A DNA stretch of 64,000 nt, from the NCBI GenBank assembly GCA_016871685.1, contig VHCM01000002.1, positions 1 through 64,000 of the forward strand. Direction: 5' to 3'. The stretch comes from Verrucomicrobiota bacterium. Lineage in GTDB: Bacteria; Verrucomicrobiota; Verrucomicrobiia; Verrucomicrobiales; Akkermansiaceae. Below the pieces are notes generated by a model that was not told the DNA's origin, made no database searches, and saw only the letters and a list, made by a program, of their open reading frames with translations. Positions 1 to 64,000 of this stretch are shown here, in pieces (the stretch's first letter is position 1; each line of letters starts with the position of its first letter). A program made the position numbers and the translations under genes.

Positions 1-521
1 TAGTCCTCAGCAATCTCCTTGCGAAAACTTGGATCGTCGTCGATATCGAAAACGAATTCTCCCACAATGGTTCCCCCTTCGATGTCACCTTTCCTTGAAT
101 CGAACAGGACGCAGTTGAAATAGGAGACCTTGTCGAAAAACGGCGTCTTTTCCAGTTGGTTAAGATGCGAGAAGTCAGCATGACTCAAGGTTGTGATCCG
201 TAGTGTCTGCTCGATCACCCAATTCTCGTTTTTTCGGATAACCCTGGTGGATTTCAGTTCCCCATCCGTGAAGTCGCGTTTTGCCGCAGAGTTGTTGCCG
301 CCTCCCAAGAATACCTCCAATGCCCTGCCTCTCCAATTTTTGTCCTTGGATGAGGACGGAACTTTGCCAACTGCGCGCCCCATCGAAATCACGGGGAGAG
401 CGAGGCTCACGCATTCCTTGAGAAGGGACGTCCGTTCCTTGATGGTTGATGCCCTATCGCCGTTGAGGACGGAGGGAGGAAAATGTTTTTCTCGTAGTTT
501 TCTGGCCAGTTCGACGCTCAT
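1..521 (-). CDS. MutH/Sau3AI-family restriction endonuclease (3' end outside window)
   Basis: This gene is not in the ORF track because it has no stop inside the window; I read it by translating the reverse strand. It opens with MSVELARKLREKHF and gives about 173 residues before the left edge. The core has W-x-G-x-x-LE-x-x-LG, then S, then RDF and GELKS, followed by IEQTLRITTL. This matches the order of E. coli MutH (GWVG..LLE..LGA..DF..ELKT..LETTF). The Glu-to-Asp spacing of 14 residues equals that of MutH Glu56-Asp70, and the ELK supplies the last two catalytic residues. Family members cut or nick at GATC-type sites, either as type II restriction enzymes or as MutH. The partner regulator overlaps its start by 68 nt. 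An in-frame TAA lies five codons upstream of the ATG, so this start is well bounded. A partner methyltransferase is expected off the left edge. Local GC is lower than in the neighbours. Confidence 0.8.
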   Translation of the reverse strand, partial: MSVELARKLREKHFPPSVLNGDRASTIKERTSLLKECVSLALPVISMGRAVGKVPSSSKDKNWRGRALEVFLGGGNNSAAKRDFTDGELKSTRVIRKNENWVIEQTLRITTLSHADFSHLNQLEKTPFFDKVSYFNCVLFDSRKGDIEGGTIVGEFVFDIDDDPSFRKEIAED

Positions 522-729
522 AAATTGCTTTGATTATGGATTGCGGTGTAACGCCCAACGCGCGGCTCAATCGGAACAAGGTGTCGAGAGTCATTCCCTT
601 CTTGCCGCGCTCGATCTCACCCAGGAAATTCCTGTGGATATCCGCTCTCTCCGCCAATGCCTCTTGGCTGAAGCCCGTCTCGATCCTAAGTTTCCGGATG
701 TGCTCACCGAGCAGCGGTTGAGATTCCAC
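454..729 (-). CDS. XRE-family helix-turn-helix regulator, possible R-M controller protein
   Basis: A 91-residue protein whose residues 8-65 form an XRE/Cro-type helix-turn-helix: IRKLRIETGFSQEALAERAD, then RNFLGEIERGKK and LDTLFRLSRALGV. The size and single HTH fit controller (C) proteins of type II restriction-modification systems, which time endonuclease expression, but a generic XRE regulator is possible. The start is GTG; an in-frame TGA lies two codons upstream, so no longer form exists. The C-terminal tail (RTGQKTTRKTFSSLRPQRR) is basic and overlaps the MutH-like endonuclease start by 68 nt in another frame, implying co-transcription and probably translational coupling. GC is lower than in the flanking genes, which suggests transfer. 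Confidence 0.8.
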   Translation of the reverse strand: MESQPLLGEHIRKLRIETGFSQEALAERADIHRNFLGEIERGKKGMTLDTLFRLSRALGVTPQSIIKAIYERRTGQKTTRKTFSSLRPQRR

Positions 730-941
730 ACCTCAGGCTACCCGCTCCGGCAACACACTAAAGAGTTCAATGCAACCCCCATTTCCCGTCCTCCGGTCCG
801 GCCACCTGTTTCCGAGCCACGATTCAGGAGCGCGGCTCAAAGGCATTCGGGTCAGTCCTTGGATTTCAAGGAACGGACCCGTCGAAGCCCACGCTTGGCT
901 CACCGGGGACTTCATCCCCCATCTCCCCCACTTCCAAAAAG
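730..941. other. Spacer between R-M-like genes and tRNA-Asn
   Basis: I see no convincing gene here. It should hold the promoter of the XRE regulator on the minus strand. The composition shifts from the lower-GC island side to the high-GC chromosome across this stretch, so an island boundary may lie here, but the window shows only one side and no duplicated attachment sequence. Confidence 0.4.
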
Positions 942-1013
942 CTCCGGCGGTTGGGATCGAACCAACGACCTAGTGGTTAACAGCCACCCGCTCTACCGCT
1001 GAGCTACACCGGA
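942..1013 (-). tRNA. tRNA-Asn (anticodon GTT)
   Basis: The reverse strand folds as a complete tRNA: acceptor TCCGGTG pairs with CGCCGGA (one G-U), the D arm is GCTC...GAGC, the anticodon loop reads CTGTTAA, and the T arm contains GGTTCGATCC. The discriminator base is G and CCA is not encoded. It sits about 210 bp from the start of the XRE/endonuclease pair. The plus-strand ORF ending in GWDRTNDLVVNSHPLYR is the common antisense artefact of such a tRNA. Confidence 0.95.
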
Positions 1014-1214
1014 TTGGATTGGGCCGCGACGGACGCGGGGACGGAAAATGGCCATGGGGTTCGCGCGAAGGCAAGGCGAAAATGCGGGGTGAAAACCGCG
1101 GGAGCCCGGCAATGTGCGGGATCCGGTCGGCTTGGATCTTGCGGTGCCCGGCCGGGACGTGGCTGGATGTGCGGGCCGATCCGCTGGGTTTCGCGGGGTC
1201 GGCGGGATCTTCCG

Positions 1215-2156
1215 ATGCGTGAGCCACCACCACCGACTTTGCTCGTTCTCGCGGCCGGCATGGGCAGCCGCTACGGCGGGCTCAAGCAGTTGGATCCGAT
1301 GGGGCCGCATGGCGAAACCGTGCTCGACTACTCGGTGCGCGACGCGCTGCGTGCGGGATTCGGCCGGGTCGTGTTTGTGATCCGCGAGGAATTCGCCGAG
1401 GCCTTCGAGCGGGGTGTGGTCGACCGCTTCCGCGGCCGTGTCGCGGTGGACTGCGTGTTCCAGCGGCTCGACGACCTGCCCGGTGGCATGGTGCCTGCGG
1501 AAGGACGCACGAAACCCTGGGGCACGGCGCATGCGGTGCTCGCGGCGCGCGCGGCGATCGACACGTCGTTCGCGGTGATTAATGCCGACGATTTCTACGG
1601 ACGCGACGCGTATGCGGTGGCGGCACGGCAATTGGCGAGCTTCGCCGACGAGGCGCACGATGGCATGGCGATGATCGGTTACCCGTTGGTCAACACGCTT
1701 TCCGAACACGGCCGGGTGAACCGCGGGGTGTGTCGTGTGGATGATGCGGGCGTTCTCACTGGGGTCGAGGAGTTCGGCGGGATCGCTCGCGAAGAAGACG
1801 GCGTGATCCGTGGCGAGGGACTCGACGGTGTGCGCCGAGCGCTCGAGGACGACGCGTTGGTCTCGATGAATTTCTGGTTGTTCGGTCCCGCGTGCTTCCA
1901 CTGGATGGAGGCGGCATTCCTGCGTTTCCTGCAATCGTGTCCCGACCCGCTGCGCTCCGAGTGCTACCTGCCGACGGTGGTCGACCAACGGATCGCCGAA
2001 ACCGGCGCGCGCTGCCCGGTGTTGCGCACGGACGGTCGCTGGTTCGGCGTCACCTACCCGGAGGACAAACCGGCGGTGGTCGCGGCGATCCGCGCGCTGG
2101 TCGACGCGGGCGGATACCCGGACGACCCAGACCGGCCCGCACCGCCCGCCCGGTGA
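1215..2156 (+). CDS. Sugar-phosphate nucleotidyltransferase family protein
   Basis: A 313-residue protein with an N-terminal Rossmann-like NTP-transferase signature, LLVLAAGMGSRYGGLKQLDP, of the G-x-G-x-R-(x)n-K type that binds the nucleotide. Further motifs are GTAHAVLAAR (residues ~107-116), the metal/sugar site INADDFYG (~128) and SMNFWLFG (~218). These place it in the family of glucose-1-phosphate thymidylyl/uridylyltransferases, although the exact sugar and nucleotide cannot be read from the sequence. The ATG at 1215 begins MREPPPPTLLVLAAG, putting the signature at the usual N-terminal position; the longer ORF is upstream read-through. No other sugar-nucleotide genes are adjacent. Confidence 0.75.
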   Translation: MREPPPPTLLVLAAGMGSRYGGLKQLDPMGPHGETVLDYSVRDALRAGFGRVVFVIREEFAEAFERGVVDRFRGRVAVDCVFQRLDDLPGGMVPAEGRTKPWGTAHAVLAARAAIDTSFAVINADDFYGRDAYAVAARQLASFADEAHDGMAMIGYPLVNTLSEHGRVNRGVCRVDDAGVLTGVEEFGGIAREEDGVIRGEGLDGVRRALEDDALVSMNFWLFGPACFHWMEAAFLRFLQSCPDPLRSECYLPTVVDQRIAETGARCPVLRTDGRWFGVTYPEDKPAVVAAIRALVDAGGYPDDPDRPAPPAR

Positions 2157-2277
2157 ATCCGGCGGCGATTTTTCCCACGGATCCGCGGCTTTCACTTGTC
2201 TCCCGCCGTCCCGCTGGTCATGGGTGTGGCAGACAGTCCTTCCGTACGGCGGTCGTCCGCCCGCCGCCGATCCCGCC

Positions 2278-2877
2278 ATGATCTACCAGTTCAAGGAATT
2301 CATTCCGGTCGTGCACGAAAGCAGCTTCGTGCATCCGCAGGCGACGGTGATCGGCAACGTGGTGATCGGCCGCGACGCTTACATCGGTCCGCACTGCACG
2401 CTGCGCGGCGACTTCGGCGGGATCGTCCTCGGCGACGGCTGCAACGTGCAGGAAAGCTGTGTGGTCCACATGTTTCCGGGCAGGCTCGTCACGCTCGGCC
2501 CCGGCGCCCACATCGGTCACGGCGCGATCATCCACGGCGCGGACATCGGCGCGAATTGCCTGATTGGCATGGGCGCGGTGGTGATGGACAACGTCGAGTT
2601 GGGCGACGAGTGCATCGTCGGTGCGCTGTCATTCGTCAAATCCGGCATGAAGGTGCCGCCGCGGCAGTTGCTCGTCGGCAACCCGGCGCGCATCCTGCGC
2701 GAGGTGGGCGACGAGATGGTCGATTGGAAGACGCGCGGCACGGCGATCTACCAGCGGCTGCCGCGCGAACTGCACGAGTCGCTGCGCGAGGTCGAGCCGC
2801 TGCGCGAGGCGCCTGCCGACCGGCCGCCGATGCAATCGGGCGGCTATGAAACGCTCGATGAATTCAAACGCAAGTGA
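2278..2877 (+). CDS. Gamma-carbonic anhydrase / PaaY-type hexapeptide-repeat protein
   Basis: A 199-residue left-handed beta-helix protein. Residues ~20-135 are hexapeptide repeats (ATVIGNVVIGRDAYIGPHCT, ...HIGHGAIIHGADIGANCLIG) with histidines in VVHMF, HIGHG and IIHG, the positions that bind zinc in gamma-carbonic anhydrases and in PaaY/CaiE. PaaY hydrolyses aberrant CoA thioesters in phenylacetate degradation. The C-terminal 60 residues are helical and charged, as in PaaY. The ATG at 2278 (MIYQFKEFIPVVHES) fits the family start. It is 4 bp upstream of the E2 gene, so it should be co-transcribed with the oxoacid dehydrogenase, where a CoA-thioester or CO2-handling role would make sense (inference). 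Confidence 0.8.
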   Translation: MIYQFKEFIPVVHESSFVHPQATVIGNVVIGRDAYIGPHCTLRGDFGGIVLGDGCNVQESCVVHMFPGRLVTLGPGAHIGHGAIIHGADIGANCLIGMGAVVMDNVELGDECIVGALSFVKSGMKVPPRQLLVGNPARILREVGDEMVDWKTRGTAIYQRLPRELHESLREVEPLREAPADRPPMQSGGYETLDEFKRK

Positions 2878-2881
2878 GCCC

Positions 2882-4180
2882 ATGACCGAATCGGAATTCA
2901 GAATGCCGCGGCTCGGCGAGAGCGTGAGCGAGGCCACGATTCTCGAGTGGCGCAAGCAACCCGGCGATACGATCGAAGCGGGCGACATCCTGCTCGAGGT
3001 GGGTACCGACAAGGTGAACAGCGAGCTACCATTCCCGCGGCGCGGCGTGCTCAAGGAAATCCTGCGTCCCGCGCAAGAGGTGGTGCCGGTGGGCGAGGTG
3101 ATCGCACGCATCGAGATCGACGAAGCCGCCGATGCGGCAGCCGCAGCTGCGAATCCTGTCGAAGGGCCGACCGCGGCTGGAACTGCCACCACGCCGGTTG
3201 CAGTGACCGCATCCACGCAACCGGCCGCGTCCGCCGCCCCGCAGCGGCCGCTCGGGTTTCTTTCGCCGTTGGTGCGCGCGATCGCGCTGGCCGAGCAACT
3301 CACACTCGACGAGTTGCAATCGATCCAAGGCACCGGCCACGACGGCCGCATCCGCAAGTCCGATGTGTTCCAGTACCTGCGCCACCGGCGTGCTGGCATC
3401 GCGCCGGGCCGTGCCGCCGCAGGATCCACCGCGCTGCGTTTTCCAAAACCGGTGATCCCGATCGTCGAAGGCCGCGACCGCATCGTCGAGATGGACCGCA
3501 TGCGGCGGCTCATCGCCGACCATATGGTGTACTCGAAACACACCGCGCCGCACGTCACCGCGTTCATCGAGGTGGACGTCACCGATCTCTGCGCGTGGCA
3601 TGCCGCGACGAAGGAAGCATTCGCGCAAGCCCACGGCACCCGGCTCACGCTCACCCCGTTGTTCATCGATGCGGTGGCGCGCGCGCTGGCGGAATTTCCA
3701 ATGATGAACGCGTCGATCGACGACGACCGCATCATCGTCCACGCCGATGTGAACATCGGCATGGCCACGGCATTGCCCGATGGCAACCTGATCGTCCCGG
3801 TGGTCAAGCAAGCCGGCACGCTCGACCTGCCCGGCCTTGCGCGGCGCGTCAACTCGTTGGCCGAAGCGGCGCGCACCGCCACGCTGCGCCCCGACGATGT
3901 GCAGGGCGGCACGTTCACGATTTCCAACGTCGGCACCTTCGGCAGCCTGATGGGCACGCCGATCATCAACCAACCGCAGGCGGCCATCCTCGCGTTCGGC
4001 GCGATCCAGCGGCGCCCGGCGGTGATCGACACGCCGCAAGGCGAGCAGATCGCGATCCGCCGCATGATGTTCCTCTCGCTGTCGTTCGACCACCGTGCCA
4101 TCGATGGCTGGCTCGGCGGATCGTTCCTGCGCAAGGTGGGTGATCTGCTCGAACAACCCCGCGCGACGGGTGACGCCTGA
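2882..4180 (+). CDS. 2-oxoacid dehydrogenase E2 (dihydrolipoyl acyltransferase)
   Basis: A 432-residue E2 core protein. Residues ~5-78 are a lipoyl domain with the modified lysine in GTDKVNSE. An Ala/Pro-rich linker follows, then a peripheral subunit-binding domain (LSPLVRAIALAEQLTLDELQ...GHDGRIRKSDV, ~125-165), then the catalytic domain ending in SFDHRAIDG, which carries the HxxxDG active site. It transfers acyl groups from the E1-bound intermediate to CoA. Start ATG 2882 avoids overlap with the PaaY-like gene; an upstream in-frame ATG at 2846 would overlap it. The following fused E1 suggests a branched-chain 2-oxoacid dehydrogenase. No E3 (lipoamide dehydrogenase) gene is in the window. Confidence 0.88.
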   Translation: MTESEFRMPRLGESVSEATILEWRKQPGDTIEAGDILLEVGTDKVNSELPFPRRGVLKEILRPAQEVVPVGEVIARIEIDEAADAAAAAANPVEGPTAAGTATTPVAVTASTQPAASAAPQRPLGFLSPLVRAIALAEQLTLDELQSIQGTGHDGRIRKSDVFQYLRHRRAGIAPGRAAAGSTALRFPKPVIPIVEGRDRIVEMDRMRRLIADHMVYSKHTAPHVTAFIEVDVTDLCAWHAATKEAFAQAHGTRLTLTPLFIDAVARALAEFPMMNASIDDDRIIVHADVNIGMATALPDGNLIVPVVKQAGTLDLPGLARRVNSLAEAARTATLRPDDVQGGTFTISNVGTFGSLMGTPIINQPQAAILAFGAIQRRPAVIDTPQGEQIAIRRMMFLSLSFDHRAIDGWLGGSFLRKVGDLLEQPRATGDA

Positions 4181-4241
4181 TCGCCCGCGGCGCAGTGCAC
4201 GGCAGCCGGTTTTCCCGAAATTTCCATCCCTTCCCGACGAG

Positions 4242-6296
4242 TTGAGCACCACCGATCCCGAGATCCTGAAACAAGCGTTTTCGCTGATGGCCTGTGCCAA
4301 GGCGATGACCGAACTGTACGAGGAGAACTTCCGGATCGTGTCGAAGTACGTGCATGCCACGTCGCGCGGTCATGAGGCGGTGCAGATCGCCGCGGGCATG
4401 CACCTGTTGCCCTGCGACCTTGCGTTTCCCTACTACCGCGACGACGCGATGCTGCTCGGCATTGGCATGCGGCCCTACGACCTGATGCTGCAACTGCTGG
4501 CCAAGCGCGACGATCCGTTCTCGGGCGGGCGGGCCTATTACAGTCATCCGAGCTTGCGCGATCCGGACAAGGCGAAGATTCCGCATCAAAGTTCCGCCAC
4601 CGGCATGCAGGCGATCCCTGCAACCGGCGCGGCGATGGGGCTGCGCTATCGCGAGCGCACCGGCATGGATGCGGCGGACGACGGCGACAAGCCGGTCGTG
4701 CTGTGCTCGCTGGGCGACGCGTCGGTGACGGAAGGCGAGGTGGCCGAGGCTTTCCAGATGGCCGCGCTGCGCCAACTGCCGGTGCTCTACCTCGTGCAGG
4801 ACAACGGCTGGGACATCAGCGCGAATGCGGCGGAAACCCGCGCGCAGGATGCGTTCGAGTACATTCGCGGATTCCACGGCATCGAGGCCGTGCGCGTCGA
4901 TGGCGCGGATTTCGCCGCATGCCATGAAACGCTCGGCCGGGTGATCGCCACGATGCGGCGCGAACGCCGGCCGTTCCTGGTGCACGCGCGCGTGCCGCTG
5001 CTCAACCACCACACGTCGGGCGTGCGCATGGAGTGGTACCGCGACGATCTCGACGAAGCGAAGTCGCGCGATCCATACCCGCGGATGAAGGCACTGCTGC
5101 GCGAGGCGGGCGTGCAAGAGAGCGAGGTCGAGTCGCTCGAAGCCGCGGCGGTCGCGCGGGTGGCCGCGGATTTCCAACGCGCGCTCGAGGCGGAGGACCC
5201 GCGGCCGGAAGACTTGTTCACCCATGATTTCGCGCCCACTCCGGTGACGGAGGAATCCGGAATCCGCACGCCACCGCGCGAGGACAAGGTGGTGATGGTC
5301 GATTGCGCGCTGCACGCGGTCGAAGAGTTGATGCGCGCCCACCCGGAATGCCTGCTCTACGGCCAGGACGTCGGCGCGCGCCTCGGCGGCGTGTTCCGCG
5401 AGGCGGCCACGCTCGCCCAGAAGTTCGGCGACGAACGCGTCTTCAACACGCCCATCCAGGAGGCGTACATCGTCGGCAGCACGGTCGGCATGTCGGCCGT
5501 CGGCCTCAAGCCGGTCGTCGAAGTCCAGTTCGCCGACTACATCTGGCCGGCGCTCAACCAGTTGTTCACCGAGGTGTCGCGCTCGTGCTACCTCTCCAAC
5601 GGCAAATGGCCGGTGAGCATGATCCTGCGCGTGCCGATCGGCGCGTACGGCAGCGGCGGACCGTACCATTCGTCTTCAGTCGAGAGCGTGCTCACCAACA
5701 TCCGCGGCATCAAGATCGCCTACCCGAGCAATGGCGCCGACATCAAGGGGTTGATCAAAGCAGCCTACCACGACCCGAATCCGGTCGTGATCCTCGAACA
5801 CAAAGGACTCTACTGGTCGAAAGTGCGCGGCACCGACGAAGCGCGCGTGATCGAGCCGGACGAGAACTACCACCTGCCCTTCGGCAAGGCGGCCGTCGTG
5901 CAATCGATCGCCGACCAACCCGGCACCGACACGCTCACGGTGGTGACCTACGGCATGGGCGTGCACTGGGCACTGCATGCCGCACGCCCGCACGCGGCGC
6001 GCGTCGAGATCATCGACCTGCGCACGCTGCATCCGCTCGACGAGGAGACGGTGCTGCGCTCGGTGCGCAAGACCGGACGTTGCCTGGTGGTCACCGAGGA
6101 ACCCGCGGCAAACAGCTTTGCCCGCAGCCTCGCCGGGCTCATCCAGGAACACACGTTTGAACACCTCGACGCGCCGGTGCGCGTGATCGGCTCGGAAAAC
6201 CTGCCGGCGGTGCCGCTCAACAGCACGCTCGAGCAGACGATGATCCCCAATGCGGAAAAGGTCGGCCGCGCGATCGAAGAACTGCTCGCGTATTGA
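4242..6296 (+). CDS. Fused E1 alpha-beta subunit of a branched-chain-type 2-oxoacid dehydrogenase
   Basis: About 684 residues joining both thiamine-diphosphate E1 subunits. The alpha half has FRIVSKYVHATSRGHEA, YYRDDAM and the ThDP motif GDASVTEGE (~residue 157), followed by QDNGWDIS. The beta half begins near residue 350 (VVMVDCALHAVEELM) and has GQDVG, NTPIQEAYIVGSTVGMSA and the C-terminal transketolase-C domain (DLRTLHPLDEETV). It decarboxylates 2-oxoacids and passes the acyl group to the adjacent E2. No ATG precedes the conserved N-terminus; TTG 4242 (LSTTDPEILKQ) is my preferred start, 61 bp after the E2 stop. The exact start is uncertain. Confidence 0.85.
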   Translation: MSTTDPEILKQAFSLMACAKAMTELYEENFRIVSKYVHATSRGHEAVQIAAGMHLLPCDLAFPYYRDDAMLLGIGMRPYDLMLQLLAKRDDPFSGGRAYYSHPSLRDPDKAKIPHQSSATGMQAIPATGAAMGLRYRERTGMDAADDGDKPVVLCSLGDASVTEGEVAEAFQMAALRQLPVLYLVQDNGWDISANAAETRAQDAFEYIRGFHGIEAVRVDGADFAACHETLGRVIATMRRERRPFLVHARVPLLNHHTSGVRMEWYRDDLDEAKSRDPYPRMKALLREAGVQESEVESLEAAAVARVAADFQRALEAEDPRPEDLFTHDFAPTPVTEESGIRTPPREDKVVMVDCALHAVEELMRAHPECLLYGQDVGARLGGVFREAATLAQKFGDERVFNTPIQEAYIVGSTVGMSAVGLKPVVEVQFADYIWPALNQLFTEVSRSCYLSNGKWPVSMILRVPIGAYGSGGPYHSSSVESVLTNIRGIKIAYPSNGADIKGLIKAAYHDPNPVVILEHKGLYWSKVRGTDEARVIEPDENYHLPFGKAAVVQSIADQPGTDTLTVVTYGMGVHWALHAARPHAARVEIIDLRTLHPLDEETVLRSVRKTGRCLVVTEEPAANSFARSLAGLIQEHTFEHLDAPVRVIGSENLPAVPLNSTLEQTMIPNAEKVGRAIEELLAY

Positions 6297-6348
6297 GCCC
6301 GAGGTGCGACCATTCCGGTGTTCGCGGCTGACGCCCGCCTTCACGCCT

Positions 6349-6993
6349 TCACGCCGTCGCGTCGGCCCACTCGGCGAGCGAGCGCAGGACGCGGTCGGCC
6401 GCGGAGAAATCGAGACACGACGTCACGCGGTTGGGCACGATCCACACGCGCATGCCGGCCGCCTTGGCGGCAGTGAGCCCGTTGAGCGAATCCTCGACGA
6501 CCAGGCACTCGCGCGGGTCGACCCCGAGGCGCTGGGCAGCGGCGAGGTAGAGGTCGGGCGCGGGCTTGATGCGCGGCGCGTCACCCCGGCAGATCGTGGT
6601 TTCGAAACGCGGCGCGAGCCCGAGCCGGTCGAGCCATCCGTCCACCCACGCGTGAGACGAACTCGACACCACAGCCCGCGGCACGCCGCGTTGATCGAGA
6701 TGATCCAGCGCCGCCGTCACCCCGTGCATCGCGGGCTCGAATTCGAGATCCGCGAGGATGTCGCGCTGGCGCCGCGCATCGAGATCATGCCAATCGAACG
6801 CGCGCCCGGTGAGTTCCTCAAGATGCGTTTTGGGCGACCAGGTGTCGAAGTCCGACCCGATGCAGCGCGTGTAGATTTCCAACGGCAAATGCTGACCGTG
6901 CCCCTCGAACGTGCGTCGCCAAGCCTGGTAGATCGCCCACTCGGTGTCGACCAGCACACCATCAAAATCAAAGAACACCGCCGCGACATCCAT
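6349..6993 (-). CDS. HAD-superfamily phosphatase, beta-phosphoglucomutase-like subfamily
   Basis: A 214-residue HAD hydrolase. Motif I is FFDFDGVLVDTE (nucleophile Asp and acid/base Asp), motif II is SSSSHAW, motif III is the Lys in RIKPAPDLY, and motif IV is VVEDSLNG. The helical cap between motifs I and II (~20-85) is the type found in beta-phosphoglucomutase, phosphoglycolate phosphatase and related sugar-phosphate phosphatases. ATG 6993 (MDVAAVFFDFDG) is preferred; a GTG at 7032 would add 13 residues. It follows truA by about 45 bp on the same strand and may be co-transcribed with it. Substrate is unknown. Confidence 0.82.
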   Translation of the reverse strand: MDVAAVFFDFDGVLVDTEWAIYQAWRRTFEGHGQHLPLEIYTRCIGSDFDTWSPKTHLEELTGRAFDWHDLDARRQRDILADLEFEPAMHGVTAALDHLDQRGVPRAVVSSSSHAWVDGWLDRLGLAPRFETTICRGDAPRIKPAPDLYLAAAQRLGVDPRECLVVEDSLNGLTAAKAAGMRVWIVPNRVTSCLDFSAADRVLRSLAEWADATA

Positions 6994-7038
6994 GCTGCAG
7001 CGATGCACACCCGCGGCGTCTCGCGCAAGCACGGATCG

Positions 7039-7815
7039 TCAGTCACGCGCGGATCGTTGGTAGCGCACGCGATGCAGACACAAGCCGTGCGCGGGCGCGG
7101 TGACACCCGCGGCGGCGATGCCCGGCCGGTCCAACGCGGCAACGACGTCGTCAACCGTCATCCTGCCGCGGCCGACATCGACCAGAGTGCCTGCGATGCG
7201 CCGACACATGCGGTAGAGAAACCCGTCGGCCTCACCCACCAGCGTGAGCAGGCCGCGCCGACCGCGGATCCCGCAGCGAAGGATCTTGCGGGTCGTTTCC
7301 CCGGGTGAACCATCGCGCCTGACCGTGAACGAGCGGAAGTCGTGCACGCCGACCAAGCATGCGGCGGCAGCGCGCATGGCTGGTAGATCCAACGCTTGGG
7401 GCACATGCCACGCGCGGCCGACCAACAGCGGATCCATCACCGGATGATTGCGGATTTGATAACGATATTCTTTGGAAACCGCATCAAAGCGCGCATGGAA
7501 CGCCGACGACACCCGCGATGCCGCCATCACGCGCAAGGTCGCGGGCAACACCGCATTGAGCGCCGCACGCACGCGGTCCGGTGCGACGGCGCGCGGCAGA
7601 TCGACATGCGCGACCAGGCCGACCGCATGCACGCCCGAGTCGGTGCGGCTCGACGAAACCACGCCCGACGCCCCGGGGAAATACCTCGCCAATGCGGCCT
7701 CGAGATGGTCGGCCGCACCACGTCCCGAGCGGCCAGACTGCCAGCCGTGAAAGGCCGCCCCGTCCAACGCGATCACGAGCTTGAACCGCACCACTTCCAC
7801 ACGCAGGTTTTTCAT
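7039..7815 (-). CDS. truA: tRNA pseudouridine(38-40) synthase TruA
   Basis: A 258-residue pseudouridine synthase that modifies uridines 38-40 in the tRNA anticodon stem. The N-terminal beta strand and FHGWQ (LDGAAFHGWQSG) are typical, the catalytic aspartate lies in SSRTDSGVHA (~residue 55), and the C-terminal half has KEYRYQI, FLYRMCRRIAGTLVDVGRG and GLCLHRVRY. Length matches the family. The start at 7815 (MKNLRVEVVRFKL) removes a non-conserved 16-residue extension of the ORF. It lies upstream of the HAD gene on the same strand. Confidence 0.92.
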   Translation of the reverse strand: MKNLRVEVVRFKLVIALDGAAFHGWQSGRSGRGAADHLEAALARYFPGASGVVSSSRTDSGVHAVGLVAHVDLPRAVAPDRVRAALNAVLPATLRVMAASRVSSAFHARFDAVSKEYRYQIRNHPVMDPLLVGRAWHVPQALDLPAMRAAAACLVGVHDFRSFTVRRDGSPGETTRKILRCGIRGRRGLLTLVGEADGFLYRMCRRIAGTLVDVGRGRMTVDDVVAALDRPGIAAAGVTAPAHGLCLHRVRYQRSARD

Positions 7816-7901
7816 CGTGATAAGGTAGCGGGTCAACCCCGCACCACACCCGTCCACAGTCATCGCGACTCCATCGCTATCGCATCACCTGCCCCGCCGC
7901 C

Positions 7902-8291
7902 ATGAACGACACCCACAGCAAAACCATCGGCTATCTCCTGTGGCTCTTCGGATTCACCGGATCGCACCGCTTCTACTATGGCCGACCCATCACCGGCGCG
8001 CTGTGGTTCTTCACCTTCGGCCTGCTCGGTATTGGCTGGCTCGTCGACCTGTTCCTGATTCCGCGCATGGACCGCACCGCCGACCTGCGCCACATCACCG
8101 GACGCTACAACCACTCGGTCGCGTGGATCCTGCAGACCTTCCTCGGCCTGTTCGGGCTCCACCGGTTCTACCTCGGCAAGATCTGGACCGGCCTGCTGTG
8201 GCTCTTCACCGGCGGACTCTTCCTCGTCGGCTACATCTACGATTTCTGCACGCTCAACCAGCAAGTGGACGAACGCAACCGCCTCCCCTGA
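7902..8291 (+). CDS. TM2-domain membrane protein (two tandem TM2 units)
   Basis: A 129-residue membrane protein with two copies of the TM2 fold. The first is LLWLFGFTGSHRFYYGRPITG..., running into GIGWLVDLFLIP. The second is FLGLFGLHRFYLGKIWTGLL..., running into LVGYIYDFCTL. Each copy has two transmembrane helices, a conserved G-x-HRFY-x-G turn and a closing Asp. The function of bacterial TM2 proteins is not settled. It is divergent from truA and followed immediately by a REP-like GGGGTCAGGC sequence. Confidence 0.82.
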   Translation: MNDTHSKTIGYLLWLFGFTGSHRFYYGRPITGALWFFTFGLLGIGWLVDLFLIPRMDRTADLRHITGRYNHSVAWILQTFLGLFGLHRFYLGKIWTGLLWLFTGGLFLVGYIYDFCTLNQQVDERNRLP

Positions 8292-8305
8292 AATAGGGGT
8301 CAGGC
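8291..8305 (+). repeat. REP-like core AAATAGGGGTCAGGC at the TM2 gene stop
   Basis: The sequence AAATAGGGGTCAGGC directly abuts the TM2 stop codon and matches the AAATGGGGTCAGGC found on the other strand at the end of the ~50-bp repeat near 33.1 kb. It is a short dispersed sequence in the convergent gap between the TM2 and kinase genes. Its role is unknown. Confidence 0.45.
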
Positions 8306-8319
8306 CGGCCACGAATGGT

Positions 8320-10170
8320 TCACTTGAGAAGCCGTGCATGACGCTCAATGTCGTGGCGCCATGCCAGCAGGTTGAATCTCGCCCGTCCGCTGGTGGCGAG
8401 CCTGCCCTCCAGCTCTGCAAGCGTCTTGAGCGCGGCATCGCAGCCCGCACGATCGGCAGGAAGGCTCGTGAAACACGGATGCTGCAGGAGTTTGAAATCC
8501 TCGAGATGCCGTTGCGCGAGATCGCGATAGATCTCCAGGTCCGGCGAGCCGGAAGCAGGACGCCATGCGACCACCGCCTCGAATCCGCGTACCGCCTGGT
8601 TCAACATGCCTTGCTCCCAGTTTTTCAAGGCCGCCGTCATCGATGCGAGCAAGAGTTGTGGCAGATGGCCGACGGGGGCACGCGCGTCGATGATCGCCGG
8701 CAGCGCGACCGGCTCAGGCCGGAGCACCGCCTTGAGCACGTCCACGATCCCGGGCGAGATCGACTGGGCACCGGGCGCGAAGGGATCTTCTTCAAACACG
8801 GCGACATGGTCGAGCACCTGCCGCACGCGGGCGCGGGCATGCCGCGGCCTGCCCGCAGAATACGTGCAGATGACCGATTCGAGACCTGCCATGGTGCGAG
8901 TGGGCTCGGCGGTCGATTCGTTTTGAAACAACTCTTCGAAGATCGCGGCGGCCACATCGTATTCCCGTTGCTTGAGTGCGGCGTGCGCCTGGTTGTAAAT
9001 CCCCGCGACCGGAGAAACCGTGGCGGATGGTGTCGGCGGGGCGGGCGCGGGCACCGACGATGGAAGCGGTGTGCCATCGTCACGCAGGAACCACCATCCC
9101 GCCAGCACGACCGCGACCACGGCGGCAATCACCATCCGGAGATCGGAGGAGCGCGCGGTTGCCGGCGATGGCGGTGGCGGCACCGGGATGCCTGTCGGCA
9201 TCGTGGATGAGGTCGGCACCGATGGAGTCGAAGCAGCGGACTTTAGGCGCATCGCCGAATCCGACAACGCCGCGATCATCTCGTCATAACCGGCGAACCG
9301 GTCACCCGGATGCCAAGCCATCGCTTGGTCGACGATGCGGCAGGTTCCGGGCGAGATCGACGGCTCCACCGAGGCCAGCGGCGGGATGTGCCGTTTCGCC
9401 GCGAGCAGTTCGTCGGACGACGCGGAGTCGAGCGCACAGGGCGGCGTGCCGGCGAGCGCGTGGTACAGTGTCGCGCCGAATGCGTAGAGGTCGGAACGGA
9501 AATCCTCGGGTGCACCCTCGATCGTTTCCGGTGGCGCGTAGTACGGAGTGGCCCAGCGCTCGGAGGCATGCGCAAGGCCGCCCTGCGTGACGAGCGCCAA
9601 TCCGAAATCGACGAGTTTCGCACGGCCCTGCGCGTCGATCAGGATGTTGCCCGGTTTCACGTCGCGGTGGATCAGCCCGGCCAGATGCGCGGCACGCAGG
9701 CCGTGGGCGACATCGACAGCCAGCGCGAGCAGTTCGTCCTCCGGGATTCTTCCCGCAGTGCGGATCCGATTTTCCAGATGTCCGCCCGGCACGAATTCCA
9801 TCGCGATGTAGAATCGGCCGTAGGCGATGCCCGTCCTGAGCACGCGGACGATGTTCGGGTGGCTCAGTGCCGCGGTGACGCGCGCCTCGCGGTCGAACGC
9901 GGCGATGCGCTCCGCGTCCATCGACCAGTCGGCACCGAGCACCTTGAGCGCCACTTCGCGGTCGAGCAAGTGGTCGCGGGCGAGGAAGACCTGGCTCATC
10001 CCTCCCATGGCATGGAGCTGCAGCAGCGTGTAAGGGCCGAAGGCCCGCTTCACCAGCGTCGGCGCGGCGCAATGCGGACAGGCGACCTCCGACAAGGGTT
10101 CCAACCCGCGGACGTCCATGGCCGCGCCGCAGGCCGGGCAATGGTCGATTTCAGGCGGATCCTGCACCAT
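8320..10170 (-). CDS. Serine/threonine protein kinase with N-terminal zinc ribbon and one TM helix
   Basis: A 616-residue membrane kinase. Residues ~8-35 have CPACG and CPHC, a zinc-ribbon-like pair. The kinase domain (~45-300) has a glycine loop variant GGMSQVFLARD, the ATP-binding lysine in VALKVLG, catalytic HRDVKPGNIL, DFG in LVDFGLAL and APPE in the activation segment. A Pro/Ser-rich linker leads to one TM helix (MVIAAVVAVVLAGWWFL, ~345). The outer ~240 residues look like helical repeats and may sense a signal. Start is set at ATG 10170 (MVQDPPEIDHCPACG); the longer ORF start at 10293 would overlap the divergent permease start. No phosphatase or target gene is adjacent. Confidence 0.87.
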   Translation of the reverse strand: MVQDPPEIDHCPACGAAMDVRGLEPLSEVACPHCAAPTLVKRAFGPYTLLQLHAMGGMSQVFLARDHLLDREVALKVLGADWSMDAERIAAFDREARVTAALSHPNIVRVLRTGIAYGRFYIAMEFVPGGHLENRIRTAGRIPEDELLALAVDVAHGLRAAHLAGLIHRDVKPGNILIDAQGRAKLVDFGLALVTQGGLAHASERWATPYYAPPETIEGAPEDFRSDLYAFGATLYHALAGTPPCALDSASSDELLAAKRHIPPLASVEPSISPGTCRIVDQAMAWHPGDRFAGYDEMIAALSDSAMRLKSAASTPSVPTSSTMPTGIPVPPPPSPATARSSDLRMVIAAVVAVVLAGWWFLRDDGTPLPSSVPAPAPPTPSATVSPVAGIYNQAHAALKQREYDVAAAIFEELFQNESTAEPTRTMAGLESVICTYSAGRPRHARARVRQVLDHVAVFEEDPFAPGAQSISPGIVDVLKAVLRPEPVALPAIIDARAPVGHLPQLLLASMTAALKNWEQGMLNQAVRGFEAVVAWRPASGSPDLEIYRDLAQRHLEDFKLLQHPCFTSLPADRAGCDAALKTLAELEGRLATSGRARFNLLAWRHDIERHARLLK

Positions 10171-10291
10171 GTCCTCACCGGCATCCCACAACCGGAGGAG
10201 ACATGCAATCCGGAATGGCGGATGCAGGGCGTGCTTGACCCGGTCACCGCCCGCGGCGATGGGTGGCAGCGGATCATTTCCGCTTCCACTC

Positions 10292-11140
10292 ATGCTGTTC
10301 CTCCATCAACTACGCGGTGAGTTGCGCAAGCTGTTCGCGCGGCCGCGCACCTGGATGGGGTATGCGGCGTTCCTGCTGATGGAGGCGCTGATCCTCTTCG
10401 TCTACAAGCTCGAGCGCAGTCAGGACCACATGCGCGGGATCATCGAGCGCAACGGCCTCGAGTTCGGCACCTACTACAGTTCGCTGACGATCACGTTCAC
10501 CATCATGCTACTCAGCATGTTCTTGCTCGGGTCGATTTACTTCGCGTTGGTGGCAGGCGACATCGTCGCCAAGGAAAACGAGGACGGCAACCTGCGGATG
10601 GTGTTCGCCCGGCCGGTCGGCCGCCTGCGCCTGCTGTTGGTCAAATACAGCGCCGTCTGTCTCTACACCTTCACCTTCGTTTTCTTCGTCGGCATCACCG
10701 GCTACCTGATGGCCGTTGCTGCGGTCGGTCGCGAGGGCGGGTTGTTCGTGATCGAGCCGAAGATGAAGGTGTTCGCCGCTTTTCCCGACTGGTGGGAGGG
10801 CGCGTGGCGGCTGGGGCTATCGGCCGCCGGCATCGGCCTGAGCATGATCACCCTGTCTTCGCTGGCCTTCATGTTCTCATGCTTCCGGATGAAACCCGCT
10901 GCCGCGACCATCCTGACGCTGACGATCCTGTTTGTCGACATGATCCTGCAGGGGTTTCCGTTCTTCAAACCCTACGAAAACTGGTTTGTCACCTGGCGGA
11001 TGAGCGCGTGGGTCTTCCTCGTCGAGCAGCACTTGTCGTGGGCCAAGCTCGTCGAATCCTACGCCTTCCTTGCGGGACTCAACGTCACGCTGTTCACCAT
11101 CGGCTGGCTTTCGTTCCAGACGCGGGATTTCAAGACTTGA
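10292..11140 (+). CDS. ABC-2-type transporter permease
   Basis: A 282-residue protein with about six hydrophobic segments: FLLMEALILFV, FTIMLLSMFLLGSIYFALVAGDI, YTFTFVFFVGITGYLMAVAAV, GIGLSMITLSSLAFMFSC, ILTLTILFVDMI and the C-terminal FLAGLNVTLFTIGWLSF. The motif GDIVAKENEDGNLRMVFARPVGRLRLLLVKY is typical of ABC-2 permeases, which export drugs or polymers or act in gliding or copper pathways. No ATP-binding partner is adjacent, so it must pair with a protein encoded elsewhere. Start ATG 10292 (MLFLHQLRGELRKLF) matches the usual N-terminal amphipathic region. Confidence 0.82.
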   Translation: MLFLHQLRGELRKLFARPRTWMGYAAFLLMEALILFVYKLERSQDHMRGIIERNGLEFGTYYSSLTITFTIMLLSMFLLGSIYFALVAGDIVAKENEDGNLRMVFARPVGRLRLLLVKYSAVCLYTFTFVFFVGITGYLMAVAAVGREGGLFVIEPKMKVFAAFPDWWEGAWRLGLSAAGIGLSMITLSSLAFMFSCFRMKPAAATILTLTILFVDMILQGFPFFKPYENWFVTWRMSAWVFLVEQHLSWAKLVESYAFLAGLNVTLFTIGWLSFQTRDFKT

Positions 11141-11147
11141 GCGACGT

Positions 11148-12290
11148 TCAGCCTCCCGCGCCCGCGAGCAGCGCCTCGTCCCAATCTTTCCACACCGGGT
11201 CGATGCGACGGGCCCGCAGCATCGCGGCAACCTCGGCCGCGCCGCGCGTGTCATGGATGCGGAACTGCTCGGTCGCCTTGGCGCAAGCGGCCGACTGCGC
11301 AGGCTCGACGCGACGGCCGCGCACGGTGAGGTGCAGGTCGTCCGCGCCCGCGCCGGTGTACCCGCCGGGCTCGGTGCGCGCACCCGCCGACATGTGGGTG
11401 ACGCCGAGTCCGGCGAGCGCGTCGCGCAGCGGCGCGGGCTCGCGGGTGGACAGGACGATGCCGACCTGCGGAAACAGAATGCGGAACGCGCAAACGAGGC
11501 GCACCAACTCGCGGTCGGGCAGGAAGCGCGCGGGATCCGGTGTGTATTCGTAGTTTCCCGCATACGGCCGCATGCGCGGGAACGCCACGGTCAGTTGCGC
11601 CTTCCAACAATGCCGCAAGAGATGCTCGAGGTGCGCCGCAAGCGCCAACGCCTCGCAACGCCAGTCGGCAAGCCCGAACAGCGCGCCGATCCCGATGCGG
11701 CGGAAGCCGCCGGCATAGGCGCGCTCCGGGCAGTCGAGCCGCCAGTCGAAGTGTTTTTTCGGCCCGGCGGTGTGCAATGTCGCGTAGGTCCCGCGTTCGT
11801 AGGTTTCCTGGTAAACGACGAGCCCCTCCGCGCCATGCGAAACGATCTCGGCATACTGCTGGTCCTCCATCGGGCCCACCTCGATGGCGAGCGTCGGAAT
11901 GAACGGCTTGAGCGCGTCGAGGCATACCTGCAGGTATCCCTCGGAGACAAACTTCGGATGCTCGCCGGCGACCAGCAGCAGGTTGCGGAACCCGAGCGAG
12001 TGGAGATGCCGCGCCTCGCGCACGACTTGGTCCACCCGGAGCGTGACGCGCAGGATCGGCGCATCACGGGAAAATCCGCAGTACGAGCAGTTGTTGATGC
12101 ACTCGTTGGACAGATAGAGCGGCGCGAACAACCGCATCGTCCGGCCGAAGTGGCGGTGCGTGATGGTCCGGCTCTGCTGCGCGAGTGCTTCAATGACGCC
12201 GCCAGCGGAGCCGTCGAGCATCCGCTCGAGACGCCGCATCAACGGAGTCGGCCGCGCCATCAGGTCCGGAAACACCTCGGAAAACGCCAT
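11148..12290 (-). CDS. thiH: 2-iminoacetate synthase ThiH (tyrosine lyase)
   Basis: A 380-residue radical SAM enzyme that splits tyrosine to dehydroglycine (2-iminoacetate) for the thiazole ring of thiamine. The 4Fe-4S site is CINNCSYCGF (~residue 82), preceded by RLFAPLYLSNE. VAGEHPK, YQETYERGTY, GIGALFGLADWR and FPRMRPY follow the ThiH order. Length matches E. coli ThiH (377). Start ATG 12290 (MAFSEVFPDL) is chosen over the longer ORF. No thiG, thiS or thiF is nearby, and I see no THI-box in the 119 bp upstream, so it stands alone here. Confidence 0.9.
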   Translation of the reverse strand: MAFSEVFPDLMARPTPLMRRLERMLDGSAGGVIEALAQQSRTITHRHFGRTMRLFAPLYLSNECINNCSYCGFSRDAPILRVTLRVDQVVREARHLHSLGFRNLLLVAGEHPKFVSEGYLQVCLDALKPFIPTLAIEVGPMEDQQYAEIVSHGAEGLVVYQETYERGTYATLHTAGPKKHFDWRLDCPERAYAGGFRRIGIGALFGLADWRCEALALAAHLEHLLRHCWKAQLTVAFPRMRPYAGNYEYTPDPARFLPDRELVRLVCAFRILFPQVGIVLSTREPAPLRDALAGLGVTHMSAGARTEPGGYTGAGADDLHLTVRGRRVEPAQSAACAKATEQFRIHDTRGAAEVAAMLRARRIDPVWKDWDEALLAGAGG

Positions 12291-12409
12291 CGCGGCGGCA
12301 GCATGGCGCGTTCCCACCGCGGCGTCAAACGGCGCGCCTCGCAAATGGCGCCGATTTTCGGGCGAAAATTCGATTTGCAGCAGACAACTGGAGTGGGAAT
12401 GTTTCTTTC

Positions 12410-15400
12410 ATGAATCGGTGGATCCGCAGCCTGCTGTCGCTGTCGATGCTCGTGGTGGGCGCATGCAAGCCAACTGAGACACCCGGGCGGGAAGACGCGG
12501 TGGGCTCTGTTCCGATGGAGACGACCTTCTCGCTGCCGCTCCAGGTCTCGTTCAACGACCACGTGCAGCCGGTGCTTTCGGAATCCTGCTACCACTGCCA
12601 CGGCCCGGATGCCGGCACGCGCGAGCCGAAGGACGCGCCGTTGCGTCTTGACCGCCCCGAGGACGCGTTCGCCCTGCGCGACGACGGCAGGCCGGTGATC
12701 ATCAAGGGCGATCCCGCCGCATCCAAGATCATCGCGCGCATGCGGTCGGCCGACCCCGATCTGGTGATGCCGCCACCGGAGAGCCACAAGACGATGAACG
12801 CGAAGGACATCGCGCTGCTCGAGCGGTGGATCGAACAAGGCGCGGTGTATGAAAAGCACTGGTCGTTCGAAGCGATCGCCACTCCGGATCCGCCGTCCGC
12901 AGGCGACGGTTGGGCAACGAACGAAATCGACCGCTTCATCACCAAAACACTCAACGAAGCGGGACTCGCGCCGAACCCGCCGGAGGATCCGCGTCGTTTC
13001 CACCGACGGCTCGCGCTCGACCTCACCGGTCTGCCGCCGGATCACGCCGAGACCGACGCCTTCGTCGAGGCGTTCGCCGAACATGCCGACGCCGCGGTGG
13101 ATGCCGAGGCGCGTCGTCTGCTGGAGGGTATTGCCAGCGCCGAGCATTTCGCGCGGCAGTGGCTCGATGCCGCGCGCTATGGCGACACCCACGGCATCCA
13201 CATCGACAACTACCGCGCGATCTGGCCGTACCGCGACTGGGTGGTGCGCGCATTCCACGCCAACCTGCCGTGGGATCAATTCACGCTTGAACAAATCGCC
13301 GGCGACCTGCTGCCCGACCCGACGCTCGACCAACAAGTGGCGACGGGTTTCCTGCGCTGCCTGCCGACCACCGGCGAGGGCGGCGCGATCGACGAGGAAT
13401 ACGAGATGATCTACGCCAGCGACCGGGTCGACACGATGGCGGCCGCCTGGCTGGGGCTGACGGCCAGTTGCGCGGCGTGTCACGACCACAAGTTCGATCC
13501 GCTCTCGACGCGCGAGTTTTATTCGCTCACCGCGTTTTTCCGCAATTCGACGATGACGGCGATGGACGGCAACGACGCCGAGCATCCGCCGAGCGTGTTC
13601 GTGCCGGCCCCGGGCGACGAGGGTGGATGGGAATCACTGCAGCAGGAAATCGCGGTGGTGCAGGCCAAGGCGGAAGCGCGCAAGGCCGCATCGTGGCAGG
13701 AATTCGAAGCCTGGCTCGCCACGGTGCAAGTGCCGCACTCGCTCGACCGCGATGCGGCACTCGAACTGCACCTGCCGCTGCGCGAGGACGGCGGACCGAT
13801 CCGCGGCTTCACCAACGGAAAACCACGCGAGTGGTCGGCGGATCTGCCACGCGTCGAGTCGGTGCTCGGCAAAGCGCCATTGGTCAGCGGAGGAACCGCG
13901 GTGCTCGGCGATGTCGCGGGATTCTCGCGCAACGAACAAGTCAGCTACGGCGGGTTCATCCGCTTCGAAGGTAAGCCGTCGGGCTCGGTGGTCGCGCGCA
14001 TCGACCCTGCCAACGGCAACCGCGGCTGGGATCTCTACCTGCACGGCGGACACGCCGCCGGCAACGTGATCGACACTTGGGACAACAAGGCGAACAAGAT
14101 CATCGCCTACACCCCGCTAAAGCCCGGTGTGTGGAACCACGTGATGATCACCTTCGACGGCACCAAACCGTCAAAGGAAGCCAGCGCGATCTACGTGAAT
14201 GGCGAGCGCGCACGTGCGCGATTGCTGCCGGATTCGGTGGGAACATCCATCGAGACCAGCGTGCCGCTGCGGATCGGATCGCGCGACGGCGGTGCCGAAG
14301 CACCCGACGAACCGACCCTGCTGCAGGATTTCCGGTTCTATCGCCGCTTGCTCAATCCTGCGGAAATCCTCGAGCTGTCCGAATTGCACGCGCTCAAGCA
14401 CGTCCTCGCGCTTCCCGCCCCGCAACGCACGCGCGAGCAGCTCGAACTCGCGCAGGACTACTATCTCCGCAAGGCCGACCCGCCGTCGCGCGCGATTGCC
14501 GCGGAACTCGCGGCCCTCAGGGAGCGCGAGCGCCCGTTCCGCGAGCGCGGATCGCCCACGCTGATCATGGAGGAGCGCAAGGACAGCGAACCCCACGCGC
14601 ATGTGCTCGAACGCGGCGTGTATTCGCAGCGCGGCGAGCGCGTGGGTGCCGACACCCCGGCCGTGCTGCCGCCGATGCCTCCGGACGCGCCAAAAAACCG
14701 ACTCGGTCTGGCGAAGTGGCTCAATGATCCCGCCAACCCGCTGCCCGCCCGCGTCACGATGAACCGCACGTGGTCGTTCTTCTTCGGGACCGGCATCGTC
14801 GAAACCAACGGCGACTTCGGCATCATGGGTGCCCGCCCAAGCCACCCGAAACTCCTCGATTGGCTCGCCAGCCGCTTCATCGCATCGGGCTGGGACCACC
14901 GCGAGATGGTCCGGCTGATCGTCACCTCCGCCACCTACCGCCAGTCGGGCGCAATCCCGCTGGAGAAACTCGAGGCCGATCCGGACAACCGGCTGCTTTC
15001 GCGCGGACCACGCGTGCGGCTCGATGCCGAACCGATCCGCGACCTCGCGCTCGCCGCGTCGGGATTGCTGTCGCGCAAGGTCGGCGGCCGCCCGGCGAAA
15101 CCCTACCAACCCGAAGGCATCTGGGAGGCGGTGGCGATGCCACAGTCCGATACCAAGGCGTACCAAGCCGACACCGGCGAGTCGCTCTACCGCCGCTCGC
15201 TTTACACGATGTGGAAACGCACCGCACCGCCGCCGTCGATGGAGATCCTCAACGCGCCCAGCCGCGAGACATTCTGTGTGCGGCGCGATCGCACCAACAC
15301 GCCGCTGCAAGCGCTCGTGCTGCTCAATGACCCGCAGTTCGTCGAAACCTCGCGCGCGCTAGCCGACCGCGCACTCGCCAGCGCCGCGGATTTCGACGGA

Positions 15401-15640
15401 CGCATCGACTTCATCACGCTGCGTCTCGTCAACCGCACGCTCGACCCGGACGAGCGCCGGATCATCGGCGAATCGCTCGAACGCATCCTCACCAACTACC
15501 GCGCGCAGCCGGACGAGGCGGCACGGCTGCTCGCCGTGGGCGAATCGCGCGCCGCATCATCCTCCGATTCCTCCGAACTGGCGGCATGGACGATGATCTG
15601 CAGCCAGATCCTCAATCTCGACGAAACGATCACCCGCTGA
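12410..15640 (+). CDS. DUF1549/DUF1553 cytochrome-c-like lipoprotein with LamG-type domain
   Basis: A 1,076-residue exported protein typical of Planctomycetota and Verrucomicrobiota. A lipoprotein signal ends at the lipobox VVGAC (Cys ~19). A PSCyt1-type haem module has CYHCH in [22 protein letters not shown]1549 follows ([27 protein letters not shown]), with a second CxxCH in [12 protein letters not shown] LamG/concanavalin-like insert spans roughly 450-650 ([12 protein letters not shown]). DUF1553 ends the protein ([47 protein letters not shown]). Biochemical function is unproven; a role in polysaccharide-linked redox or carbohydrate turnover is often proposed. It sits 10 bp before the DUF1501 gene, its usual partner. 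Confidence 0.88.
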
Positions 15641-15650
15641 TCCCGCCGCC

Positions 15651-17108
<1,458 letters not shown>

Positions 17109-17147
17109 CGCGGGATCGCGATCACCGGCCGACGATCGATCGCGCTC

Positions 17148-18135
17148 TCACGCTTTGCGCGCGCTCAACACCTTGCCGCCGGCGGTGCCGATGAACAGGT
17201 CGCCGCGCCAGACTACGATCGAGGTCGGCGTGTTCTCCGGGATGCCGAGCACGACCTGCGGTGCCCGTCCCTCGCGCAGGTCCTCGATCGATGCCGAGCG
17301 CACGGAATAGACACCGGGCGTGCCTGCGGCGGCCAGCTCCTAGGTAAGCAGCAGGAACCGTCCCGGCTCCGCCGCCGGGGTCAGATCGATCAGGCGGAAT
17401 GACGAGGCGGCGGACCATTCACGGAAGCCGTTGCCCGTGGCAACGAACACTCCGTGGCCACCGTCGCGCCCGCGGGTGGCGATCAGCCCGTGCTGGTCAT
17501 CGAGCGGCCAGGAGCGGCGCACGAACAAACCCGCGACCGGTCCGTTTGCATCGCTGGTGAGATGGCGGAATCCCTTCGCATCGAGCGCGGTGTGGTACGG
17601 CTCGGGTTGGCCGTGTTGTTTGCGCGGGTTGATCACCCCGAATGCGTAGAGCGTGCCGCCCGCGGGCAGCAACCTGACGTAGCGCGTGTCACCCATGCCC
17701 GGCTGCGGATACGTTTCGCGCAGCGCGGTGGTGAAGGTGTTGCCGCCGTCGGTGCGCGGTTTCGGTGAAGGGCGGCGCGGCATGCACGGGAGCGGCGCGG
17801 TGCGTCGGATCGTCCGGCGACACAAAGTAACGGAACTCGATCGGCAGCAGCTTCGACATGTTCGCCGTTGCATCGCCATAGCAGATCCACAGCAGCGGCT
17901 CGCCGCCATCGGGCGCGAACACCGTCATCCCGTTGATCGACCGCTCGAATTTCGCGCCGAACTTTTCCTCGCCGGCGGCGAGGTAATCGCGGATGGGCTC
18001 GGCCCATGGTTGTGGCGCGGCGTAGGCGGCGGTGGCGGACGATGCGGCATCCACCGCGGCCGGAGTCTCGGCGGCGGCCCGGACCGCAGTGTAAAGGAAC
18101 ATCGTGCAGACAAGCAATCGGATGGGTCGGTTCAT
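17148..18135 (-). pseudogene. Broken secreted protein gene (frameshift plus in-frame amber)
   Basis: Read in pieces, this is one gene. It starts at ATG 18135 with a signal peptide (MNRPIRLLVCTMFLYTAVRAAAE) and runs in one frame to about APPFTETA. It then continues in a second frame as RTDGGNTFTTALRETYP down to FLLLT, meets TAG at 17340-17342, and continues in the same frame as ELAAAGTPGVYSVRSASIED to GGKVLSARKA and TGA at 17148. The frame change falls in a short GC dinucleotide run near 17760, consistent with loss of two bases. The product family is not recognised. It lies downstream of the disrupted surface-protein gene on the same strand. Confidence 0.72.
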
Positions 18136-18247
18136 GCGGGAATGGAGGGAAATGAGATAGGGAAACCGCAACGAACCGTTGCCGGATCCACCCATCGGAC
18201 CCGGCAACGGAAATCGGAGATGCGAAACAATGGGAGACGCAATCGAC

Positions 18248-21200
18248 TTACTGGCCGATCGCTCCTTTCACCCGGTAGAAGCGCTTGGCTGCGCCATTGC
18301 CGTCGACCGTGTCGGAGGTGGTGGCGCCTTGCGACGCGATGCCGCTCTTGACGACCACCCACGATTGCGGGTCGGACAGGTTGCCGGTCGCCTCGATCGT
18401 GTAGACACCGAGCGGATCGGAATCCCACACGATCGTCACCGCACCACCGGCGGCCACTGCGATGCTCCGCACGCGGAATGCCGGATGATCGGAAGGCAAC
18501 ACGGTGTAGTCCTCGCTCTTTGAGCCGGTCCAGTTCGGGTCGGCCCGTAGGTCGTCTCACCGCGGCCGACGTAGCTGATCGTGAATCCGCTCACCCCCGC
18601 GGCGCTTGCCGTGTAGGCGTTGCCGCTGCGGACGAGCGTGATGTCCGCGGAGGCCAGCGTTGCCGGAAGGATCGTGAAGTCGGCCGGCACGAAGGTGATG
18701 TCGTAATTCGGGTTGGTGAGTGTGCCGAGAGTCATCGCATACACCCCGGCATTCTCGCCTGCAGCATGGCCCAAGGCCCCGGTGAGCGGATCATTGTTGT
18801 TGAATCCCGACGGCGGACTGCTCACTGACGAGGACTTGGTGTAGGTGAACACCGGATCCGATTGTCCGTAGGTCTTGGAAGCCGCCACGGCGGTGATCGT
18901 TCCCGGACGTTTGAGCACCGTGCATTCCGGAATGGCCACGCTCTGCGACACGGCATTGGTGCTGCTCAACGTGACGTTGCCCGAAACCGGACCCGCGACC
19001 GGCAGTCCGCTGCTGCTGGCGATGCGGACGAACACCGTTCCCGTGAACGTGCCGCCAGCGCCCTGGGTGACGCTGGAACTCCAGCTACCCGTACCCGAGT
19101 TCGACACTTGGAAATGCGTCGGAGCGGTGATCGTCAGCGGTCCTTGCAGGTTCGTTGCCGAGAACGTGAAGCTCGTCGTCGCAGTCGATGCCACGCGGAA
19201 CACGGTCTCGATCGGCTGCATCGTGTTGCTGAACGCGATCTCCGGGGCAGGCGAGTCGGCAGGCTGCACGGTCGTCGGCTTGAAGTGGCGGAATTCGCCG
19301 CTGATCGTGTCGAGGCTGGCGAACGCGACGTTGTTGCCCTTCTTGAAGTGCGCCGAGAAGTTCCTGAGGTTCGTCCCATAGTTGTCATGCCAGTAGCCGA
19401 TCGCGATGCGGTAGCCGTTCGGATTGTACAGCAGCACCGTGGCGGTGCGTTGGACCTGGGTGACGGTGTAGCTGTTCTTGTCGATCACCAACTCACCGGC
19501 GTCGGCGAAGTCGCCGTCGTTGTTGAGGTCGATGTAGAGGACCGAGCCGGTGTTGCTGTTCAGCCCGAAGGTGTACTGGCCGGTGCCGTCGATGCTGGTG
19601 TCGAACACACCCTGCCAGAGCACCGAGAAGTAGGTGCTCGCGGTGAGGCCCGGCACCGTCGTCCAGTTCGTGCTGTTGTAATTGATCGGATCGGTCTGGG
19701 TGAAGCTCGAACTCGGAGTTTGCGCGAGCAGGCCGCTGATCGGGTTGAACAACGAATACGAGCCCGAAACATCCGTGGCCGGGAGCGAGTCGTAGCTGGT
19801 GGCGAGCAGTCCGCCCTGAATCACCCGGATGCTCACGCTGCGCGTCACATTGAAGCCGTCGAGATTTTCCCCGGCTCCACTGACAACGGCGCTCACCGTG
19901 TAGGTGGTGTTGACCGTCGGCGACACCGAGATGCTTCCCGTCGCCGGTTGCACGCCGATGCCGTTGTCGATGGTCACTTCCGAGACTTGGGTGGCCGACC
20001 ACGTCAGCGTCGCAGACTCGCCGATCAGGATCGTCGGCGCGCTGGCCGTGACGGTGATCACCGGTGCCCCGGGGATGGTGGTGATCGGATCGCTCAATAC
20101 CGAGCGCGCGGTCGGGATGAGCGAGGCACCATTGAGCTGTTCGTCGAGGGTGACCCAAGACTGGCCGTCACGGCTGCCCTGGATGCGCCAGGCAACCGGG
20201 TCGAGGCCGGTGCTCGTCAGGTCTTTGTTGGTGCCGATGCGGAAGGTGGTGGGAACCACGAACCTGCCGAAATCATAATCGACCGGCGTGAACGGCGCGG
20301 GTGCGCTCGACGAATCCCAGTTTGCAGTCAAGGAGCCGTCGTTGAGGCGCGAGTTGTTGCTTGAGCTGGGGGTGATCACCGCTCCGGTGAGCAGGGTGCC
20401 GAACGAGTAGTACTGCAGTTCGCTGATGCTCATCTTGTTGGCGGCCGGGTCGCGCGTGCCCAGTCCGGTAAAGCGCAGGTAGCGGTACGAATTCACTGGT
20501 GCGACCGTGACGGTGGCCGACGATGTTTTTGTGGTGACACCGTCGCCCACGGTGAGCGTGAAGGTGGTCGTCTCGGCCGGCGAGACGGCGAGCGTGCCGG
20601 TCGCGGCCACCGTGCCGACGCCTTGGTCGATGCTGGTTTCGGTGCCACCCGAAGTTCCCCATTGGAGGATCGTCGAATTGCCGGATTCGATCACCGGGCT
20701 GACGGCTTGGAAATAGCCGATCGAGGGAGCCACGGCGGGATCGGAATCGAAGGCAAAGCTCAGCGTCGGCACGTTTTCCTCGACGTCGTCGCCGGTCGCC
20801 ACGCCGAAGTTGAACGATTCCGGCAGGGTGAGCGCGTTCGGGCTGAAGCGCAGGAAGACATACTTGCCGGCGTTGGCACCGTTCGCATAGGCGTCGTTGA
20901 GCCATTGCGCAAACGCATCGGAGGTCGCGCCCGTGGCCCCCGAATCGACGAAGCTGTTGATCACGGTGGACTCGTTGAGGATGCCGGCCTTGATCAACAC
21001 ACCGTTGGTGAGGTGATTGAGCGCGCCATCGACCACGTCGGTGGCTTCCAGCAGCGCGCTGTCGCGCGCGACGGACATGCCGAACAACTGGATCGGCGTC
21101 CGGCCCTTGGCACCAAGAATGCCGCCGCTGACGCGCAAGCGAAGGTCCGCAGCGGTGAACTTACCGGCACCGAGAGAGGGCAGTTGGAAGGGCACGACGA

Positions 21201-22314
21201 TGTGCCGCAGCGTGGTCTCGCCCGGCAGGCGGCCGACGTCCAGCGTGCTGAAGATCTCCCCGCTGGGCAGGTCGGAAGCCAGCGATCCGTCGAAGAACGT
21301 CTCGTACTGCGCGTCGTCGAACTCCGCAATCATCTTGTCGCGGAACCATGAATTCACCTGAATGGTGACCGAGGCGACGTTCCGGCCGCTGGCGTTGTCG
21401 GCGACGAGGTAATAGGTGAGCGTCGAAGACGGGCTCACGCTTGCACTGCCGCTGGCGGCGACCGTGCCCACGTCGGTGACGCTGACCGCCGTGGCATTCG
21501 AAACGTCCCAACTGAGCGTGGTGGCCGCGCCTTCCTTGAGGGTGGTGGCGGAGGCGGTGAAGCTGTTGATCACCGGTGCTCCCGCGGGCGCGACGTCGTT
21601 GGTGATGACCGGCAACGCGGAAGAGTACCGCTGGCGGCCGGCGGTCAGGTTCGAGTCGGTCACCTCATCGAGGATGACCCAGATGAACCCGTCGAGGCTG
21701 CCCTCGAGCTTCCAGCTCACCGGGTCGAACTGCGGCGAATCCGGGGCGGTGCCGAGGCGGTAGCCGGTGATCGCAGCAGGCTGGGCGAAGGTCATGACGT
21801 AGTACGCGCCCGGCGAGCTGCCGGTCAGGTAATTGCTCTTGGTCCAGAGCGTGGCGACGTTGCCGTCGATGGCCAGTTCCTTGTTGCTGCCGTTGGCGAT
21901 CGTGCTTTGCGGCACGAGCCGGGTCGTTCCGGAAAGAATCTGCAATTCCGCCAACTGCATCGTGTTGGAAAGCGGGTCGCGCAGCGCCGTCGGCGTGAAG
22001 CGCACGTACTTGTAGGTCGCGAGTCCCAACGTCTTCACCCGGATGGTGGCCGGGCGGGTCTTGGTGCCTGCGGCATTCGTCGCGGTGAGCGTGTAGGTGG
22101 TGTCCGCCGTTGGCGAAACGACCTGGCTGCCTTCGGCGGCCACATCGCCGATGCCGCTGATCGAGACGGCGTCGGCTCCGGTCACGCTCCACGACAAAGT
22201 GGCGGATTCACCGGAGAGCATCGACGATTTGTCGAGTTGGAACGAGGCGATGAACGGCCCGGGTGCCTTGATGTGCTCGACGCGCTCACTGCGGTTGCAC
22301 CGGTCACGCTCCAG
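18248..22314 (-). pseudogene. C-terminal portion of a giant Ig/F5-8C/PA14/MBG surface protein, frame-disrupted
   Basis: Most of this is the 1,261-codon open frame from 22221, but coding similarity starts earlier in that frame (VEHIKAPGPFIASFQLDKSS). Visible modules in order are: an Ig-like repeat (SATLSWSVTGADAVSISG); a discoidin-like region (YKYVRFTPTALRDP); an Ig repeat; a DNRLRE-like secreted module (VPFQLPSLGAGKFTAADLRL); an Ig repeat; a second discoidin-like region (YRYLRFTGLGTRDP); an Ig repeat; a PA14-like domain (GLLATSYDSLPA...GYWHDNY); an Ig-like block; and an MBG-type domain (AVAASKTYGQSDPVFTY). Near 18545 the frame breaks, and the true end continues in another frame as ADPNWTGSKSEDYTVLPSD to FYRVKGAIGQ at 18248. 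The intact form was probably a cell-surface or secreted adhesin or carbohydrate-binding protein. Confidence 0.65.
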
Positions 22315-22315
22315 C

Positions 22316-24133
22316 TCAGGGTGGTGTCACCAGCCGGGACGTGGTGCCGGTGACGTCGCCCACGTCGTTGTTGATGGAGAGGCTGGTCGCGCCGCTGGTG
22401 GTCCAGGAAAGCGTGGCCCCGCTCGAGTTGCTGCCGATCGTGGTGCGGTTGGTGCGGAAGCTGGAAATGACCGGTTTCGACGCGGTGGCAGCGCCGGGGG
22501 TGAACGTGTAGGTGAGCACGGGCCCGAAGCTGTCGTTGTTGCCGACGCCGCGGGTGGCCCTGACGTTGAAGCCGACATCCTTGTCTTCGGGCCCGCCGAG
22601 GGCGTTGTGCGCGGCGGTGGTCAGGTCGGTGGGACTCAGGCGCATGAATGCGAAGCGCCCGCTGTTGAGGCCGTTGGCATAGGCGTCGTTGAGCCACGCA
22701 TTGAGGACCGCGCTTTCCCCGGTGCCGGTGCTCACCGTGGTGCCGGGCGAGCTGGAGTTGAGGAACGCCTGCTTGACGAGCGTGCCGAGCTGCGTGTGGT
22801 TCTGCGTGCCGTTGTTCACGTCACTGGCGAGCGTGACGCTGTTGGCGCGGGTGCCGGGAAGGGCGAAGAGATTGACGTCGATGGGAATCAGTTGGCTGTT
22901 CTGATCGACGATGAAGGCGACCGACACGTCGGAGAAGGAGCCGCTGCCGAGATCGGGCAGTTGGAACGGCAACACGTGGTGCGACATCGTCGTGTTGTAG
23001 CCGCCCGTGTAGGAGTTGGTGCCGACAAAGACGATGGGGTTGGTGACGCCGCCCGCGGCTCCGGCCGAGGTGCCGGCCGCGTTGGTCGCGTGCTGCGCGT
23101 CACTCGGATGCGCGGTGATGGTGCCGGCGTGAAGAGCGCCGGGAAACAGTCCGGCAGCCAGCAGGCCCACGAGCTGCAGTTTGCGTCCGACGATCCAGCG
23201 GTACGGGGTGAGCACGAATCCGTGGAACGCGCCGCGGCGCACGGAGTCCTCGTGCATCGCGGCACCGCCGTTGTCGCCGACGATCAGGTCACCCCGGACG
23301 CCCCATTGCCCCGCATCGTATTCGCCGTGCCACGAGGTCGCCCATCGGTAGGAGAGGAACGAATCCTCACGCCGTGCGTCGGCGTTGTTCCATGCCAGAT
23401 CGACTCCGAGGTTGAGGCGATCGTTCATCCGGCGGGCGGCGCTGCCCAGCCAAACCAGTCCGTCCTGCCAACCGCTGAGCGATTCGTTGTCCGCACCGTC
23501 CTGGGTCGATGAAAACATCGCGCCCGACCAGATCCATCGGCCGCGGCTGGCGGTGATGCTCACCCCGGTGGGCCGCGCGCTTTCGTAGATCTTTTTGATG
23601 ATCGCCGAGCGCTCGACCGTGAGCAGATGATCGGACGACGTGCGGGTTTCCTGACCGGCGATGAACTTGTGGCGCCCGCAATCGACGCGCCATTCGTCGA
23701 ATGGCCCGCGGCCGAGCACTTCGCCGAGATCCAGCCCGACGAGTGCCTCGTGAAATCCCGCGAATCCCCAATCGAGCGATCCTCCCTCCAGGCGCTGGTC
23801 GTCGACCAGATTGACCGTCGTCTTGAGATTCATCACTTGGAGGAATGTCGATTCAAGGCCGATGCGCAACCGCCGGTAATCGTCGTAGGACTCGCGGAAA
23901 TCCGCTCCATCGACATCGGTGCCGTGCACCAGGCCGAGTTGATACTGGAATTTCCCATGGAATCGCAGTGACTGCAGCCAGGGATGATCCGGATCGTCAT
24001 GGACGCGTGCGGGTTCTCCGCGCAACCAGTCGCACCAGAGACCGGTCGATGCCGCAGTTGCGGCCCGTGCGTCGATGATCCCAATCCCCGCGACGACTGC
24101 GACGCACCATGCGGATTTCACGAGGCGTCGCAT
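22316..24133 (-). CDS. Chimeric ORF: phosphate-selective-porin-like N-terminus joined to secreted-adhesin N-terminus
   Basis: The first ~314 residues look like an OprO/OprP-type porin. A signal peptide (MRRLVKSAWCVAVVAGIGIIDARA) is followed by beta-barrel-like text such as RRLRIGLESTFLQVMNLKTT, GRHKFIAGQETRTSSDHLLTVERS and GFVLTPYRWIVGRKLQLVG. The frame then runs straight into LLAAGLFPGALHAGTITA, the hydrophobic core and Ala-x-Ala end of a second signal peptide. A DNRLRE-like secreted module and an Ig-like repeat follow, ending at a stop at 22316 in mid-repeat. A longer start at 24172 is possible. The join looks like a fusion of two unrelated genes by deletion, or an assembly join. Downstream coding continues in other frames. 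Confidence 0.55.
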   Translation of the reverse strand: MRRLVKSAWCVAVVAGIGIIDARAATAASTGLWCDWLRGEPARVHDDPDHPWLQSLRFHGKFQYQLGLVHGTDVDGADFRESYDDYRRLRIGLESTFLQVMNLKTTVNLVDDQRLEGGSLDWGFAGFHEALVGLDLGEVLGRGPFDEWRVDCGRHKFIAGQETRTSSDHLLTVERSAIIKKIYESARPTGVSITASRGRWIWSGAMFSSTQDGADNESLSGWQDGLVWLGSAARRMNDRLNLGVDLAWNNADARREDSFLSYRWATSWHGEYDAGQWGVRGDLIVGDNGGAAMHEDSVRRGAFHGFVLTPYRWIVGRKLQLVGLLAAGLFPGALHAGTITAHPSDAQHATNAAGTSAGAAGGVTNPIVFVGTNSYTGGYNTTMSHHVLPFQLPDLGSGSFSDVSVAFIVDQNSQLIPIDVNLFALPGTRANSVTLASDVNNGTQNHTQLGTLVKQAFLNSSSPGTTVSTGTGESAVLNAWLNDAYANGLNSGRFAFMRLSPTDLTTAAHNALGGPEDKDVGFNVRATRGVGNNDSFGPVLTYTFTPGAATASKPVISSFRTNRTTIGSNSSGATLSWTTSGATSLSINNDVGDVTGTTSRLVTPP

Positions 24134-24366
24134 GATCGTCCGGAGCAAGAGAAAAGAGAAAAGAGAAAACATTCAACACCCCGCGATCGACCGACCGCGA
24201 GGCCGGGCAGCCGACGCGCAACGATTCGTCGCTTGCCGAGGGGATGTCACGCGTCAATTGACCGCCTGTCGACGTCGGCGAGAGCGGCGTTGGGGGGATG
24301 TCGCACAACGGAATCGCGCGCTTCCGGCTTTCCCAATGGGCGGCGATCCGGCAGCTTGGGCGCGCA

Positions 24367-25446
24367 ATGAACCCACCCGGCAACTCCTACGCCCTGATCC
24401 TCGCCGGAGGATCGGGCACCCGCTTCTGGCCGTTGAGCCGCGACCGCAAGCCCAAGCAACTACTCAACCTCTTCGGCACCGGCACGCTGCTCGCCCATGC
24501 GATCCGCCGACTCGACGGCGTTGTGCCCAGAGAGCGCATCCTGATCCTCACCAACGAAAAACAACTCGATGCCGTGCGCGCGAACGCCGAGGGCATTCCG
24601 GCGGACAACATCTTCGCCGAGCCGGCCAAGCGCGACACCGGTCCGGCCGTGGCGCTGGGTGTCGGACTCGTCGCGGCGCGCGATCCGGACGCCGTGATGC
24701 TCGTGCTGCCCGCCGACCAATTGATCCGCGACGCCGATGCATTCCGGTCGGTGATGCACGACGCGCTGGCGGTGGCCGGGGCGTCCGACGGATTGGTCAC
24801 CATCGGCATCCAGCCCACCTGGCCTTGCCCGTCGTACGGATACATCGAGCGCGGCGCACCGGTGGAAACGAGCGTCACGACGCAACACGCGGCGCACGAG
24901 GTGGTCCGCTTCCGCGAGAAACCCGACATCGACACCGCGCGCGGATTTCTCACGCAAGGCGGGTTCAGTTGGAATGCCGGCATGTTCGTGTGGTCGCTGC
25001 CGGTCGTGCGCGCGCAACTGGCGAAACACGCGCCGGACCTCGCCGCGTTCATCGACCGCCTGTGCGCGGCCGACGACGTCCGCGCCACCGTGGCCGGGGC
25101 ATTCCCCGGACTGCACGCGAGATCGATCGACTATGCGTTGATGGAAAAAGCCGACCGCGTGCTCAACATCGAGGCGACCTTCGATTGGGACGACGTCGGG
25201 TCGTGGATCTCGGTCGCCGCCTATCTCGAGGCTCAAGGCGATGACAACCGCGCCAACACCGCGATCACTGAAGTCGATTCGCGCCGCAACATCGTCTTCA
25301 ACGATCGCCCGTCGAGCCGCGTCGCCCTGCTCGGCGTCGAAGATTTGATCGTCGTGCAGACCGAAGACGCGCTGCTGGTCGCCAATCGGCATCAGGCGGA
25401 TGCGATTAAAAAACTCTCCGAATTGTTGCCCAAGGAATTGTTGTGA
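24367..25446 (+). CDS. manC: Mannose-1-phosphate guanylyltransferase
   Basis: A 359-residue enzyme that makes GDP-mannose from mannose-1-phosphate and GTP. Motifs are LAGGSGTRFWPLSR with the nucleotide-binding glycines, KPKQLLNL, the metal site LVLPADQLI, the sugar motif GYIERG, VVRFREKPD and SWNAGMFVW. The second half has DWDDVGSW, as in ManC/AlgA pyrophosphorylase domains, but the C-terminal isomerase domain of bifunctional enzymes is absent. ATG 24367 (MNPPGNSYALILAGG) is used; the ORF extends upstream without similarity. Its stop overlaps the ruvX start by 4 nt (GTGA), so the two are coupled. Confidence 0.88.
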   Translation: MNPPGNSYALILAGGSGTRFWPLSRDRKPKQLLNLFGTGTLLAHAIRRLDGVVPRERILILTNEKQLDAVRANAEGIPADNIFAEPAKRDTGPAVALGVGLVAARDPDAVMLVLPADQLIRDADAFRSVMHDALAVAGASDGLVTIGIQPTWPCPSYGYIERGAPVETSVTTQHAAHEVVRFREKPDIDTARGFLTQGGFSWNAGMFVWSLPVVRAQLAKHAPDLAAFIDRLCAADDVRATVAGAFPGLHARSIDYALMEKADRVLNIEATFDWDDVGSWISVAAYLEAQGDDNRANTAITEVDSRRNIVFNDRPSSRVALLGVEDLIVVQTEDALLVANRHQADAIKKLSELLPKELL

Positions 25447-25886
25447 ACACCGCGATGTCGAGCCCGAGGTCGTCCGATCCGCATCCGGCACTCGGTGTCG
25501 ACTACGGCGAAGCGCGCATCGGCATCGCCGCGACCGATGCCTGCGGCATTCTCGCCCACCCGGTCGAAACGATCGACCGGGCGAAGACCGATCCGGTCGC
25601 GCGCATCGCGGCGCTGGTTGCCGCGCGCGGCATCCGCACGCTGGTCGTCGGCCTGCCGCTGCGCATGGACGGCAGCGAAGGCACCGCCGCCGCGAAGGCC
25701 AGGGCATTCGGCGCGCGGCTGCAACACGCGCTGCCGCAACTGCCGCTCGTCTTCATCGACGAAACGCTCAGCACCGTGAGCGCCGACGAAAAGCTGCGCG
25801 AAGCGGGCGTGCGCGCCAAAGACCGGCGGCAATCGATCGACCAAGTCGCCGCCGTCGAGATCCTCAACACCTGGATGGGCGGATGA
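25443..25886 (+). CDS. ruvX: YqgF/RuvX family Holliday-junction resolvase-like protein
   Basis: A 147-residue RNase-H-fold protein of the YqgF family, linked to pre-16S rRNA 5'-end maturation and Holliday-junction resolution. It has the first acidic strand GVDYGEARIG, the central VVGLPLRMDGSEGTAA, DETLSTVSADEKL and a C-terminal QSIDQVAAVEIL with the last acidic residue. The start is GTG at 25443, overlapping the manC stop as GTGA, which supports both the start and translational coupling. Length is normal for the family. Confidence 0.88.
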   Translation: MNTAMSSPRSSDPHPALGVDYGEARIGIAATDACGILAHPVETIDRAKTDPVARIAALVAARGIRTLVVGLPLRMDGSEGTAAAKARAFGARLQHALPQLPLVFIDETLSTVSADEKLREAGVRAKDRRQSIDQVAAVEILNTWMGG

Positions 25887-25917
25887 ACGCGACCGCCCGC
25901 GTCGGCACGCGGATGAT

Positions 25918-26409
25918 TCAATGCCGGCGCGCGCTCTCTTCGAGAAACACCACGGCAAGCCGGAAACAACGGCGCGCGAGTTCTTTGGCATCCTGATCGC
26001 CGATCAGCGCGACCCCTTCCTCACTCACCTCGGCGAGATAGATCTGCCAGGCATGCGCCGCGGCGATGCCACGATCGACCTTCGATGCGGCAGGCAGCGA
26101 CGGATTGCCGCTGGAAGGAGGCGGCGATGCCGTTTCGCGCGCGGCCTGCTGCCGGTGATTCCTTGTCTTGGACTTGCCTGCCGACGGCTGGCGCGTTTCC
26201 TCCGGCACCGGTCGCGGAGCGGTTTCCGCGGAATCGAATTCGGGAAAGGCGACGCGTTTCGGCGCCTGCACCTCCTGTGGCGGATTGCCGTGCTGTCCGT
26301 CCTGCGCCGCACGCACCTTGCCGCGGCCCTTGGATTGACCGCGCGTGTTGCGCTTGACCGATGAGGTCTTCGCCGCATCGTCCGGCTTTCCTTTTGCTCT
26401 GTTGTTCAT
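25918..26409 (-). CDS. Hypothetical basic protein with low-complexity N-terminus
   Basis: A 163-residue protein that I do not recognise. The first ~110 residues are Lys/Arg/Pro/Ser-rich (MNNRAKGKPDDAAKTSSVKR, then GQSKGRGKVRAAQ) and look disordered. The last ~50 residues are a compact helical segment (AAHAWQIYLAEVSEEGVALI, then RRCFRLAVVFLEESARR). The basic tail suggests nucleic-acid or ribosome contact, but this is only inference. ATG 26409 is chosen because the upstream extension has no such character. It is convergent with ruvX and lies about 100 bp downstream of the PBP gene on the same strand. Confidence 0.5.
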   Translation of the reverse strand: MNNRAKGKPDDAAKTSSVKRNTRGQSKGRGKVRAAQDGQHGNPPQEVQAPKRVAFPEFDSAETAPRPVPEETRQPSAGKSKTRNHRQQAARETASPPPSSGNPSLPAASKVDRGIAAAHAWQIYLAEVSEEGVALIGDQDAKELARRCFRLAVVFLEESARRH

Positions 26410-26508
26410 GATTCGATTTGCCGGGGGAAATGCAAATCTCACACGACCGCCGACTGAAAGTCGAGAACAATGCGGAACGCGATCAAGCGTGACGGACACC
26501 GACAAGAC

Positions 26509-28542
26509 TCACGGCTCGTCGACATTCTCGTCCATCACCTCCTCATCCTCCGGGACGATCACCTCATCACCCGCGGGAAGTTCCGCGGGGATCGCGCGCG
26601 GCGCTTCCTCCGTCATCACCGCGTCGCCCATCGGCGAACCATCCGGCGCGATGGTTTCATCCGACTCCTCGACCACGACCAGCGCTTTGCGCGGCGGCTC
26701 GATCGCCTCCTTGATGTCGTCGCGAACGCCTTGGAAAAACCCGCGCACCATCGGCGCGGCCATGCGTCCGCCCGAAACGCGCTCGCCCGGCCGACCTTCG
26801 TAAAGCACCACGAAGGCATAGCGCGGATTGTCACGCGGCAGAAATCCGGCGAACCACGCGAGCCGCTGGTTTTTGGATTTCGGCCCCCACTGCGCGGTGC
26901 CGGTCTTGCCGCACAAGGTCGTGAACCCGAGCCCCGCGCTGCGGCCGGTGCCGTACCCGGTGTTCACCACGTCGGACATCCCCTTGCGGACGATGTCGAC
27001 GGTGAGCGGATCGAGCCCGAGCGAATTCCGGCGGTCGGGCAGCGGGGCCTCGATCACGCGGCCGCGCGGATCCTGCACCTGGCGCACCAATCGCAACTTC
27101 GGCAGCACGTCGCCATTGGCAATGCCCGCCATTGCCTGGGCCACCTGCAATGGCGAGGCAAGCAAGGCTCCTTGCCCGATCGAGAGATTGGCCGTGTCGC
27201 CCGCGAGGATCCGACGTTTGTGATGACGCAGCATCCAGTCGTCGGTGGGCACCAGTCCGCCGGTCTCCCCCACCAATGGCAACCCGGTGGATTCGCCGAA
27301 TCCAAGCCGTCGCGCGAGCCCGAGAAACGAGGAGGAGCCGATGTCGATGCCCACGCGGTAAAACCAGGTGTTGCAGGATCTTGCGATCGCCCGTTTCACA
27401 TCAATCGGTCCCTCCGGCGCGCGCGACCAGTTGTTGAACACGGTGCGACCGATCGCAATCGCCGCCGGACAATCGATCAGCGTGTTCTCGGTGACGTGGC
27501 CGTCGCGCAACGCGGCCAGCGCGACCACCGGCTTGAATGACGAAGCGGGCGGATAGGCCGATTGGAACGCGCGACCGTACAACGGTGTCGCCGGATCCTC
27601 CGAAAGCGCTTTGAAGTCCGCCTCGCTGATGCCGGGAATGAAGCGGTTGAGATCGAAGGACGGACGCGACGCGAGCACCAACACCTCGCCGGTGGCGATG
27701 TCGATGACGACAAACGCGCCGCGCCGACATCCCTTGCGCAGGATGTCCTCGGCGAGTTTCTGCCACTTCAAGTCGAGCGTCGTGACCACCGTGCCCCCGG
27801 GCCGCGGACGCCGCACCTGTTCCTCGAGCAACTTGTTGCCGAACTCGTCGAAAAGCAGCTTCTTCACTCCGTGTTCGCCCACCAAGCGCGCATCGTGGAG
27901 TTTTTCCAATCCCGCCCGGCCCTCGGATTCCTCCCACAGCGGTTCGTTGAATTGGATCGGCCCGGTGGGTAAACGCCCGACGCTGCCAGTGTAGCCGATG
28001 ATGTGCGCCGCGCACTCGCCGTGCGGGTAGTGTCGGCGGTACACCGGGTGCAACTGGACGCCGGCAGGCAACTGCGCCTCGATGCGACGCGCCTCCTTTT
28101 CGTCGAGCTGCCCGCTGACGAGCAACGGCAGCCAGCGGCGATGGCGGTAGTGATCGTACAATTCGTCGTCGGACTTGGCGGCAATCCCGCCGACGATCGA
28201 CGGGATCGATTGCAGCCGCGCGCGCGCCCAGGAAACGACGAAGTCGCGGTCGGCCTGCTCGAACTGTTGGAACTGTAACGCGACTTGATACGCGATGATG
28301 TTCTGTGCCAGCGGTTCGCCGTCGCGATCGGTGATCATGCCTCGCGGCGCGGGAATGCGCAACGTGATCGTGCGCGCGTCGCGGCGGGTGGTGATCGATC
28401 CATCGGCCGCGCCGCGCGTGGGAACGGCGGCAGCGGCAGCGGGCTCGGCCGCCTCTTGCGCCCGAACCATGCCGCCCATCGCCAGCCAGACGGCCAGCAG
28501 GCAGGCAGGACCGGTCGATCGCGGCGGATGCGGAACGCTCAT
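26509..28542 (-). CDS. PBP2-like peptidoglycan D,D-transpeptidase
   Basis: A 677-residue class B penicillin-binding protein. The dimerisation/pedestal part (~60-290) has APRGMITDRDGEPLAQN, YPHGECAAHIIGYTG and GRAGLEKLHDA. The transpeptidase part has the active-site SSFK in PPASSFKPV (~residue 345), SCN in ARSCNTWFY and KTGT in CGKTGTAQW. This order fits MrdA/PBP2 or FtsI-type enzymes that cross-link peptidoglycan. The N-terminus (CLLAVWLAMGGMVRAQEA) reads like a cleavable signal rather than a long anchor, and the C-terminus ends in an acidic tail (VPEDEEVMDENVDEP). No mreCD or rodA is next to it. Confidence 0.85.
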   Translation of the reverse strand: MSVPHPPRSTGPACLLAVWLAMGGMVRAQEAAEPAAAAAVPTRGAADGSITTRRDARTITLRIPAPRGMITDRDGEPLAQNIIAYQVALQFQQFEQADRDFVVSWARARLQSIPSIVGGIAAKSDDELYDHYRHRRWLPLLVSGQLDEKEARRIEAQLPAGVQLHPVYRRHYPHGECAAHIIGYTGSVGRLPTGPIQFNEPLWEESEGRAGLEKLHDARLVGEHGVKKLLFDEFGNKLLEEQVRRPRPGGTVVTTLDLKWQKLAEDILRKGCRRGAFVVIDIATGEVLVLASRPSFDLNRFIPGISEADFKALSEDPATPLYGRAFQSAYPPASSFKPVVALAALRDGHVTENTLIDCPAAIAIGRTVFNNWSRAPEGPIDVKRAIARSCNTWFYRVGIDIGSSSFLGLARRLGFGESTGLPLVGETGGLVPTDDWMLRHHKRRILAGDTANLSIGQGALLASPLQVAQAMAGIANGDVLPKLRLVRQVQDPRGRVIEAPLPDRRNSLGLDPLTVDIVRKGMSDVVNTGYGTGRSAGLGFTTLCGKTGTAQWGPKSKNQRLAWFAGFLPRDNPRYAFVVLYEGRPGERVSGGRMAAPMVRGFFQGVRDDIKEAIEPPRKALVVVEESDETIAPDGSPMGDAVMTEEAPRAIPAELPAGDEVIVPEDEEVMDENVDEP

Positions 28543-28631
28543 CGTTGCTCGCGCACGCTAAGCCGACACCCCCCGCAGGCGCAACGCCGGATTGCCGCAC
28601 CGTCCTTGCGGTTCCGCTCCGGCCGTGCATC

Positions 28632-29897
28632 ATGGCGTGGATGATCGATTGGAACATCGTGACGGTGTCGCTCGTCCTCGCGCTACTGCTGGTCTGGAAT
28701 CTCGAGTTCGTCGCAACCCTGCTCGACCTCCGGGCCTTTCCCGCCACGGTGCCCGGCGAGCTGCGCAACGTGATGGACGACAGCAAACTCGCCCGGGCGC
28801 GCGAGTATCTGCTCGCCCGCTCGCGCTTCGACATCGTGCGCTCGCTGGCTTCGTTGTTCCTGTTGCTCACCTTCTGGCTGGCGGGCGGCTTCGGTTGGCT
28901 CGACACCGTCGCGCGCGCAGCGGACCTCGGCCTCGTCGCCACCGGACTCGTGTTCCTCGCGGCCGTCTTCGTCGGCCAGTCGCTCGTCTCACTGCCGTTC
29001 TCGATCTACGACACGTTTGTCATCGAGAACCGGTTCGGGTTCAATCGCACCACGCCCGCCGTCTTCGCGGCGGACCGCCTCAAGGGCATCGCGCTGATGG
29101 CGGTGGTCGGCCTGCCGCCGATGGCCGCGGTGCTGTGGTGCTTTCATCAGGTCGAACACGCGTGGCTCTGGGCGTGGCTCGCGGTGTCCGCCTTCCAGCT
29201 GCTGCTCGCCTGGCTCGCCCCGGCGGTGATCCTGCCGCTGTTCAACAAATTCACGCCAATGCCCGACGGCGCGCTCAAGGAGGCGATCCGCGATCTCGGA
29301 ACGCGCTGCGGATTTCCCCTCGCGTCGGTGTCGGTGATGGACGGCTCGAAGCGCTCGACCAAGGCGAACGCGTTCTTCACCGGCTTCGGCCGTCACCGCC
29401 GGATCGCGCTGTACGACACGCTGGTGGACACGTGCACACAGGACGAACTGCTCGGTGTGCTCGCGCATGAAATCGGTCATCATCGCTGCGGCCACATCCG
29501 CCAGCGGATCGCGGCAGGCCTGCTGCACACCGCGGTGATCTTCTTCCTCCTCGGCATCGCGACCGATCCGCAGAGCGGCTTCGCCCGGCTGTTGTTCGAC
29601 GCGTTCGGCATGCGCGACATCTCGCCCCACGCCGGGCTGGTGCTCTTCGCAATCCTGCTCGGCCCGGTCTCGCGCGTGCTCGATGTCGCACTCAACGCGT
29701 GGTCGCGCCGGCACGAGTACGAAGCGGATGCCTATGCGGCGACCGCCACCGGCGACGCCGCACCGCTGGCCTCGGCGCTGCGCAACATGACCGCCGACCA
29801 CCTCGCACACCCGTCGCCCGCCGCGCTGCGGGTGTGGCTCGACCATTCGCATCCTCCGCTGCTCGCCAGATTGCGCGCGCTCGGCCAAGGCGATTAA
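28632..29897 (+). CDS. M48 family zinc metalloprotease (Ste24/CAAX prenyl protease 1-like)
   Basis: A 421-residue polytopic membrane protease. The zinc site is HEIGH in VLAHEIGHHRCGH, and the third ligand is Glu in RRHEYEADAYA. Upstream helices and SIYDTFVIENRFGFNRTT are typical of the Ste24 branch. Such enzymes cleave membrane proteins or prenylated peptides in eukaryotes; bacterial members are thought to act in membrane-protein quality control. The start MAWMIDWNIVTVS (ATG 28632) puts the first TM helix at the N-terminus. It is divergent from the PBP gene and 28 bp upstream of the phosphorylase gene. Confidence 0.88.
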   Translation: MAWMIDWNIVTVSLVLALLLVWNLEFVATLLDLRAFPATVPGELRNVMDDSKLARAREYLLARSRFDIVRSLASLFLLLTFWLAGGFGWLDTVARAADLGLVATGLVFLAAVFVGQSLVSLPFSIYDTFVIENRFGFNRTTPAVFAADRLKGIALMAVVGLPPMAAVLWCFHQVEHAWLWAWLAVSAFQLLLAWLAPAVILPLFNKFTPMPDGALKEAIRDLGTRCGFPLASVSVMDGSKRSTKANAFFTGFGRHRRIALYDTLVDTCTQDELLGVLAHEIGHHRCGHIRQRIAAGLLHTAVIFFLLGIATDPQSGFARLLFDAFGMRDISPHAGLVLFAILLGPVSRVLDVALNAWSRRHEYEADAYAATATGDAAPLASALRNMTADHLAHPSPAALRVWLDHSHPPLLARLRALGQGD

Positions 29898-29925
29898 ATC
29901 CGCCACCCCAGCTTCCACCCACGCC

Positions 29926-31161
29926 ATGCACATTCCCACGCTGATCTCCCGCAAGCGCGACGGCGCCGAGTTGTCTCCCGACGACATCCGCGCGCTCATC
30001 GACGGCTACACCTCCGGCTCGGTGCCCGACTATCAGATGTCGGCCTTCGCCATGGCGGTCTTCTTCTCGGGCATGACGCCGGTCGAAACCGCCGCGCTCA
30101 CCCGGGCGATGATGGAAAGCGGCGACCGCTTCCACCACCCGGCGGGCCCACCGGTGGTCGACAAGCATTCCACCGGCGGCATCGGCGACAAGGTTTCACT
30201 CATCCTCGCGCCGCTCGTCGCCTGCGCGGGATGCCGCATCCCGATGGTCTCCGGCCGCGGACTCGGCATCACCGGCGGCACACTCGACAAACTCGAGTCG
30301 ATCCCGGGATTCCAAGTGCGCATCGGCATGGACGAGGCCGCCGCGCAACTCGCGCGCCTCGGCGTCGTCATGATGGGCCAGACCGACCGCTTCTGCCCGG
30401 CCGACCGCAAACTCTACGCGCTGCGCGACGTCACCGGCACCGTGCCGTCGATCCCGCTGATCACTACCTCGATCATGTCGAAAAAACTCGCCGAGTCACC
30501 CGATCGTCTGGTGCTCGATGTGAAGTACGGCACCGGCGCATTCATGAAAACCGAGGACGAGGCGCGGCAACTCGCCGCGGCGATGCAGGCGGTGGGCGCG
30601 GAAATGAACGTCGAGACACACGCGATGCTCAACCCGATGAACGAGCCAACCGGACGCGCCGTCGGCAACGCGCTCGAAGTGAGCGAGGCACTCGAATGCC
30701 TCGACGGCGGCGGCCCCGCCGACTTGCGCGAACTCACGCTGCAACTCGCCGCGACCATCACGCGCCAATCATCCGCGCAACTCGCGGCATGGCTCGACGA
30801 CGGCAGCGCGCGCCGCAGGTTCGACGAACTCGTCGCCGCACAAGGCGGCAATCCCGCCGACCTGCCGCGCCTCGCCGAACTGCACCGCGCCCCGGTGATT
30901 CGCGAACTGCCCGCGGTAGCAAGCGGCTTGCTGACCAAGGCCGACGCCGGCGTGATCGGCCAAACCGCGCTGCAACTCGGCGCGGGTCGCGCGCTCGCCA
31001 GCGATGCCGTCGATCCCGCCGTGGGCATCGACCACCTCGTCAAGACCGGCGAATCCGTGCAGGCCGGACAAGCGTTGTGCCGCATTCACGCCCGCAGCGA
31101 GGCCGATGCCGAGATGGCCGCGTCGATGCTCGGCTGTGCCTTCGACATCCGCGCGGACTGA
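29926..31161 (+). CDS. deoA: Thymidine/pyrimidine-nucleoside phosphorylase
   Basis: A 411-residue enzyme that phosphorolyses pyrimidine nucleosides to base and (deoxy)ribose-1-phosphate. Conserved stretches are RDGAELSPDDIRALIDGYTSG, VDKHSTGGIGDKVSL (phosphate site), the family signature SGRGLGITGGTLDKLESIPG, DVTGTVPSIPLI and VLDVKYGTGAFMKT. Length is slightly below the usual ~430-440. Thymidine and uridine specificity cannot be separated here. Start ATG 29926 gives MHIPTLISRKRDGAEL, matching the family N-terminus. Confidence 0.9.
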   Translation: MHIPTLISRKRDGAELSPDDIRALIDGYTSGSVPDYQMSAFAMAVFFSGMTPVETAALTRAMMESGDRFHHPAGPPVVDKHSTGGIGDKVSLILAPLVACAGCRIPMVSGRGLGITGGTLDKLESIPGFQVRIGMDEAAAQLARLGVVMMGQTDRFCPADRKLYALRDVTGTVPSIPLITTSIMSKKLAESPDRLVLDVKYGTGAFMKTEDEARQLAAAMQAVGAEMNVETHAMLNPMNEPTGRAVGNALEVSEALECLDGGGPADLRELTLQLAATITRQSSAQLAAWLDDGSARRRFDELVAAQGGNPADLPRLAELHRAPVIRELPAVASGLLTKADAGVIGQTALQLGAGRALASDAVDPAVGIDHLVKTGESVQAGQALCRIHARSEADAEMAASMLGCAFDIRAD

Positions 31162-31174
31162 ACGATTTTCCCGA

Positions 31175-31204
31175 TTGCCAAGGGTCCGGACCGGGATGTA
31201 AATT
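31175..31204 (+). promoter_or_regulatory. Candidate sigma-70 promoter for tRNA-Gln
   Basis: TTGCCA (31175-31180) and TAAATT (31199-31204) are separated by 18 bp, about 46 nt upstream of the tRNA-Gln 5' end. They lie in the only A+T-richer stretch between deoA and the tRNA. This is a motif match by eye, not a mapped promoter. Confidence 0.4.
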
Positions 31205-31250
31205 CCCCCCGCCGCTTGGCGGACCGCATGGCGAAAATCGCCAGCCACAC

Positions 31251-31321
31251 AGCCTCATAGTGTAATGGTAACACACCGGATTTTGATTCCGTATTTCTAG
31301 GTTCGAATCCTAGTGAGGCTA
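31251..31321 (+). tRNA. tRNA-Gln (anticodon TTG)
   Basis: A complete cloverleaf: acceptor AGCCTCA pairs with TGAGGCT, discriminator A; the D arm is AGTGTAATGGTAACAC; the anticodon stem-loop CCGGATTTTGATTCCG has TTG; and the T arm is CTAGGTTCGAATCCTAG. CCA is not encoded. It stands alone between deoA and the repeat-rich spacer. Confidence 0.95.
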
Positions 31322-31492
31322 CTCCACCACCCCGCAGGCATCGCAGGCGCAGCCGCCAGGTGGAATGTCACGGAAGAGCGGGGCGCAATTCCGCGGCAGC
31401 GCATCCGCATCCATGGCAGGGCTGGTCATCCCTACTTCGCGCGGTGCGCTTCGAAGGACAAGCCTCGACCGGCAGAGACACTGAACTCATGA

Positions 31493-31566
31493 AACCACAG
31501 ATGGCACAGAGTTCACAGATGGATGAATCCGATCTGCATCCGTGTACATCCTGTTCATCCGTGGTT
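31493..31566. repeat. Inverted-repeat-bounded element (AACCACAGAT ... ATCCGTGGTT)
   Basis: A 74-bp element whose ends are a 10-bp inverted repeat with one mismatch: AACCACAGAT at 31493-31502 and ATCCGTGGTT at 31557-31566. The interior also has related internal words (CACAGAG, TCACAGATGGAT, CATCCGTG). It has no coding capacity and resembles small palindromic intergenic repeats or MITE-like remnants. Confidence 0.6.
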
Positions 31567-31587
31567 CTCTCTTTCTGAAGATGAGTC

Positions 31588-31681
31588 GGACGAGCGGGCC
31601 GCTCGTCCCTACCTTTTGGCCAAGGGATGCTGCCGCGCGGCAATTGAGGCGCACCTCTGCGGCAGCACATTCAAGGTAGGG
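31588..31681. repeat. Nested palindromic hairpin element
   Basis: A palindrome GGACGAGC-GGGCC-GCTCGTCC (31588-31608) overlaps a larger hairpin with outer arms CCCTACCTT (31607-31615) and AAGGTAGGG (31673-31681) and inner arms TGCTGCCGC (31628-31636) and GCGGCAGCA (31659-31667). Both arm pairs are perfect. It may form a stable RNA or DNA hairpin; whether it acts as a terminator, REP element or transposon remnant is open. Confidence 0.6.
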
Positions 31682-31845
31682 ATGGTCGGCCGCGACCGGC
31701 CCACTCTACCGCAGACCAGACGTGCATCGCCCGGCACAATGATCCGCCCGCGCGGCAGACGGTTTCCAGCGAGACGCTGGAAACGACACGCGGGACGCGT
31801 GTGCTCCCAAGCCCGATTGGGCGCATCCGATCGCACCTGAGCCGC

Positions 31846-32192
31846 TCAAGCCGTGCGGCGGCGGCGCAGCAGCAACGCGGCACCAAACAAGCCGAGCACG
31901 GAGGTGGTCGGCTCGGGAATGGGTGCGCCGCCAATGTTCAGGGTCACCGACTCACCGCCGGAGAAGTTATAGACATAAGAGCCATTGTTCACCAGCTCCA
32001 TCTCGGCCAAGGTGCGATTGTCCATTTGCCAGGTCGCGCTCATTTCGGTGCCCGCCACGTAGTTTTGATCGAGAAAGATATTCGCGTTGCCATTAAGCAC
32101 CCGAATGGTGAATGCCGTGAAACCGGTGGCGCCGGCGGTGAGCGCGAATCCCTCCCGCTCGACCCAGAACGGCGCACAGCCGGTCGGTCGAG
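31846..32192 (-). pseudogene. PEP-CTERM sorting-domain protein lacking its N-terminus
   Basis: The C-terminus has a clear PEP-CTERM signal: IPEPTTSVLGLFGAALLLRRRRTA, that is, Pro-Glu-Pro, a hydrophobic helix and an Arg-rich end, used for exosortase-dependent sorting. The frame stays protein-like upstream of the track's GTG start (EREGFALTAGATGFTAFTIR), then runs into the ~50-bp repeat at 32193, with no signal peptide or start. Only ~115 residues remain, whereas PEP-CTERM proteins normally have an N-terminal signal and are longer. It appears truncated at its 5' end by the repeat/vapBC cassette. No exosortase is in the window. Confidence 0.65.
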
Positions 32193-32243
32193 GCCATCGG
32201 CAGCAGACGACGGAGGAAAAACGGTCAGGATTTTCAGCCTGAC
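32193..32243 (+). repeat. Left copy of ~50-bp direct repeat flanking vapBC
   Basis: GCCATCGGCAGCAG...CAGCCTGAC, 51 bp, aligns with 33051-33100 in the same orientation at about 86% identity (six substitutions, one gap). It marks the point where the PEP-CTERM coding sequence is lost. The opposite strand reads GTCAGGCTGAAAATCCTGAC. Confidence 0.75.
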
Positions 32244-32268
32244 TACACTTCAGTTGATGAATTGGTCA

Positions 32269-32646
32269 CTACCACCCGATCCGGGCGATTCCGGTGACTT
32301 GATCAAAATGGCAATCGCGGCTGATGACCGGCAACTTGTGTTGGCGAGCGATGGCAGCGATCCAGAGATCGTTCATCGGGATGGGTGTTCCAGCTGACGT
32401 GAGCTGGAGGCGGATTTTCGCATAGTGACGGGTGGTGGTTTCATCGACTGCGAGGATTGTGGTCGTGGCGAGCGCTTCAACCCACCATGCCGTCATTTTC
32501 TCGCGGAAGCGCGATTTCAAAATGCCGAAGCGGAATTCCGCCAACGCCGGGACTGGAACACAGAGACGGTCCGCGTGTTCGATGCGCCGGATGAAGGAGG
32601 GTTCATTGAGCCACCAAGCGGAAAGACCGTTGGTATCGAGGATCAT
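32269..32646 (-). CDS. vapC: VapC-type PIN-domain ribonuclease toxin
   Basis: A 125-residue PIN-domain protein. The acidic cluster is visible: Asp in MILDTNG, Glu in ALAEFRFG, Asp in MNDLWIAAIA and Asp in SRDCHF. PIN toxins cleave RNA, often tRNA or rRNA, in a Mg-dependent way and are held inactive by the partner antitoxin. ATG 32646 overlaps the antitoxin stop as ATGA, which supports this start over the GTG at 32652. It lies between two ~50-bp direct repeats in a lower-GC patch, suggesting that the module arrived as a unit. Confidence 0.85.
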   Translation of the reverse strand: MILDTNGLSAWWLNEPSFIRRIEHADRLCVPVPALAEFRFGILKSRFREKMTAWWVEALATTTILAVDETTTRHYAKIRLQLTSAGTPIPMNDLWIAAIARQHKLPVISRDCHFDQVTGIARIGW

Positions 32647-32903
32647 TTCCACTCCTCCTCTTCGATTTGCTCGAAGTTCTCATCCACGAGTTGCTCGATG
32701 CGCTTGAGTTCCGCCACCATCTCCGGGTCATGCGCGGCAATGCCTGCAAACTTCATCCACGGCTTCTCCGCCGGATTCGGGCGCTTGCTCAACTTGTCCT
32801 GCAGCGCCTCGGTGATGTAGTCCTTCAGACGGATGCCCTGCCGTGCGGCCGTGGCTTTCACCTCACGAAACAGGGAATCCGGGAGTTCAATCGTCGTTCG
32901 CAC
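32643..32903 (-). CDS. vapB: VapB-type antitoxin (ribbon-helix-helix)
   Basis: About 86 residues from a GTG start at 32903 (VRTTIELPDSLFREVKATAA), giving an RHH DNA-binding fold (RTTIELPDSLFREV...GIRLKDYITEAL) and an acidic toxin-binding tail (ENFEQIEEEEWK). The track ORF starts 25 codons earlier (32978), but that extension is not typical of the family. The stop overlaps the vapC ATG by 4 nt. RHH antitoxins normally repress their own operon. The A+T-rich stretch at 32910-32940 is the likely promoter region. Confidence 0.78.
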   Translation of the reverse strand: MRTTIELPDSLFREVKATAARQGIRLKDYITEALQDKLSKRPNPAEKPWMKFAGIAAHDPEMVAELKRIEQLVDENFEQIEEEEWK

Positions 32904-33050
32904 AAAAGCATATTTACATTTTTTCACGATCCTGCAAGCACGAAATACCTCAAATTCAATAAGGCGCGGGCGGGGCAATGAACGGGGGCGACAGATGCCG
33001 GACGCGCATCAATCGATGTCCAGATCAACCTTTGCAAACATCCTTTCGCT

Positions 33051-33100
33051 GCCATCGGCAGCAGGCGATGGAGGGAAACAGTCAAGATTTGCAGCCTGAC
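33051..33100 (+). repeat. Right copy of ~50-bp direct repeat flanking vapBC
   Basis: GCCATCGGCAGCAG...CAGCCTGAC, 50 bp, in direct orientation with 32193-32243. It contains the stop codon of the SGNH hydrolase (TGA, 33082-33084 on the minus strand), so the last residues of that protein (MGSGCKS) are repeat-derived. Its outer edge reads AAATGGGGTCAGGC on the minus strand, matching the REP-like core near 8.3 kb. Confidence 0.75.
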
Positions 33101-33774
33101 CCCATTTCCGGAAACCACCGCATGAGTTCCGCCGCGACGAGTTCGTGGCCGGTGCGGTTCGGGTGGTTGATCCATGACAAGAGACCGTCGAGGCGTTCGC
33201 GTCCGGCATGGCGCAGGCAGGCATCGAGGCTGTCGACCAGGCCGACGCCGGATTCCGCCGCAAGCCCGCGGATCTGCGCGGCGTGGGCCTCCAGCTCGTG
33301 CGCGTCTTCGCCATCGTAATCGGCGCATTGGGTGTTGTCGGGCGTGGGGGTGAGCAACAGCACGCGGACGCCGCGGGCGAGCGCGGCGTCGATCATCGAC
33401 CGCCATGCGTCGCGGGCGCGGTCGGGACCGAGCCTGCGGTCGTTGAGCGCGTAATCGAGCGTGACGACGTCCGGCCGGTGGCACAGCACCTCGCGTTCAA
33501 ATCGCGCCGCGCCGGACTCCGAGTTCTCGCCGCCCGATGCGGTGACGATCACATTGAACGCGGCATGGGGGAAGCGGTGGCAGAGCCCTTCACGCAGCAG
33601 GTGGGGATAGGCGTCGAGCGCGCGGACTTGCGGCGTGGCGAAGTACCCGGCGGGCACGCTGTGGCCGTGGCAGACGATGTGCACGTTGCGGTTGCCCGGC
33701 CAAGGAGTGCGCATCGCGACGAGCACCTCGTCGAGATACGTCGCGGGGTCGGCGGGGCGTCCGTCTGCGGTCAT
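33082..33774 (-). CDS. SGNH/GDSL-type esterase, 3' end replaced by repeat sequence
   Basis: A 230-residue hydrolase. Block I is CHGHSVPAGYF with the catalytic Ser, block III is LDYALNDRR with Asn, and block V is NHPNRTGHEL with the His, so the SGNH set is complete. Such enzymes hydrolyse esters, often acetyl groups on polysaccharides. There is no signal peptide. The final residues GSGCKS come from the direct-repeat copy at 33051-33100, so the native C-terminus may have been altered by that insertion. It lies about 40 bp downstream of the zinc-ribbon gene and may share its transcript. Confidence 0.78.
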   Translation of the reverse strand: MTADGRPADPATYLDEVLVAMRTPWPGNRNVHIVCHGHSVPAGYFATPQVRALDAYPHLLREGLCHRFPHAAFNVIVTASGGENSESGAARFEREVLCHRPDVVTLDYALNDRRLGPDRARDAWRSMIDAALARGVRVLLLTPTPDNTQCADYDGEDAHELEAHAAQIRGLAAESGVGLVDSLDACLRHAGRERLDGLLSWINHPNRTGHELVAAELMRWFPEMGSGCKS

Positions 33775-33816
33775 CGGTGCGATGCGGAAAAAATCGTCGG
33801 CAGGGCAGCGCGCGGA

Positions 33817-34527
33817 TCATTCCTCGACGAAGAGGATGCGTCCGCAGTTTTCGCAACGGACGACCTCGCGTCCGCTTTGCGCGGCGACAACGCTCGAGGC
33901 GATGAGTTTCATGTGGCAGCCGCCGCAGCGGCCGTCGCGCTCAGGCGCGATGGCCATGCCGTCCTTGGTCTTCATCAGCCGGTCGTACAACGGCAGGAGC
34001 ACTTCCGGCGCGGCTGCGGCAAGGGCCGTGCGCGTGTTGCGGGCCTCGGCCAGTTCGCCTTCGATGCGGCTGCGGCGCGCGACCACCTCGGCGAGATCCT
34101 GATCGACGAGCACCCGGGTGTGCGCGAGCGCCGCCTCGGCCTCCTTCATCACCGCACGATGCGCGTCGATCTCCTCCATGATCTCGAGTTCCTGCGTTTC
34201 GAGACCATCGACCTCCCGCTCGTAGCGCGTGATCTCATGGCCGAGCGCCTGATACTCCTCGTTCTTGCGGGTTTCAAACTGCTGGGTCTTGAGGCGTTGG
34301 ATCGTTGTGCGGCGCGTGCCGGCATCCAGCTCGAGCCGCTTGAGGCGCAATTCGCATTCGACGATCGCATCATGCGCCTTGGCGACCGACGCCTGGTCAC
34401 CGGCGAGCCGGCTTTTCGCCCTGGCCTCGTCCTGCGGCAGTTTGTCGACGTCCCGGCCCAGCGCGAGGATCCGCCGATCGCATTCCTGGAGCGCGAGCAA
34501 GGCGCGGACGTCGTCGAGCATGCCCAT
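33817..34527 (-). CDS. C4-type zinc-ribbon coiled-coil protein (DUF164 family)
   Basis: A 236-residue protein. Residues ~5-175 form a long coiled coil (LLALQECDRRILALGRDVDK ... LAHTRVLVDQDLAEVVARRS). The C-terminus is a zinc ribbon with CGGC in GRCGGCHMKL and CENC in VVRCENCGRILF. The family is widespread with no agreed function; the ribbon suggests nucleic-acid or ribosome-associated work. Start ATG 34527 (MGMLDDVRALL) lies immediately after the rarD stop. The 480-residue track ORF is this gene plus out-of-frame rarD. Confidence 0.85.
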   Translation of the reverse strand: MGMLDDVRALLALQECDRRILALGRDVDKLPQDEARAKSRLAGDQASVAKAHDAIVECELRLKRLELDAGTRRTTIQRLKTQQFETRKNEEYQALGHEITRYEREVDGLETQELEIMEEIDAHRAVMKEAEAALAHTRVLVDQDLAEVVARRSRIEGELAEARNTRTALAAAAPEVLLPLYDRLMKTKDGMAIAPERDGRCGGCHMKLIASSVVAAQSGREVVRCENCGRILFVEE

Positions 34528-34529
34528 GA

Positions 34530-35429
34530 CTACCCGCCGCGGACGCGACCCGCAAGCGGATTGACCGGTCGGCGCACCGCGTCGGCGGCATAGAGCGCGA
34601 TCGCCAGCCAGATCAGGGCGAAGGAAACCAAGCGGCCGGGATCCAACGGCTCGCCGTACACCGCACGGCCGATCACGAGTTGCAGCGACGGACCGATGAA
34701 CTGCAACATGCCGAGCGTGGCGAGCCGGATGTTGCGCGCCGCATGACCGAAGAACCACAACGGCAGCAACGTGGCCAACCCCGAGGCGGCCACCAGCAGA
34801 CCGTTGCCCAATCCGCCGCCGAATGCCGCGGAGGCCGACGGCATGGCGAAGCACAACCAAACCAATGCGAACGGCGCCATCAGGCAGGTCTCCAAGGTGA
34901 GTCCGGCGCGCGACTCCAACGGCGACACCTTGCGCACCACGGCGTAGAGTGAAAACGTCACCGCCAGCGTCACCGCCACCCACGGGAATCCGCCGACCGC
35001 GGGAATCTGGATCGCGACCCCGGCCAAGGCCAGGCCGATCGCCCACAGCCGCATCGTCGAGTGGCGTTCGCCAAACCAAATCACGCCGAAGAGCAGGTTG
35101 AAAAACGGATTCAGATAATAACCAAGCGCGCCCTCGATGATGCGGTCGTTGAGCGTGGCCCAGATGTAGAGCAGCCAGTTCGACGCGAGCAGGGCACCCG
35201 AAAGCCCGTGCCAAGCGAGGAGGCGCGGTGATCTCAGCGCGCCGCGCAACGCGGACCATTCACGCAGGCCCAGCGTCATCGCCAGCAAGAGCAGCAGCGA
35301 CCACAAAGTGCGCTGCGCCACAATGCCGCCGGGTGTGAGAAACCCGAGCGTTTTCCAAAACAAAGGCAGCACGCCCCACAGCGAGAACGCCGCCACGGCC
35401 GCCATCACCCCCGATCGTCCCGCATCCAT
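34530..35429 (-). CDS. rarD: RarD-type EamA-family transporter
   Basis: A 299-residue protein with about ten TM helices in two EamA halves. It starts GVMAAVAAFSLWGVLPLFWK and has VAQRTLWSLLLLL, SNWLLYIWATLNDRIIEGALGYYLNPF and FIGPSLQLVIGRAVYGEPLD, the pattern of RarD proteins. EamA carriers export metabolites; RarD substrates are not established. Three bases separate its stop from the zinc-ribbon gene start, indicating co-transcription. Confidence 0.88.
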   Translation of the reverse strand: MDAGRSGVMAAVAAFSLWGVLPLFWKTLGFLTPGGIVAQRTLWSLLLLLAMTLGLREWSALRGALRSPRLLAWHGLSGALLASNWLLYIWATLNDRIIEGALGYYLNPFFNLLFGVIWFGERHSTMRLWAIGLALAGVAIQIPAVGGFPWVAVTLAVTFSLYAVVRKVSPLESRAGLTLETCLMAPFALVWLCFAMPSASAAFGGGLGNGLLVAASGLATLLPLWFFGHAARNIRLATLGMLQFIGPSLQLVIGRAVYGEPLDPGRLVSFALIWLAIALYAADAVRRPVNPLAGRVRGG

Positions 35430-35487
35430 GACGCAGGCTGGACGATCGCCCGGCCGCCACGAAGCAGAAAGCCGCGATCCGACAGGC

Positions 35488-36288
35488 TCAGATTTTCAAT
35501 TCATCAAGCAACGCCTTCACCCGCGGGTCCTCGAGAATTTTCGAAAGCATCGGATGACGCAGCAATTCGGCGAAGCGACCTTCGCCCGCCAGCCGCTGCA
35601 ACCGCGGATCCTCGACCACCAACGCACGCGGCACCGGCTTGCCGGTCTTGGGATCCGTCTCGGCGGGCTTGGCCGCACCAGCCTCACCTGCGGCGATCCA
35701 CTTCGCCAGCTTCACGCGCGACGGATCAGTGGACGGATCAATCGCGTGCATCCACGACTCCGGCACGGCACGCTCCATCCACGACCGGCGGCGCGGTTCG
35801 ACCGGCACCGCCTTGGGCGGCGAGCCGTCGGCCTTGCCCGCAGCAAACCCGCGCAATTCGCCGACCGAATCCTGATGGCGCACGATCGCGATGCCGACCA
35901 CCCACAGCAGCACCGCAGGCACCAACGCAAGCACCAGGCCGGCCAGCGTCTTACCCAACGAAAACACCGCTTCGGCAGTCTCTCCGCCCGCACCGCCAAA
36001 CGCGCCGGAAATCGCGCGCACCAACTTGCGGACGAGCAGGAACACCACCAGAAACGCGACAATCGGCACGCCAAATGTCAACGCCGGGACCGGTGCGCCC
36101 AAGAGGTCGGCCGACCACTGTGGCACCAGACGCCACACGATGAGCGCGACCCACGCGCCGGCCAACAGCGAGATCACCGAACACAACAGGCGCATCACGC
36201 CGCGCAACATCACAACGCCCACCCCCACTGCAAACACCACCAGCGCTGCCGCCGCGAAGACCAAGGGAAGACTGTAGCCGGATTCCAT
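35488..36288 (-). CDS. CvpA-like membrane protein with long soluble tail
   Basis: A 266-residue protein. The first ~140 residues have four hydrophobic helices (LPLVFAAAALVVFAVGVGVV; LLCSVISLLAGAWVALIVWR; FGVPIVAFLVVFLLVRKLV; LAGLVLALVPAVLLWVVGIA) in a CvpA/colicin-V-production-like layout. The C-terminal half is soluble and charged, with DPRLQRLAGEGRFAELLRHP and ILEDPRVKALLDELKI. CvpA family members affect envelope homeostasis in other bacteria. It lies 63 bp downstream of aroC on the same strand. I am fairly sure it is a real gene but not of its role. Confidence 0.65.
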   Translation of the reverse strand: MESGYSLPLVFAAAALVVFAVGVGVVMLRGVMRLLCSVISLLAGAWVALIVWRLVPQWSADLLGAPVPALTFGVPIVAFLVVFLLVRKLVRAISGAFGGAGGETAEAVFSLGKTLAGLVLALVPAVLLWVVGIAIVRHQDSVGELRGFAAGKADGSPPKAVPVEPRRRSWMERAVPESWMHAIDPSTDPSRVKLAKWIAAGEAGAAKPAETDPKTGKPVPRALVVEDPRLQRLAGEGRFAELLRHPMLSKILEDPRVKALLDELKI

Positions 36289-36351
36289 GATCGTCGTGTG
36301 GGCAGGAGGCGGGATGCAAATCAGCAGGCGCGGACATGCGGCGACACGGCA

Positions 36352-37431
36352 TCAGAGGATCGTCCGCTGGCGTAGCAGGTGATCGCAAATGACCAGCGCG
36401 GCCATCGCCTCGACGATGGGCACCGCGCGCGGCAACACACAGGCGTCGTGGCGCCCTTTGCCCGCAAGCTCGGCGTCCTCGCCGGCGGAAGTCACCGTCT
36501 GTTGCGGCGTGAGAATCGTCGCGGTCGGCTTGAACGCCACGCGGAACACGATGTCCTCGCCATTCGAAATGCCACCCTGCACACCACCCGAACGGTTGCT
36601 CACCGTGCGCACCTTGCCGTCGATCATCCGGAACGGATCATTGTGCTCGCGACCGGTCATCCGAGTGCCCGCAAAACCCGAGCCGATCTCAAACCCCTTG
36701 GTCGCCGGAATTGACATCATCGCCTTGGCCAGATCGGCCTCGAGCTTGTCGAACACCGGCTCGCCCAGCCCCGCAGGCACGTGGCGGATCACACACTCGA
36801 CCACCCCGCCCACCGAATTGCCCTCCGAGCGCACCTGCTTGATCCGATCGACCATCACCGCAGCCGCCGCCGCATCACCGGTGCGCACCGGATTCGATTC
36901 GATGTCCTCGGCGCGAACCGTCGACGGATCGACCGACGCCGCGATGTCCTGAATCGACCGCACCCAGGCGAGAATCCCGATGCCCGGCTGGATCGCCTCG
37001 ATCACCCGCCGCGCCACCACCGCCGCCGCAACGCGGCCGATCGTCTCGCGCGCCGATGCCCGACCGCCGCCCGACGGCGCGCGAATGCCGTACTTCGCGT
37101 CATAGGTGAAATCCGCATGACTCGGCCGATAGGCCTGCGCCATCCCCTCGTAGGCCGACGGCCGCGCGTCCGTGTTGCGCACGACCATGGCGATCGGCGT
37201 GCCCAAGGTGACCCCCTCGTGCAGACCCGAGAGGATCTCCACCGCGTCCGCCTCGTTGCGAGTCGTCACGATATCCGACTGACCCGGCCGCCGCCGGTCG
37301 AGTTCGCGTTGGACCTCCTCCACGGACACCGGAACCCGCGGCGGACAGCCGTCGATCACCACACCAATCCCGGCCCCGTGCGACTCACCGAAGGTCGTCA
37401 CGCGGAACACCCTGCCGAAACTCGACGACAT
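36352..37431 (-). CDS. aroC: Chorismate synthase AroC
   Basis: A 359-residue enzyme for the last shikimate step, converting EPSP to chorismate with reduced FMN. The three family signatures are present: [40 protein letters not shown] and [36 protein letters not shown] and the C-terminal [20 protein letters not shown] also match. Length is normal. It is divergent from the fur-suf cluster across a 470-bp spacer that carries three palindromes. Confidence 0.95.
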
Positions 37432-37541
37432 GCCGACACCCTAGCGAGACCTGCCTCCCCGGCAAGCAAACAGACCCGACGGCAACCACGTTCGCCCGGG
37501 CCGTCTCCCGCATTCCGCCAAGGACACCGGCACCCAGAGAA

Positions 37542-37563
37542 GATAAAGGGACAGTCCTTTTAT
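37542..37563. repeat. Palindromic repeat copy 1 (GATAAAGGGACAGTCC...)
   Basis: 22-bp sequence containing the near-palindrome ATAAAGGGAC-A-GTCCTTTTAT (one mismatch between arms). It is identical to copies 2 and 3 and lies 111 bp upstream of the aroC start. Confidence 0.85.
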
Positions 37564-37585
37564 TGGATCTCGCGGTGCCCATTGA

Positions 37586-37607
37586 GATAAAGGGACAGTC
37601 CTTTTAT
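37586..37607. repeat. Palindromic repeat copy 2
   Basis: Identical 22-bp sequence, starting 44 bp after copy 1 in the same orientation. It is followed by TCGAAATCGG, whereas copy 3 is followed by TCAAAATTCC, so flank similarity extends a few bases beyond the palindrome. Confidence 0.85.
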
Positions 37608-37688
37608 CGAAATCGGATTTACGCGGATCCACCACGATCTGCCCCCCGGGGATCCGCTCCTCCTGGATCCCGGCGACTGACATTTTCG

Positions 37689-37710
37689 GATAAAGGGACA
37701 GTCCTTTTAT
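37689..37710. repeat. Palindromic repeat copy 3
   Basis: Identical 22-bp sequence, starting 103 bp after copy 2 in the same orientation and 194 bp before the preferred fur start. The three copies could be regulator operators or REP-type elements. Confidence 0.85.
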
Positions 37711-37903
37711 CAAAATTCCTGTCGATCCTTGGATTTTCCAGCGATGGTGGGCATGAAGGACGCGGCACCCGGTGGGCTGGGCAGTGGGTCCGCAGATTTT
37801 GCGAGGCCGACCATGTGACCAGATCTGCGCGATGATGAGATCGAAACAGGAATTGGAATCATTCTTGATTTTGGAAGCATCGCGATTAGTTTGCGGCCGC
37901 GAG

Positions 37904-38332
37904 ATGGTTGGCAAGCACGATTCCTGCGACGACCGCACCGGCATTCCTGATGAGATTGCCGGTCTGCGCATGACGCGTCAGCGGCAGGAGATCTACCGGA
38001 TCCTGCTCGAGGAGCGCAGCCACCCGACCGCCCACGAGGTATTCGTGAGGGCCAAGGACCGCCTGCCCAACATTTCGCTGGCCACCGTCTACAACTGCCT
38101 GGAGGCGCTGGTGAACCACGGCGTGATCCGCCAGGTGAACTTCGAGCGGGAATCGTCGCGCTACTGCCCGAACCTGCGGGAACACGGCCACTTTCACGAC
38201 GAGAGCACCGGGGTGATCCACGACGTGGGTTTCAAGCCCGGCTTCAATCCCGCCGATTTTCTCGACCTGCCGCCCGGAGCGGTCGTTCAGGACATCGAAA
38301 TCACCCTGCGCGGCAACGTCCCCGTCCTCTGA
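37904..38332 (+). CDS. Fur-family transcriptional regulator at head of suf cluster
   Basis: A 142-residue Fur-like repressor. The winged helix is clear (MTRQRQEIYRILLEERSHPTAHEVF, then NISLATVYNCLEALVNHGVI), followed by the hinge and a metal site with HGHFHDESTGVIHD. The CxxC pairs that hold structural zinc in classical Fur/PerR are missing: where CxxC would follow HxH, the sequence reads ESTG. ATG 37904 is preferred; in-frame ATGs at 37832/37835 would extend it. Only 33 bp separate it from sufC, so it likely regulates Fe-S assembly in response to iron or oxidants (inference). Confidence 0.8.
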   Translation: MVGKHDSCDDRTGIPDEIAGLRMTRQRQEIYRILLEERSHPTAHEVFVRAKDRLPNISLATVYNCLEALVNHGVIRQVNFERESSRYCPNLREHGHFHDESTGVIHDVGFKPGFNPADFLDLPPGAVVQDIEITLRGNVPVL

Positions 38333-38365
38333 TCCCCACTCCAATCCCCACCCACCACCAACCCC

Positions 38366-39118
<753 letters not shown>

Positions 39119-39156
39119 ATTACCCCGAACCACAAGCCCCGACCGGACCCCGAACC

Positions 39157-40596
39157 ATGTCCTACCAGGAAACCAACGCCATCCTCGACGACGAGACCCG
39201 CGAGGCGATCGACATCGACCGCAGCAAGGGGGACTTCACGTTTCCCGAGCGCCACAAGTACGACGCCGGCCGCGGGCTGACGGCCAACACCATCGACTAC
39301 ATCTGCGACGTCAAGAACGACCCCGAGTGGGTGCGCGAGTTCCGCCACAAGGCGCTGCGCGTGTTTTTGGAAAAACCGATGCCGACCCATTGGGCGACGC
39401 GGGATCTGGAGAACATCGTCTTTGAGAACATCCGCTACTACCTGTCGGACGGCGAGAGGCCCAAGCGCTCGTGGGACGAGGTGCCCGAGGATGTGCTCAA
39501 GACTTTCGAGCGGCTCGGCATCCCCGATCAGGAGCGCGCGTTCCTCGCGGGCGTCGAGGCGCAGTACGATTCCGAGGCCGCGTACTCGAACATGAAGGAC
39601 GAGCTGCGCAAGCAGGGTGTCCTCTTCGTGAGTTCGTCCGAGGGGCTCAAGGAGCATGAGGAGATCTTCCGGCCGTGGTTCGGCAAGGTGATCCCGACAG
39701 GCGACAACAAATTCTCCGCGCTCAACAGCGCGGTGTTCTCCGGCGGCTCGTTCATCTACGTGCCCAAAGGCGTGAAGCTCAAGCAGCCGCTGCAGGCGTA
39801 CTTCCGCATCAATTCGGAGAGCTTCGGCCAGTTCGAGCGCACGCTCATCATCGCCGACGAAGGCGCGGAAGTGATGTACATGGAGGGCTGCACCGCCCCG
39901 AAATTCGAGACCGCGACGCTGCACTCCGCAGTCGTTGAACTCGTCGCCCTCAAGGGAGCGAAGATCCAGTACGTCACCGTGCAGAACTGGAGCAGCAACG
40001 TCTTCAACCTCGTCACCAAGCGCGGCCTCGCCATGGAGGACGCCGAGGTGCGCTGGATCGACTGCAACATCGGCTCGCGCCTGACGATGAAGTATCCCGG
40101 CGTGATCATGAAGGGGCGTCGCGCGCGCGGCGAGGTGATCTCGATCGCCCTGGCCAACACCGGCCAGCACCAGGACACCGGCGCGAAGATGATCCACGCC
40201 GCCGACGAGACGACCTCCAACATCGTCTCGAAGTCGATCTCGGTGGGCGAGGGCCGCGCGACCTATCGCGGCCAGGTGCACATCCCGCGGCACCTCAAGG
40301 GCTGCCGGAACAACACCGAGTGCGACGCCCTGCTCATCAACAGCCGGTCGCGCACCGACACCTACCCGGCCATCACCGTGCGGGGCAACCGCCACGCCAC
40401 CCAGCACGAGGCGTCGGTGTCCCAGGTGTCCGAGGAAATGCTGTTCTACATGCAGCAGCGCGGCATCGACGAAGGCCACGCGATGTCGTTGGCCGTCAAC
40501 GGCTTCATCAACGACCTCGTGCGCGAGTTCCCGATGGAGTACTCGGTCGAACTCAAGCGCCTGATCGACCTCGAGATGGAGGGCAGCGTGGGCTGA
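39157..40596 (+). CDS. sufB: Fe-S cluster scaffold protein SufB
   Basis: A 479-residue scaffold subunit. It has [61 protein letters not shown] and the C-terminal beta-helix with [20 protein letters not shown], the region with the cluster-binding Cys/Glu residues, ending [10 protein letters not shown]-like ([18 protein letters not shown]). It assembles Fe-S clusters with SufC and SufD. Its stop overlaps the next small ORF by one base (TGATG). sufS and sufE are not in the window. Confidence 0.96.
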
Positions 40597-40808
40597 TGAA
40601 CACTCATGGCCGCATGATACGGAGCATCGCACGCGTGGTTCCCGTCGAGGGTGACGATGAACGGAGTCTTGAATACTGGCTCACACGTACCCCCGACGAG
40701 CGCCTTTCCGCCCTTGAAGTCCTCAGATCGCAAATGTATGAATCCGAAACTGGAGATCCACCGAGACTTCAAAGAGTGCATCGGATTGTTGCTCTCTCGC
40801 AAAGTTGA
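40596..40808 (+). CDS. Small antitoxin-like protein preceding a nucleotidyltransferase remnant
   Basis: A 70-residue protein, [14 protein letters not shown] ... LEYWLTRTPDERLSALEVLRSQMY ... PRLQRVHRIVAL. The pattern (Y-W-x-x-(T/R)-x-x-ERL-x-A-(L/V)E-x-LR and a closing RLQRV-(Y/H)R) is that of the short partner commonly found directly before DUF6036/AbiEii-like nucleotidyltransferases in toxin-antitoxin-like pairs. It starts in TGATG overlap with the sufB stop and overlaps the following remnant by 71 nt. Its insertion into the suf operon, together with a broken partner, suggests a decayed acquired module. Confidence 0.6.
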   Translation: MNTHGRMIRSIARVVPVEGDDERSLEYWLTRTPDERLSALEVLRSQMYESETGDPPRLQRVHRIVALSQS

Positions 40809-40979
40809 GTTCGTCGTCATCGGTGGTTATGCGCTCGCTGCCCACGGGCGGCCGCGCTACACGGGTGACAAATCCCCTTCATCTCGCTTGATGACTTGTT
40901 GAAAAACAAACGGGCCACCGCCAGAAGCAAGGATCTCATCGATCTGGGACTTCTGAAGGATCCCGGCCAATCCACCTGA
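40738..40979 (+). pseudogene. Nucleotidyltransferase (AbiEii/MNT-like) remnant with internal deletion
   Basis: The 5' part reads MNPKLEIHRDFKECIGLLLS and VEFVVIGGYALAAHGRPRYTGD, the GG-Y-A start and HGRPRYT(G/K)D typical of this family. After TGD the catalytic centre and ~80-100 residues are absent. The family C-terminus then resumes in a different frame as FISLDDLLKNKRATARSKDL and IDLGLLKDPGQST, ending at TGA 40977-40979. This is an internal deletion with frameshift, so the product is non-functional. It separates sufB from sufD by a few hundred bases. Confidence 0.75.
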
Positions 40980-40994
40980 ATCACACACCGGCCC

Positions 40995-42278
40995 ATGAGC
41001 ACCACCGACACACACTCCACCACCCTCCCCGACTGGTTCACCGCCCGCCGCGACGCCGCGAGGCTGCGCTTCGAGGCCACGCCCGCACCGAAACGCAACG
41101 ATGAGGCCTGGCGCTTCTCGAACCTCAGTCAGCTCGACTTCGCCGGCTTCACGAGCAACTCGGGTCAAGCACCCGCGACGGATCACCTGATCGCGCGCTC
41201 CACCGGCATCGGGAGCACCGCCGCGAAGCTCGTCTTCGTCAACGACACGCTGGTTCACTCGGAGACCACCCGGCTTCCCGCGGGCATCATTTGCCTGCCA
41301 CTGGCCGAGGCGCTGGTTTCGCATCCGGACCTCGTGGAGCAACACTTCATGAAACAGGAAACCCGTCTGGGCTCGGCGAAGTACGCCGCATGGCACGAGG
41401 CGATGGTTGCCAACGGGCTCTTCGTGCATGTCGCCGACCACGTGGAAGTCGCCGATCCCATCGAAGTGCATCACTGGATCGCGGGCGGCAACACCGGCAT
41501 CTTCCCGCACACGCTGGTGGTCACCGGCCGGTCGTCGAAGGTGCGCGTGATCGACATCTTCCGCTCGGCGGCGGATCTCGAGCCGGGGCTGGCGATCGCA
41601 TTCAACGACTTGTCGGCCGGCGAGAACTCGACGCTCGATTACATCGCCATCCAGGCTTTCAACGAGGTGACGCGCATGATCCAGATCCACGAGACTTCGG
41701 CGGCGCGCGACGCGTCAGCCAAGGCGTTCATCCTCAACACCGGTGCCTCGTGGGCGCGCAACGAGTCGATGTCGCGGCTCGAGGGGCCCGGCGCGCGTTC
41801 CGACATGCTCGCGGTGTCCATCCCGGCGCGCGAACAGGAATACGACCAGCGCACCTTCCAGCACCACGTCTCCGAGGGCGCCTGTTCCGATTTGCTTTAC
41901 AAGAACTCGCTCTACGACAATGCGAAAACCGTCTTCTCCGGACTGATCTTCGTCGACGAGGGCGCGCACCACACCGACGCCTACCAGACGTGCCGCAACC
42001 TGTTGATGAGCGACACCGCCGAGGCGAATTCGATGCCCGGTCTGGAAATCAACGCTGACCAGGTGAAATGCTCGCACGGATCGACATCCGCGCAGATCAG
42101 CGACGAGGAGATCTTCTACCTCTGCGCCCGCGGCATCGACCCCGTGAGCGCGCGCCAGCTGATCGCCCGGGGGTTTTCCGTGGAAGTGGTCGAACGCATC
42201 GGCAACGAGGCTGCGGAGGAACTCGTCCTGCGCTTCGTCGACGACAAGTTCGCCCGCATCGCCGGCGGCGGCGCGTGA
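40995..42278 (+). CDS. sufD: Fe-S cluster assembly protein SufD
   Basis: A 427-residue SufD. The N-terminal helical part (DWFTARRDAARLRFEATPAPKRNDEAWRFSNLSQL) is followed by the beta-helix with YDQRTFQHHVSEGACSDLLYK, GLIFVDEGAHHTDAYQTCRNLLMSDTAEANSMPGLEI and QVKCSHGSTSAQISDEEIFYLCARGID. His in the final helix-turn region and the Cys before SHG are conserved in SufD. It forms the SufBC2D scaffold. The start ATG follows the nucleotidyltransferase remnant by 15 bp. Confidence 0.93.
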   Translation: MSTTDTHSTTLPDWFTARRDAARLRFEATPAPKRNDEAWRFSNLSQLDFAGFTSNSGQAPATDHLIARSTGIGSTAAKLVFVNDTLVHSETTRLPAGIICLPLAEALVSHPDLVEQHFMKQETRLGSAKYAAWHEAMVANGLFVHVADHVEVADPIEVHHWIAGGNTGIFPHTLVVTGRSSKVRVIDIFRSAADLEPGLAIAFNDLSAGENSTLDYIAIQAFNEVTRMIQIHETSAARDASAKAFILNTGASWARNESMSRLEGPGARSDMLAVSIPAREQEYDQRTFQHHVSEGACSDLLYKNSLYDNAKTVFSGLIFVDEGAHHTDAYQTCRNLLMSDTAEANSMPGLEINADQVKCSHGSTSAQISDEEIFYLCARGIDPVSARQLIARGFSVEVVERIGNEAAEELVLRFVDDKFARIAGGGA

Positions 42279-42281
42279 TCC

Positions 42282-42286
42282 GGAGA
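42282..42286 (+). promoter_or_regulatory. Ribosome binding site supporting the menH GTG start at 42293
   Basis: GGAGA lies 6 nt before GTG 42293 and favours this start over the GTG at 42275 that overlaps the sufD stop (GTGA). Confidence 0.4.
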
Positions 42287-42292
42287 TCCAGA

Positions 42293-43069
42293 GTGTCGGA
42301 CGAGCGGGTCGAGGCTCCCGCAGCGCGGATCGAATGCTGGTGCCTGCATGGCGCGGTCGGACACTCGGGCGACTGGCGCACCCTGTCGGCGCTGCTGGCG
42401 CAACAGCGGATCGCCTCGCGCGCGATCGACCTCTGGCGATTTGCCGACGATGCGTCGTTGTCGATGCCCGGCTTTGCCGCGGCGCTCCATGCCGAGGCAT
42501 TGGAAGAACCTTGTCGCGCGGGCGGCCGCGTGCTCGTCGGTTACTCGATGGGTGGTCGGCTCGCGCTGCATGCCTTGCTTGAGGAGCATCACCCGTGGCA
42601 GGCGGCGGTGATCATCTCCGCCCATCCGGGGCTGGAGTCGGAGAGCGATCGCGCGGCGCGGCGCGCGGCGGACCGCGAATGGGCCGCACGCGCGATCACG
42701 TCGGACTGGAACGCATTCCTGAATGCGTGGAACGCTCAGGCGGTGCTCGGCGGCGCGTTGCCGCGGGACGAGGAGTCGGCAAAGAAACTCGCCCAACACC
42801 GGCAGGTGATCGCGCGACGGTTCATCGACTGGTCGCTGGGCGCACAAGCGCCGCTGTGGGATCGACTCGCGGAAATCCAGGCCCCGGTGCTGTGGGTGGC
42901 GGGTGATCGCGATGCGAAATTCCTCGATCTCGCGCGACGCGCCGTCGATCACCTGCCGGCCGGTCGTCTGGCGGTGGTGCCCGGCGCGGGACACCGCGTG
43001 CCATGGGAAGCGCCGGACGTGCTGGCCGCGGAGATCAGGGCATTCGCCGACCTCGTGACGGGTTCCTGA
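42293..43069 (+). CDS. menH: Alpha/beta hydrolase, probable MenH (SHCHC synthase)
   Basis: A 258-residue alpha/beta hydrolase. The oxyanion/HG motif is WCLHGAVGHSGDW, the nucleophile elbow is GYSMGGRLALHAL, the acid is in WVAGDRDAKF and the His in PGAGHRVPWEAP. MenH removes pyruvate from SEPHCHC in menaquinone biosynthesis, and the next gene is menB, which supports this. The W/R-rich helix after the elbow (AADREWAARAITSDWNAFLNAW) is also MenH-like. Start GTG 42293 is favoured by a nearby GGAGA. It is coupled to sufD. Confidence 0.72.
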   Translation: MSDERVEAPAARIECWCLHGAVGHSGDWRTLSALLAQQRIASRAIDLWRFADDASLSMPGFAAALHAEALEEPCRAGGRVLVGYSMGGRLALHALLEEHHPWQAAVIISAHPGLESESDRAARRAADREWAARAITSDWNAFLNAWNAQAVLGGALPRDEESAKKLAQHRQVIARRFIDWSLGAQAPLWDRLAEIQAPVLWVAGDRDAKFLDLARRAVDHLPAGRLAVVPGAGHRVPWEAPDVLAAEIRAFADLVTGS

Positions 43070-43129
43070 TTCGTTCGCTTGCGATCTCGCGGGTTGCGAC
43101 GCGGCCGGTCTTGGTTCACGCTCGCGGCC

Positions 43130-43945
43130 ATGTGGCAGAAGGTTTGCGACTTTGAGGACATTCTTTACGAAACCACCGACGGCGGCAGCATTGCCAAGAT
43201 CACGATCAACCGGCCCGAGGTGCGCAACGCGTTCCGACCCAAGACGGTTTCGGAAATGCTGCGCGCTTTCGATCTCGCGCACGAGGACCCGGCGGTGGGC
43301 GTGGTGATCCTCACCGGCATGGGCGACCTCGCGTTTTGCTCCGGCGGCGATCAGAAAGTCCGCGGTCATGCCGGATACGTCGGCGACGACGGCGTGCCGC
43401 GGCTCAACGTGCTCGACCTGCAGAAAAAGATCCGCTCACTGCCCAAGCCGGTGGTCGCCATGGTCGCCGGCTACGCGATCGGCGGCGGACACGTGCTCCA
43501 CGTCGTCTGCGACCTGACGATCGCGGCGGACAACGCGCGCTTCGGCCAGACCGGACCGAAGGTCGGCTCGTTCGACGGCGGCCTCGGATCGAGCTACCTC
43601 GCGCGCATCGTCGGGCAGAAAAAAGCGCGGGAAATCTGGTACTTGTGCCGCCAGTACGACGCCAAGCAGGCGTTGGAGATGGGATTGGTCAATACCGTGG
43701 TGCCGCTCGCCGAACTGGAAACCGAGACGCTGCGCTGGTGCCGCGAGATGCTCGCCCATTCGCCGCTCGCGCTGCGCTGCCTCAAGGCCGCGCTCAACGC
43801 CGATTGCGACGGTCAGATCGGATTGCAGGAACTCGCGGGAAATGCGACGCTACTCTATTACATGAGCGAGGAAGGCAGGGAGGGCAAACAGGCGTTCCTC
43901 GAAAAACGTCCGCCCGACTTTTCGAAATTCCCGCGGGTGCCGTGA
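43130..43945 (+). CDS. menB: 1,4-dihydroxy-2-naphthoyl-CoA synthase MenB
   Basis: A 271-residue crotonase-fold enzyme that closes the ring of o-succinylbenzoyl-CoA. Typical MenB text is present: [94 protein letters not shown] and the C-terminal [20 protein letters not shown]. Start ATG 43130 ([13 protein letters not shown]). It forms the end of a fur-suf-men gene string. Confidence 0.95.
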
Positions 43946-43953
43946 TTTCCATT

Positions 43954-44559
43954 TCAGGACACCGGCACCAGCGGACTGACGCAAACCTGCGGAAACCACT
44001 GCGGCCGGTGGAAGTCGGGCTCGCCACCGCCGATATTGGACGCCGTGACATACCGTTGCCGCGGGGATTCGAGGATCATCGTGATGTTGGCACGCGCACT
44101 CGCGAGCGGGCCGACGCGTGACTCGATCCAAGCAAGCGGCAGCGACAGCGCCACATGCCTCGCACCGTCACCGGCATCGTCGCACCACGTGCGGATGTCC
44201 TCCCGAGGCACAAACGGGTCGGCGGACCGGACACGCGGCGCGTCGAAGGCACAGGCCCACCAGGCACCGGTCGGCGAGAGGTTGCACTCGAGGTAGCCGA
44301 CGCCCGCGGCACCGGCGACGAAGCATTCCGCCACATCGTGATGCCACAGCCCCTCGTGAAACGCACCCGCACGTACGGCCGGGTCAGTCACAAGCGGTCC
44401 AGTGAACCGCACGAAAAACCACAGGCGCGCGGGGTCGGTCACCAGTGCGTGGGCCTGCGCCGATCGCAGCGGTGCGCCGGACCAGTCGAGCGACTCCACG
44501 GTGAGCGGCGGCGGGCATCCCGCAGGATCCCAGGGCAAGGCCGCGGCAAACACCTGCAT
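43954..44559 (-). CDS. Carbohydrate-binding family 9-like (DOMON-type) protein
   Basis: A 201-residue protein with a CBM9-like beta-sandwich pattern: SLDWSGAPLRSAQAHALVTD, ARLWFFVRFTGPL, LWHHDVAECFVAGAAGVGYLECNLSPTGAWWACAFD and AWIESRVGPLASARANITMIL. Members bind saccharides or are found in putative lipoproteins; this one shows no signal peptide, so its location is unclear. Start ATG 44559 (MQVFAAALPWDP) is chosen over the longer ORF. It is convergent with menB. Confidence 0.6.
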   Translation of the reverse strand: MQVFAAALPWDPAGCPPPLTVESLDWSGAPLRSAQAHALVTDPARLWFFVRFTGPLVTDPAVRAGAFHEGLWHHDVAECFVAGAAGVGYLECNLSPTGAWWACAFDAPRVRSADPFVPREDIRTWCDDAGDGARHVALSLPLAWIESRVGPLASARANITMILESPRQRYVTASNIGGGEPDFHRPQWFPQVCVSPLVPVS

Positions 44560-44700
44560 GACCGATGCTGCCGACCCGGTCGATCCGCTGTCGAGAACAG
44601 AGCGGCCGACATCATGCCGCGCTGCCGAAAAATTTCGGTAATCCAAAGGAAATGAGTGGCCAGCCCGTACCCGACCTGCTTCACTCGCCGCACCCGTTTC

Positions 44701-45498
44701 ATGGCGCGTTCCCGACCAGACCTGTTCAGCACCATCGAATACATCGGTCCGCGCCCGCAACGTCCCAAGCGCCCAAACATTTTCGGCGGCTGGGTGATCG
44801 GCCTGATTGCCATGGCGATCGCACTCTGGTTCGGGCGCCCGCTGCTGCCCTTTCTCAAGGCCACGCAGGAATCCGTATCGACCGAGCAGGCCGCGCTGTT
44901 GATCTCGTCGCTCGCCGGTTCGGGTCGCCCGGGCGACACGCTTGCCGCCGCGGCACTCGCCCATTCACGCGAACCGGTCACATTCGACGGCGCGTATTAT
45001 CAGATCAGCTATCCCGGCGGCGACATCCCGCCGGGCAAAGGCAACGCGGCGGATGTGATCGTGCGTGCCTACCGCAGGACCGGCATCGACTTGCAAAAGG
45101 AGGTGCACGAGGACATGAAATCGGATTTCCGCCTCTATCCGCAGTTGTGGGGCGCGCTCGGGCCCGACCCGAACATCGACCACCGCCGCGTCGCCAATCT
45201 CCGCCGCTTCTTCGAACGCAAGGGCACAACCATCGAAGCATCACGCGATCCACAGGATTACCAACCCGGCGACATCGTTGTTTGGTCGCTCGCCGATGCC
45301 GAGCCCCACATCGGCATCGTCGTTCCCGGGCCGGGCCGCCGCGCGGCGGAACGCTGGGTCGTCCACCACAAAGATGGCGACCTGCGCTGGGAGGACGTTT
45401 TGTTCGATTTCCGCATCGAGGCGCGGTTCCGCTATCCCGCCGATGTGCAACGCCCCGCTTCGGGTCCCGGCAATCCGTTGCCGCCCGCCGGCATGTGA
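44701..45498 (+). CDS. DUF1287 family protein
   Basis: A 265-residue protein. An N-terminal TM helix (GGWVIGLIAMAIALWFG) is followed by the DUF1287 domain: YQISYPGGDIPPGKGNAADVIVRAYRRTGIDLQKEVHEDMKSDF, NIDHRRVANLRRFFERKG, PGDIVVWSL and HIGIVV. The V-C/S-x-D and W-x-H-like residues suggest an NlpC/P60-like hydrolase fold, but no activity is established; note AADVIVRAY, where many relatives have CTDVV. Start ATG 44701. It is followed 57 bp later by signal peptidase. Confidence 0.8.
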   Translation: MARSRPDLFSTIEYIGPRPQRPKRPNIFGGWVIGLIAMAIALWFGRPLLPFLKATQESVSTEQAALLISSLAGSGRPGDTLAAAALAHSREPVTFDGAYYQISYPGGDIPPGKGNAADVIVRAYRRTGIDLQKEVHEDMKSDFRLYPQLWGALGPDPNIDHRRVANLRRFFERKGTTIEASRDPQDYQPGDIVVWSLADAEPHIGIVVPGPGRRAAERWVVHHKDGDLRWEDVLFDFRIEARFRYPADVQRPASGPGNPLPPAGM

Positions 45499-45555
45499 GA
45501 GCCGTCCCCGCACAGGAACCCTCGAGGCTTGCAGTGCGGCGGATTCCGGGGAACC

Positions 45556-46794
45556 ATGCGCGGCATGTTCAGGGCGCGCTGGAAAAAAGAGGCCATCCAC
45601 CTCGCGAAGGGCGCGCGCAAGTTCGTCCACTACAAGCGCGATCTGCTCAAGCCCGACCGCATCGCCGAAATCGAATCGCGCCGCGAGGACTTGTTGCAGG
45701 CGGTGCGTGATGGCGACCGCGCCAAGTCCGACGAGGCGTCGAAACAACTGCGCGCCACCTGCGAACACGCGCTGCCTTACGAGAAACCGCTGAACTGGCT
45801 CGAGGAGAACGTCGAGGTCATGTTCGTCGCCATCGTCATCGCCCTCGGTCTGCGCGCCTATTACCTCCAGCCGTTCCGCATTCCAACCGGATCGATGCAG
45901 CCCACACTCAACGGCATCATCGGCACACCCAAACCCGAAGCCGAATGGCCGGCCTGGCCGCAACGCATGGCCGAGAAAGTCCTGCGCGGCCGATCGTACG
46001 TCAAACTCGTCAATGACCGCGACCGCCGCATCCACATCGTGCGCCGCAGACCCGGCGGCGGCGCCGACTTCGATGTGCGCGACGTGCAGGTCGCCCACTT
46101 CTTCAGCCGCAGCGAAATCCACTTCTTCGATTCCGACCCGCTGCGCCTGCCCGCCCCGCGCGGACCCAGCCTGCAGATCGGGCTGCGTGAGGCACTGCAG
46201 GACGCCGGGCGGCGCGGCGGCGTGCTCGCCAAGGGCACCGTGCTGTGCGAAGGCACGGTCGACTCGGGCGATCTCGTGCTGGTCGACAAGTTCTCGTATC
46301 ATTTCCGCAAACCAAAGCGCGGCGAGGTCTTCGTATTCGACACGATGGGCATCCGCGGCATCCACGACCGCAGCGGCGAGCAGGCCGCCGGTTCGCACTA
46401 CATCAAACGCCTCTGCGGCGTGCCGGGCGACACCCTCTCGATCCGTCCGCCCGACCTGCTCATCGACGGCCATATCGCCGGGGAGCCCGGCATCCGCCGC
46501 GTCAGCGAGGGCACAGGCACGTACGAAATCAACCCCGGTGGGTACTCGCTGGCCGGACCGGAAATGGCCGTACCCGGGAAACTGATCCGCCAGTCGCTGG
46601 CCAGACCGCAGGACGAGATGCGCCTGCAATCGGCCGCCATACCCGCGCTGCGCGAGTACGCCGCGCTCGGCGACAACTCGGGCAATTCGCTCGACTCACG
46701 CTACTGGGGCGCCGTGCGCGGATTCAACCTCGTCGGGCCCGCGCTTTTCTCCCTCTGGCCGGTCACCACCGGCCACTGGGGATTCATCCGCTGA
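45556..46794 (+). CDS. lepB: Signal peptidase I (extended form)
   Basis: A 412-residue type I signal peptidase. One TM helix (VEVMFVAIVIALGLRAYYL) precedes the Ser motif IPTGSMQPTLNG. The catalytic Lys lies in HYIKRLCGVPGDTL, and GDNSGNSLDSRYWG closes the active-site region. A ~65-residue soluble N-terminal extension precedes the helix, and a ~120-residue insert separates the Ser and Lys motifs, making it much longer than typical enzymes of ~250-320. It cleaves signal peptides at the inner membrane. Start ATG 45556 (MRGMFRARWKKEAIHL). Confidence 0.9.
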   Translation: MRGMFRARWKKEAIHLAKGARKFVHYKRDLLKPDRIAEIESRREDLLQAVRDGDRAKSDEASKQLRATCEHALPYEKPLNWLEENVEVMFVAIVIALGLRAYYLQPFRIPTGSMQPTLNGIIGTPKPEAEWPAWPQRMAEKVLRGRSYVKLVNDRDRRIHIVRRRPGGGADFDVRDVQVAHFFSRSEIHFFDSDPLRLPAPRGPSLQIGLREALQDAGRRGGVLAKGTVLCEGTVDSGDLVLVDKFSYHFRKPKRGEVFVFDTMGIRGIHDRSGEQAAGSHYIKRLCGVPGDTLSIRPPDLLIDGHIAGEPGIRRVSEGTGTYEINPGGYSLAGPEMAVPGKLIRQSLARPQDEMRLQSAAIPALREYAALGDNSGNSLDSRYWGAVRGFNLVGPALFSLWPVTTGHWGFIR

Positions 46795-46803
46795 TCCGAT
46801 GCC

Positions 46804-47646
46804 ATGTCCGAAGCTGCGGAGATCACCCGCCGCGCGAAATCCAACCTCGCGTTCGCGCTCCGCATCCTGCCGACGCGCCAACGCCGCGACACGATCGTCT
46901 TCTACGCGTTCTGCCGCACGCTCGACGACCTCGCCGATGACGACACGCTGCCACTCACCGAACGACGGGTGCGGCTCGCGCAATGGAGGGACGCGCTGAC
47001 TTCCGCACCGGCAGAGGGAGCGTCATTGCAACGCTCGGTGGTGGAGCTGCAACAACGCCACCGGATTCCGGTCGGGCTGCTCACCGCGGTGGTCGACGGC
47101 TGTCTCGCCGATCTCGAGCCGCGGCGCTTCGCGACATGGAACGAACTCGATCCCTACATCGGACAGGTCGCGTGCGCGGTCGGCCGTGTGTCCGCACACC
47201 TGTATGGCTGCAAGGATCCCGCGGCCGATGCGTATGCCGACGCGCTTGGCCGCGCGCTGCAACTCACCAACATCCTGCGCGATATCGGCGAGGATCTCGA
47301 CCGCGGACGGCTCTATCTGCCGCTTGAAGACCTCGAGCGTTTCGGACTCGATGAAGCCGATCTTGCGCGGCGCGAGGCATCACCGGCCTTCCTTCGCTTG
47401 ATGGAGTTCGAAGCCGACCGCGTCGAGGCGTTCCACCGCGAGGCACGCGCCGTCCTTCCTGCAAGCGACCGCCCGGCGCTCGCCCCCGCGCTGGTCATGG
47501 CCGACATCTACACATCCCTGTTGGCACGCATGCGCAACGATGGCTTCCGTGTGTTCCGCACCCGCTATCGAGTGCCATCCGCCACCAAGTTCGCCGCGCT
47601 CGCCCGCCACCTGCCATTTGCGCTGCGCGCACGCCTGCGCGGGTAG
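46804..47646 (+). CDS. Squalene/phytoene synthase family protein
   Basis: A 280-residue trans-isoprenyl diphosphate synthase (head-to-head). The first Asp motif is RTLDDLADDD (~residue 38), the second is LTNILRDIGEDLDRGRLYLP (~160), and YCYRVAG-like text is replaced by QVACAVGRVSAHLYG. This suits HpnC/HpnD-type or phytoene/squalene synthases in hopanoid or carotenoid pathways; the exact product cannot be told. It begins 9 bp after the signal peptidase stop. No other carotenoid or hopanoid genes are in the window. Confidence 0.85.
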   Translation: MSEAAEITRRAKSNLAFALRILPTRQRRDTIVFYAFCRTLDDLADDDTLPLTERRVRLAQWRDALTSAPAEGASLQRSVVELQQRHRIPVGLLTAVVDGCLADLEPRRFATWNELDPYIGQVACAVGRVSAHLYGCKDPAADAYADALGRALQLTNILRDIGEDLDRGRLYLPLEDLERFGLDEADLARREASPAFLRLMEFEADRVEAFHREARAVLPASDRPALAPALVMADIYTSLLARMRNDGFRVFRTRYRVPSATKFAALARHLPFALRARLRG

Positions 47647-47662
47647 GCGCGGACCGCTGGTT

Positions 47663-48613
47663 TCACATGCCCACGCCGTCGGGCTTCAACGTCTGCTGTG
47701 CTCCGTCTTTGCCGGATGCGGAGCCCGTACCGCCGACCACCTGCCTGACCCTGCCGGCAATGATGTCGGCGAGCCGCATTTCCCCCTCATCGCGGAGGAA
47801 ATCACAGTAGTTGGCGGCAACCGCTTCGAGGTCGGCCACGTATTCCGGGCCGAGCGCTTCGTACGAGGCAAGCGCACGCTCGAAATGTCGGCGGGCCCAC
47901 GACCGGTCGCCAGTGCTCAACAACGCAAGCGCCAGATTGTTGTGCGACTGCGCGGTGTCCGGATGATCCTCACCGAGCAGCTTGCGGCGCGTCTCGAGCG
48001 CCATCATGTGCATCTCGCGCGCCTGCTCGCGATAGCCGGCGGCCTGATACAGCGCGCCGAGGTTGCTCGAAATCGACGCGGTTTGTTCGTGTTCCTGACC
48101 CAGTTGCGAATGCGTGATCTCGAGCGCGCGCAGAAAATGGCTTTCGGCCTTGTCGAGATCGTTCCCGGTCTTGCTGAGGTAGCCGAGATTGTTGGAAATC
48201 GTGGCGATGTCCAACCACAGCGGGGGCTCGCACTTTTCGAAAAACCCGATCGCCTCAAGCCAGTGGTCGCGCGCCTTGTCGCGTCGCCCCATCGCATCGT
48301 AGGCGGCCCCCATCGCCGCATGCAGGCAACCGACGCGGTCCAACCGGTCCGGCCGGTTTTCCAACTGCTCGATCGCCTGGGCATAGTCGTCGCGCGCCGC
48401 TTCGGGATGACCGAGTTCGCGCTGAAGGTCGCCGCGGATCTCAAGCGCCGAGGCAAAGGCATCGATCGTCTCCGGATCCGTTCCGAGCGCCTGCTGGCAT
48501 TTCTCGACTGCGGCATTGGACGCGTGCAGCGCCTCCTTGAGATCACCGGCAAAGCGCAGCGATGCAACGCGGTCCTTGAGAATGCCAATCAGGGTGGCGG
48601 TCGGGGAGTCCAT
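47663..48613 (-). CDS. Tetratricopeptide-repeat protein
   Basis: A 316-residue protein made of about seven TPR/kinesin-light-chain-like repeats, such as EALHASNAAVEKCQQALGTD, AARDDYAQAIEQLENRPDRL, NLGYLSKTGNDLDKAESHFL and NNLALALLSTGDRSWARRHF. These are protein-interaction solenoids. No signal peptide is seen, so it is probably cytoplasmic. Start ATG 48613 (MDSPTATLIGILKDRV) overlaps the recO 3' end by 25 bp, so the two are likely coupled. Partner unknown. Confidence 0.8.
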   Translation of the reverse strand: MDSPTATLIGILKDRVASLRFAGDLKEALHASNAAVEKCQQALGTDPETIDAFASALEIRGDLQRELGHPEAARDDYAQAIEQLENRPDRLDRVGCLHAAMGAAYDAMGRRDKARDHWLEAIGFFEKCEPPLWLDIATISNNLGYLSKTGNDLDKAESHFLRALEITHSQLGQEHEQTASISSNLGALYQAAGYREQAREMHMMALETRRKLLGEDHPDTAQSHNNLALALLSTGDRSWARRHFERALASYEALGPEYVADLEAVAANYCDFLRDEGEMRLADIIAGRVRQVVGGTGSASGKDGAQQTLKPDGVGM

Positions 48614-49215
48614 GGAGAATCGTTGGTAGGTTCTGACGACAATATCGCCGATGATGGGCCGGTTGACGAGTCCAAATCCGCGTGACCCGTCAGCAGTGCC
48701 GTCAATTCGTCGCGAGACTCGGGCAGGTGCCCCAGATGCCGCCGCAACGACACCTCCGGCGGGACTTGTTCCTGGGCAACACCCAGCAGCCGGGTGAGTT
48801 CGCGCTCGAAATGCCGCATCGCCCGCAGGCTCGGTCCCGCCGCGGCCAGGTGGTCGAGGGCGCGGCACAGCAAATCGTGAAGCGCCGGGTCGGCATGCTC
48901 GGGTTCGACAGCGGACTCAAACAACCGGCAGCAGTAGCCCGCCAACAGCAGACCGGGATAACTCGCCCGCAGCCCATCGCGGCGGTCGATCACCGCAACC
49001 TCGCGCAACGCGTGCAAATCACCCCGGCGCGCGCGCTGAAATTCGATTTCCGCCGCATGAAACAAATCGAGTCGGCCCGCAAAGGGACTCGACGGACGCC
49101 GCGCCCCCTTGGCCGCCGTGCGCACCAACCCGTGGGCGTCGGTGGACCAATGAACAATCCAACTCGTGTCGCCAAGCCGGATCAGGCGGATCAACGTGGC
49201 CTGCGCGGAATGCAC
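48589..49215 (-). CDS. recO: DNA repair protein RecO
   Basis: A ~208-residue RecO. The N-terminal OB fold reads QATLIRLIRLGDTSWIVHWSTDAHGLVRTAAKGARR, followed by FAGRLDLFHAAEIEFQRARRGDLHALREVAVID and the helical domain (ASYPGLLLAGYCCRLFESAVEPEHADPALHDLL). No clear CxxC zinc motif is present, as in many RecO proteins. RecO loads RecA with RecF/RecR. Start GTG 49215 is my choice; a TTG at 49293 overlapping the ABC transporter stop is the alternative. It sits between msbA-like and TPR genes. Confidence 0.8.
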   Translation of the reverse strand: MHSAQATLIRLIRLGDTSWIVHWSTDAHGLVRTAAKGARRPSSPFAGRLDLFHAAEIEFQRARRGDLHALREVAVIDRRDGLRASYPGLLLAGYCCRLFESAVEPEHADPALHDLLCRALDHLAAAGPSLRAMRHFERELTRLLGVAQEQVPPEVSLRRHLGHLPESRDELTALLTGHADLDSSTGPSSAILSSEPTNDSPWTPRPPP

Positions 49216-49289
49216 GACTTCATCCTCGCAATGGCCGATCGGTTTGGCGATGGGGAATTTCCCCCAACGCGCGTCGGCAACATCCCCGA

Positions 49290-51194
49290 TCAAGCACCCG
49301 CGCCACCCGCATGCCCGTACTGCAGCCGGTGAAGCGAGGCGTAAAGCCCCTCCGGATCGCGCATCAGTTCCTCATGCGACCCGCTCGCGATCATCCCGCC
49401 ATCACGCATCACGTGAATCCGACGCGCGTTGCGGATCGTCGAAAACCGGTGGGCGATCACCACCGTGGTGCGCCCGTTCATCAGTCGGTCGAACGCCTGT
49501 TGGATCTGCTGCTCGGACTCGCTGTCCAGCGCGGAAGTCGCCTCGTCGAGCAACAGGATCGGCGCGTTCTTGAGAAACGCGCGCGCAATCGAAATCCGCT
49601 GACGCTGACCGCCGGAAAGCTGTCCGCCGTTCTCGCCCACCTGCGTCTCGTATCCCTGGGGCTGCTCGAGGATGAAGTCATGCGCGGATGCGGCGCGCGC
49701 CGCATCCGCGACCTCGGCGTCGGACGCGTCCGGCCGGGCAAACCGGATGTTGTTGCGAATCGTATCGGAGAAGAGGAACGTGTCCTGGCTCACCAACGAC
49801 AAATTCGCGCGCAACGACGCGGTGGTGATCGAGCGGATGTCCTGACCGTCGATGCGGATCGTGCCGGAGTCCGCCTCGTAGAACCGCTCGATCAAGTTGA
49901 GCAACGTGGACTTGCCGCTGCCCGACGGTCCGACCAGCGCGGTGACCGCGCCACCCTCGCACTCGAGCGAGACATCGCGCACCACCGGCACGCCGGGACG
50001 GTAGGCGAAGCCGACGCGCTCGAGCCGGATCGCACCGTCGCGCACTTCCAACGCACGCGCGCCCGGCGCATCCGGGATCGAGTGATCCATGTCGAGCACC
50101 TCGTAGAGCATGCCCACACCGACGAGTGACGCCTGCACTTGCACGTTCATGCGGGCAATGCGCTTGATCGGTTCGTAGGCCAGCAACAAGGCGGTGAGGA
50201 ACGCGATGAGCGAGTCGGCCCCCTGGCCAGTCGCGAGGTTGCGGTACCCGCCGTAGAACACGATGCAGGCAACCGCCAGGCCGCCCATGAACTCCATCGC
50301 CGGGCTGGTGCGGGCAGACACCGCCGCCATCTTGTTGGCACGCTGCTCGACACCGCCCACCGCTTCACGAAAGCGGCCGCTCATGTGGTCCTCAAGGTTG
50401 TACGTTTTGATGAGCTTGTTGCCGAGAATGGCCTCCTGGATCGCGGAAACCACCTGGATGAGTCCTTGGTACTGCGAGGCCGCCACCTTGCGGATCCGCT
50501 TGACGATGTTGCCGAGCAGCAACAGCACCGGAGCCATCACGAACAACGCGCCGCAGGACAACCGCCAGTCGAGCTTGAACATGGCGAAGAGCAACGCCGC
50601 CGAAGTGAAGAGGTCCTGGACGCGCATCATCAGCAGGCTCATCACCGAACTCGCCGAACTGGCAGCCTGTGACGTGCGCGTGATCAGGTCGCTGGACGGA
50701 TAGCGGACGAAGAACGCCAGCGACTGGCGCAACACGTGGCGGCCGATGCGCTCCTGCTGCCGCGCGATGATGTTGTTGCCGATCCGCGCGAGGATCACCG
50801 ACGACCCGTAATGCGACGCACCCTTGACCAAAAATACGAAGATGATCGCCAGCGACACGGCGCTCAGCCGGACGAGTCCGGGTTCCGACGGCGCGTAAAG
50901 ATGGCGGGCAAGGCCGCCGATCCAATCGAGCGCGCGGTCGTCCCATGTGCCGGGCAGCGCCGCGCCACGCCCGGCGGCGGACGCCGCGGCATCGGGCGCG
51001 CCACCACCGAAGACGACCTGCGTGATGTTCTTCATCAGGAACACCGAGGCGCCGGTCGCCGCCGCGGTGCAGCCCATCAGCACGAACGCCAGCACATAGC
51101 GGCCGACGTAGGTCCGGAAGTTCTCACGCAACACGCGGCGGATCAGGCTGCGCGCGCCTGAATCGGAAAACACACCGAGGGGAAGCTTGGGCAT
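49290..51194 (-). CDS. MsbA-like lipid/multidrug ABC exporter
   Basis: A 634-residue half-transporter. An N-terminal TM domain with about six helices (for example YVLAFVLMGCTAAATGASVFL and LSAVSLAIIFVFLVKGASHYG) is followed by the ATPase: Walker A GPSGSGKST, Q-loop LSLVSQDTFLF, signature LSGGQRQRISIAR, Walker B ILLLDEATSALD and switch His in VVIAHRFST. Such exporters flip lipid A precursors or export drugs. Start ATG 51194 (MPKLPLGVFSD). recO and the TPR gene follow on the same strand. Confidence 0.9.
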   Translation of the reverse strand: MPKLPLGVFSDSGARSLIRRVLRENFRTYVGRYVLAFVLMGCTAAATGASVFLMKNITQVVFGGGAPDAAASAAGRGAALPGTWDDRALDWIGGLARHLYAPSEPGLVRLSAVSLAIIFVFLVKGASHYGSSVILARIGNNIIARQQERIGRHVLRQSLAFFVRYPSSDLITRTSQAASSASSVMSLLMMRVQDLFTSAALLFAMFKLDWRLSCGALFVMAPVLLLLGNIVKRIRKVAASQYQGLIQVVSAIQEAILGNKLIKTYNLEDHMSGRFREAVGGVEQRANKMAAVSARTSPAMEFMGGLAVACIVFYGGYRNLATGQGADSLIAFLTALLLAYEPIKRIARMNVQVQASLVGVGMLYEVLDMDHSIPDAPGARALEVRDGAIRLERVGFAYRPGVPVVRDVSLECEGGAVTALVGPSGSGKSTLLNLIERFYEADSGTIRIDGQDIRSITTASLRANLSLVSQDTFLFSDTIRNNIRFARPDASDAEVADAARAASAHDFILEQPQGYETQVGENGGQLSGGQRQRISIARAFLKNAPILLLDEATSALDSESEQQIQQAFDRLMNGRTTVVIAHRFSTIRNARRIHVMRDGGMIASGSHEELMRDPEGLYASLHRLQYGHAGGAGA

Positions 51195-51379
51195 GCGGAT
51201 CAAAGGACCGGGCGGCACCCCCCGACGGCAAGTGAGTATCCGGTCCGCACTCCGCGGGATCAAGCGAAGAGAACCACCGATGGAAAAGGAAAAACCCGGG
51301 AATTCGGCTGGTATTCCGCGTGCGATTGAACATGTTTTCACATCCGTTGAATCCCGCCGCGCACAGCCCGCTCGCATCC

Positions 51380-52330
51380 ATGACCCGCAACCATGCCCAC
51401 CTCGCCATCGGCGGCACGATCGCCATCGACCACGTCAAAACCCCGCACGCCGAAGGTGCTGACCTGCTCGGCGGATCCGCCGCCTACGCCGCGCTCGCTG
51501 CGTCGTTCCACACCCGGCCGGTCTCGCTCATCGGCATCGTCGGCCGCGATTTCCCCGCAGCCCATCTCGAGATGCTCGAAGGACGCGGGATCTGCCTGCA
51601 AGGAGTCGAACGCTCGCCGGATGAATCCTTCACCTGGTCGGGCGAGTACCACGAGAACATGAACGAACGCACCACCCACCGCGTCGGACTCAACGTGCTC
51701 GAAGGATGGAAGGTCAAGGTGCCCCAATCGGCGAAGTCGGCAGGCATCGCCGTGCTCGCCAACATGTCGCCCGACAACCAACTCGAAATGCTTTCGCAAA
51801 TCGAGGGTGCTGGCGGCAAAGGGACCTTCGTCATCGCCGACACGATGGACCTGTGGATCAAAATCGCCAACGAACGCCTTCACCAGGTGCTGCCGCAGCT
51901 CGACCTGCTTGTGCTCAACGAAGGCGAGGCGCGCGAACTGGCGGGCACCTCCAATCTCGTGCGCGCCGGACACACCCTGCTCGACAAGGGACCCAAGCAC
52001 ATCGTCGTGAAACTCGGCGAGTTCGGCGCCATGCTCTTCAGCGGCGGCACCGCGCCACACGACGGCCTGTTCCGCTGTCCGGCATGGCCGCTCGACCACG
52101 TCGCCGACCCGACAGGTGCGGGCGACACGTTTCTCGGTGCGATGGCCGGATTCCTCGCCGCGCAAGGCGCTGGACCGTACGGACACGACGTGCTGCGCCG
52201 CGCGATCATTCATGGCAGCGTGCTGGCCTCGTTCACCTGTGAGGCCTTCTCGACCCGGCGGCTCGAGTCGCTCGACGATGGCGAACTGAACGAGCGCATC
52301 GACCGGTTCCGCCGCATCACCGAGTGGTGA
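51380..52330 (+). CDS. PfkB-family sugar/nucleoside kinase
   Basis: A 316-residue ribokinase-family protein. It has the N-terminal GGTIAIDHVKTPHAEGADLLGGSAAYAALAAS, LVLNEGEARELAG and the PfkB signature with catalytic Asp in DPTGAGDTFLGAMAG. These kinases phosphorylate sugars or nucleosides; the substrate is not evident. Start ATG 51380 (MTRNHAHLAIGG) matches the expected first beta strand. It is divergent from the ABC exporter and convergent with rnc. Confidence 0.88.
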   Translation: MTRNHAHLAIGGTIAIDHVKTPHAEGADLLGGSAAYAALAASFHTRPVSLIGIVGRDFPAAHLEMLEGRGICLQGVERSPDESFTWSGEYHENMNERTTHRVGLNVLEGWKVKVPQSAKSAGIAVLANMSPDNQLEMLSQIEGAGGKGTFVIADTMDLWIKIANERLHQVLPQLDLLVLNEGEARELAGTSNLVRAGHTLLDKGPKHIVVKLGEFGAMLFSGGTAPHDGLFRCPAWPLDHVADPTGAGDTFLGAMAGFLAAQGAGPYGHDVLRRAIIHGSVLASFTCEAFSTRRLESLDDGELNERIDRFRRITEW

Positions 52331-52366
52331 TCCGCACCGCGGGGCAACGCCTTCACGATCCCTTCC

Positions 52367-53047
52367 TCACGCTTCCCAGACGCGGGTTCTGAGTGCTTCG
52401 GCTGCGGCGCGGGCCTCGGCCTCCTTCTTGCTTTTGCCCTTGCCTGTCGCCAGCACGGCTTTGCGCCACGACACCTCGGCTTGGAAGACGCGACGGTGGT
52501 CGGGTCCGGCTTCCGAAACGATGCGGTACACCGGGGCGTGGGGATGGATCGACTGCAGCACCTCCTGCAATTCGCCTTTCGGATTGCGCTCGTCGGGACT
52601 TTCCACCATGCCGTCGATGTCGCCGTCGAGCAGGCGCAGCACCAACTCGCGCGCCGGCTTCATTCCCGCATCGAGATAGACCGCGCCGATGAGCGCTTCG
52701 AACGCATCGGCCAAGGTCGAGGGCCGCCGACGTCCGCCGCTCTGCTCCTCGCCTTTGCCGAGCATGACGTAGTCCCCCAGATCAATCGACGACGCCAACC
52801 GGGCCAGCGCCCTACGGGAAACCACGCGGGCGCGCAGCTTGGTGAGCCGACCTTCGGTGAACTCCGGGAACAGACGGTAAAGCTTTTCGGTGACGGCCAG
52901 TTGCAACACCGCATCGCCGAGGAACTCGAGCCGCTGGTTGTCGAAGGCCTTGTGCGATTCGTACGCAAGACTCGGATGCGTCAGCGCCTCCGCCAGCAAC
53001 AGCGAGTTGCGGAACTTGTACTGAATGCGGCTTTCGAGCGGCTGCAT
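52367..53047 (-). CDS. rnc: Ribonuclease III
   Basis: A 226-residue RNase III that cuts double-stranded RNA, including rRNA precursors. The signature is RLEFLGDAVLQLAVTE (~residue 38), followed by GKGEEQSGGRRRPSTLADAFEALIGAVYLD with the second acidic pair. The C-terminal dsRNA-binding domain has NPKGELQEVLQSI and GKSKKEAEARAAAEAL. ATG 53047 (MQPLESRIQYKF) is the start; the ORF upstream overlaps tRNA-His. Length is normal. Confidence 0.94.
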   Translation of the reverse strand: MQPLESRIQYKFRNSLLLAEALTHPSLAYESHKAFDNQRLEFLGDAVLQLAVTEKLYRLFPEFTEGRLTKLRARVVSRRALARLASSIDLGDYVMLGKGEEQSGGRRRPSTLADAFEALIGAVYLDAGMKPARELVLRLLDGDIDGMVESPDERNPKGELQEVLQSIHPHAPVYRIVSEAGPDHRRVFQAEVSWRKAVLATGKGKSKKEAEARAAAEALRTRVWEA

Positions 53048-53109
53048 CGCAAGGGCGGGGCTCCCCCTCTCCCGTCCGGCGGCCGGAGTGGCCTCCCGAT
53101 GGGAAAGGA

Positions 53110-53186
53110 TGGGGTGGACGACGGGACTCGAACCCGCGACAACCGGAATCACAATCCGGGGCTCTACCAACTGAGCTACGACCACC
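53110..53186 (-). tRNA. tRNA-His (anticodon GTG), CCA encoded
   Basis: The reverse strand reads GGTGGTCGTAGCTCAG..., with anticodon stem-loop CCGGATTGTGATTCCGG, T arm GCGGGTTCGAGTCCCGT and 3' end CGTCCACC-CCA. The extra 5' G (position -1) opposite C73 is diagnostic for tRNA-His. Acceptor pair 5-68 is T-T, a mismatch; the other pairs are canonical. It lies upstream of rnc on the same strand. Confidence 0.95.
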
Positions 53187-53319
53187 GTTTCCGTTGGCGG
53201 AAATGAATGCTAGGCCAAGGCCGCATCATTGAAAAGTCGAAAATCCACCGCACCGGCGGTTTTGGGCGGTTTTGATTGCCAGCCGCGGCCGGCTGCAGAA
53301 GGCTGGAGCGCTTCGAAAC

Positions 53320-54093
53320 ATGAGGATCATCGCGGTGGCCAACCAGAAGGGAGGCGTGGGGAAGACCACCACGGTGGTGAATCTGTCGGCCGCCATTGCG
53401 ATGCGCGGCAAGCGCGTGTTGTTGATCGATCTCGACCCGCAGGCCAACGCGACCAGCGGCCTGGGCATCGACGCCCCGGACGGGTGCAGCCTCTACCCAG
53501 TACTCACCGGCCGCAGCGCAATCGACACGCAAATCGTCGGCACCGGCCGCGAGCGCTTGTCGTTGGTTCCATCGGAGGTCGATCTCGCGGGCGCGGAAAT
53601 CGAGTTGGCACGCTCCGACGACCACCTCGTGCGGCTGCGCGCGCTGCTCGATCCGCTGCGCGCGGACAACCGATTTGATTTCTGCCTCATCGACACCCCG
53701 CCGTCGCTCGGCGTGCTGATGACCTCCGCCCTCGCCGCCGCCGACGAGATCCTCGTTCCGCTGCAATGCGAATGGTTCGGCCTCGAGGGGCTCGCCAAAA
53801 TCGTCAAGGTCATCGAACGGATCCGCGGCTCGGGCGCGGGGCCGGAGCTGAAACTGGAGGGCATCGTCATGACCATGTTCGACGGCCGCACGCTGCTCTC
53901 GCGCCAGGTGGCCGACGAGGTGATGAACTATTTCCCCGAGCAAATGTACGAGACGATGGTGCCGCGCGCGGTGCGCATCGGCGAGGCACCGAGCCACGGC
54001 AAGACCATCCTCGAACATGATCCGTCGGGCATCGGCGCGAAAGCGTTCCACAGCCTCGCCGAGGAGTTCCTGCGGCGTCATCCGGGTTCTTGA
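53320..54093 (+). CDS. ParA/Soj-family chromosome-partitioning ATPase
   Basis: A 257-residue ParA-type ATPase. The deviant Walker A is ANQKGGVGKTTTVVNL with the signature lysine, and Walker A' is LLIDLDPQANATSGLG, followed by CLIDTPPSLG, LVPLQCEWFGLEGL and VPRAVRIGEAPSHGKTI, which is close to chromosomal Soj/ParA. It moves origin regions with ParB. No parB or parS sequence is next to it here; the following gene is purC. Start ATG 53320 (MRIIAVANQKGG). Confidence 0.9.
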   Translation: MRIIAVANQKGGVGKTTTVVNLSAAIAMRGKRVLLIDLDPQANATSGLGIDAPDGCSLYPVLTGRSAIDTQIVGTGRERLSLVPSEVDLAGAEIELARSDDHLVRLRALLDPLRADNRFDFCLIDTPPSLGVLMTSALAAADEILVPLQCEWFGLEGLAKIVKVIERIRGSGAGPELKLEGIVMTMFDGRTLLSRQVADEVMNYFPEQMYETMVPRAVRIGEAPSHGKTILEHDPSGIGAKAFHSLAEEFLRRHPGS

Positions 54094-54152
54094 CGCGCCG
54101 ACGCTGCACCGCATCGGCTTGACCTGGCACCCGGGCGTTGTCAGAATCTTAC

Positions 54153-54869
54153 ATGCAGCCGTTGTACGAGGGCAAGGCAAAGCGGATGTGGCCGACGGAT
54201 GATCCGCAACTCCTGCGGATGGAGTTCAAGAACGACGCCACCGCCTTCAACGGCGAGAAGAAAGCGGTGTTCGAAGACAAGGGCCGACTCAACTGCGCGA
54301 TCAGTTGCCTGATCTATCAACTGCTCGAACGCGAGGGCGTGCCGACCCATTTCGTGCGGCAGATCGACGCCACCCAAGTCGAGGTGCGCAAGGTGCGCAT
54401 CCTGATGGTCGAGGTGATCGTGCGCAATCTCGCCGCGGGCAGTTTTTGCAAACGCACCGGCATCGAGGAAGGCCGGCCCTTCACCCGCCCGATCGTCGAG
54501 TTCTGCTACAAGAGCGACGCGCTGGGCGATCCGCTGATCAATGACGATTACATCCGCGAGATGGAGCTGGCCACGCCGGAGGAACTCGCGCATCTGCGCG
54601 GCGCGGCCCTCAAGGTGAACGATCTTCTCGGCGCGTTCTTCGCCAAGTGCGGTCTGCGGTTGGTCGATTTCAAACTCGAGTTCGGCCGACCGGAGTCGGC
54701 CCCTTCCACGATCGTGCTTGCCGACGAAATTTCGCCCGATGGCTGCCGCTTGTGGGATCTGCAAACAGGCGAGCGCATGGATAAGGACCGCTTCCGCCGC
54801 GATCTCGGCGGTCTCATGCCGGCCTACGAGGAAGTGCTCGGACGCATCCGGCGACAGCTGGATGCGTGA
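54153..54869 (+). CDS. purC: SAICAR synthetase PurC
   Basis: A 238-residue enzyme joining CAIR and aspartate in purine biosynthesis. Family motifs are LYEGKAKRMW, MEFKNDATAFNGEKK, VEVIVRNLAAGSFCKR, LVDFKLEFG and LADEISPDGCRLWD. Start ATG 54153 (MQPLYEGKAKR) is typical of short PurC forms; a TTG at 54138 is the alternative. It lies 59 bp after parA. Confidence 0.94.
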   Translation: MQPLYEGKAKRMWPTDDPQLLRMEFKNDATAFNGEKKAVFEDKGRLNCAISCLIYQLLEREGVPTHFVRQIDATQVEVRKVRILMVEVIVRNLAAGSFCKRTGIEEGRPFTRPIVEFCYKSDALGDPLINDDYIREMELATPEELAHLRGAALKVNDLLGAFFAKCGLRLVDFKLEFGRPESAPSTIVLADEISPDGCRLWDLQTGERMDKDRFRRDLGGLMPAYEEVLGRIRRQLDA

Positions 54870-54895
54870 GAAACGCGCGGCGCACGGCGACCCCC

Positions 54896-55495
54896 TCAGG
54901 TGCCGACCGTGCGCGCGGCCAGCAGTGCGTCGACCTGCTTGGCGATCAGGTCGGCCTCGAGATTGACACGCTGACCGGCCTTTGCCTCGTGCAAATGCGT
55001 GTGCATCCACGTGTGCGGCGTGATCCAGAACCGCGCGGCCCCGGCATCGAGGTTGGCAATGGTCAGGGAAATGCCATCCACCGCGATCGATCCTTTGTCG
55101 ATGCACAAGCGGTGGACCTCAGGCGGCAGCGCCACCGTGACAATGTGATCACGACCGTCCGGCTCGATGCGCAGGATCGCGCCGGTGGCGTCGACATGAC
55201 CTTGGACGAAATGTCCGCCGAAGCGGCCGTCGGCCCGCATCGCACGTTCGAGATTCACCTTCGATCCTGAGTTGAGCCCGCCGAGTGCGGTGACCCGCAG
55301 CGTGCTGGCAAGCAGATCGAATGCCGCGCCATGCGGCAGCAGCTCCGCCACGGTGAGGCAGCAGCCGTTGACCGCCACCGAGTCACCCGCGGCCAGCTCG
55401 TTGGCGAAGGGAATGGCAAGCGTCAGCCGAGCTTGTTCGCCGCAGGTCTCGAGCGAGACCACGGAACCGACGGCTTCAATCAGTCCGGTGAACAT
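54896..55495 (-). CDS. ribE: Riboflavin synthase alpha subunit
   Basis: A 199-residue enzyme of two similar beta-barrels that dismutates 6,7-dimethyl-8-ribityllumazine. The N-terminus MFTGLIEAVGSV and the two internal copies around GDSVAVNGCCLTV and GSIAVDGISLTIANL are diagnostic, as is GHFVQGHVDATG. Length is normal. Its start overlaps the antiporter 3' end by 16 bp, so it is likely co-expressed with that unrelated gene. No FMN riboswitch is seen upstream. Confidence 0.94.
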   Translation of the reverse strand: MFTGLIEAVGSVVSLETCGEQARLTLAIPFANELAAGDSVAVNGCCLTVAELLPHGAAFDLLASTLRVTALGGLNSGSKVNLERAMRADGRFGGHFVQGHVDATGAILRIEPDGRDHIVTVALPPEVHRLCIDKGSIAVDGISLTIANLDAGAARFWITPHTWMHTHLHEAKAGQRVNLEADLIAKQVDALLAARTVGT

Positions 55496-57156
55496 GACGG
55501 GGCGGGAGGTTGGGTCACGGCTGACGCACGAACGATTTCAGCATGGCCGGGGTCGTGCGCCTTGGCCGGGCCGTTGGGCAGGATGATGAAGCAAAGGTAG
55601 AAGATCACCGTGGGTGCCAGCGCGCCGAGAAACAGCCCAAGCGGCGAAATTCCCTTGGGGAAGAATTTCGACAGCAGGCTTTGGCCGGCGGGATTCGGTG
55701 CGTTGGCAATGACGGTGAGTCCGCCGCCGACGACCGCACCGGAGACCACCGCGTGCTTCGCGGCATCACTGATGCCTTCCACTTGGGCCGCAAGATAGGT
55801 GATCGCCGCGTTGTCGTTGAATGCCGTCAGAACCGTCGCGCCGAACATCAACGCGCGGTCGTCGAGCGACGTGATCACCGGTGCAATCCACCAAGCCTGG
55901 CATCCGCCATGGATGATCAGCCCCGCGAGAAAGAACGCGACGAGGATCGGCGATCGCAGCGCAAGCGTGTTCTGGTGGTGCTGGGTCGCAGTGCTGAAGG
56001 CGAGGAAGAACAGAAAACCACCGATGAACAACACCGGATAATGTGCGGTGTACACCGTCCAAGCCAGGAAGACCAGGTGGACGAGCGTCACCCATGGCGG
56101 CACCGGGTTCGGCCGCTCCGCCCAGCTCGAGGAGTCGATGATCCCATCCTCGACCCCGTCCGCCCGGTCCGACAGGCGGCGCAATTCCTTGCGGAAGACG
56201 AGGAAATAGAGCGAGCTCGACAGCACGACTCCCGTGAGCGCCTTCCAGCCGAAGTGTTCGAGCATGAATGGCGTGTCCCATCCCCAGGGTGCCGCCACCA
56301 TCAGCACCGGCGGTGCCGCGAAGTGGGTGAGCGTGCCGCCGACGGAGATGTTGACGAACAACAGCCCGAGCGTGCCGTAGGCGAGCGATGGCGGAGGCCG
56401 GTGGCGGTAGAATTTCCTGCCAAGCAACAACGCGGCGATCGTCATCGCGGCAGGCTCGGTGATGAAGGACCCGAGGATCGGCGCGATCGTCAGCACGCTC
56501 AGCCACCATGCGGCGGGTGATCCTTTGCCGAGTGCTGCGGCTTTCGACAACATCTGCTCGGCGAAGCGCAGCACCGGCCGGCTCGCGGCGATCGCCATGA
56601 CCACCAGCACGAACATCGGCTCGGTGAATACACGGTCCTTGGCGACGTACAGCTTGAAGTCCTCCCAGGAGTGGAACCAGGTCGCGGCTCCGGCCAGTGC
56701 GATCGCCCACAAGCCGAATACCGCCTCGATCTCGCCAAGGAAATGGAATAACGAAGCCTTGAAGGAAACCTCGGGCACGCCGTCAGGTTGCGAGTCACTC
56801 CGTTTTCCCTCTCTCTTGAGCCGCTCCTCGTGCTCATGCTCAAGCCGGTGCGAAATCCGTGTGAATGCGCCCGCCGCGAACGTATGCAGGATCGCCAACA
56901 GGAAAATCACCGTCGCGGCGACGTTGAACGGTTCTTCTGCGGCGCGCGCGAGGATGGTCTCGATCACGGAGCCGGATGGTGCGGCGTAGGACTCCAACGG
57001 TTTGGGAAACGCGGCGTACTGGACACGGCCGCCGGAAAGATCGGGATAGGCGGGTGCGGGATCGGCCGACGACGCCCGGGCAAGCGGCAGGATCAGCAAC
57101 GCCGCACATGCCGACAGTCGTAGAGGCAACCACAGCAAGGTCATCGGCGGATTCAT
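55480..57156 (-). CDS. Putative Na+/H+ antiporter
   Basis: A 558-residue membrane protein with an N-terminal signal-like segment (LRLSACAALLILPLARASSA) and about ten to twelve TM helices, including APILGSFITEPAAMTIAALLL, LLFVNISVGGTLTHFAAPPVLM and FGATVLTAFNDNAAITYLAAQV. The NISVGGTLTHFAAPP and FNDNAA motifs are typical of the putative Na+/H+ antiporter group related to ArsB/NhaD. Start ATG 57156 (MNPPMTLLWLPL). It precedes ribE on the same strand and follows miaA by 50 bp. Confidence 0.82.
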   Translation of the reverse strand: MNPPMTLLWLPLRLSACAALLILPLARASSADPAPAYPDLSGGRVQYAAFPKPLESYAAPSGSVIETILARAAEEPFNVAATVIFLLAILHTFAAGAFTRISHRLEHEHEERLKREGKRSDSQPDGVPEVSFKASLFHFLGEIEAVFGLWAIALAGAATWFHSWEDFKLYVAKDRVFTEPMFVLVVMAIAASRPVLRFAEQMLSKAAALGKGSPAAWWLSVLTIAPILGSFITEPAAMTIAALLLGRKFYRHRPPPSLAYGTLGLLFVNISVGGTLTHFAAPPVLMVAAPWGWDTPFMLEHFGWKALTGVVLSSSLYFLVFRKELRRLSDRADGVEDGIIDSSSWAERPNPVPPWVTLVHLVFLAWTVYTAHYPVLFIGGFLFFLAFSTATQHHQNTLALRSPILVAFFLAGLIIHGGCQAWWIAPVITSLDDRALMFGATVLTAFNDNAAITYLAAQVEGISDAAKHAVVSGAVVGGGLTVIANAPNPAGQSLLSKFFPKGISPLGLFLGALAPTVIFYLCFIILPNGPAKAHDPGHAEIVRASAVTQPPAPSCSPD

Positions 57157-57206
57157 GGAGCAGAACACACCGGGCGGCAAGCGTGAAGCCGACGCGGCAC
57201 GATGCG

Positions 57207-58091
57207 TCACCCGCAATCCAGTGGCTCGAGCCACGTCTCGCGGCGGAACCAAGTCTCCTGGCGCTTCGCGTACTGCCGCGTGGCGGCGTTGATCCGTTCC
57301 GCGCACGTCGCGCGGTCGATGCTTCCATCCAGCAGCGCGCGGATCTGCCGCAGCCCGATCGCTTTCTCGCAGGTGGCGGAAACGTCACCGAGCGCGGCGA
57401 CTTCATCGATCGCCCCGTCGTCGAGCATTCGCGCGGTGCGTGCGGCGATGCGCGCGTGGAGATCCTCCCGCGTGCGCCTCAACCACACACCACGCAGCGA
57501 TGCCGCGACCTCCCGGGTGCGCGACGCCCATCCGTCGCGCAATGCCGACGCCCTGCCGCCGGTGAGCAGGCAGATCTCGAGCGCGCGCGCCACGTAGCGG
57601 CGGTTGTGCAAGTCGGTGCGCGCCGCCTCGTCCGGATCGAGCGCGCGCAACCGCGCCACCAGCTCGTCGAGAGGACGGGCATCGAGCTCCGTGCGCAATG
57701 CCGGATCACCCGCAGGCAGCGGCGAAGGACCGTGAGTCAGGAATTTGAGATACAATCCCGAGCCGCCGACCACCACCGCCGTCCGACCCCGGGCGTGGAT
57801 GGCGTCGATGACCGGCCGCGCCAGCCGCAGGTATCCGCCCGCATCGATGCGCGACGACGGGTCGATGACGCCGAAAAGATGGTGCGGCACGCCGCAGCGT
57901 TCGTCGTGCGTCGGCGCGGCGGTGAGCACGTCAAGCCCGCGGTACAACTGGAACGCGTCGGCATTGACGATTTCTCCGCCAATGTCGCGGGCGAGACGCA
58001 CGGCATGAGCCGACTTGCCCGAGGCGGTCGGTCCGCAGACGTAGCATGGTTGAGGGCCCGCTCCCCCGGTCTCATGTTGTTTTGAGTTCAT
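57207..58091 (-). CDS. miaA: tRNA dimethylallyltransferase MiaA
   Basis: A 294-residue enzyme adding an isopentenyl group to A37 of tRNAs reading UNN codons. Motifs are the P-loop GPTASGKSAHAVRLA, EIVNADAFQLYRGLDVLTAAPT, VPHHLFGVIDP, VVVGGSGLYLKFLTHG, NRRYVARALEI and TRQYAKRQETWFR. It lies 57 bp after ffh on the same strand, and the start at 58091 is a clean ATG. Confidence 0.95.
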   Translation of the reverse strand: MNSKQHETGGAGPQPCYVCGPTASGKSAHAVRLARDIGGEIVNADAFQLYRGLDVLTAAPTHDERCGVPHHLFGVIDPSSRIDAGGYLRLARPVIDAIHARGRTAVVVGGSGLYLKFLTHGPSPLPAGDPALRTELDARPLDELVARLRALDPDEAARTDLHNRRYVARALEICLLTGGRASALRDGWASRTREVAASLRGVWLRRTREDLHARIAARTARMLDDGAIDEVAALGDVSATCEKAIGLRQIRALLDGSIDRATCAERINAATRQYAKRQETWFRRETWLEPLDCG

Positions 58092-58148
58092 TCGAGCCGG
58101 GGCGTGGATTCGATGTCCCGCATCGCACTCCGTGTATTTCTAAAAAAC

Positions 58149-59522
58149 CTAGAACGGAAACCCCCCGCCCATGCCTTTCATCATGTCCTTCATGCCGGAC
58201 ATCCCGCCCATCTGGCGCATCAGGTTCTTCATCTTGCCGGGGGACTTCATCAGTTTGCGCATGTCGCCGAACTGCCGGATCAACTGGTTCACTTCCATGA
58301 GCGAGGTGCCCGACCCGGCGGCGATGCGCTGGCGGCGCGATCCCTTGATGATTTCCGGGCGGGTGCGTTCGAGCGGAGTCATCGACAACACGATCGCCTC
58401 GGTGCGCTTGAGCTTCGATCCGTCGAGCGCGCCGCCAGGAAGCTGTTTCTTGATCTTGCTGAAGCCCGGCATCATCCCGAGCAGTCCCTCGAGCGGACCC
58501 ATGTTGCGGATCATCCGCATCTGGTCGAGGAAGTCGTTGAAGTCGAAGCGGCCCTCCTGCATGCGCTTCATCGAGCGCATCGCGTCGCCCTCGTTCACCT
58601 TGGCGGCGACCTGCTCGACCATGCCGACGATGTCGCCCATGCCGAGAATGCGGTCGGCCATCCGGCCCGGATGGAATTCGGCGAGCTGGTCGGGTTTCTC
58701 GCCTTCACCGATGTACTTGACCGGCTTGCCGGTCACCGCGCGCATCGAAAGCGCCGCGCCGCCACGCGCGTCGCCGTCGAGCTTGGTGAGCACGATGCCG
58801 GTGATGCCCACGGCCTCATCGAAGTGACGCGCCACCGAGACCGCCTGCTGGCCGGTCGCGGCATCGGCGACGAGCAAGGTCTCGCGCGGCTGGAGGAAAT
58901 CGTGCAGCCGCTTGAGTTCGGCGATGAGGCGGTCGTCAATCTCCTGGCGGCCGGCCGTATCGAAGATCACCACCGTGCCATGCCGGGCCTCGGCCCACGC
59001 AAGCGCATCGGACGCGACCCGCACGACGTCGGTGCTGCCCGGCTCGGGCGTGAAGCACGGCACGTCGATTTGGTTTGCCAGCATCGCCAGTTGGTCGATC
59101 GCGGCCGGGCGGTGCAGGTCGCAGGCAACCAGCACCGGCCTGCGGCCTTCGCGCTTGAGCCGGTTGGCCAGCTTGGCCGAAGTGGTTGTCTTGCCCGCGC
59201 CGTTGAGTCCGCAGATCAGGATGCGTGCGGGCGGATTGAGGTCGAGCGGCGCATGGTCGCCACCGAGCAGCGCGGCGAGTTCGTCGTGGAAGATCTTGAC
59301 GATCTGTTCGCCGGGCTTGATCGACTTCATCACGTCGGCACCCATCGACTGGTCCTTCACCCGGGCGATGAGTTCCTTCGCGACGCCGAATTCCACATCG
59401 GCCTCAAGCAAGGCGATGCGGATCTCGCGCAGGGCGTCGGCGATGTTTTTCTCGGAAATGCGCCCCACTCCGCGCAGGTTGCGGAAGGTTTTCTCAAGCT
59501 GGTCGGAAAGCGATTGGAACAT
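58149..59522 (-). CDS. ffh: Signal recognition particle protein Ffh
   Basis: A 457-residue SRP54 GTPase. The N domain (FQSLSDQLEKTFRNLRGVGRI) is followed by the G domain with GLNGAGKTTTSAKLA, DTAGRQEIDD, TKLDGDARGG and GEKPDQL. The Met-rich M domain (MRSMKRMQEGRFDFNDFLDQM ... MRQMGGMSGMKDMMKGMGGG) binds 4.5S RNA and signal sequences. It targets nascent membrane proteins to the translocon. Confidence 0.97.
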   Translation of the reverse strand: MFQSLSDQLEKTFRNLRGVGRISEKNIADALREIRIALLEADVEFGVAKELIARVKDQSMGADVMKSIKPGEQIVKIFHDELAALLGGDHAPLDLNPPARILICGLNGAGKTTTSAKLANRLKREGRRPVLVACDLHRPAAIDQLAMLANQIDVPCFTPEPGSTDVVRVASDALAWAEARHGTVVIFDTAGRQEIDDRLIAELKRLHDFLQPRETLLVADAATGQQAVSVARHFDEAVGITGIVLTKLDGDARGGAALSMRAVTGKPVKYIGEGEKPDQLAEFHPGRMADRILGMGDIVGMVEQVAAKVNEGDAMRSMKRMQEGRFDFNDFLDQMRMIRNMGPLEGLLGMMPGFSKIKKQLPGGALDGSKLKRTEAIVLSMTPLERTRPEIIKGSRRQRIAAGSGTSLMEVNQLIRQFGDMRKLMKSPGKMKNLMRQMGGMSGMKDMMKGMGGGFPF

Positions 59523-59563
59523 GGCGGATGGAATCGGAGTGGGATGCGCGCGGGATCAAGCGG

Positions 59564-60937
59564 TCAATCGGCGAGATAAGCCGCGTCGCGGTCGATGCGG
59601 AACGCCCAGCGCAGCGGCGCGGCCGCGACACCCGAGGCGTTCCTCCATGAAACGGAAACCTGGCAGGTCGGATGGCGCAGTTGGCGGTTCACCTTCCACG
59701 CGAATGTTCCCGAGACGCGATCGAACGTGGCCGGCACTTCGCCGAATCCCGAAACATGCATCACCAGTGTGGCGGGATCGAGATCGGATACCTTGGAAAC
59801 GTCGATGCGGATCTCGGGCCGGCGGTCGTTCACCAGCGCGCCCGGCTCGGGGCTCACTGCGTGCGGCAGCGTTTGGATCATGCCCGCGATCGCGCCGGCG
59901 GGCATTGGCGGAGCGTCTTCGTCGGAATCGCGGAAGGTCGTCGCGTTTTCAAAAATCGAATCGTGCGTGCCGAGGATCACGTAGCGCGGCAGGGCGTCGT
60001 CGGGTGTGGCGCGCGTGATTTTGCCGGGCAGCACGGTGAAGAAATGATGGTAGCCGAGTTCACGGCCGAGCAGCGGCATTTCCGGCGTTGAAAACCCGCC
60101 GGGATACGCATAGGTCGCGACGGTCACGCCGAAGCGGGATTCGAGGAACGCTTTGGAATCGGCCATCTCCTTGCGCAGGAAGGCGTCATAAACTTCCGGC
60201 CCCTGTGCCTGCTGCTTGCGCACGGTCGCTGGATACGGATGGCTCGTCGAGTGACTGCCGATGGCCACTCCGTCGCGCACGAGTTCGCGGATCATCTCCG
60301 AAGTCATCGCCTTGCCGCCACCATCGACGTAGTTCCGATACAGATAGATCGTGTATGGATAACCGAACTCACGCAGCACCGGCACGGCATCGGTGTATAC
60401 CGATTTCCAACCGTCGTCGAAGGTCAGCACCACTGATTTCTTCGGAATGTCCTTTTCACCGCGCTTCCATGAGGAAAAATCCTCCATCGAGACCACAGTG
60501 AGGCCCAACAGGCGGATCGTCTCCATCTGCTTGCGGAACTTGGAGGTGCGCAACCGCATCTCCGTCTCGGGAAGCGTTTCGGAAAAATCGTGATAGCCGA
60601 GCACCGCGACGCGCGTGCCGTCGTCGCGCGGATGCGCCTGCGGAGCGGCTGACGCATCGGACGGTTCTTCCGGCGGCGCGGCATCCGCCGCATCGGTCGG
60701 CACGCCCTGCGGGTCCGCTGGCACGGCCTCCGTTTCAGTTGCTTCGACCACCTCATCGGCCGATCGAGGTGCCTGCTCCGACGACCCGCCGCTGGGCGGA
60801 ACCTCCGGATCGACCACCTCCTCCGGCACGGTTGGCGGCGGAACAGGAACAACAGGCTCTGCAGGACTATCCGGCTCCGTCGCGAAGACGATGCCGCAGG
60901 CCAGCAGGGCCATCCATGGAGCAACCAACCGGATCAT
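59564..60937 (-). CDS. Secreted polysaccharide deacetylase
   Basis: A 457-residue protein. A signal peptide (MIRLVAPWMALLACGIVFA) is followed by an acidic Pro/Glu-rich linker (~25-110). The NodB-type deacetylase domain comes next, with metal-binding Asp in LTFDDGWKSVY and the HxxxH motif in GSHSTSHPYP, then TYAYPGGFSTPE. The C-terminal ~110 residues form a beta-rich domain. It should deacetylate N- or O-acetylated glycans outside the membrane. ATG 60937 is preferred to a GTG three codons upstream. Confidence 0.86.
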   Translation of the reverse strand: MIRLVAPWMALLACGIVFATEPDSPAEPVVPVPPPTVPEEVVDPEVPPSGGSSEQAPRSADEVVEATETEAVPADPQGVPTDAADAAPPEEPSDASAAPQAHPRDDGTRVAVLGYHDFSETLPETEMRLRTSKFRKQMETIRLLGLTVVSMEDFSSWKRGEKDIPKKSVVLTFDDGWKSVYTDAVPVLREFGYPYTIYLYRNYVDGGGKAMTSEMIRELVRDGVAIGSHSTSHPYPATVRKQQAQGPEVYDAFLRKEMADSKAFLESRFGVTVATYAYPGGFSTPEMPLLGRELGYHHFFTVLPGKITRATPDDALPRYVILGTHDSIFENATTFRDSDEDAPPMPAGAIAGMIQTLPHAVSPEPGALVNDRRPEIRIDVSKVSDLDPATLVMHVSGFGEVPATFDRVSGTFAWKVNRQLRHPTCQVSVSWRNASGVAAAPLRWAFRIDRDAAYLAD

Positions 60938-61008
60938 ATCGGGCACAGGCTACGCACGGACACGACGGTTTGAAAGCGCCAACCCGCGTTCCTCTCCAGC
61001 TCGAACGC

Positions 61009-62895
61009 TCATTTCAACCCCTCGAGGTGGGAAACCATCGCGTCGAGTACCGCAGGGCTGCCGAGATTGCCGAGATGGCCGCCTTCATCGAAGAGCGAAA
61101 GACGGCCGTTTCGGAAGGTCGAGCGGAGCCAGCGGAGGTCGTCCGCGTCGAGCAGGATGTCGTTGCGGTTGGTGATCACGCGCGCGTTGGGATTCGAGAC
61201 CAGACCCGCCGCAACATGGCGCAGGTTCGCATGACGCCACAATTCGGAGCGCGACACGCCGCGCCGCTCGTAATGCGGAATGGCCAAACGCTCGTAGTAG
61301 TCGCGGAACGAGACCGCCATGATGTCATCATAGACCCGCGCACGATTCCAACGACCTGGAGCGCCACCCGGCACGCCGAAATCGTGACGATTCAAACAAC
61401 TGAAGACCGTGTCGCGCAGGGTGAGCCGGAAATACAAACCAATCAGGTACTTGGATTCGATCCCCTCGAACGGCGGTGCCTCGAAGCGGTGGTTGGGCAG
61501 ACCGGCAAGCCCGCGGATCTTGTGCAGCGCGTTGTCGATGCGCTGCTGGCGCTCTTCCTCCGGCCATCCCGACGGCGCATCGATCAATGCATCAATGCGC
61601 TCGATCCCGTCGTGCAAGTCGACCGGCGGGTTGATCGCCACATAGCGGTCGATCGTCGGCGATCCTTGGCTGCGGCCACGCTCGGTCGCGGCGAGCAGCA
61701 TCGATTGGTAGCCAGCCATCGAGCAGCCGACCAACGCACGCCGACCCAGCCGTCCCGGATGCCGCCGGTCGATCGCGCGATCCGCCTCGCCGATCGCCGC
61801 CAGCAGCTCCAGACCATCGGATTCCATGTGCGCGGGCAATGCCGCGGTCGACGCCCGCTCCATGAACTCGGGATGAAACGTGCTCGACATCACACCAACC
61901 GAAAACCCGCGCTGATGCAGATGCTCCGCCAGGACAAGCGCGGACATCGTCAACCGATGTGAACCCAGCCCGGGCACCACCCACACCATCGGTGCCTCGC
62001 CGGTTTGCAACCAGTAGTTCACCGGAAGGTCGCGGCCAGTCGAGGCAATCCGCACGTTGATCTCGCGGCCGCGCGGAATGAATTCCGGATCGCCGACTTG
62101 CAACGCGCCCACCGCCATCGTCTGCAACGTCGGCAGGTCCACCGGACCGCGCACCCGCATGTCCGGCTCGTCCGCACGCGCGGCGAAACTCCAGATCATC
62201 CGCGCCGCGGCATACGGGTCGGCCTGCGCACGGATGAACCGCACCTGCTCGTCAATCGTGCCGCCGAGCCGGTTGAACGTCGTCACGTACGACGCCGCAC
62301 GCCAGCCATCGGCGTAGTTCCACGGCTCGGCCGCTTCATCGACCACCGTGCCGACCGCATGACAAGGATCGCTCGGTCCGAAGAACGGCAGCATCAGGAA
62401 CGTGTCGGGACGCCAACCCCAGCGGCGAAACGTCTGCGCGAAGTCGGCGTCACTCCGCGGCATCCCCCATTTCGTCGCCGGATCCCCGAATCCGAGCACT
62501 CCAACCGTCGAGTTCACCACAAAGCGCCGCGTCTCGTCGCCCGCATCAACCCACCGGCCCTGCAATCCTTGGTTGACCGCCCGTCCGGGATACCCCGCGT
62601 TGCGGCGGAACCGATCCAGCGCCGTCCTCGCCGACTTGGGCACCACCCGGCGGTACAAGCCGGCCGTCGGCTGCAACACGCCCTGCATCAAGCTGCGGTT
62701 GAAGGCAAACACGCCCCGGTTCACCGGCTCGATCGGATCACTCATGAACCGCGGCATCGGCGGCGACGACGACGACACCAAGCCAGCCGCAGCGGACTCC
62801 CGGTGGCTCGCACATGCGCCAAGGCAGAGCGGAAGTGCCGCCGCGCAAGCCAGCCGCCAGCCGGATCGGCACAGCCTCGAATGACCGTAGTCCAT
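61009..62895 (-). CDS. MlaA-type lipoprotein fused to an alpha/beta hydrolase
   Basis: A 628-residue lipoprotein with lipobox LCLGAC. Residues ~45-245 are MlaA/VacJ-like: DPIEPVNRGVFAFNRSLMQG, SARTALDRFRRNAGYPGRAVNQGLQG, RRFVVNSTVGVLGFGDPATKWGMP and DADFAQTFRRWGWRPDTFLMLPFFGPS. From ~290 on it is an alpha/beta hydrolase (VNYWLQTG, MVWVVPGLGSH) with a GCSMAG nucleophile elbow (~395) and a late His in DEGGHLGN (~610). MlaA works in retrograde phospholipid transport at the outer membrane; fusion to a possible lipase or acyl hydrolase suggests coupled lipid removal and hydrolysis (inference). In-frame ATGs at 62934 and 62961 are alternative starts. Confidence 0.82.
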   Translation of the reverse strand: MDYGHSRLCRSGWRLACAAALPLCLGACASHRESAAAGLVSSSSPPMPRFMSDPIEPVNRGVFAFNRSLMQGVLQPTAGLYRRVVPKSARTALDRFRRNAGYPGRAVNQGLQGRWVDAGDETRRFVVNSTVGVLGFGDPATKWGMPRSDADFAQTFRRWGWRPDTFLMLPFFGPSDPCHAVGTVVDEAAEPWNYADGWRAASYVTTFNRLGGTIDEQVRFIRAQADPYAAARMIWSFAARADEPDMRVRGPVDLPTLQTMAVGALQVGDPEFIPRGREINVRIASTGRDLPVNYWLQTGEAPMVWVVPGLGSHRLTMSALVLAEHLHQRGFSVGVMSSTFHPEFMERASTAALPAHMESDGLELLAAIGEADRAIDRRHPGRLGRRALVGCSMAGYQSMLLAATERGRSQGSPTIDRYVAINPPVDLHDGIERIDALIDAPSGWPEEERQQRIDNALHKIRGLAGLPNHRFEAPPFEGIESKYLIGLYFRLTLRDTVFSCLNRHDFGVPGGAPGRWNRARVYDDIMAVSFRDYYERLAIPHYERRGVSRSELWRHANLRHVAAGLVSNPNARVITNRNDILLDADDLRWLRSTFRNGRLSLFDEGGHLGNLGSPAVLDAMVSHLEGLK

Positions 62896-63280
62896 CACGC
62901 GATCACGTCGGAGGCCAATGACTGCGAACTTCATGCGATCTGAAGGAAAAACGAGTGACATTTGCTGACTTGCCGACCCGGGAAATCGGACCCGGAAAGG
63001 CGCTCAGGCCGTCCATCCTAGCGGCCCGGATTCCCCACCGCAACCGCCAGGTGATCCCGCCAGTCGTTGCAACGCCGCACGCTCCGGTGATCCATCCATT
63101 GACGTAAATTCATGGAACTGTAAGCAGAAATTTACTGAATACAACCAATCGTCCAAAAACCCGCCCGCGGCGGATGTCAGCGATGGCGGTGAAGCGTGTC
63201 CCCTTTCCGCAGCACTTCGCCGTTTCGAAATCGATTCTGCTTGCATTCGGGTCGGAACCTCGGATGGTTGAAGTGTTCAA
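62896..63280. other. Divergent spacer between the MlaA fusion and the Mg-chelatase-like gene
   Basis: 385 bp with no convincing gene; the 80-codon minus ORF lacks family features. The A+T-richer 63095-63145 part holds GTAAATT (63104-63110) and AAATTTAC (63128-63135), an imperfect dyad, and is the most likely promoter zone for one or both genes. Confidence 0.45.
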
Positions 63281-64000
63281 ATGATCACCAAGTACTTTTC
63301 CGCCACCCTGCGCGGCATCGATGCCGTGGAAGTCGAGGTCGAGGTCAACGCCCGTGGTGCCGACAAACCACAAGTCATCATCGTCGGCCTGCCCGATGCC
63401 GCGGTCCGCGAAGCTTCGCAACGCGTCACGTCCGCGATCGGCGCATCGGCCTTGTTCCTCAACGACGGGACGAAGACGGTCAACCTCGCACCGGCCGATC
63501 TGAAAAAGGAGGGGCCGTCGTTTGATCTGCCGATTGCGCTGGCGATGGTCGCGGCCAGCCGCACCCAGCCGCTGGCGGCGGACGACTGCTGCATCGTGGG
63601 AGAACTCGGCCTCGATGGCGCGGTGCGCCCGGTCAAGGGGATGCTCTCGATCGCGTTGGAGGCCAAGCGCCGTGGCCGCACGCGTCTGATCGTGCCGGAG
63701 GCCAACGCCCCGGAGGCCTCGGTGATCGACGGGGTCGACGCGATTCCCGTGCGCAACCTGCGCGACGCCTGGGACTACCTTTCGGGTGGCATCGACATCG
63801 CCCCTTCGCGCATCGACCGCCACACGTTCTTTGAAACCCAGCGCACCTACGACGTCGACTTCGACGAGGTGCGCGGACAACACGCGGTGAAGCGCGCGCT
63901 CGAGGTCGCCGCCGCGGGCGGACACAACCTGCTGATGATCGGTCCGCCCGGCACGGGCAAGTCGATGCTCGCGAAGCGGCTGCCCGGCATCCTGCCGGAC
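63281..64000 (+). CDS. comM: YifB/ComM-family Mg-chelatase-like ATPase (3' end outside window)
   Basis: The visible 240 residues begin MITKYFSATLRGIDAVEVEVEV and include IIVGLPDAAVREASQRVTSAI, VNLAPADLKKEGPSFDLPIALA, GELGLDGAVRPVKGML and, after the inserted region, QHAVKRALEVAAAGGHNLLMIGPPGTGKSMLAKRLPGILP with the AAA+ Walker A. Family members such as ComM are helicases aiding branch migration in natural transformation; others are uncharacterised. The gene is cut by the right window edge. Confidence 0.92.
   Translation, partial: MITKYFSATLRGIDAVEVEVEVNARGADKPQVIIVGLPDAAVREASQRVTSAIGASALFLNDGTKTVNLAPADLKKEGPSFDLPIALAMVAASRTQPLAADDCCIVGELGLDGAVRPVKGMLSIALEAKRRGRTRLIVPEANAPEASVIDGVDAIPVRNLRDAWDYLSGGIDIAPSRIDRHTFFETQRTYDVDFDEVRGQHAVKRALEVAAAGGHNLLMIGPPGTGKSMLAKRLPGILPD

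Follow-up and report, generated by a model that had tools for sequence, protein, structure and literature searches.

A probable C-controlled type II restriction-modification operon with a MutH/BcnI-type nuclease, broken by a contig end in a Verrucomicrobiota genome

Overview of the system

Positions 1–771 of the window (the whole 64,000-nucleotide stretch analysed here, from a Verrucomicrobiota bacterium of the Akkermansiaceae) very probably represent the first part of a compact type II restriction-modification (R-M) operon in the order controller (C), endonuclease (R), and methyltransferase (M), which is broken by the end of the contig. The complete arrangement is found in G427, a metagenome-assembled genome (MAG) of the same genus. 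In all likelihood it is a conventional anti-phage restriction system that moves horizontally and belongs to a rare and poorly described branch. C would bind an inverted repeat immediately ahead of its gene and would control the joint transcript of C and R; R, with a predicted MutH/BcnI fold, would cut unmodified invading DNA, and M, a separate amino-methyltransferase that is probably of the N6-adenine type, would protect the host. Verrucomicrobiota thereby gain a C-controlled R-M system, of which neither the nuclease nor the methyltransferase passes a curated Pfam or NCBIfam model. The case also illustrates how an intact sister allows a gene that is cut at a contig edge and escapes the profile libraries to be placed.

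The truncated endonuclease gene

The first 173 residues of R, a predicted MutH/BcnI-type PD-(D/E)xK restriction endonuclease, are encoded at positions 3–521 on the minus strand. The sequence-only reading had proposed an open-ended gene at the window edge, and this gene is real: its open reading frame runs from an ATG at position 521 without a stop codon up to position 1. Contig C2 (71,717 bp, in an assembly of 189 contigs and 2.27 Mb) physically ends at position 1, so the gene is cut off by the assembly and cannot be extended leftwards. No second occurrence of bases 1–260 was found in the same assembly. The R of G427 is complete at 233 amino acids and shares 78% identity with the window's R across all 173 residues; by comparison with it, the missing C-terminal part beyond the contig end would comprise about 60 residues.

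Between the window and G427, dN for R is 0.133 and dS is saturated at ~2.4. As dN lies far below dS, the R frame is under purifying selection. A remote relative of 215 amino acids is encoded by G149, a genome of the same class from another family (BLASTP E = 4e-9 as a single comparison; E = 6e-7 in the genome search). The 78% identical same-genus protein, together with a remote relative at a significant E-value, indicates that R is more than a chance reading frame. In a scan of genome contigs, only the contig of G427 itself was matched, and a search of phages, plasmids, and viral contigs found no relatives of R. One further match in genome G465 (E = 4e-4) was dismissed, as it was out of frame and inside a 399-aa gene. 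An AlphaFold model built from two sequences had a pLDDT of 35 and was unusable.

A complete sister locus in G427

The locus in G427 lies on contig CAMCXJ010000011.1 and carries, all on one strand, the genes for C (72 aa), R (233 aa), and a 279-aa methyltransferase. R overlaps C by 11 bases, and M begins 17 bases after R. The best PADLOC match of the G427 controller is to control proteins (3e-17). Its M contains the motifs EPSAGDGAF and GNPPFG and matches the PADLOC model MTase_II at 3e-36, without passing any curated Pfam or NCBIfam model. Only G427, a MAG, is known to carry the system in full. In G424, a genome of the same genus, a contig starts inside an M gene sharing 97% identity with the G427 gene and runs into the same flank.

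The family of M (L010, 2220–3059) is frequent in phages, with 222 records at ~30% identity; many of these are V5-like Escherichia phages, in which the relatives are annotated as putative N6-adenine methyltransferases. Relatives of M also occur on plasmids without a MutH-type nuclease. In a 538-aa relative on a Roseivivax plasmid (L034, 2947–4563), the second half has no NPPF motif and appears to be a further copy of the C-terminal half of the first half. In the fused relatives from Roseivivax and Thioclava, a search for a nuclease half turned up no family. In genome G356, the gene ahead of a methyltransferase that shares 56% identity with the G427 enzyme encodes a 354-aa protein with no family match (L055, 5063–5917 and 5921–6985), and no MutH-type nuclease is present. 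The partner of the G427-type M family seems, from the G356 case, to be exchangeable.

Active site and family placement of R

The conserved residues of R follow the string DKNWRGRALEVFLGG..N..AAKRDFTDGELKSTRV...IEQTLRITTL, within which the motifs appear in the order DKNWRGRALEVFLGG, NN, KRDF, DGELKST, and IEQTLRITTL. The ordered MutH core and the 14-residue spacing from glutamate to aspartate that had been read by eye are indeed present in R, as E69-x13-D83-x4-E88-x-K90, with the catalytic stretch D83-FTDG-E88-L-K90. Judged by its residues, this core corresponds to a MutH/Sau3AI/BcnI-type active site. Five relatives all retain E69, E88, and K90, and D83 is kept in the window and G427 and replaced by N in two relatives. 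The spacing between D and E is that of the G149 protein and also that of BcnI, which has a D-x4-E-x-K active site (PMC4081073), whereas in the alignment MutH and Sau3AI have two residues more. The earlier assignment to a MutH/Sau3AI type stands as far as the MutH superfamily of endonucleases is concerned, but the spacing itself is BcnI's and not MutH's.

R falls below the cut-off of every curated nuclease profile. The match to PF02976 that the sequence-only reading had anticipated did not materialize, neither in the genome profile search nor by hmmscan at E-values up to 10. Against PF15515 (MvaI_BcnI), hmmscan returned a match spanning the core (E = 0.018) that scored 15.5 bits against a Pfam gathering cut-off of 25; the R of G427 has no PF15515 match. 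As both cut-offs were tested and missed, R cannot be assigned to either family. The G149 protein, in contrast, passes both PF02976 (2.5e-13) and PF15515 (1.2e-7), and PF02976 is reached only through this remote relative. With the single R sequence, MutH structures were matched at E = 1.1, while a three-sequence profile of the R, G427, and G149 proteins placed Sau3AI first among solved structures (4.8e-4) and MutH next. Via the transitive link through G149, R is predicted to be a MutH-superfamily PD-(D/E)xK nuclease, and we infer that it works like the restriction enzymes of that superfamily.

It is extremely improbable that R is instead a mismatch-repair MutH, working with MutS and MutL to nick hemimethylated GATC. 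The MutH equivalog NF003458 is the closest NCBIfam model (E = 0.0065), and R and MutH have the WxG..LE..LG and ELK core in common; however, R scores only 15.6 of the 243 bits required by that model, fails to match PF02976, and has an active-site spacing two residues shorter than that of MutH. Unlike a housekeeping repair gene, R has no homologue in nearly all of the 260 genomes of the family, and in G427 it is preceded by a C gene and followed by a methyltransferase gene. This full C-R-M locus supports the earlier suggestion of an acquired restriction system rather than a repair enzyme.

Among 289 genomes of the phylum, three PF02976 genes were found (L057, 2416–4898; L058, 2109–3822; L007, 5862–7380), all of them beside DpnA-like methyltransferase genes and one also beside a Dam-like gene. 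By their gene content, these loci are putative DpnII-like systems with a MutH-type nuclease. Since all three adjoin adenine-methyltransferase-like genes, the MutH-type nucleases of the phylum look like restriction enzymes in general, in keeping with the sequence-only reading. The DpnII-like systems (G149, G197, and G075) resemble the G427 locus in having a MutH-superfamily nuclease beside a methyltransferase. They differ in that their nucleases are above the PF02976 cut-off, their methyltransferases are DpnA-like of the beta class (PF01555) or Dam-like (PF02086), and no overlapping C gene was seen in them, whereas the system of the window and G427 has a controller and a different methyltransferase.

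Sau3AI and MutH (PF02976) recognize GATC, and the MvaI/BcnI endonucleases (PF15515) recognize and cut CC^WGG and CC^SGG, respectively. R has in common with Sau3AI and MutH the ordered core WxG..E..LG..DF..ELK, but Sau3AI has 509 residues and R is a single domain. With the MvaI/BcnI enzymes, R has in common the D-x4-E-x-K spacing and a similar size, as judged from the 233-aa protein of G427. On these sequence features, R appears to lie between the MutH/Sau3AI and MvaI/BcnI branches, which makes its target sequence worth determining. We tentatively raise the possibility, which we hold to be somewhat less than probable, that R represents an unnamed MutH/BcnI branch recognizing neither GATC nor CCNGG, and that its nuclease and methyltransferase were re-matched into a new specificity, the other members of the methyltransferase family being found with unrelated proteins or in phages.

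The controller gene and a candidate C-box

C is a small helix-turn-helix (HTH) controller of 91 amino acids with a GTG start codon, located at positions 454–729 on the minus strand; its gene shares 68 bases with the start of R. It matches HTH_3 at 6e-14, its best PADLOC match is Control_protein (1.9e-17), and its best matches among solved structures are C.BclI (7.8e-9) and C.AhdI (4.2e-8). The controllers of the window and G427 share 86% protein identity. The stop codon of the G427 gene (CAT TGA) corresponds to CGT CGA in the window, where C continues for 19 additional codons, reading over the beginning of R in a different frame.

A region of 42 bp upstream of C (positions 730–771, minus strand) is conserved in the DNA alignment with G427, and similarity is absent further upstream. 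Within it, a palindrome scan located a candidate C-box, ACTCT-TT-AGTGT, at positions 755–766 on the minus strand, 26–37 bases before the start of C; its counterpart in G427, ACACT-TT-AGTGT, is a perfect inverted repeat in the same conserved block. The layout described for C-controlled systems has the C gene ahead of the endonuclease gene, sometimes with a partial overlap, and a palindromic C-box in the promoter of the C gene to which the C protein itself binds (PMC4824078). The repeat found here, in its ACACT-TT-AGTGT form, differs from the GACT-tat-AGTC form of C.PvuII-like proteins (PMC4824078). As in type II systems of the PvuII, AhdI, BclI, and Esp1396I type, C lies before R and overlaps it, with an inverted repeat just upstream; set against these systems, the G427 locus has M following R on the same strand.

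A two-gene module of the toxin-antitoxin or another type, composed of the HTH protein and the nuclease and with the methyltransferase of G427 as an unrelated neighbour, could account for the resemblance of C to Y4mF/HipB-type antitoxin regulators (2.4e-13, under that model's cut-off) and for the relatives of M that lack a MutH-type nuclease in G356, phages, and plasmids. We regard such a module as very unlikely, given the gap of only 17 bp between R and M on one strand in G427, the controller-type HTH proteins that are the best PADLOC and structure matches, and the methyltransferases that adjoin related nucleases with PF02976 matches elsewhere in the phylum.

The methyltransferase in the window's own genome

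A methyltransferase next to the nuclease, named earlier as something to look for, is present in the sister locus of G427; in the window's own assembly none of this kind was found. That assembly is 95.6% complete and contains no homologue of the G427 methyltransferase; the contig ends before the expected place. By analogy with the G427 locus, M of the window's genome would lie just past the contig end. Such loci end contigs more than once, as in G424, so the truncation in the window looks like an assembly limit.

The missing methyltransferase, and likewise the stop codon that C has lost relative to G427, could also point to a decayed remnant in which R or M was lost after acquisition and the broken state of the locus is masked by the contig end. 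This is unlikely, however: R is open over all 173 residues with a dN far below dS, loss of M before R is normally lethal, and the G424 contig that starts inside M indicates that these loci tend to end contigs. An intact operon interrupted by the assembly is the preferred reading.

Searches of the assembly with PF01555 and PF00145 returned only an unrelated methyltransferase pair on contig C1 (51242–53069; L008, 8243–10070). The methyltransferase of this pair (411 aa; PF01555, 1e-14) has its motifs in permuted order and directly follows a 196-aa unclassified protein, which could be its nuclease. The pair adjoins an integron-integrase-like tyrosine recombinase.

Composition, flanks and mobility

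The XRE regulator in front of the nuclease and the lower GC content that had been remarked upon are both confirmed. R and C have GC contents of 51% and 54%, against 68% for the next gene, and GC3 is ~60% against 82%. Between the same two genomes, R is 78% identical and the RecQ orthologue 68% identical, a difference that fits transfer without proving it.

The edge of the unit is marked by a tRNA-Asn(GTT) gene directly upstream, predicted by ARAGORN at positions 941–1013 on the minus strand with its 3′-end facing the system; a search of positions 1–935 for an att-like repeat of the tRNA-Asn end was negative. The upstream context in the window consists of this tRNA gene and a nucleotidyltransferase-like gene, and that in G427 is a recQ/DUF4143 region. 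As similarity starts only 42 bp before C and the upstream contexts differ, C, R, and M appear to move as a unit. The nfeD-like gene located after the R-M genes in G427 has an unrelated neighbour in the window's genome, with no R-M genes. Directly upstream of the R-M genes in G427 (L032, 6600–8423), a DUF4143 ATPase gene is flanked on both sides by copies of the 5′ part of recQ, a duplication that is possibly the trace of an insertion.

Follow-up and report, generated by a model that had tools for sequence, protein, structure and literature searches.

In the window, the 64,000-nucleotide stretch of DNA analysed here, which lies in a 2.27-Mb verrucomicrobial assembly of 189 contigs, a vapBC module stands between two direct repeats that run up to or into the genes on either side, raising the question of whether these repeats are the ends of a mobile toxin-antitoxin cassette or came to lie there in some other way. 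A sequence-only reading of the locus had favoured the cassette, proposing movement by homologous recombination or by a transposase acting in trans on REP-like ends. We find that the repeats are members of a family that forms the ends of a transposase gene, and we consider it likely that vapBC is an independent module, so placed through adjacency and local duplication and involving no purpose-built mobile cassette. The coordinates of the features are collected in Table 1.

Table 1. Features of the vapBC locus, in window coordinates.
Feature	Position	Strand	Description
3' part of probable PEP-CTERM gene	31846..32190	-	open frame reaching copy 1
Repeat copy 1	32193..32251	+	diverged transposase-end repeat with its core at 32223-32249, and a further 30 nt or so common only to copy 2
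Terminator-like hairpin in copy 1	32224..32243	-	GTCAGG/CCTGAC with U5 after it, 25 nt downstream of the vapC stop
vapC, predicted PIN-domain toxin gene	32269..32652	-	PF01850, E = 1.2e-15; 77-89% amino acid identity in relatives
Conserved vapBC segment	32271..32945		coding region and promoter side, in ten related genomes
vapB, predicted antitoxin gene	32643..32927	-	GTG start, placed by alignment with the ATG of relatives
Repeat copy 2	33051..33108	+	transposase-end repeat whose core (33080-33106) matches the consensus, with the same 30-nt extension
SGNH/GDSL hydrolase gene	33082..33774	-	PF13472; last residues and stop (MGSGCKS*) from copy 2

Two related repeats flank vapBC in direct orientation

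Aligning 32193-32243 with 33051-33100 gives 44 identical columns out of 51 (86.3%, one gap), and the homology continues to 32251 and 33108, respectively (49 of 59 columns, 83.1%). Copy 2 retrieves copy 1 in a whole-genome search at E = 3e-10, and the flank-versus-flank alignment score of 38 far exceeds the maximum of 15 among 100 shuffles. The direct repeats of about 50 bp and 86% identity that the sequence-only reading had described are thus confirmed, as are its statements that the repeats enclose a vapBC module and that no transposase lies between them.

The two copies have in common about 30 nt beyond the family core, which are absent from all other copies and occur nowhere else in the genome. 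We considered this extension as a separate repeat family and rejected the idea, the genome holding no others and a collection-wide pattern scan returning six matches in unrelated organisms. Given this shared extension, the two copies are probably related through local duplication, one being derived from the other.

The palindrome of the repeat is modest, with a stem of 4-6 bp and an 8-nt loop, and the folds of the window copies are mostly no better than those of shuffled sequences, the exception being copy 1 on the + strand (z = -2.7). Despite departing from the family core, copy 1 has, on the vapC strand, a perfect 6-bp stem and then U5, making a terminator role possible; a scan found such sites to be no commoner than in shuffles, and we do not regard copy 1 as a proven terminator. 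Nor can it be described simply as a decayed copy, since it has a better stem than the consensus does, and decay alone is therefore not certain. An Rfam search found only a tRNA nearby.

The repeats belong to a dispersed transposase-end family

Copies aligned across the genome, which have unrelated flanks, yield the consensus AAATGGGGTCAGGCTGCAAATCTTGACA. The family comprises 23 copies, 22 of them exact for an 18-base core and the last being copy 1, with three mismatches; a reversed control pattern gave one match, and two further three-mismatch matches of the true pattern look unrelated. Most copies carry no cargo. Contigs C15, C28, C52 and C59 carry inverted pairs whose core starts are 94-163 bp apart, and by a hand count a gene 3' end lies on the GGGG side of about 17 of the 21 assessable copies, the genes having been predicted with a simple codon model. 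Contig C15 (L059 2055-3474) also holds a second direct pair, spaced by 1.24 kb, that exactly encloses an ADP-ribosylglycohydrolase gene and is followed by an inverted copy; no extended homology was found between the two members of that pair. Two copies, at 47327 on contig C4 and at 1366 on contig C63, have the tip AAATGGGGTCAG repeated in tandem immediately outside them, and in relatives (L108, L109) the transposase gene has tip duplications of a similar kind at its flanks.

The sequence-only reading had suggested looking for a RAYT/IS200-type transposase elsewhere in the genome, and such a gene is present on contig C4 (about 40911-41981), closely flanked by an inverted pair of the same repeat; the REP-like character attributed to the window copies is likewise upheld. 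The element as a whole (contig C4, about 40863-42021; L058 2865-4018) consists of a RAYT-like transposase gene within perfect 30-bp inverted ends, which match at 30 of 30 bp and contain GGGGTCAG. Its product matches the Y1 transposase domain PF01797 over the cut-off (E = 5e-12), an HUH motif (H63-Y64-H65) is conserved in an orthologue, and the best NCBIfam match is the REP-associated tyrosine transposase NF047646, at 59 bits against a cut-off of 80. The orthologues with 73-75% identity (in G195, G203, G187 and G083) have ends reading GGGGTCAGTGTGCAAATCTTGACA or close to it, and inverted ends that contain GGGGTCAG are found in most of the remoter ones (36-43%) too; the matching ends of the orthologues mostly start with GGGGTCAG. 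In 18 relatives, selected partly because they contained matches, the core pattern occurs 0-3 times per genome against 23 copies here, from which the amplification appears specific to this genome among the relatives searched.

In excerpts of Di Nocera et al. (2013; PMC3733652), several terminal repeats of the TIRtron/TIRYT class are described as sharing GGGGWSAS and some as forming moderately abundant families; REPs are said to lie mainly downstream of genes, GTAG REPs often providing stop codons. Our repeats fit this class, the transposase having a Y1 domain with HUH, its gene lying close between inverted ends that carry GGGGWSAS, and the ends being also dispersed as single and paired copies. 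Unlike the elements in the excerpts, however, the copies here give a whole MGSGCKS* tail to three genes, and the AAATGGGGTCAGGCTGCAAATCTTGACA family is not among the families named there. The RAYT and REP/REPIN systems (PMC2817692, PMC6006769) likewise comprise a single Y1 transposase gene between two inverted copies of a repeat that is dispersed mainly to sites downstream of genes, with ends that change along with the orthologous transposase. In contrast to those systems, our repeat seems to have a weak palindrome, and it has 23 copies where hundreds are common in REP families, and in place of the canonical GTAG/GTGG tag its foot reads TGGG/GGGG.

Repeat copies rewrite the ends of genes

The SGNH gene ends within copy 2 (ATG GGG TCA GGC TGC AAA TCT TGA, read as MGSGCKS*), so that the repeat does supply its stop codon and last residues, as had been proposed. 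Repeat copies end two further genes with the same tail, ribD, which adjoins the C4 transposase gene and ends through the right end of that element, and the aspartyl-tRNA synthetase gene on contig C36 (L065 4638-4664), which ends ...ITKMGSGCKS*. The synthetase aligns with solved structures as far as residue 607 of 616, and most SGNH homologues terminate within a few residues of the repeat start; on these grounds, the rewritten tails look harmless.

The companion claim, that copy 1 truncates a PEP-CTERM gene, is less secure. The motif scores just over the Pfam cut-off and the frame runs upstream into copy 1, but no signal peptide was seen and no full-length relative was found in a search of the genome itself; a 5' truncation is probable.

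vapBC occurs in related genomes without the repeat

The module resembles other type II VapBC systems in its PIN-domain toxin, its small upstream antitoxin gene, their 10-nt overlap and its patchy distribution. Set against those systems, its genes are nothing unusual, and what distinguishes it is the unrelated direct repeats that bracket it in several genomes. By its predicted toxin and antitoxin roles, it is an ordinary toxin-antitoxin module. The antitoxin has a weak ParD match under the Pfam cut-off and is 76-86% identical to the antitoxins adjoining the same vapC in relatives.

The 675-bp vapBC segment has 74.9-86.5% nucleotide identity across ten related genomes, in flanks that differ between genomes except for the locus-sharing pairs G012/G024 and G105/G169. 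None of the ten has the window repeat beside vapBC: six loci gave no match at up to 5 errors, and the other four have no GGGGTCAG within 200 nt. Where measured, VapB and VapC are 76-89% identical, compared with medians mostly near 50% for other proteins against the same genomes (a small sample with paralogues mixed in), a difference that points to horizontal spread of vapBC between species, independently of the repeats. In G012, G024 and G016, the vapB-promoter side of the vapBC segment has GGGGTCAG or CTGACCCC at a distance of 18-21 nt, against 150 nt in the window. In G012 the tip is part of a heptamer minisatellite, where proximity may mean little.

Other direct repeats bracket vapBC in some relatives

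In G024 the module is bracketed by unrelated direct repeats of 282 bp (95% identity) and in G105 by another unrelated pair of 447 bp (90%), partly kept in G169. A bracketing score of at least 30 was reached at 4 of 10 testable vapBC loci, or 3 of 9 with G105 and G169 counted once. The corresponding figures were 1.7% for sliding windows, 1 in 20 for other vapC loci and 0 in 32 for matched small loci, the last giving p of about 0.002 to 0.008 in a one-sided Fisher test. The comparison is post hoc, with the prompting locus among those counted, and several of the brackets lie in repeat-rich spacers; the excess, seen in three independent lineages including that of the window, is no more than suggestive. 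No bracketing was found within 600 bp of vapBC in G016, G032, G028, G051 or G189, and a literature search for repeats flanking vapBC, judged by titles, returned no fitting title. In G105 (L191 5797-7421) and G169 (L193), vapBC sits inside a repeat array, and the adjoining repeat resembles, by eye, a fragment of an S49/SppA-type peptidase.

Origin of the arrangement

IS200/IS605-type enzymes act on one strand, and two hairpins in the same orientation could therefore in principle serve as the left and right ends of a vapBC cassette moved in trans by a RAYT-like transposase. A matching transposase gene is present in the genome, and the tip proximity on the promoter side in three relatives, shared by 0.8% of background windows in a post hoc count, might also be read that way. 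Yet the ends of the transposase gene itself are inverted, copy 1 departs from an otherwise identical core, vapBC occurs in ten relatives without this repeat, and the 23 scattered copies are mostly without cargo. The last two observations are those that the sequence-only reading had itself named as refuting the cassette, which is thus not supported and which we hold to be highly improbable. Recombination may nonetheless have contributed to the local duplication around vapBC.

We favour instead a course in which a RAYT-like HUH/Y1 transposase of the TIRtron type, encoded on contig C4, would disperse the AAATGGGGTCAGGCTGCAAATCTTGACA family, whose copies would settle for the most part at the 3' ends of genes or just beyond them. 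The SGNH and vapC genes are co-directional and each has a copy after it, which gives two direct repeats without any cassette, the placement at the 3' ends of co-directional genes accounting for their orientation. The module itself would be an independently spreading toxin-antitoxin system that these ends do not carry, and a local duplication, preceding or accompanying the arrival of vapBC, would have produced one window copy from the other. Against this course, independent insertions would leave the 30-nt extension unexplained, and two copies this close exceed random placement (mean 0.28 neighbour pairs under 1.3 kb), although clustering is a feature of the family as a whole. No copy of the repeat was seen to move, and the search for an empty site was negative, the loci of SGNH homologues in relatives having neither vapBC nor the other tested window genes in their 1.5-kb flanks.

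The duplication could also be a by-product of the entry of vapBC by homologous or homology-assisted recombination, or by another target-duplicating event, which would leave the local sequence, here a repeat copy with the 30 nt beside it, in direct orientation on both sides of the module; the repeats would then not be mobility ends. This account is compatible with the course we favour, concerning only the duplication; it draws on the extension that copies 1 and 2 alone possess and on the unrelated brackets in G024 and G105, together with the 4 of 10 loci set against 0 of 32 matched ones. The post hoc test with its prompting locus, the five relatives without brackets, the brackets within repeat arrays and the lack of an empty site count against it, and we regard it as unlikely. 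Direct repeats normally lose what they enclose, but those around vapBC, of any origin, might alternatively persist through addiction, in that a deletion between them would lose the module and poison the cell, explaining unrelated brackets without a special insertion mechanism; with only 1 of 20 other vapC loci bracketed, and VapC toxicity putative, we think this quite improbable. It is distinctly unlikely, too, that this vapBC family travels as a bare segment of about 690 bp, from promoter to stop, leaving or keeping target duplications (60 bp in the window, 282 bp in G024 and 447 bp in G105) through an uncharacterised target-duplicating integration or through addiction.

Significance

These results settle the identity of the repeats that bracket vapBC and argue against a REP-ended toxin cassette. 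With identical cores here and few copies in relatives, often just the transposase's own ends, they describe a transposase-end family that would have spread recently in one lineage, rewriting three gene ends with the same MGSGCKS tail as it did so. If the excess of brackets around vapBC holds in a larger sample, the means by which small toxin-antitoxin modules with no transposase of their own gain entry to genomes, or stabilise duplications, would become testable.
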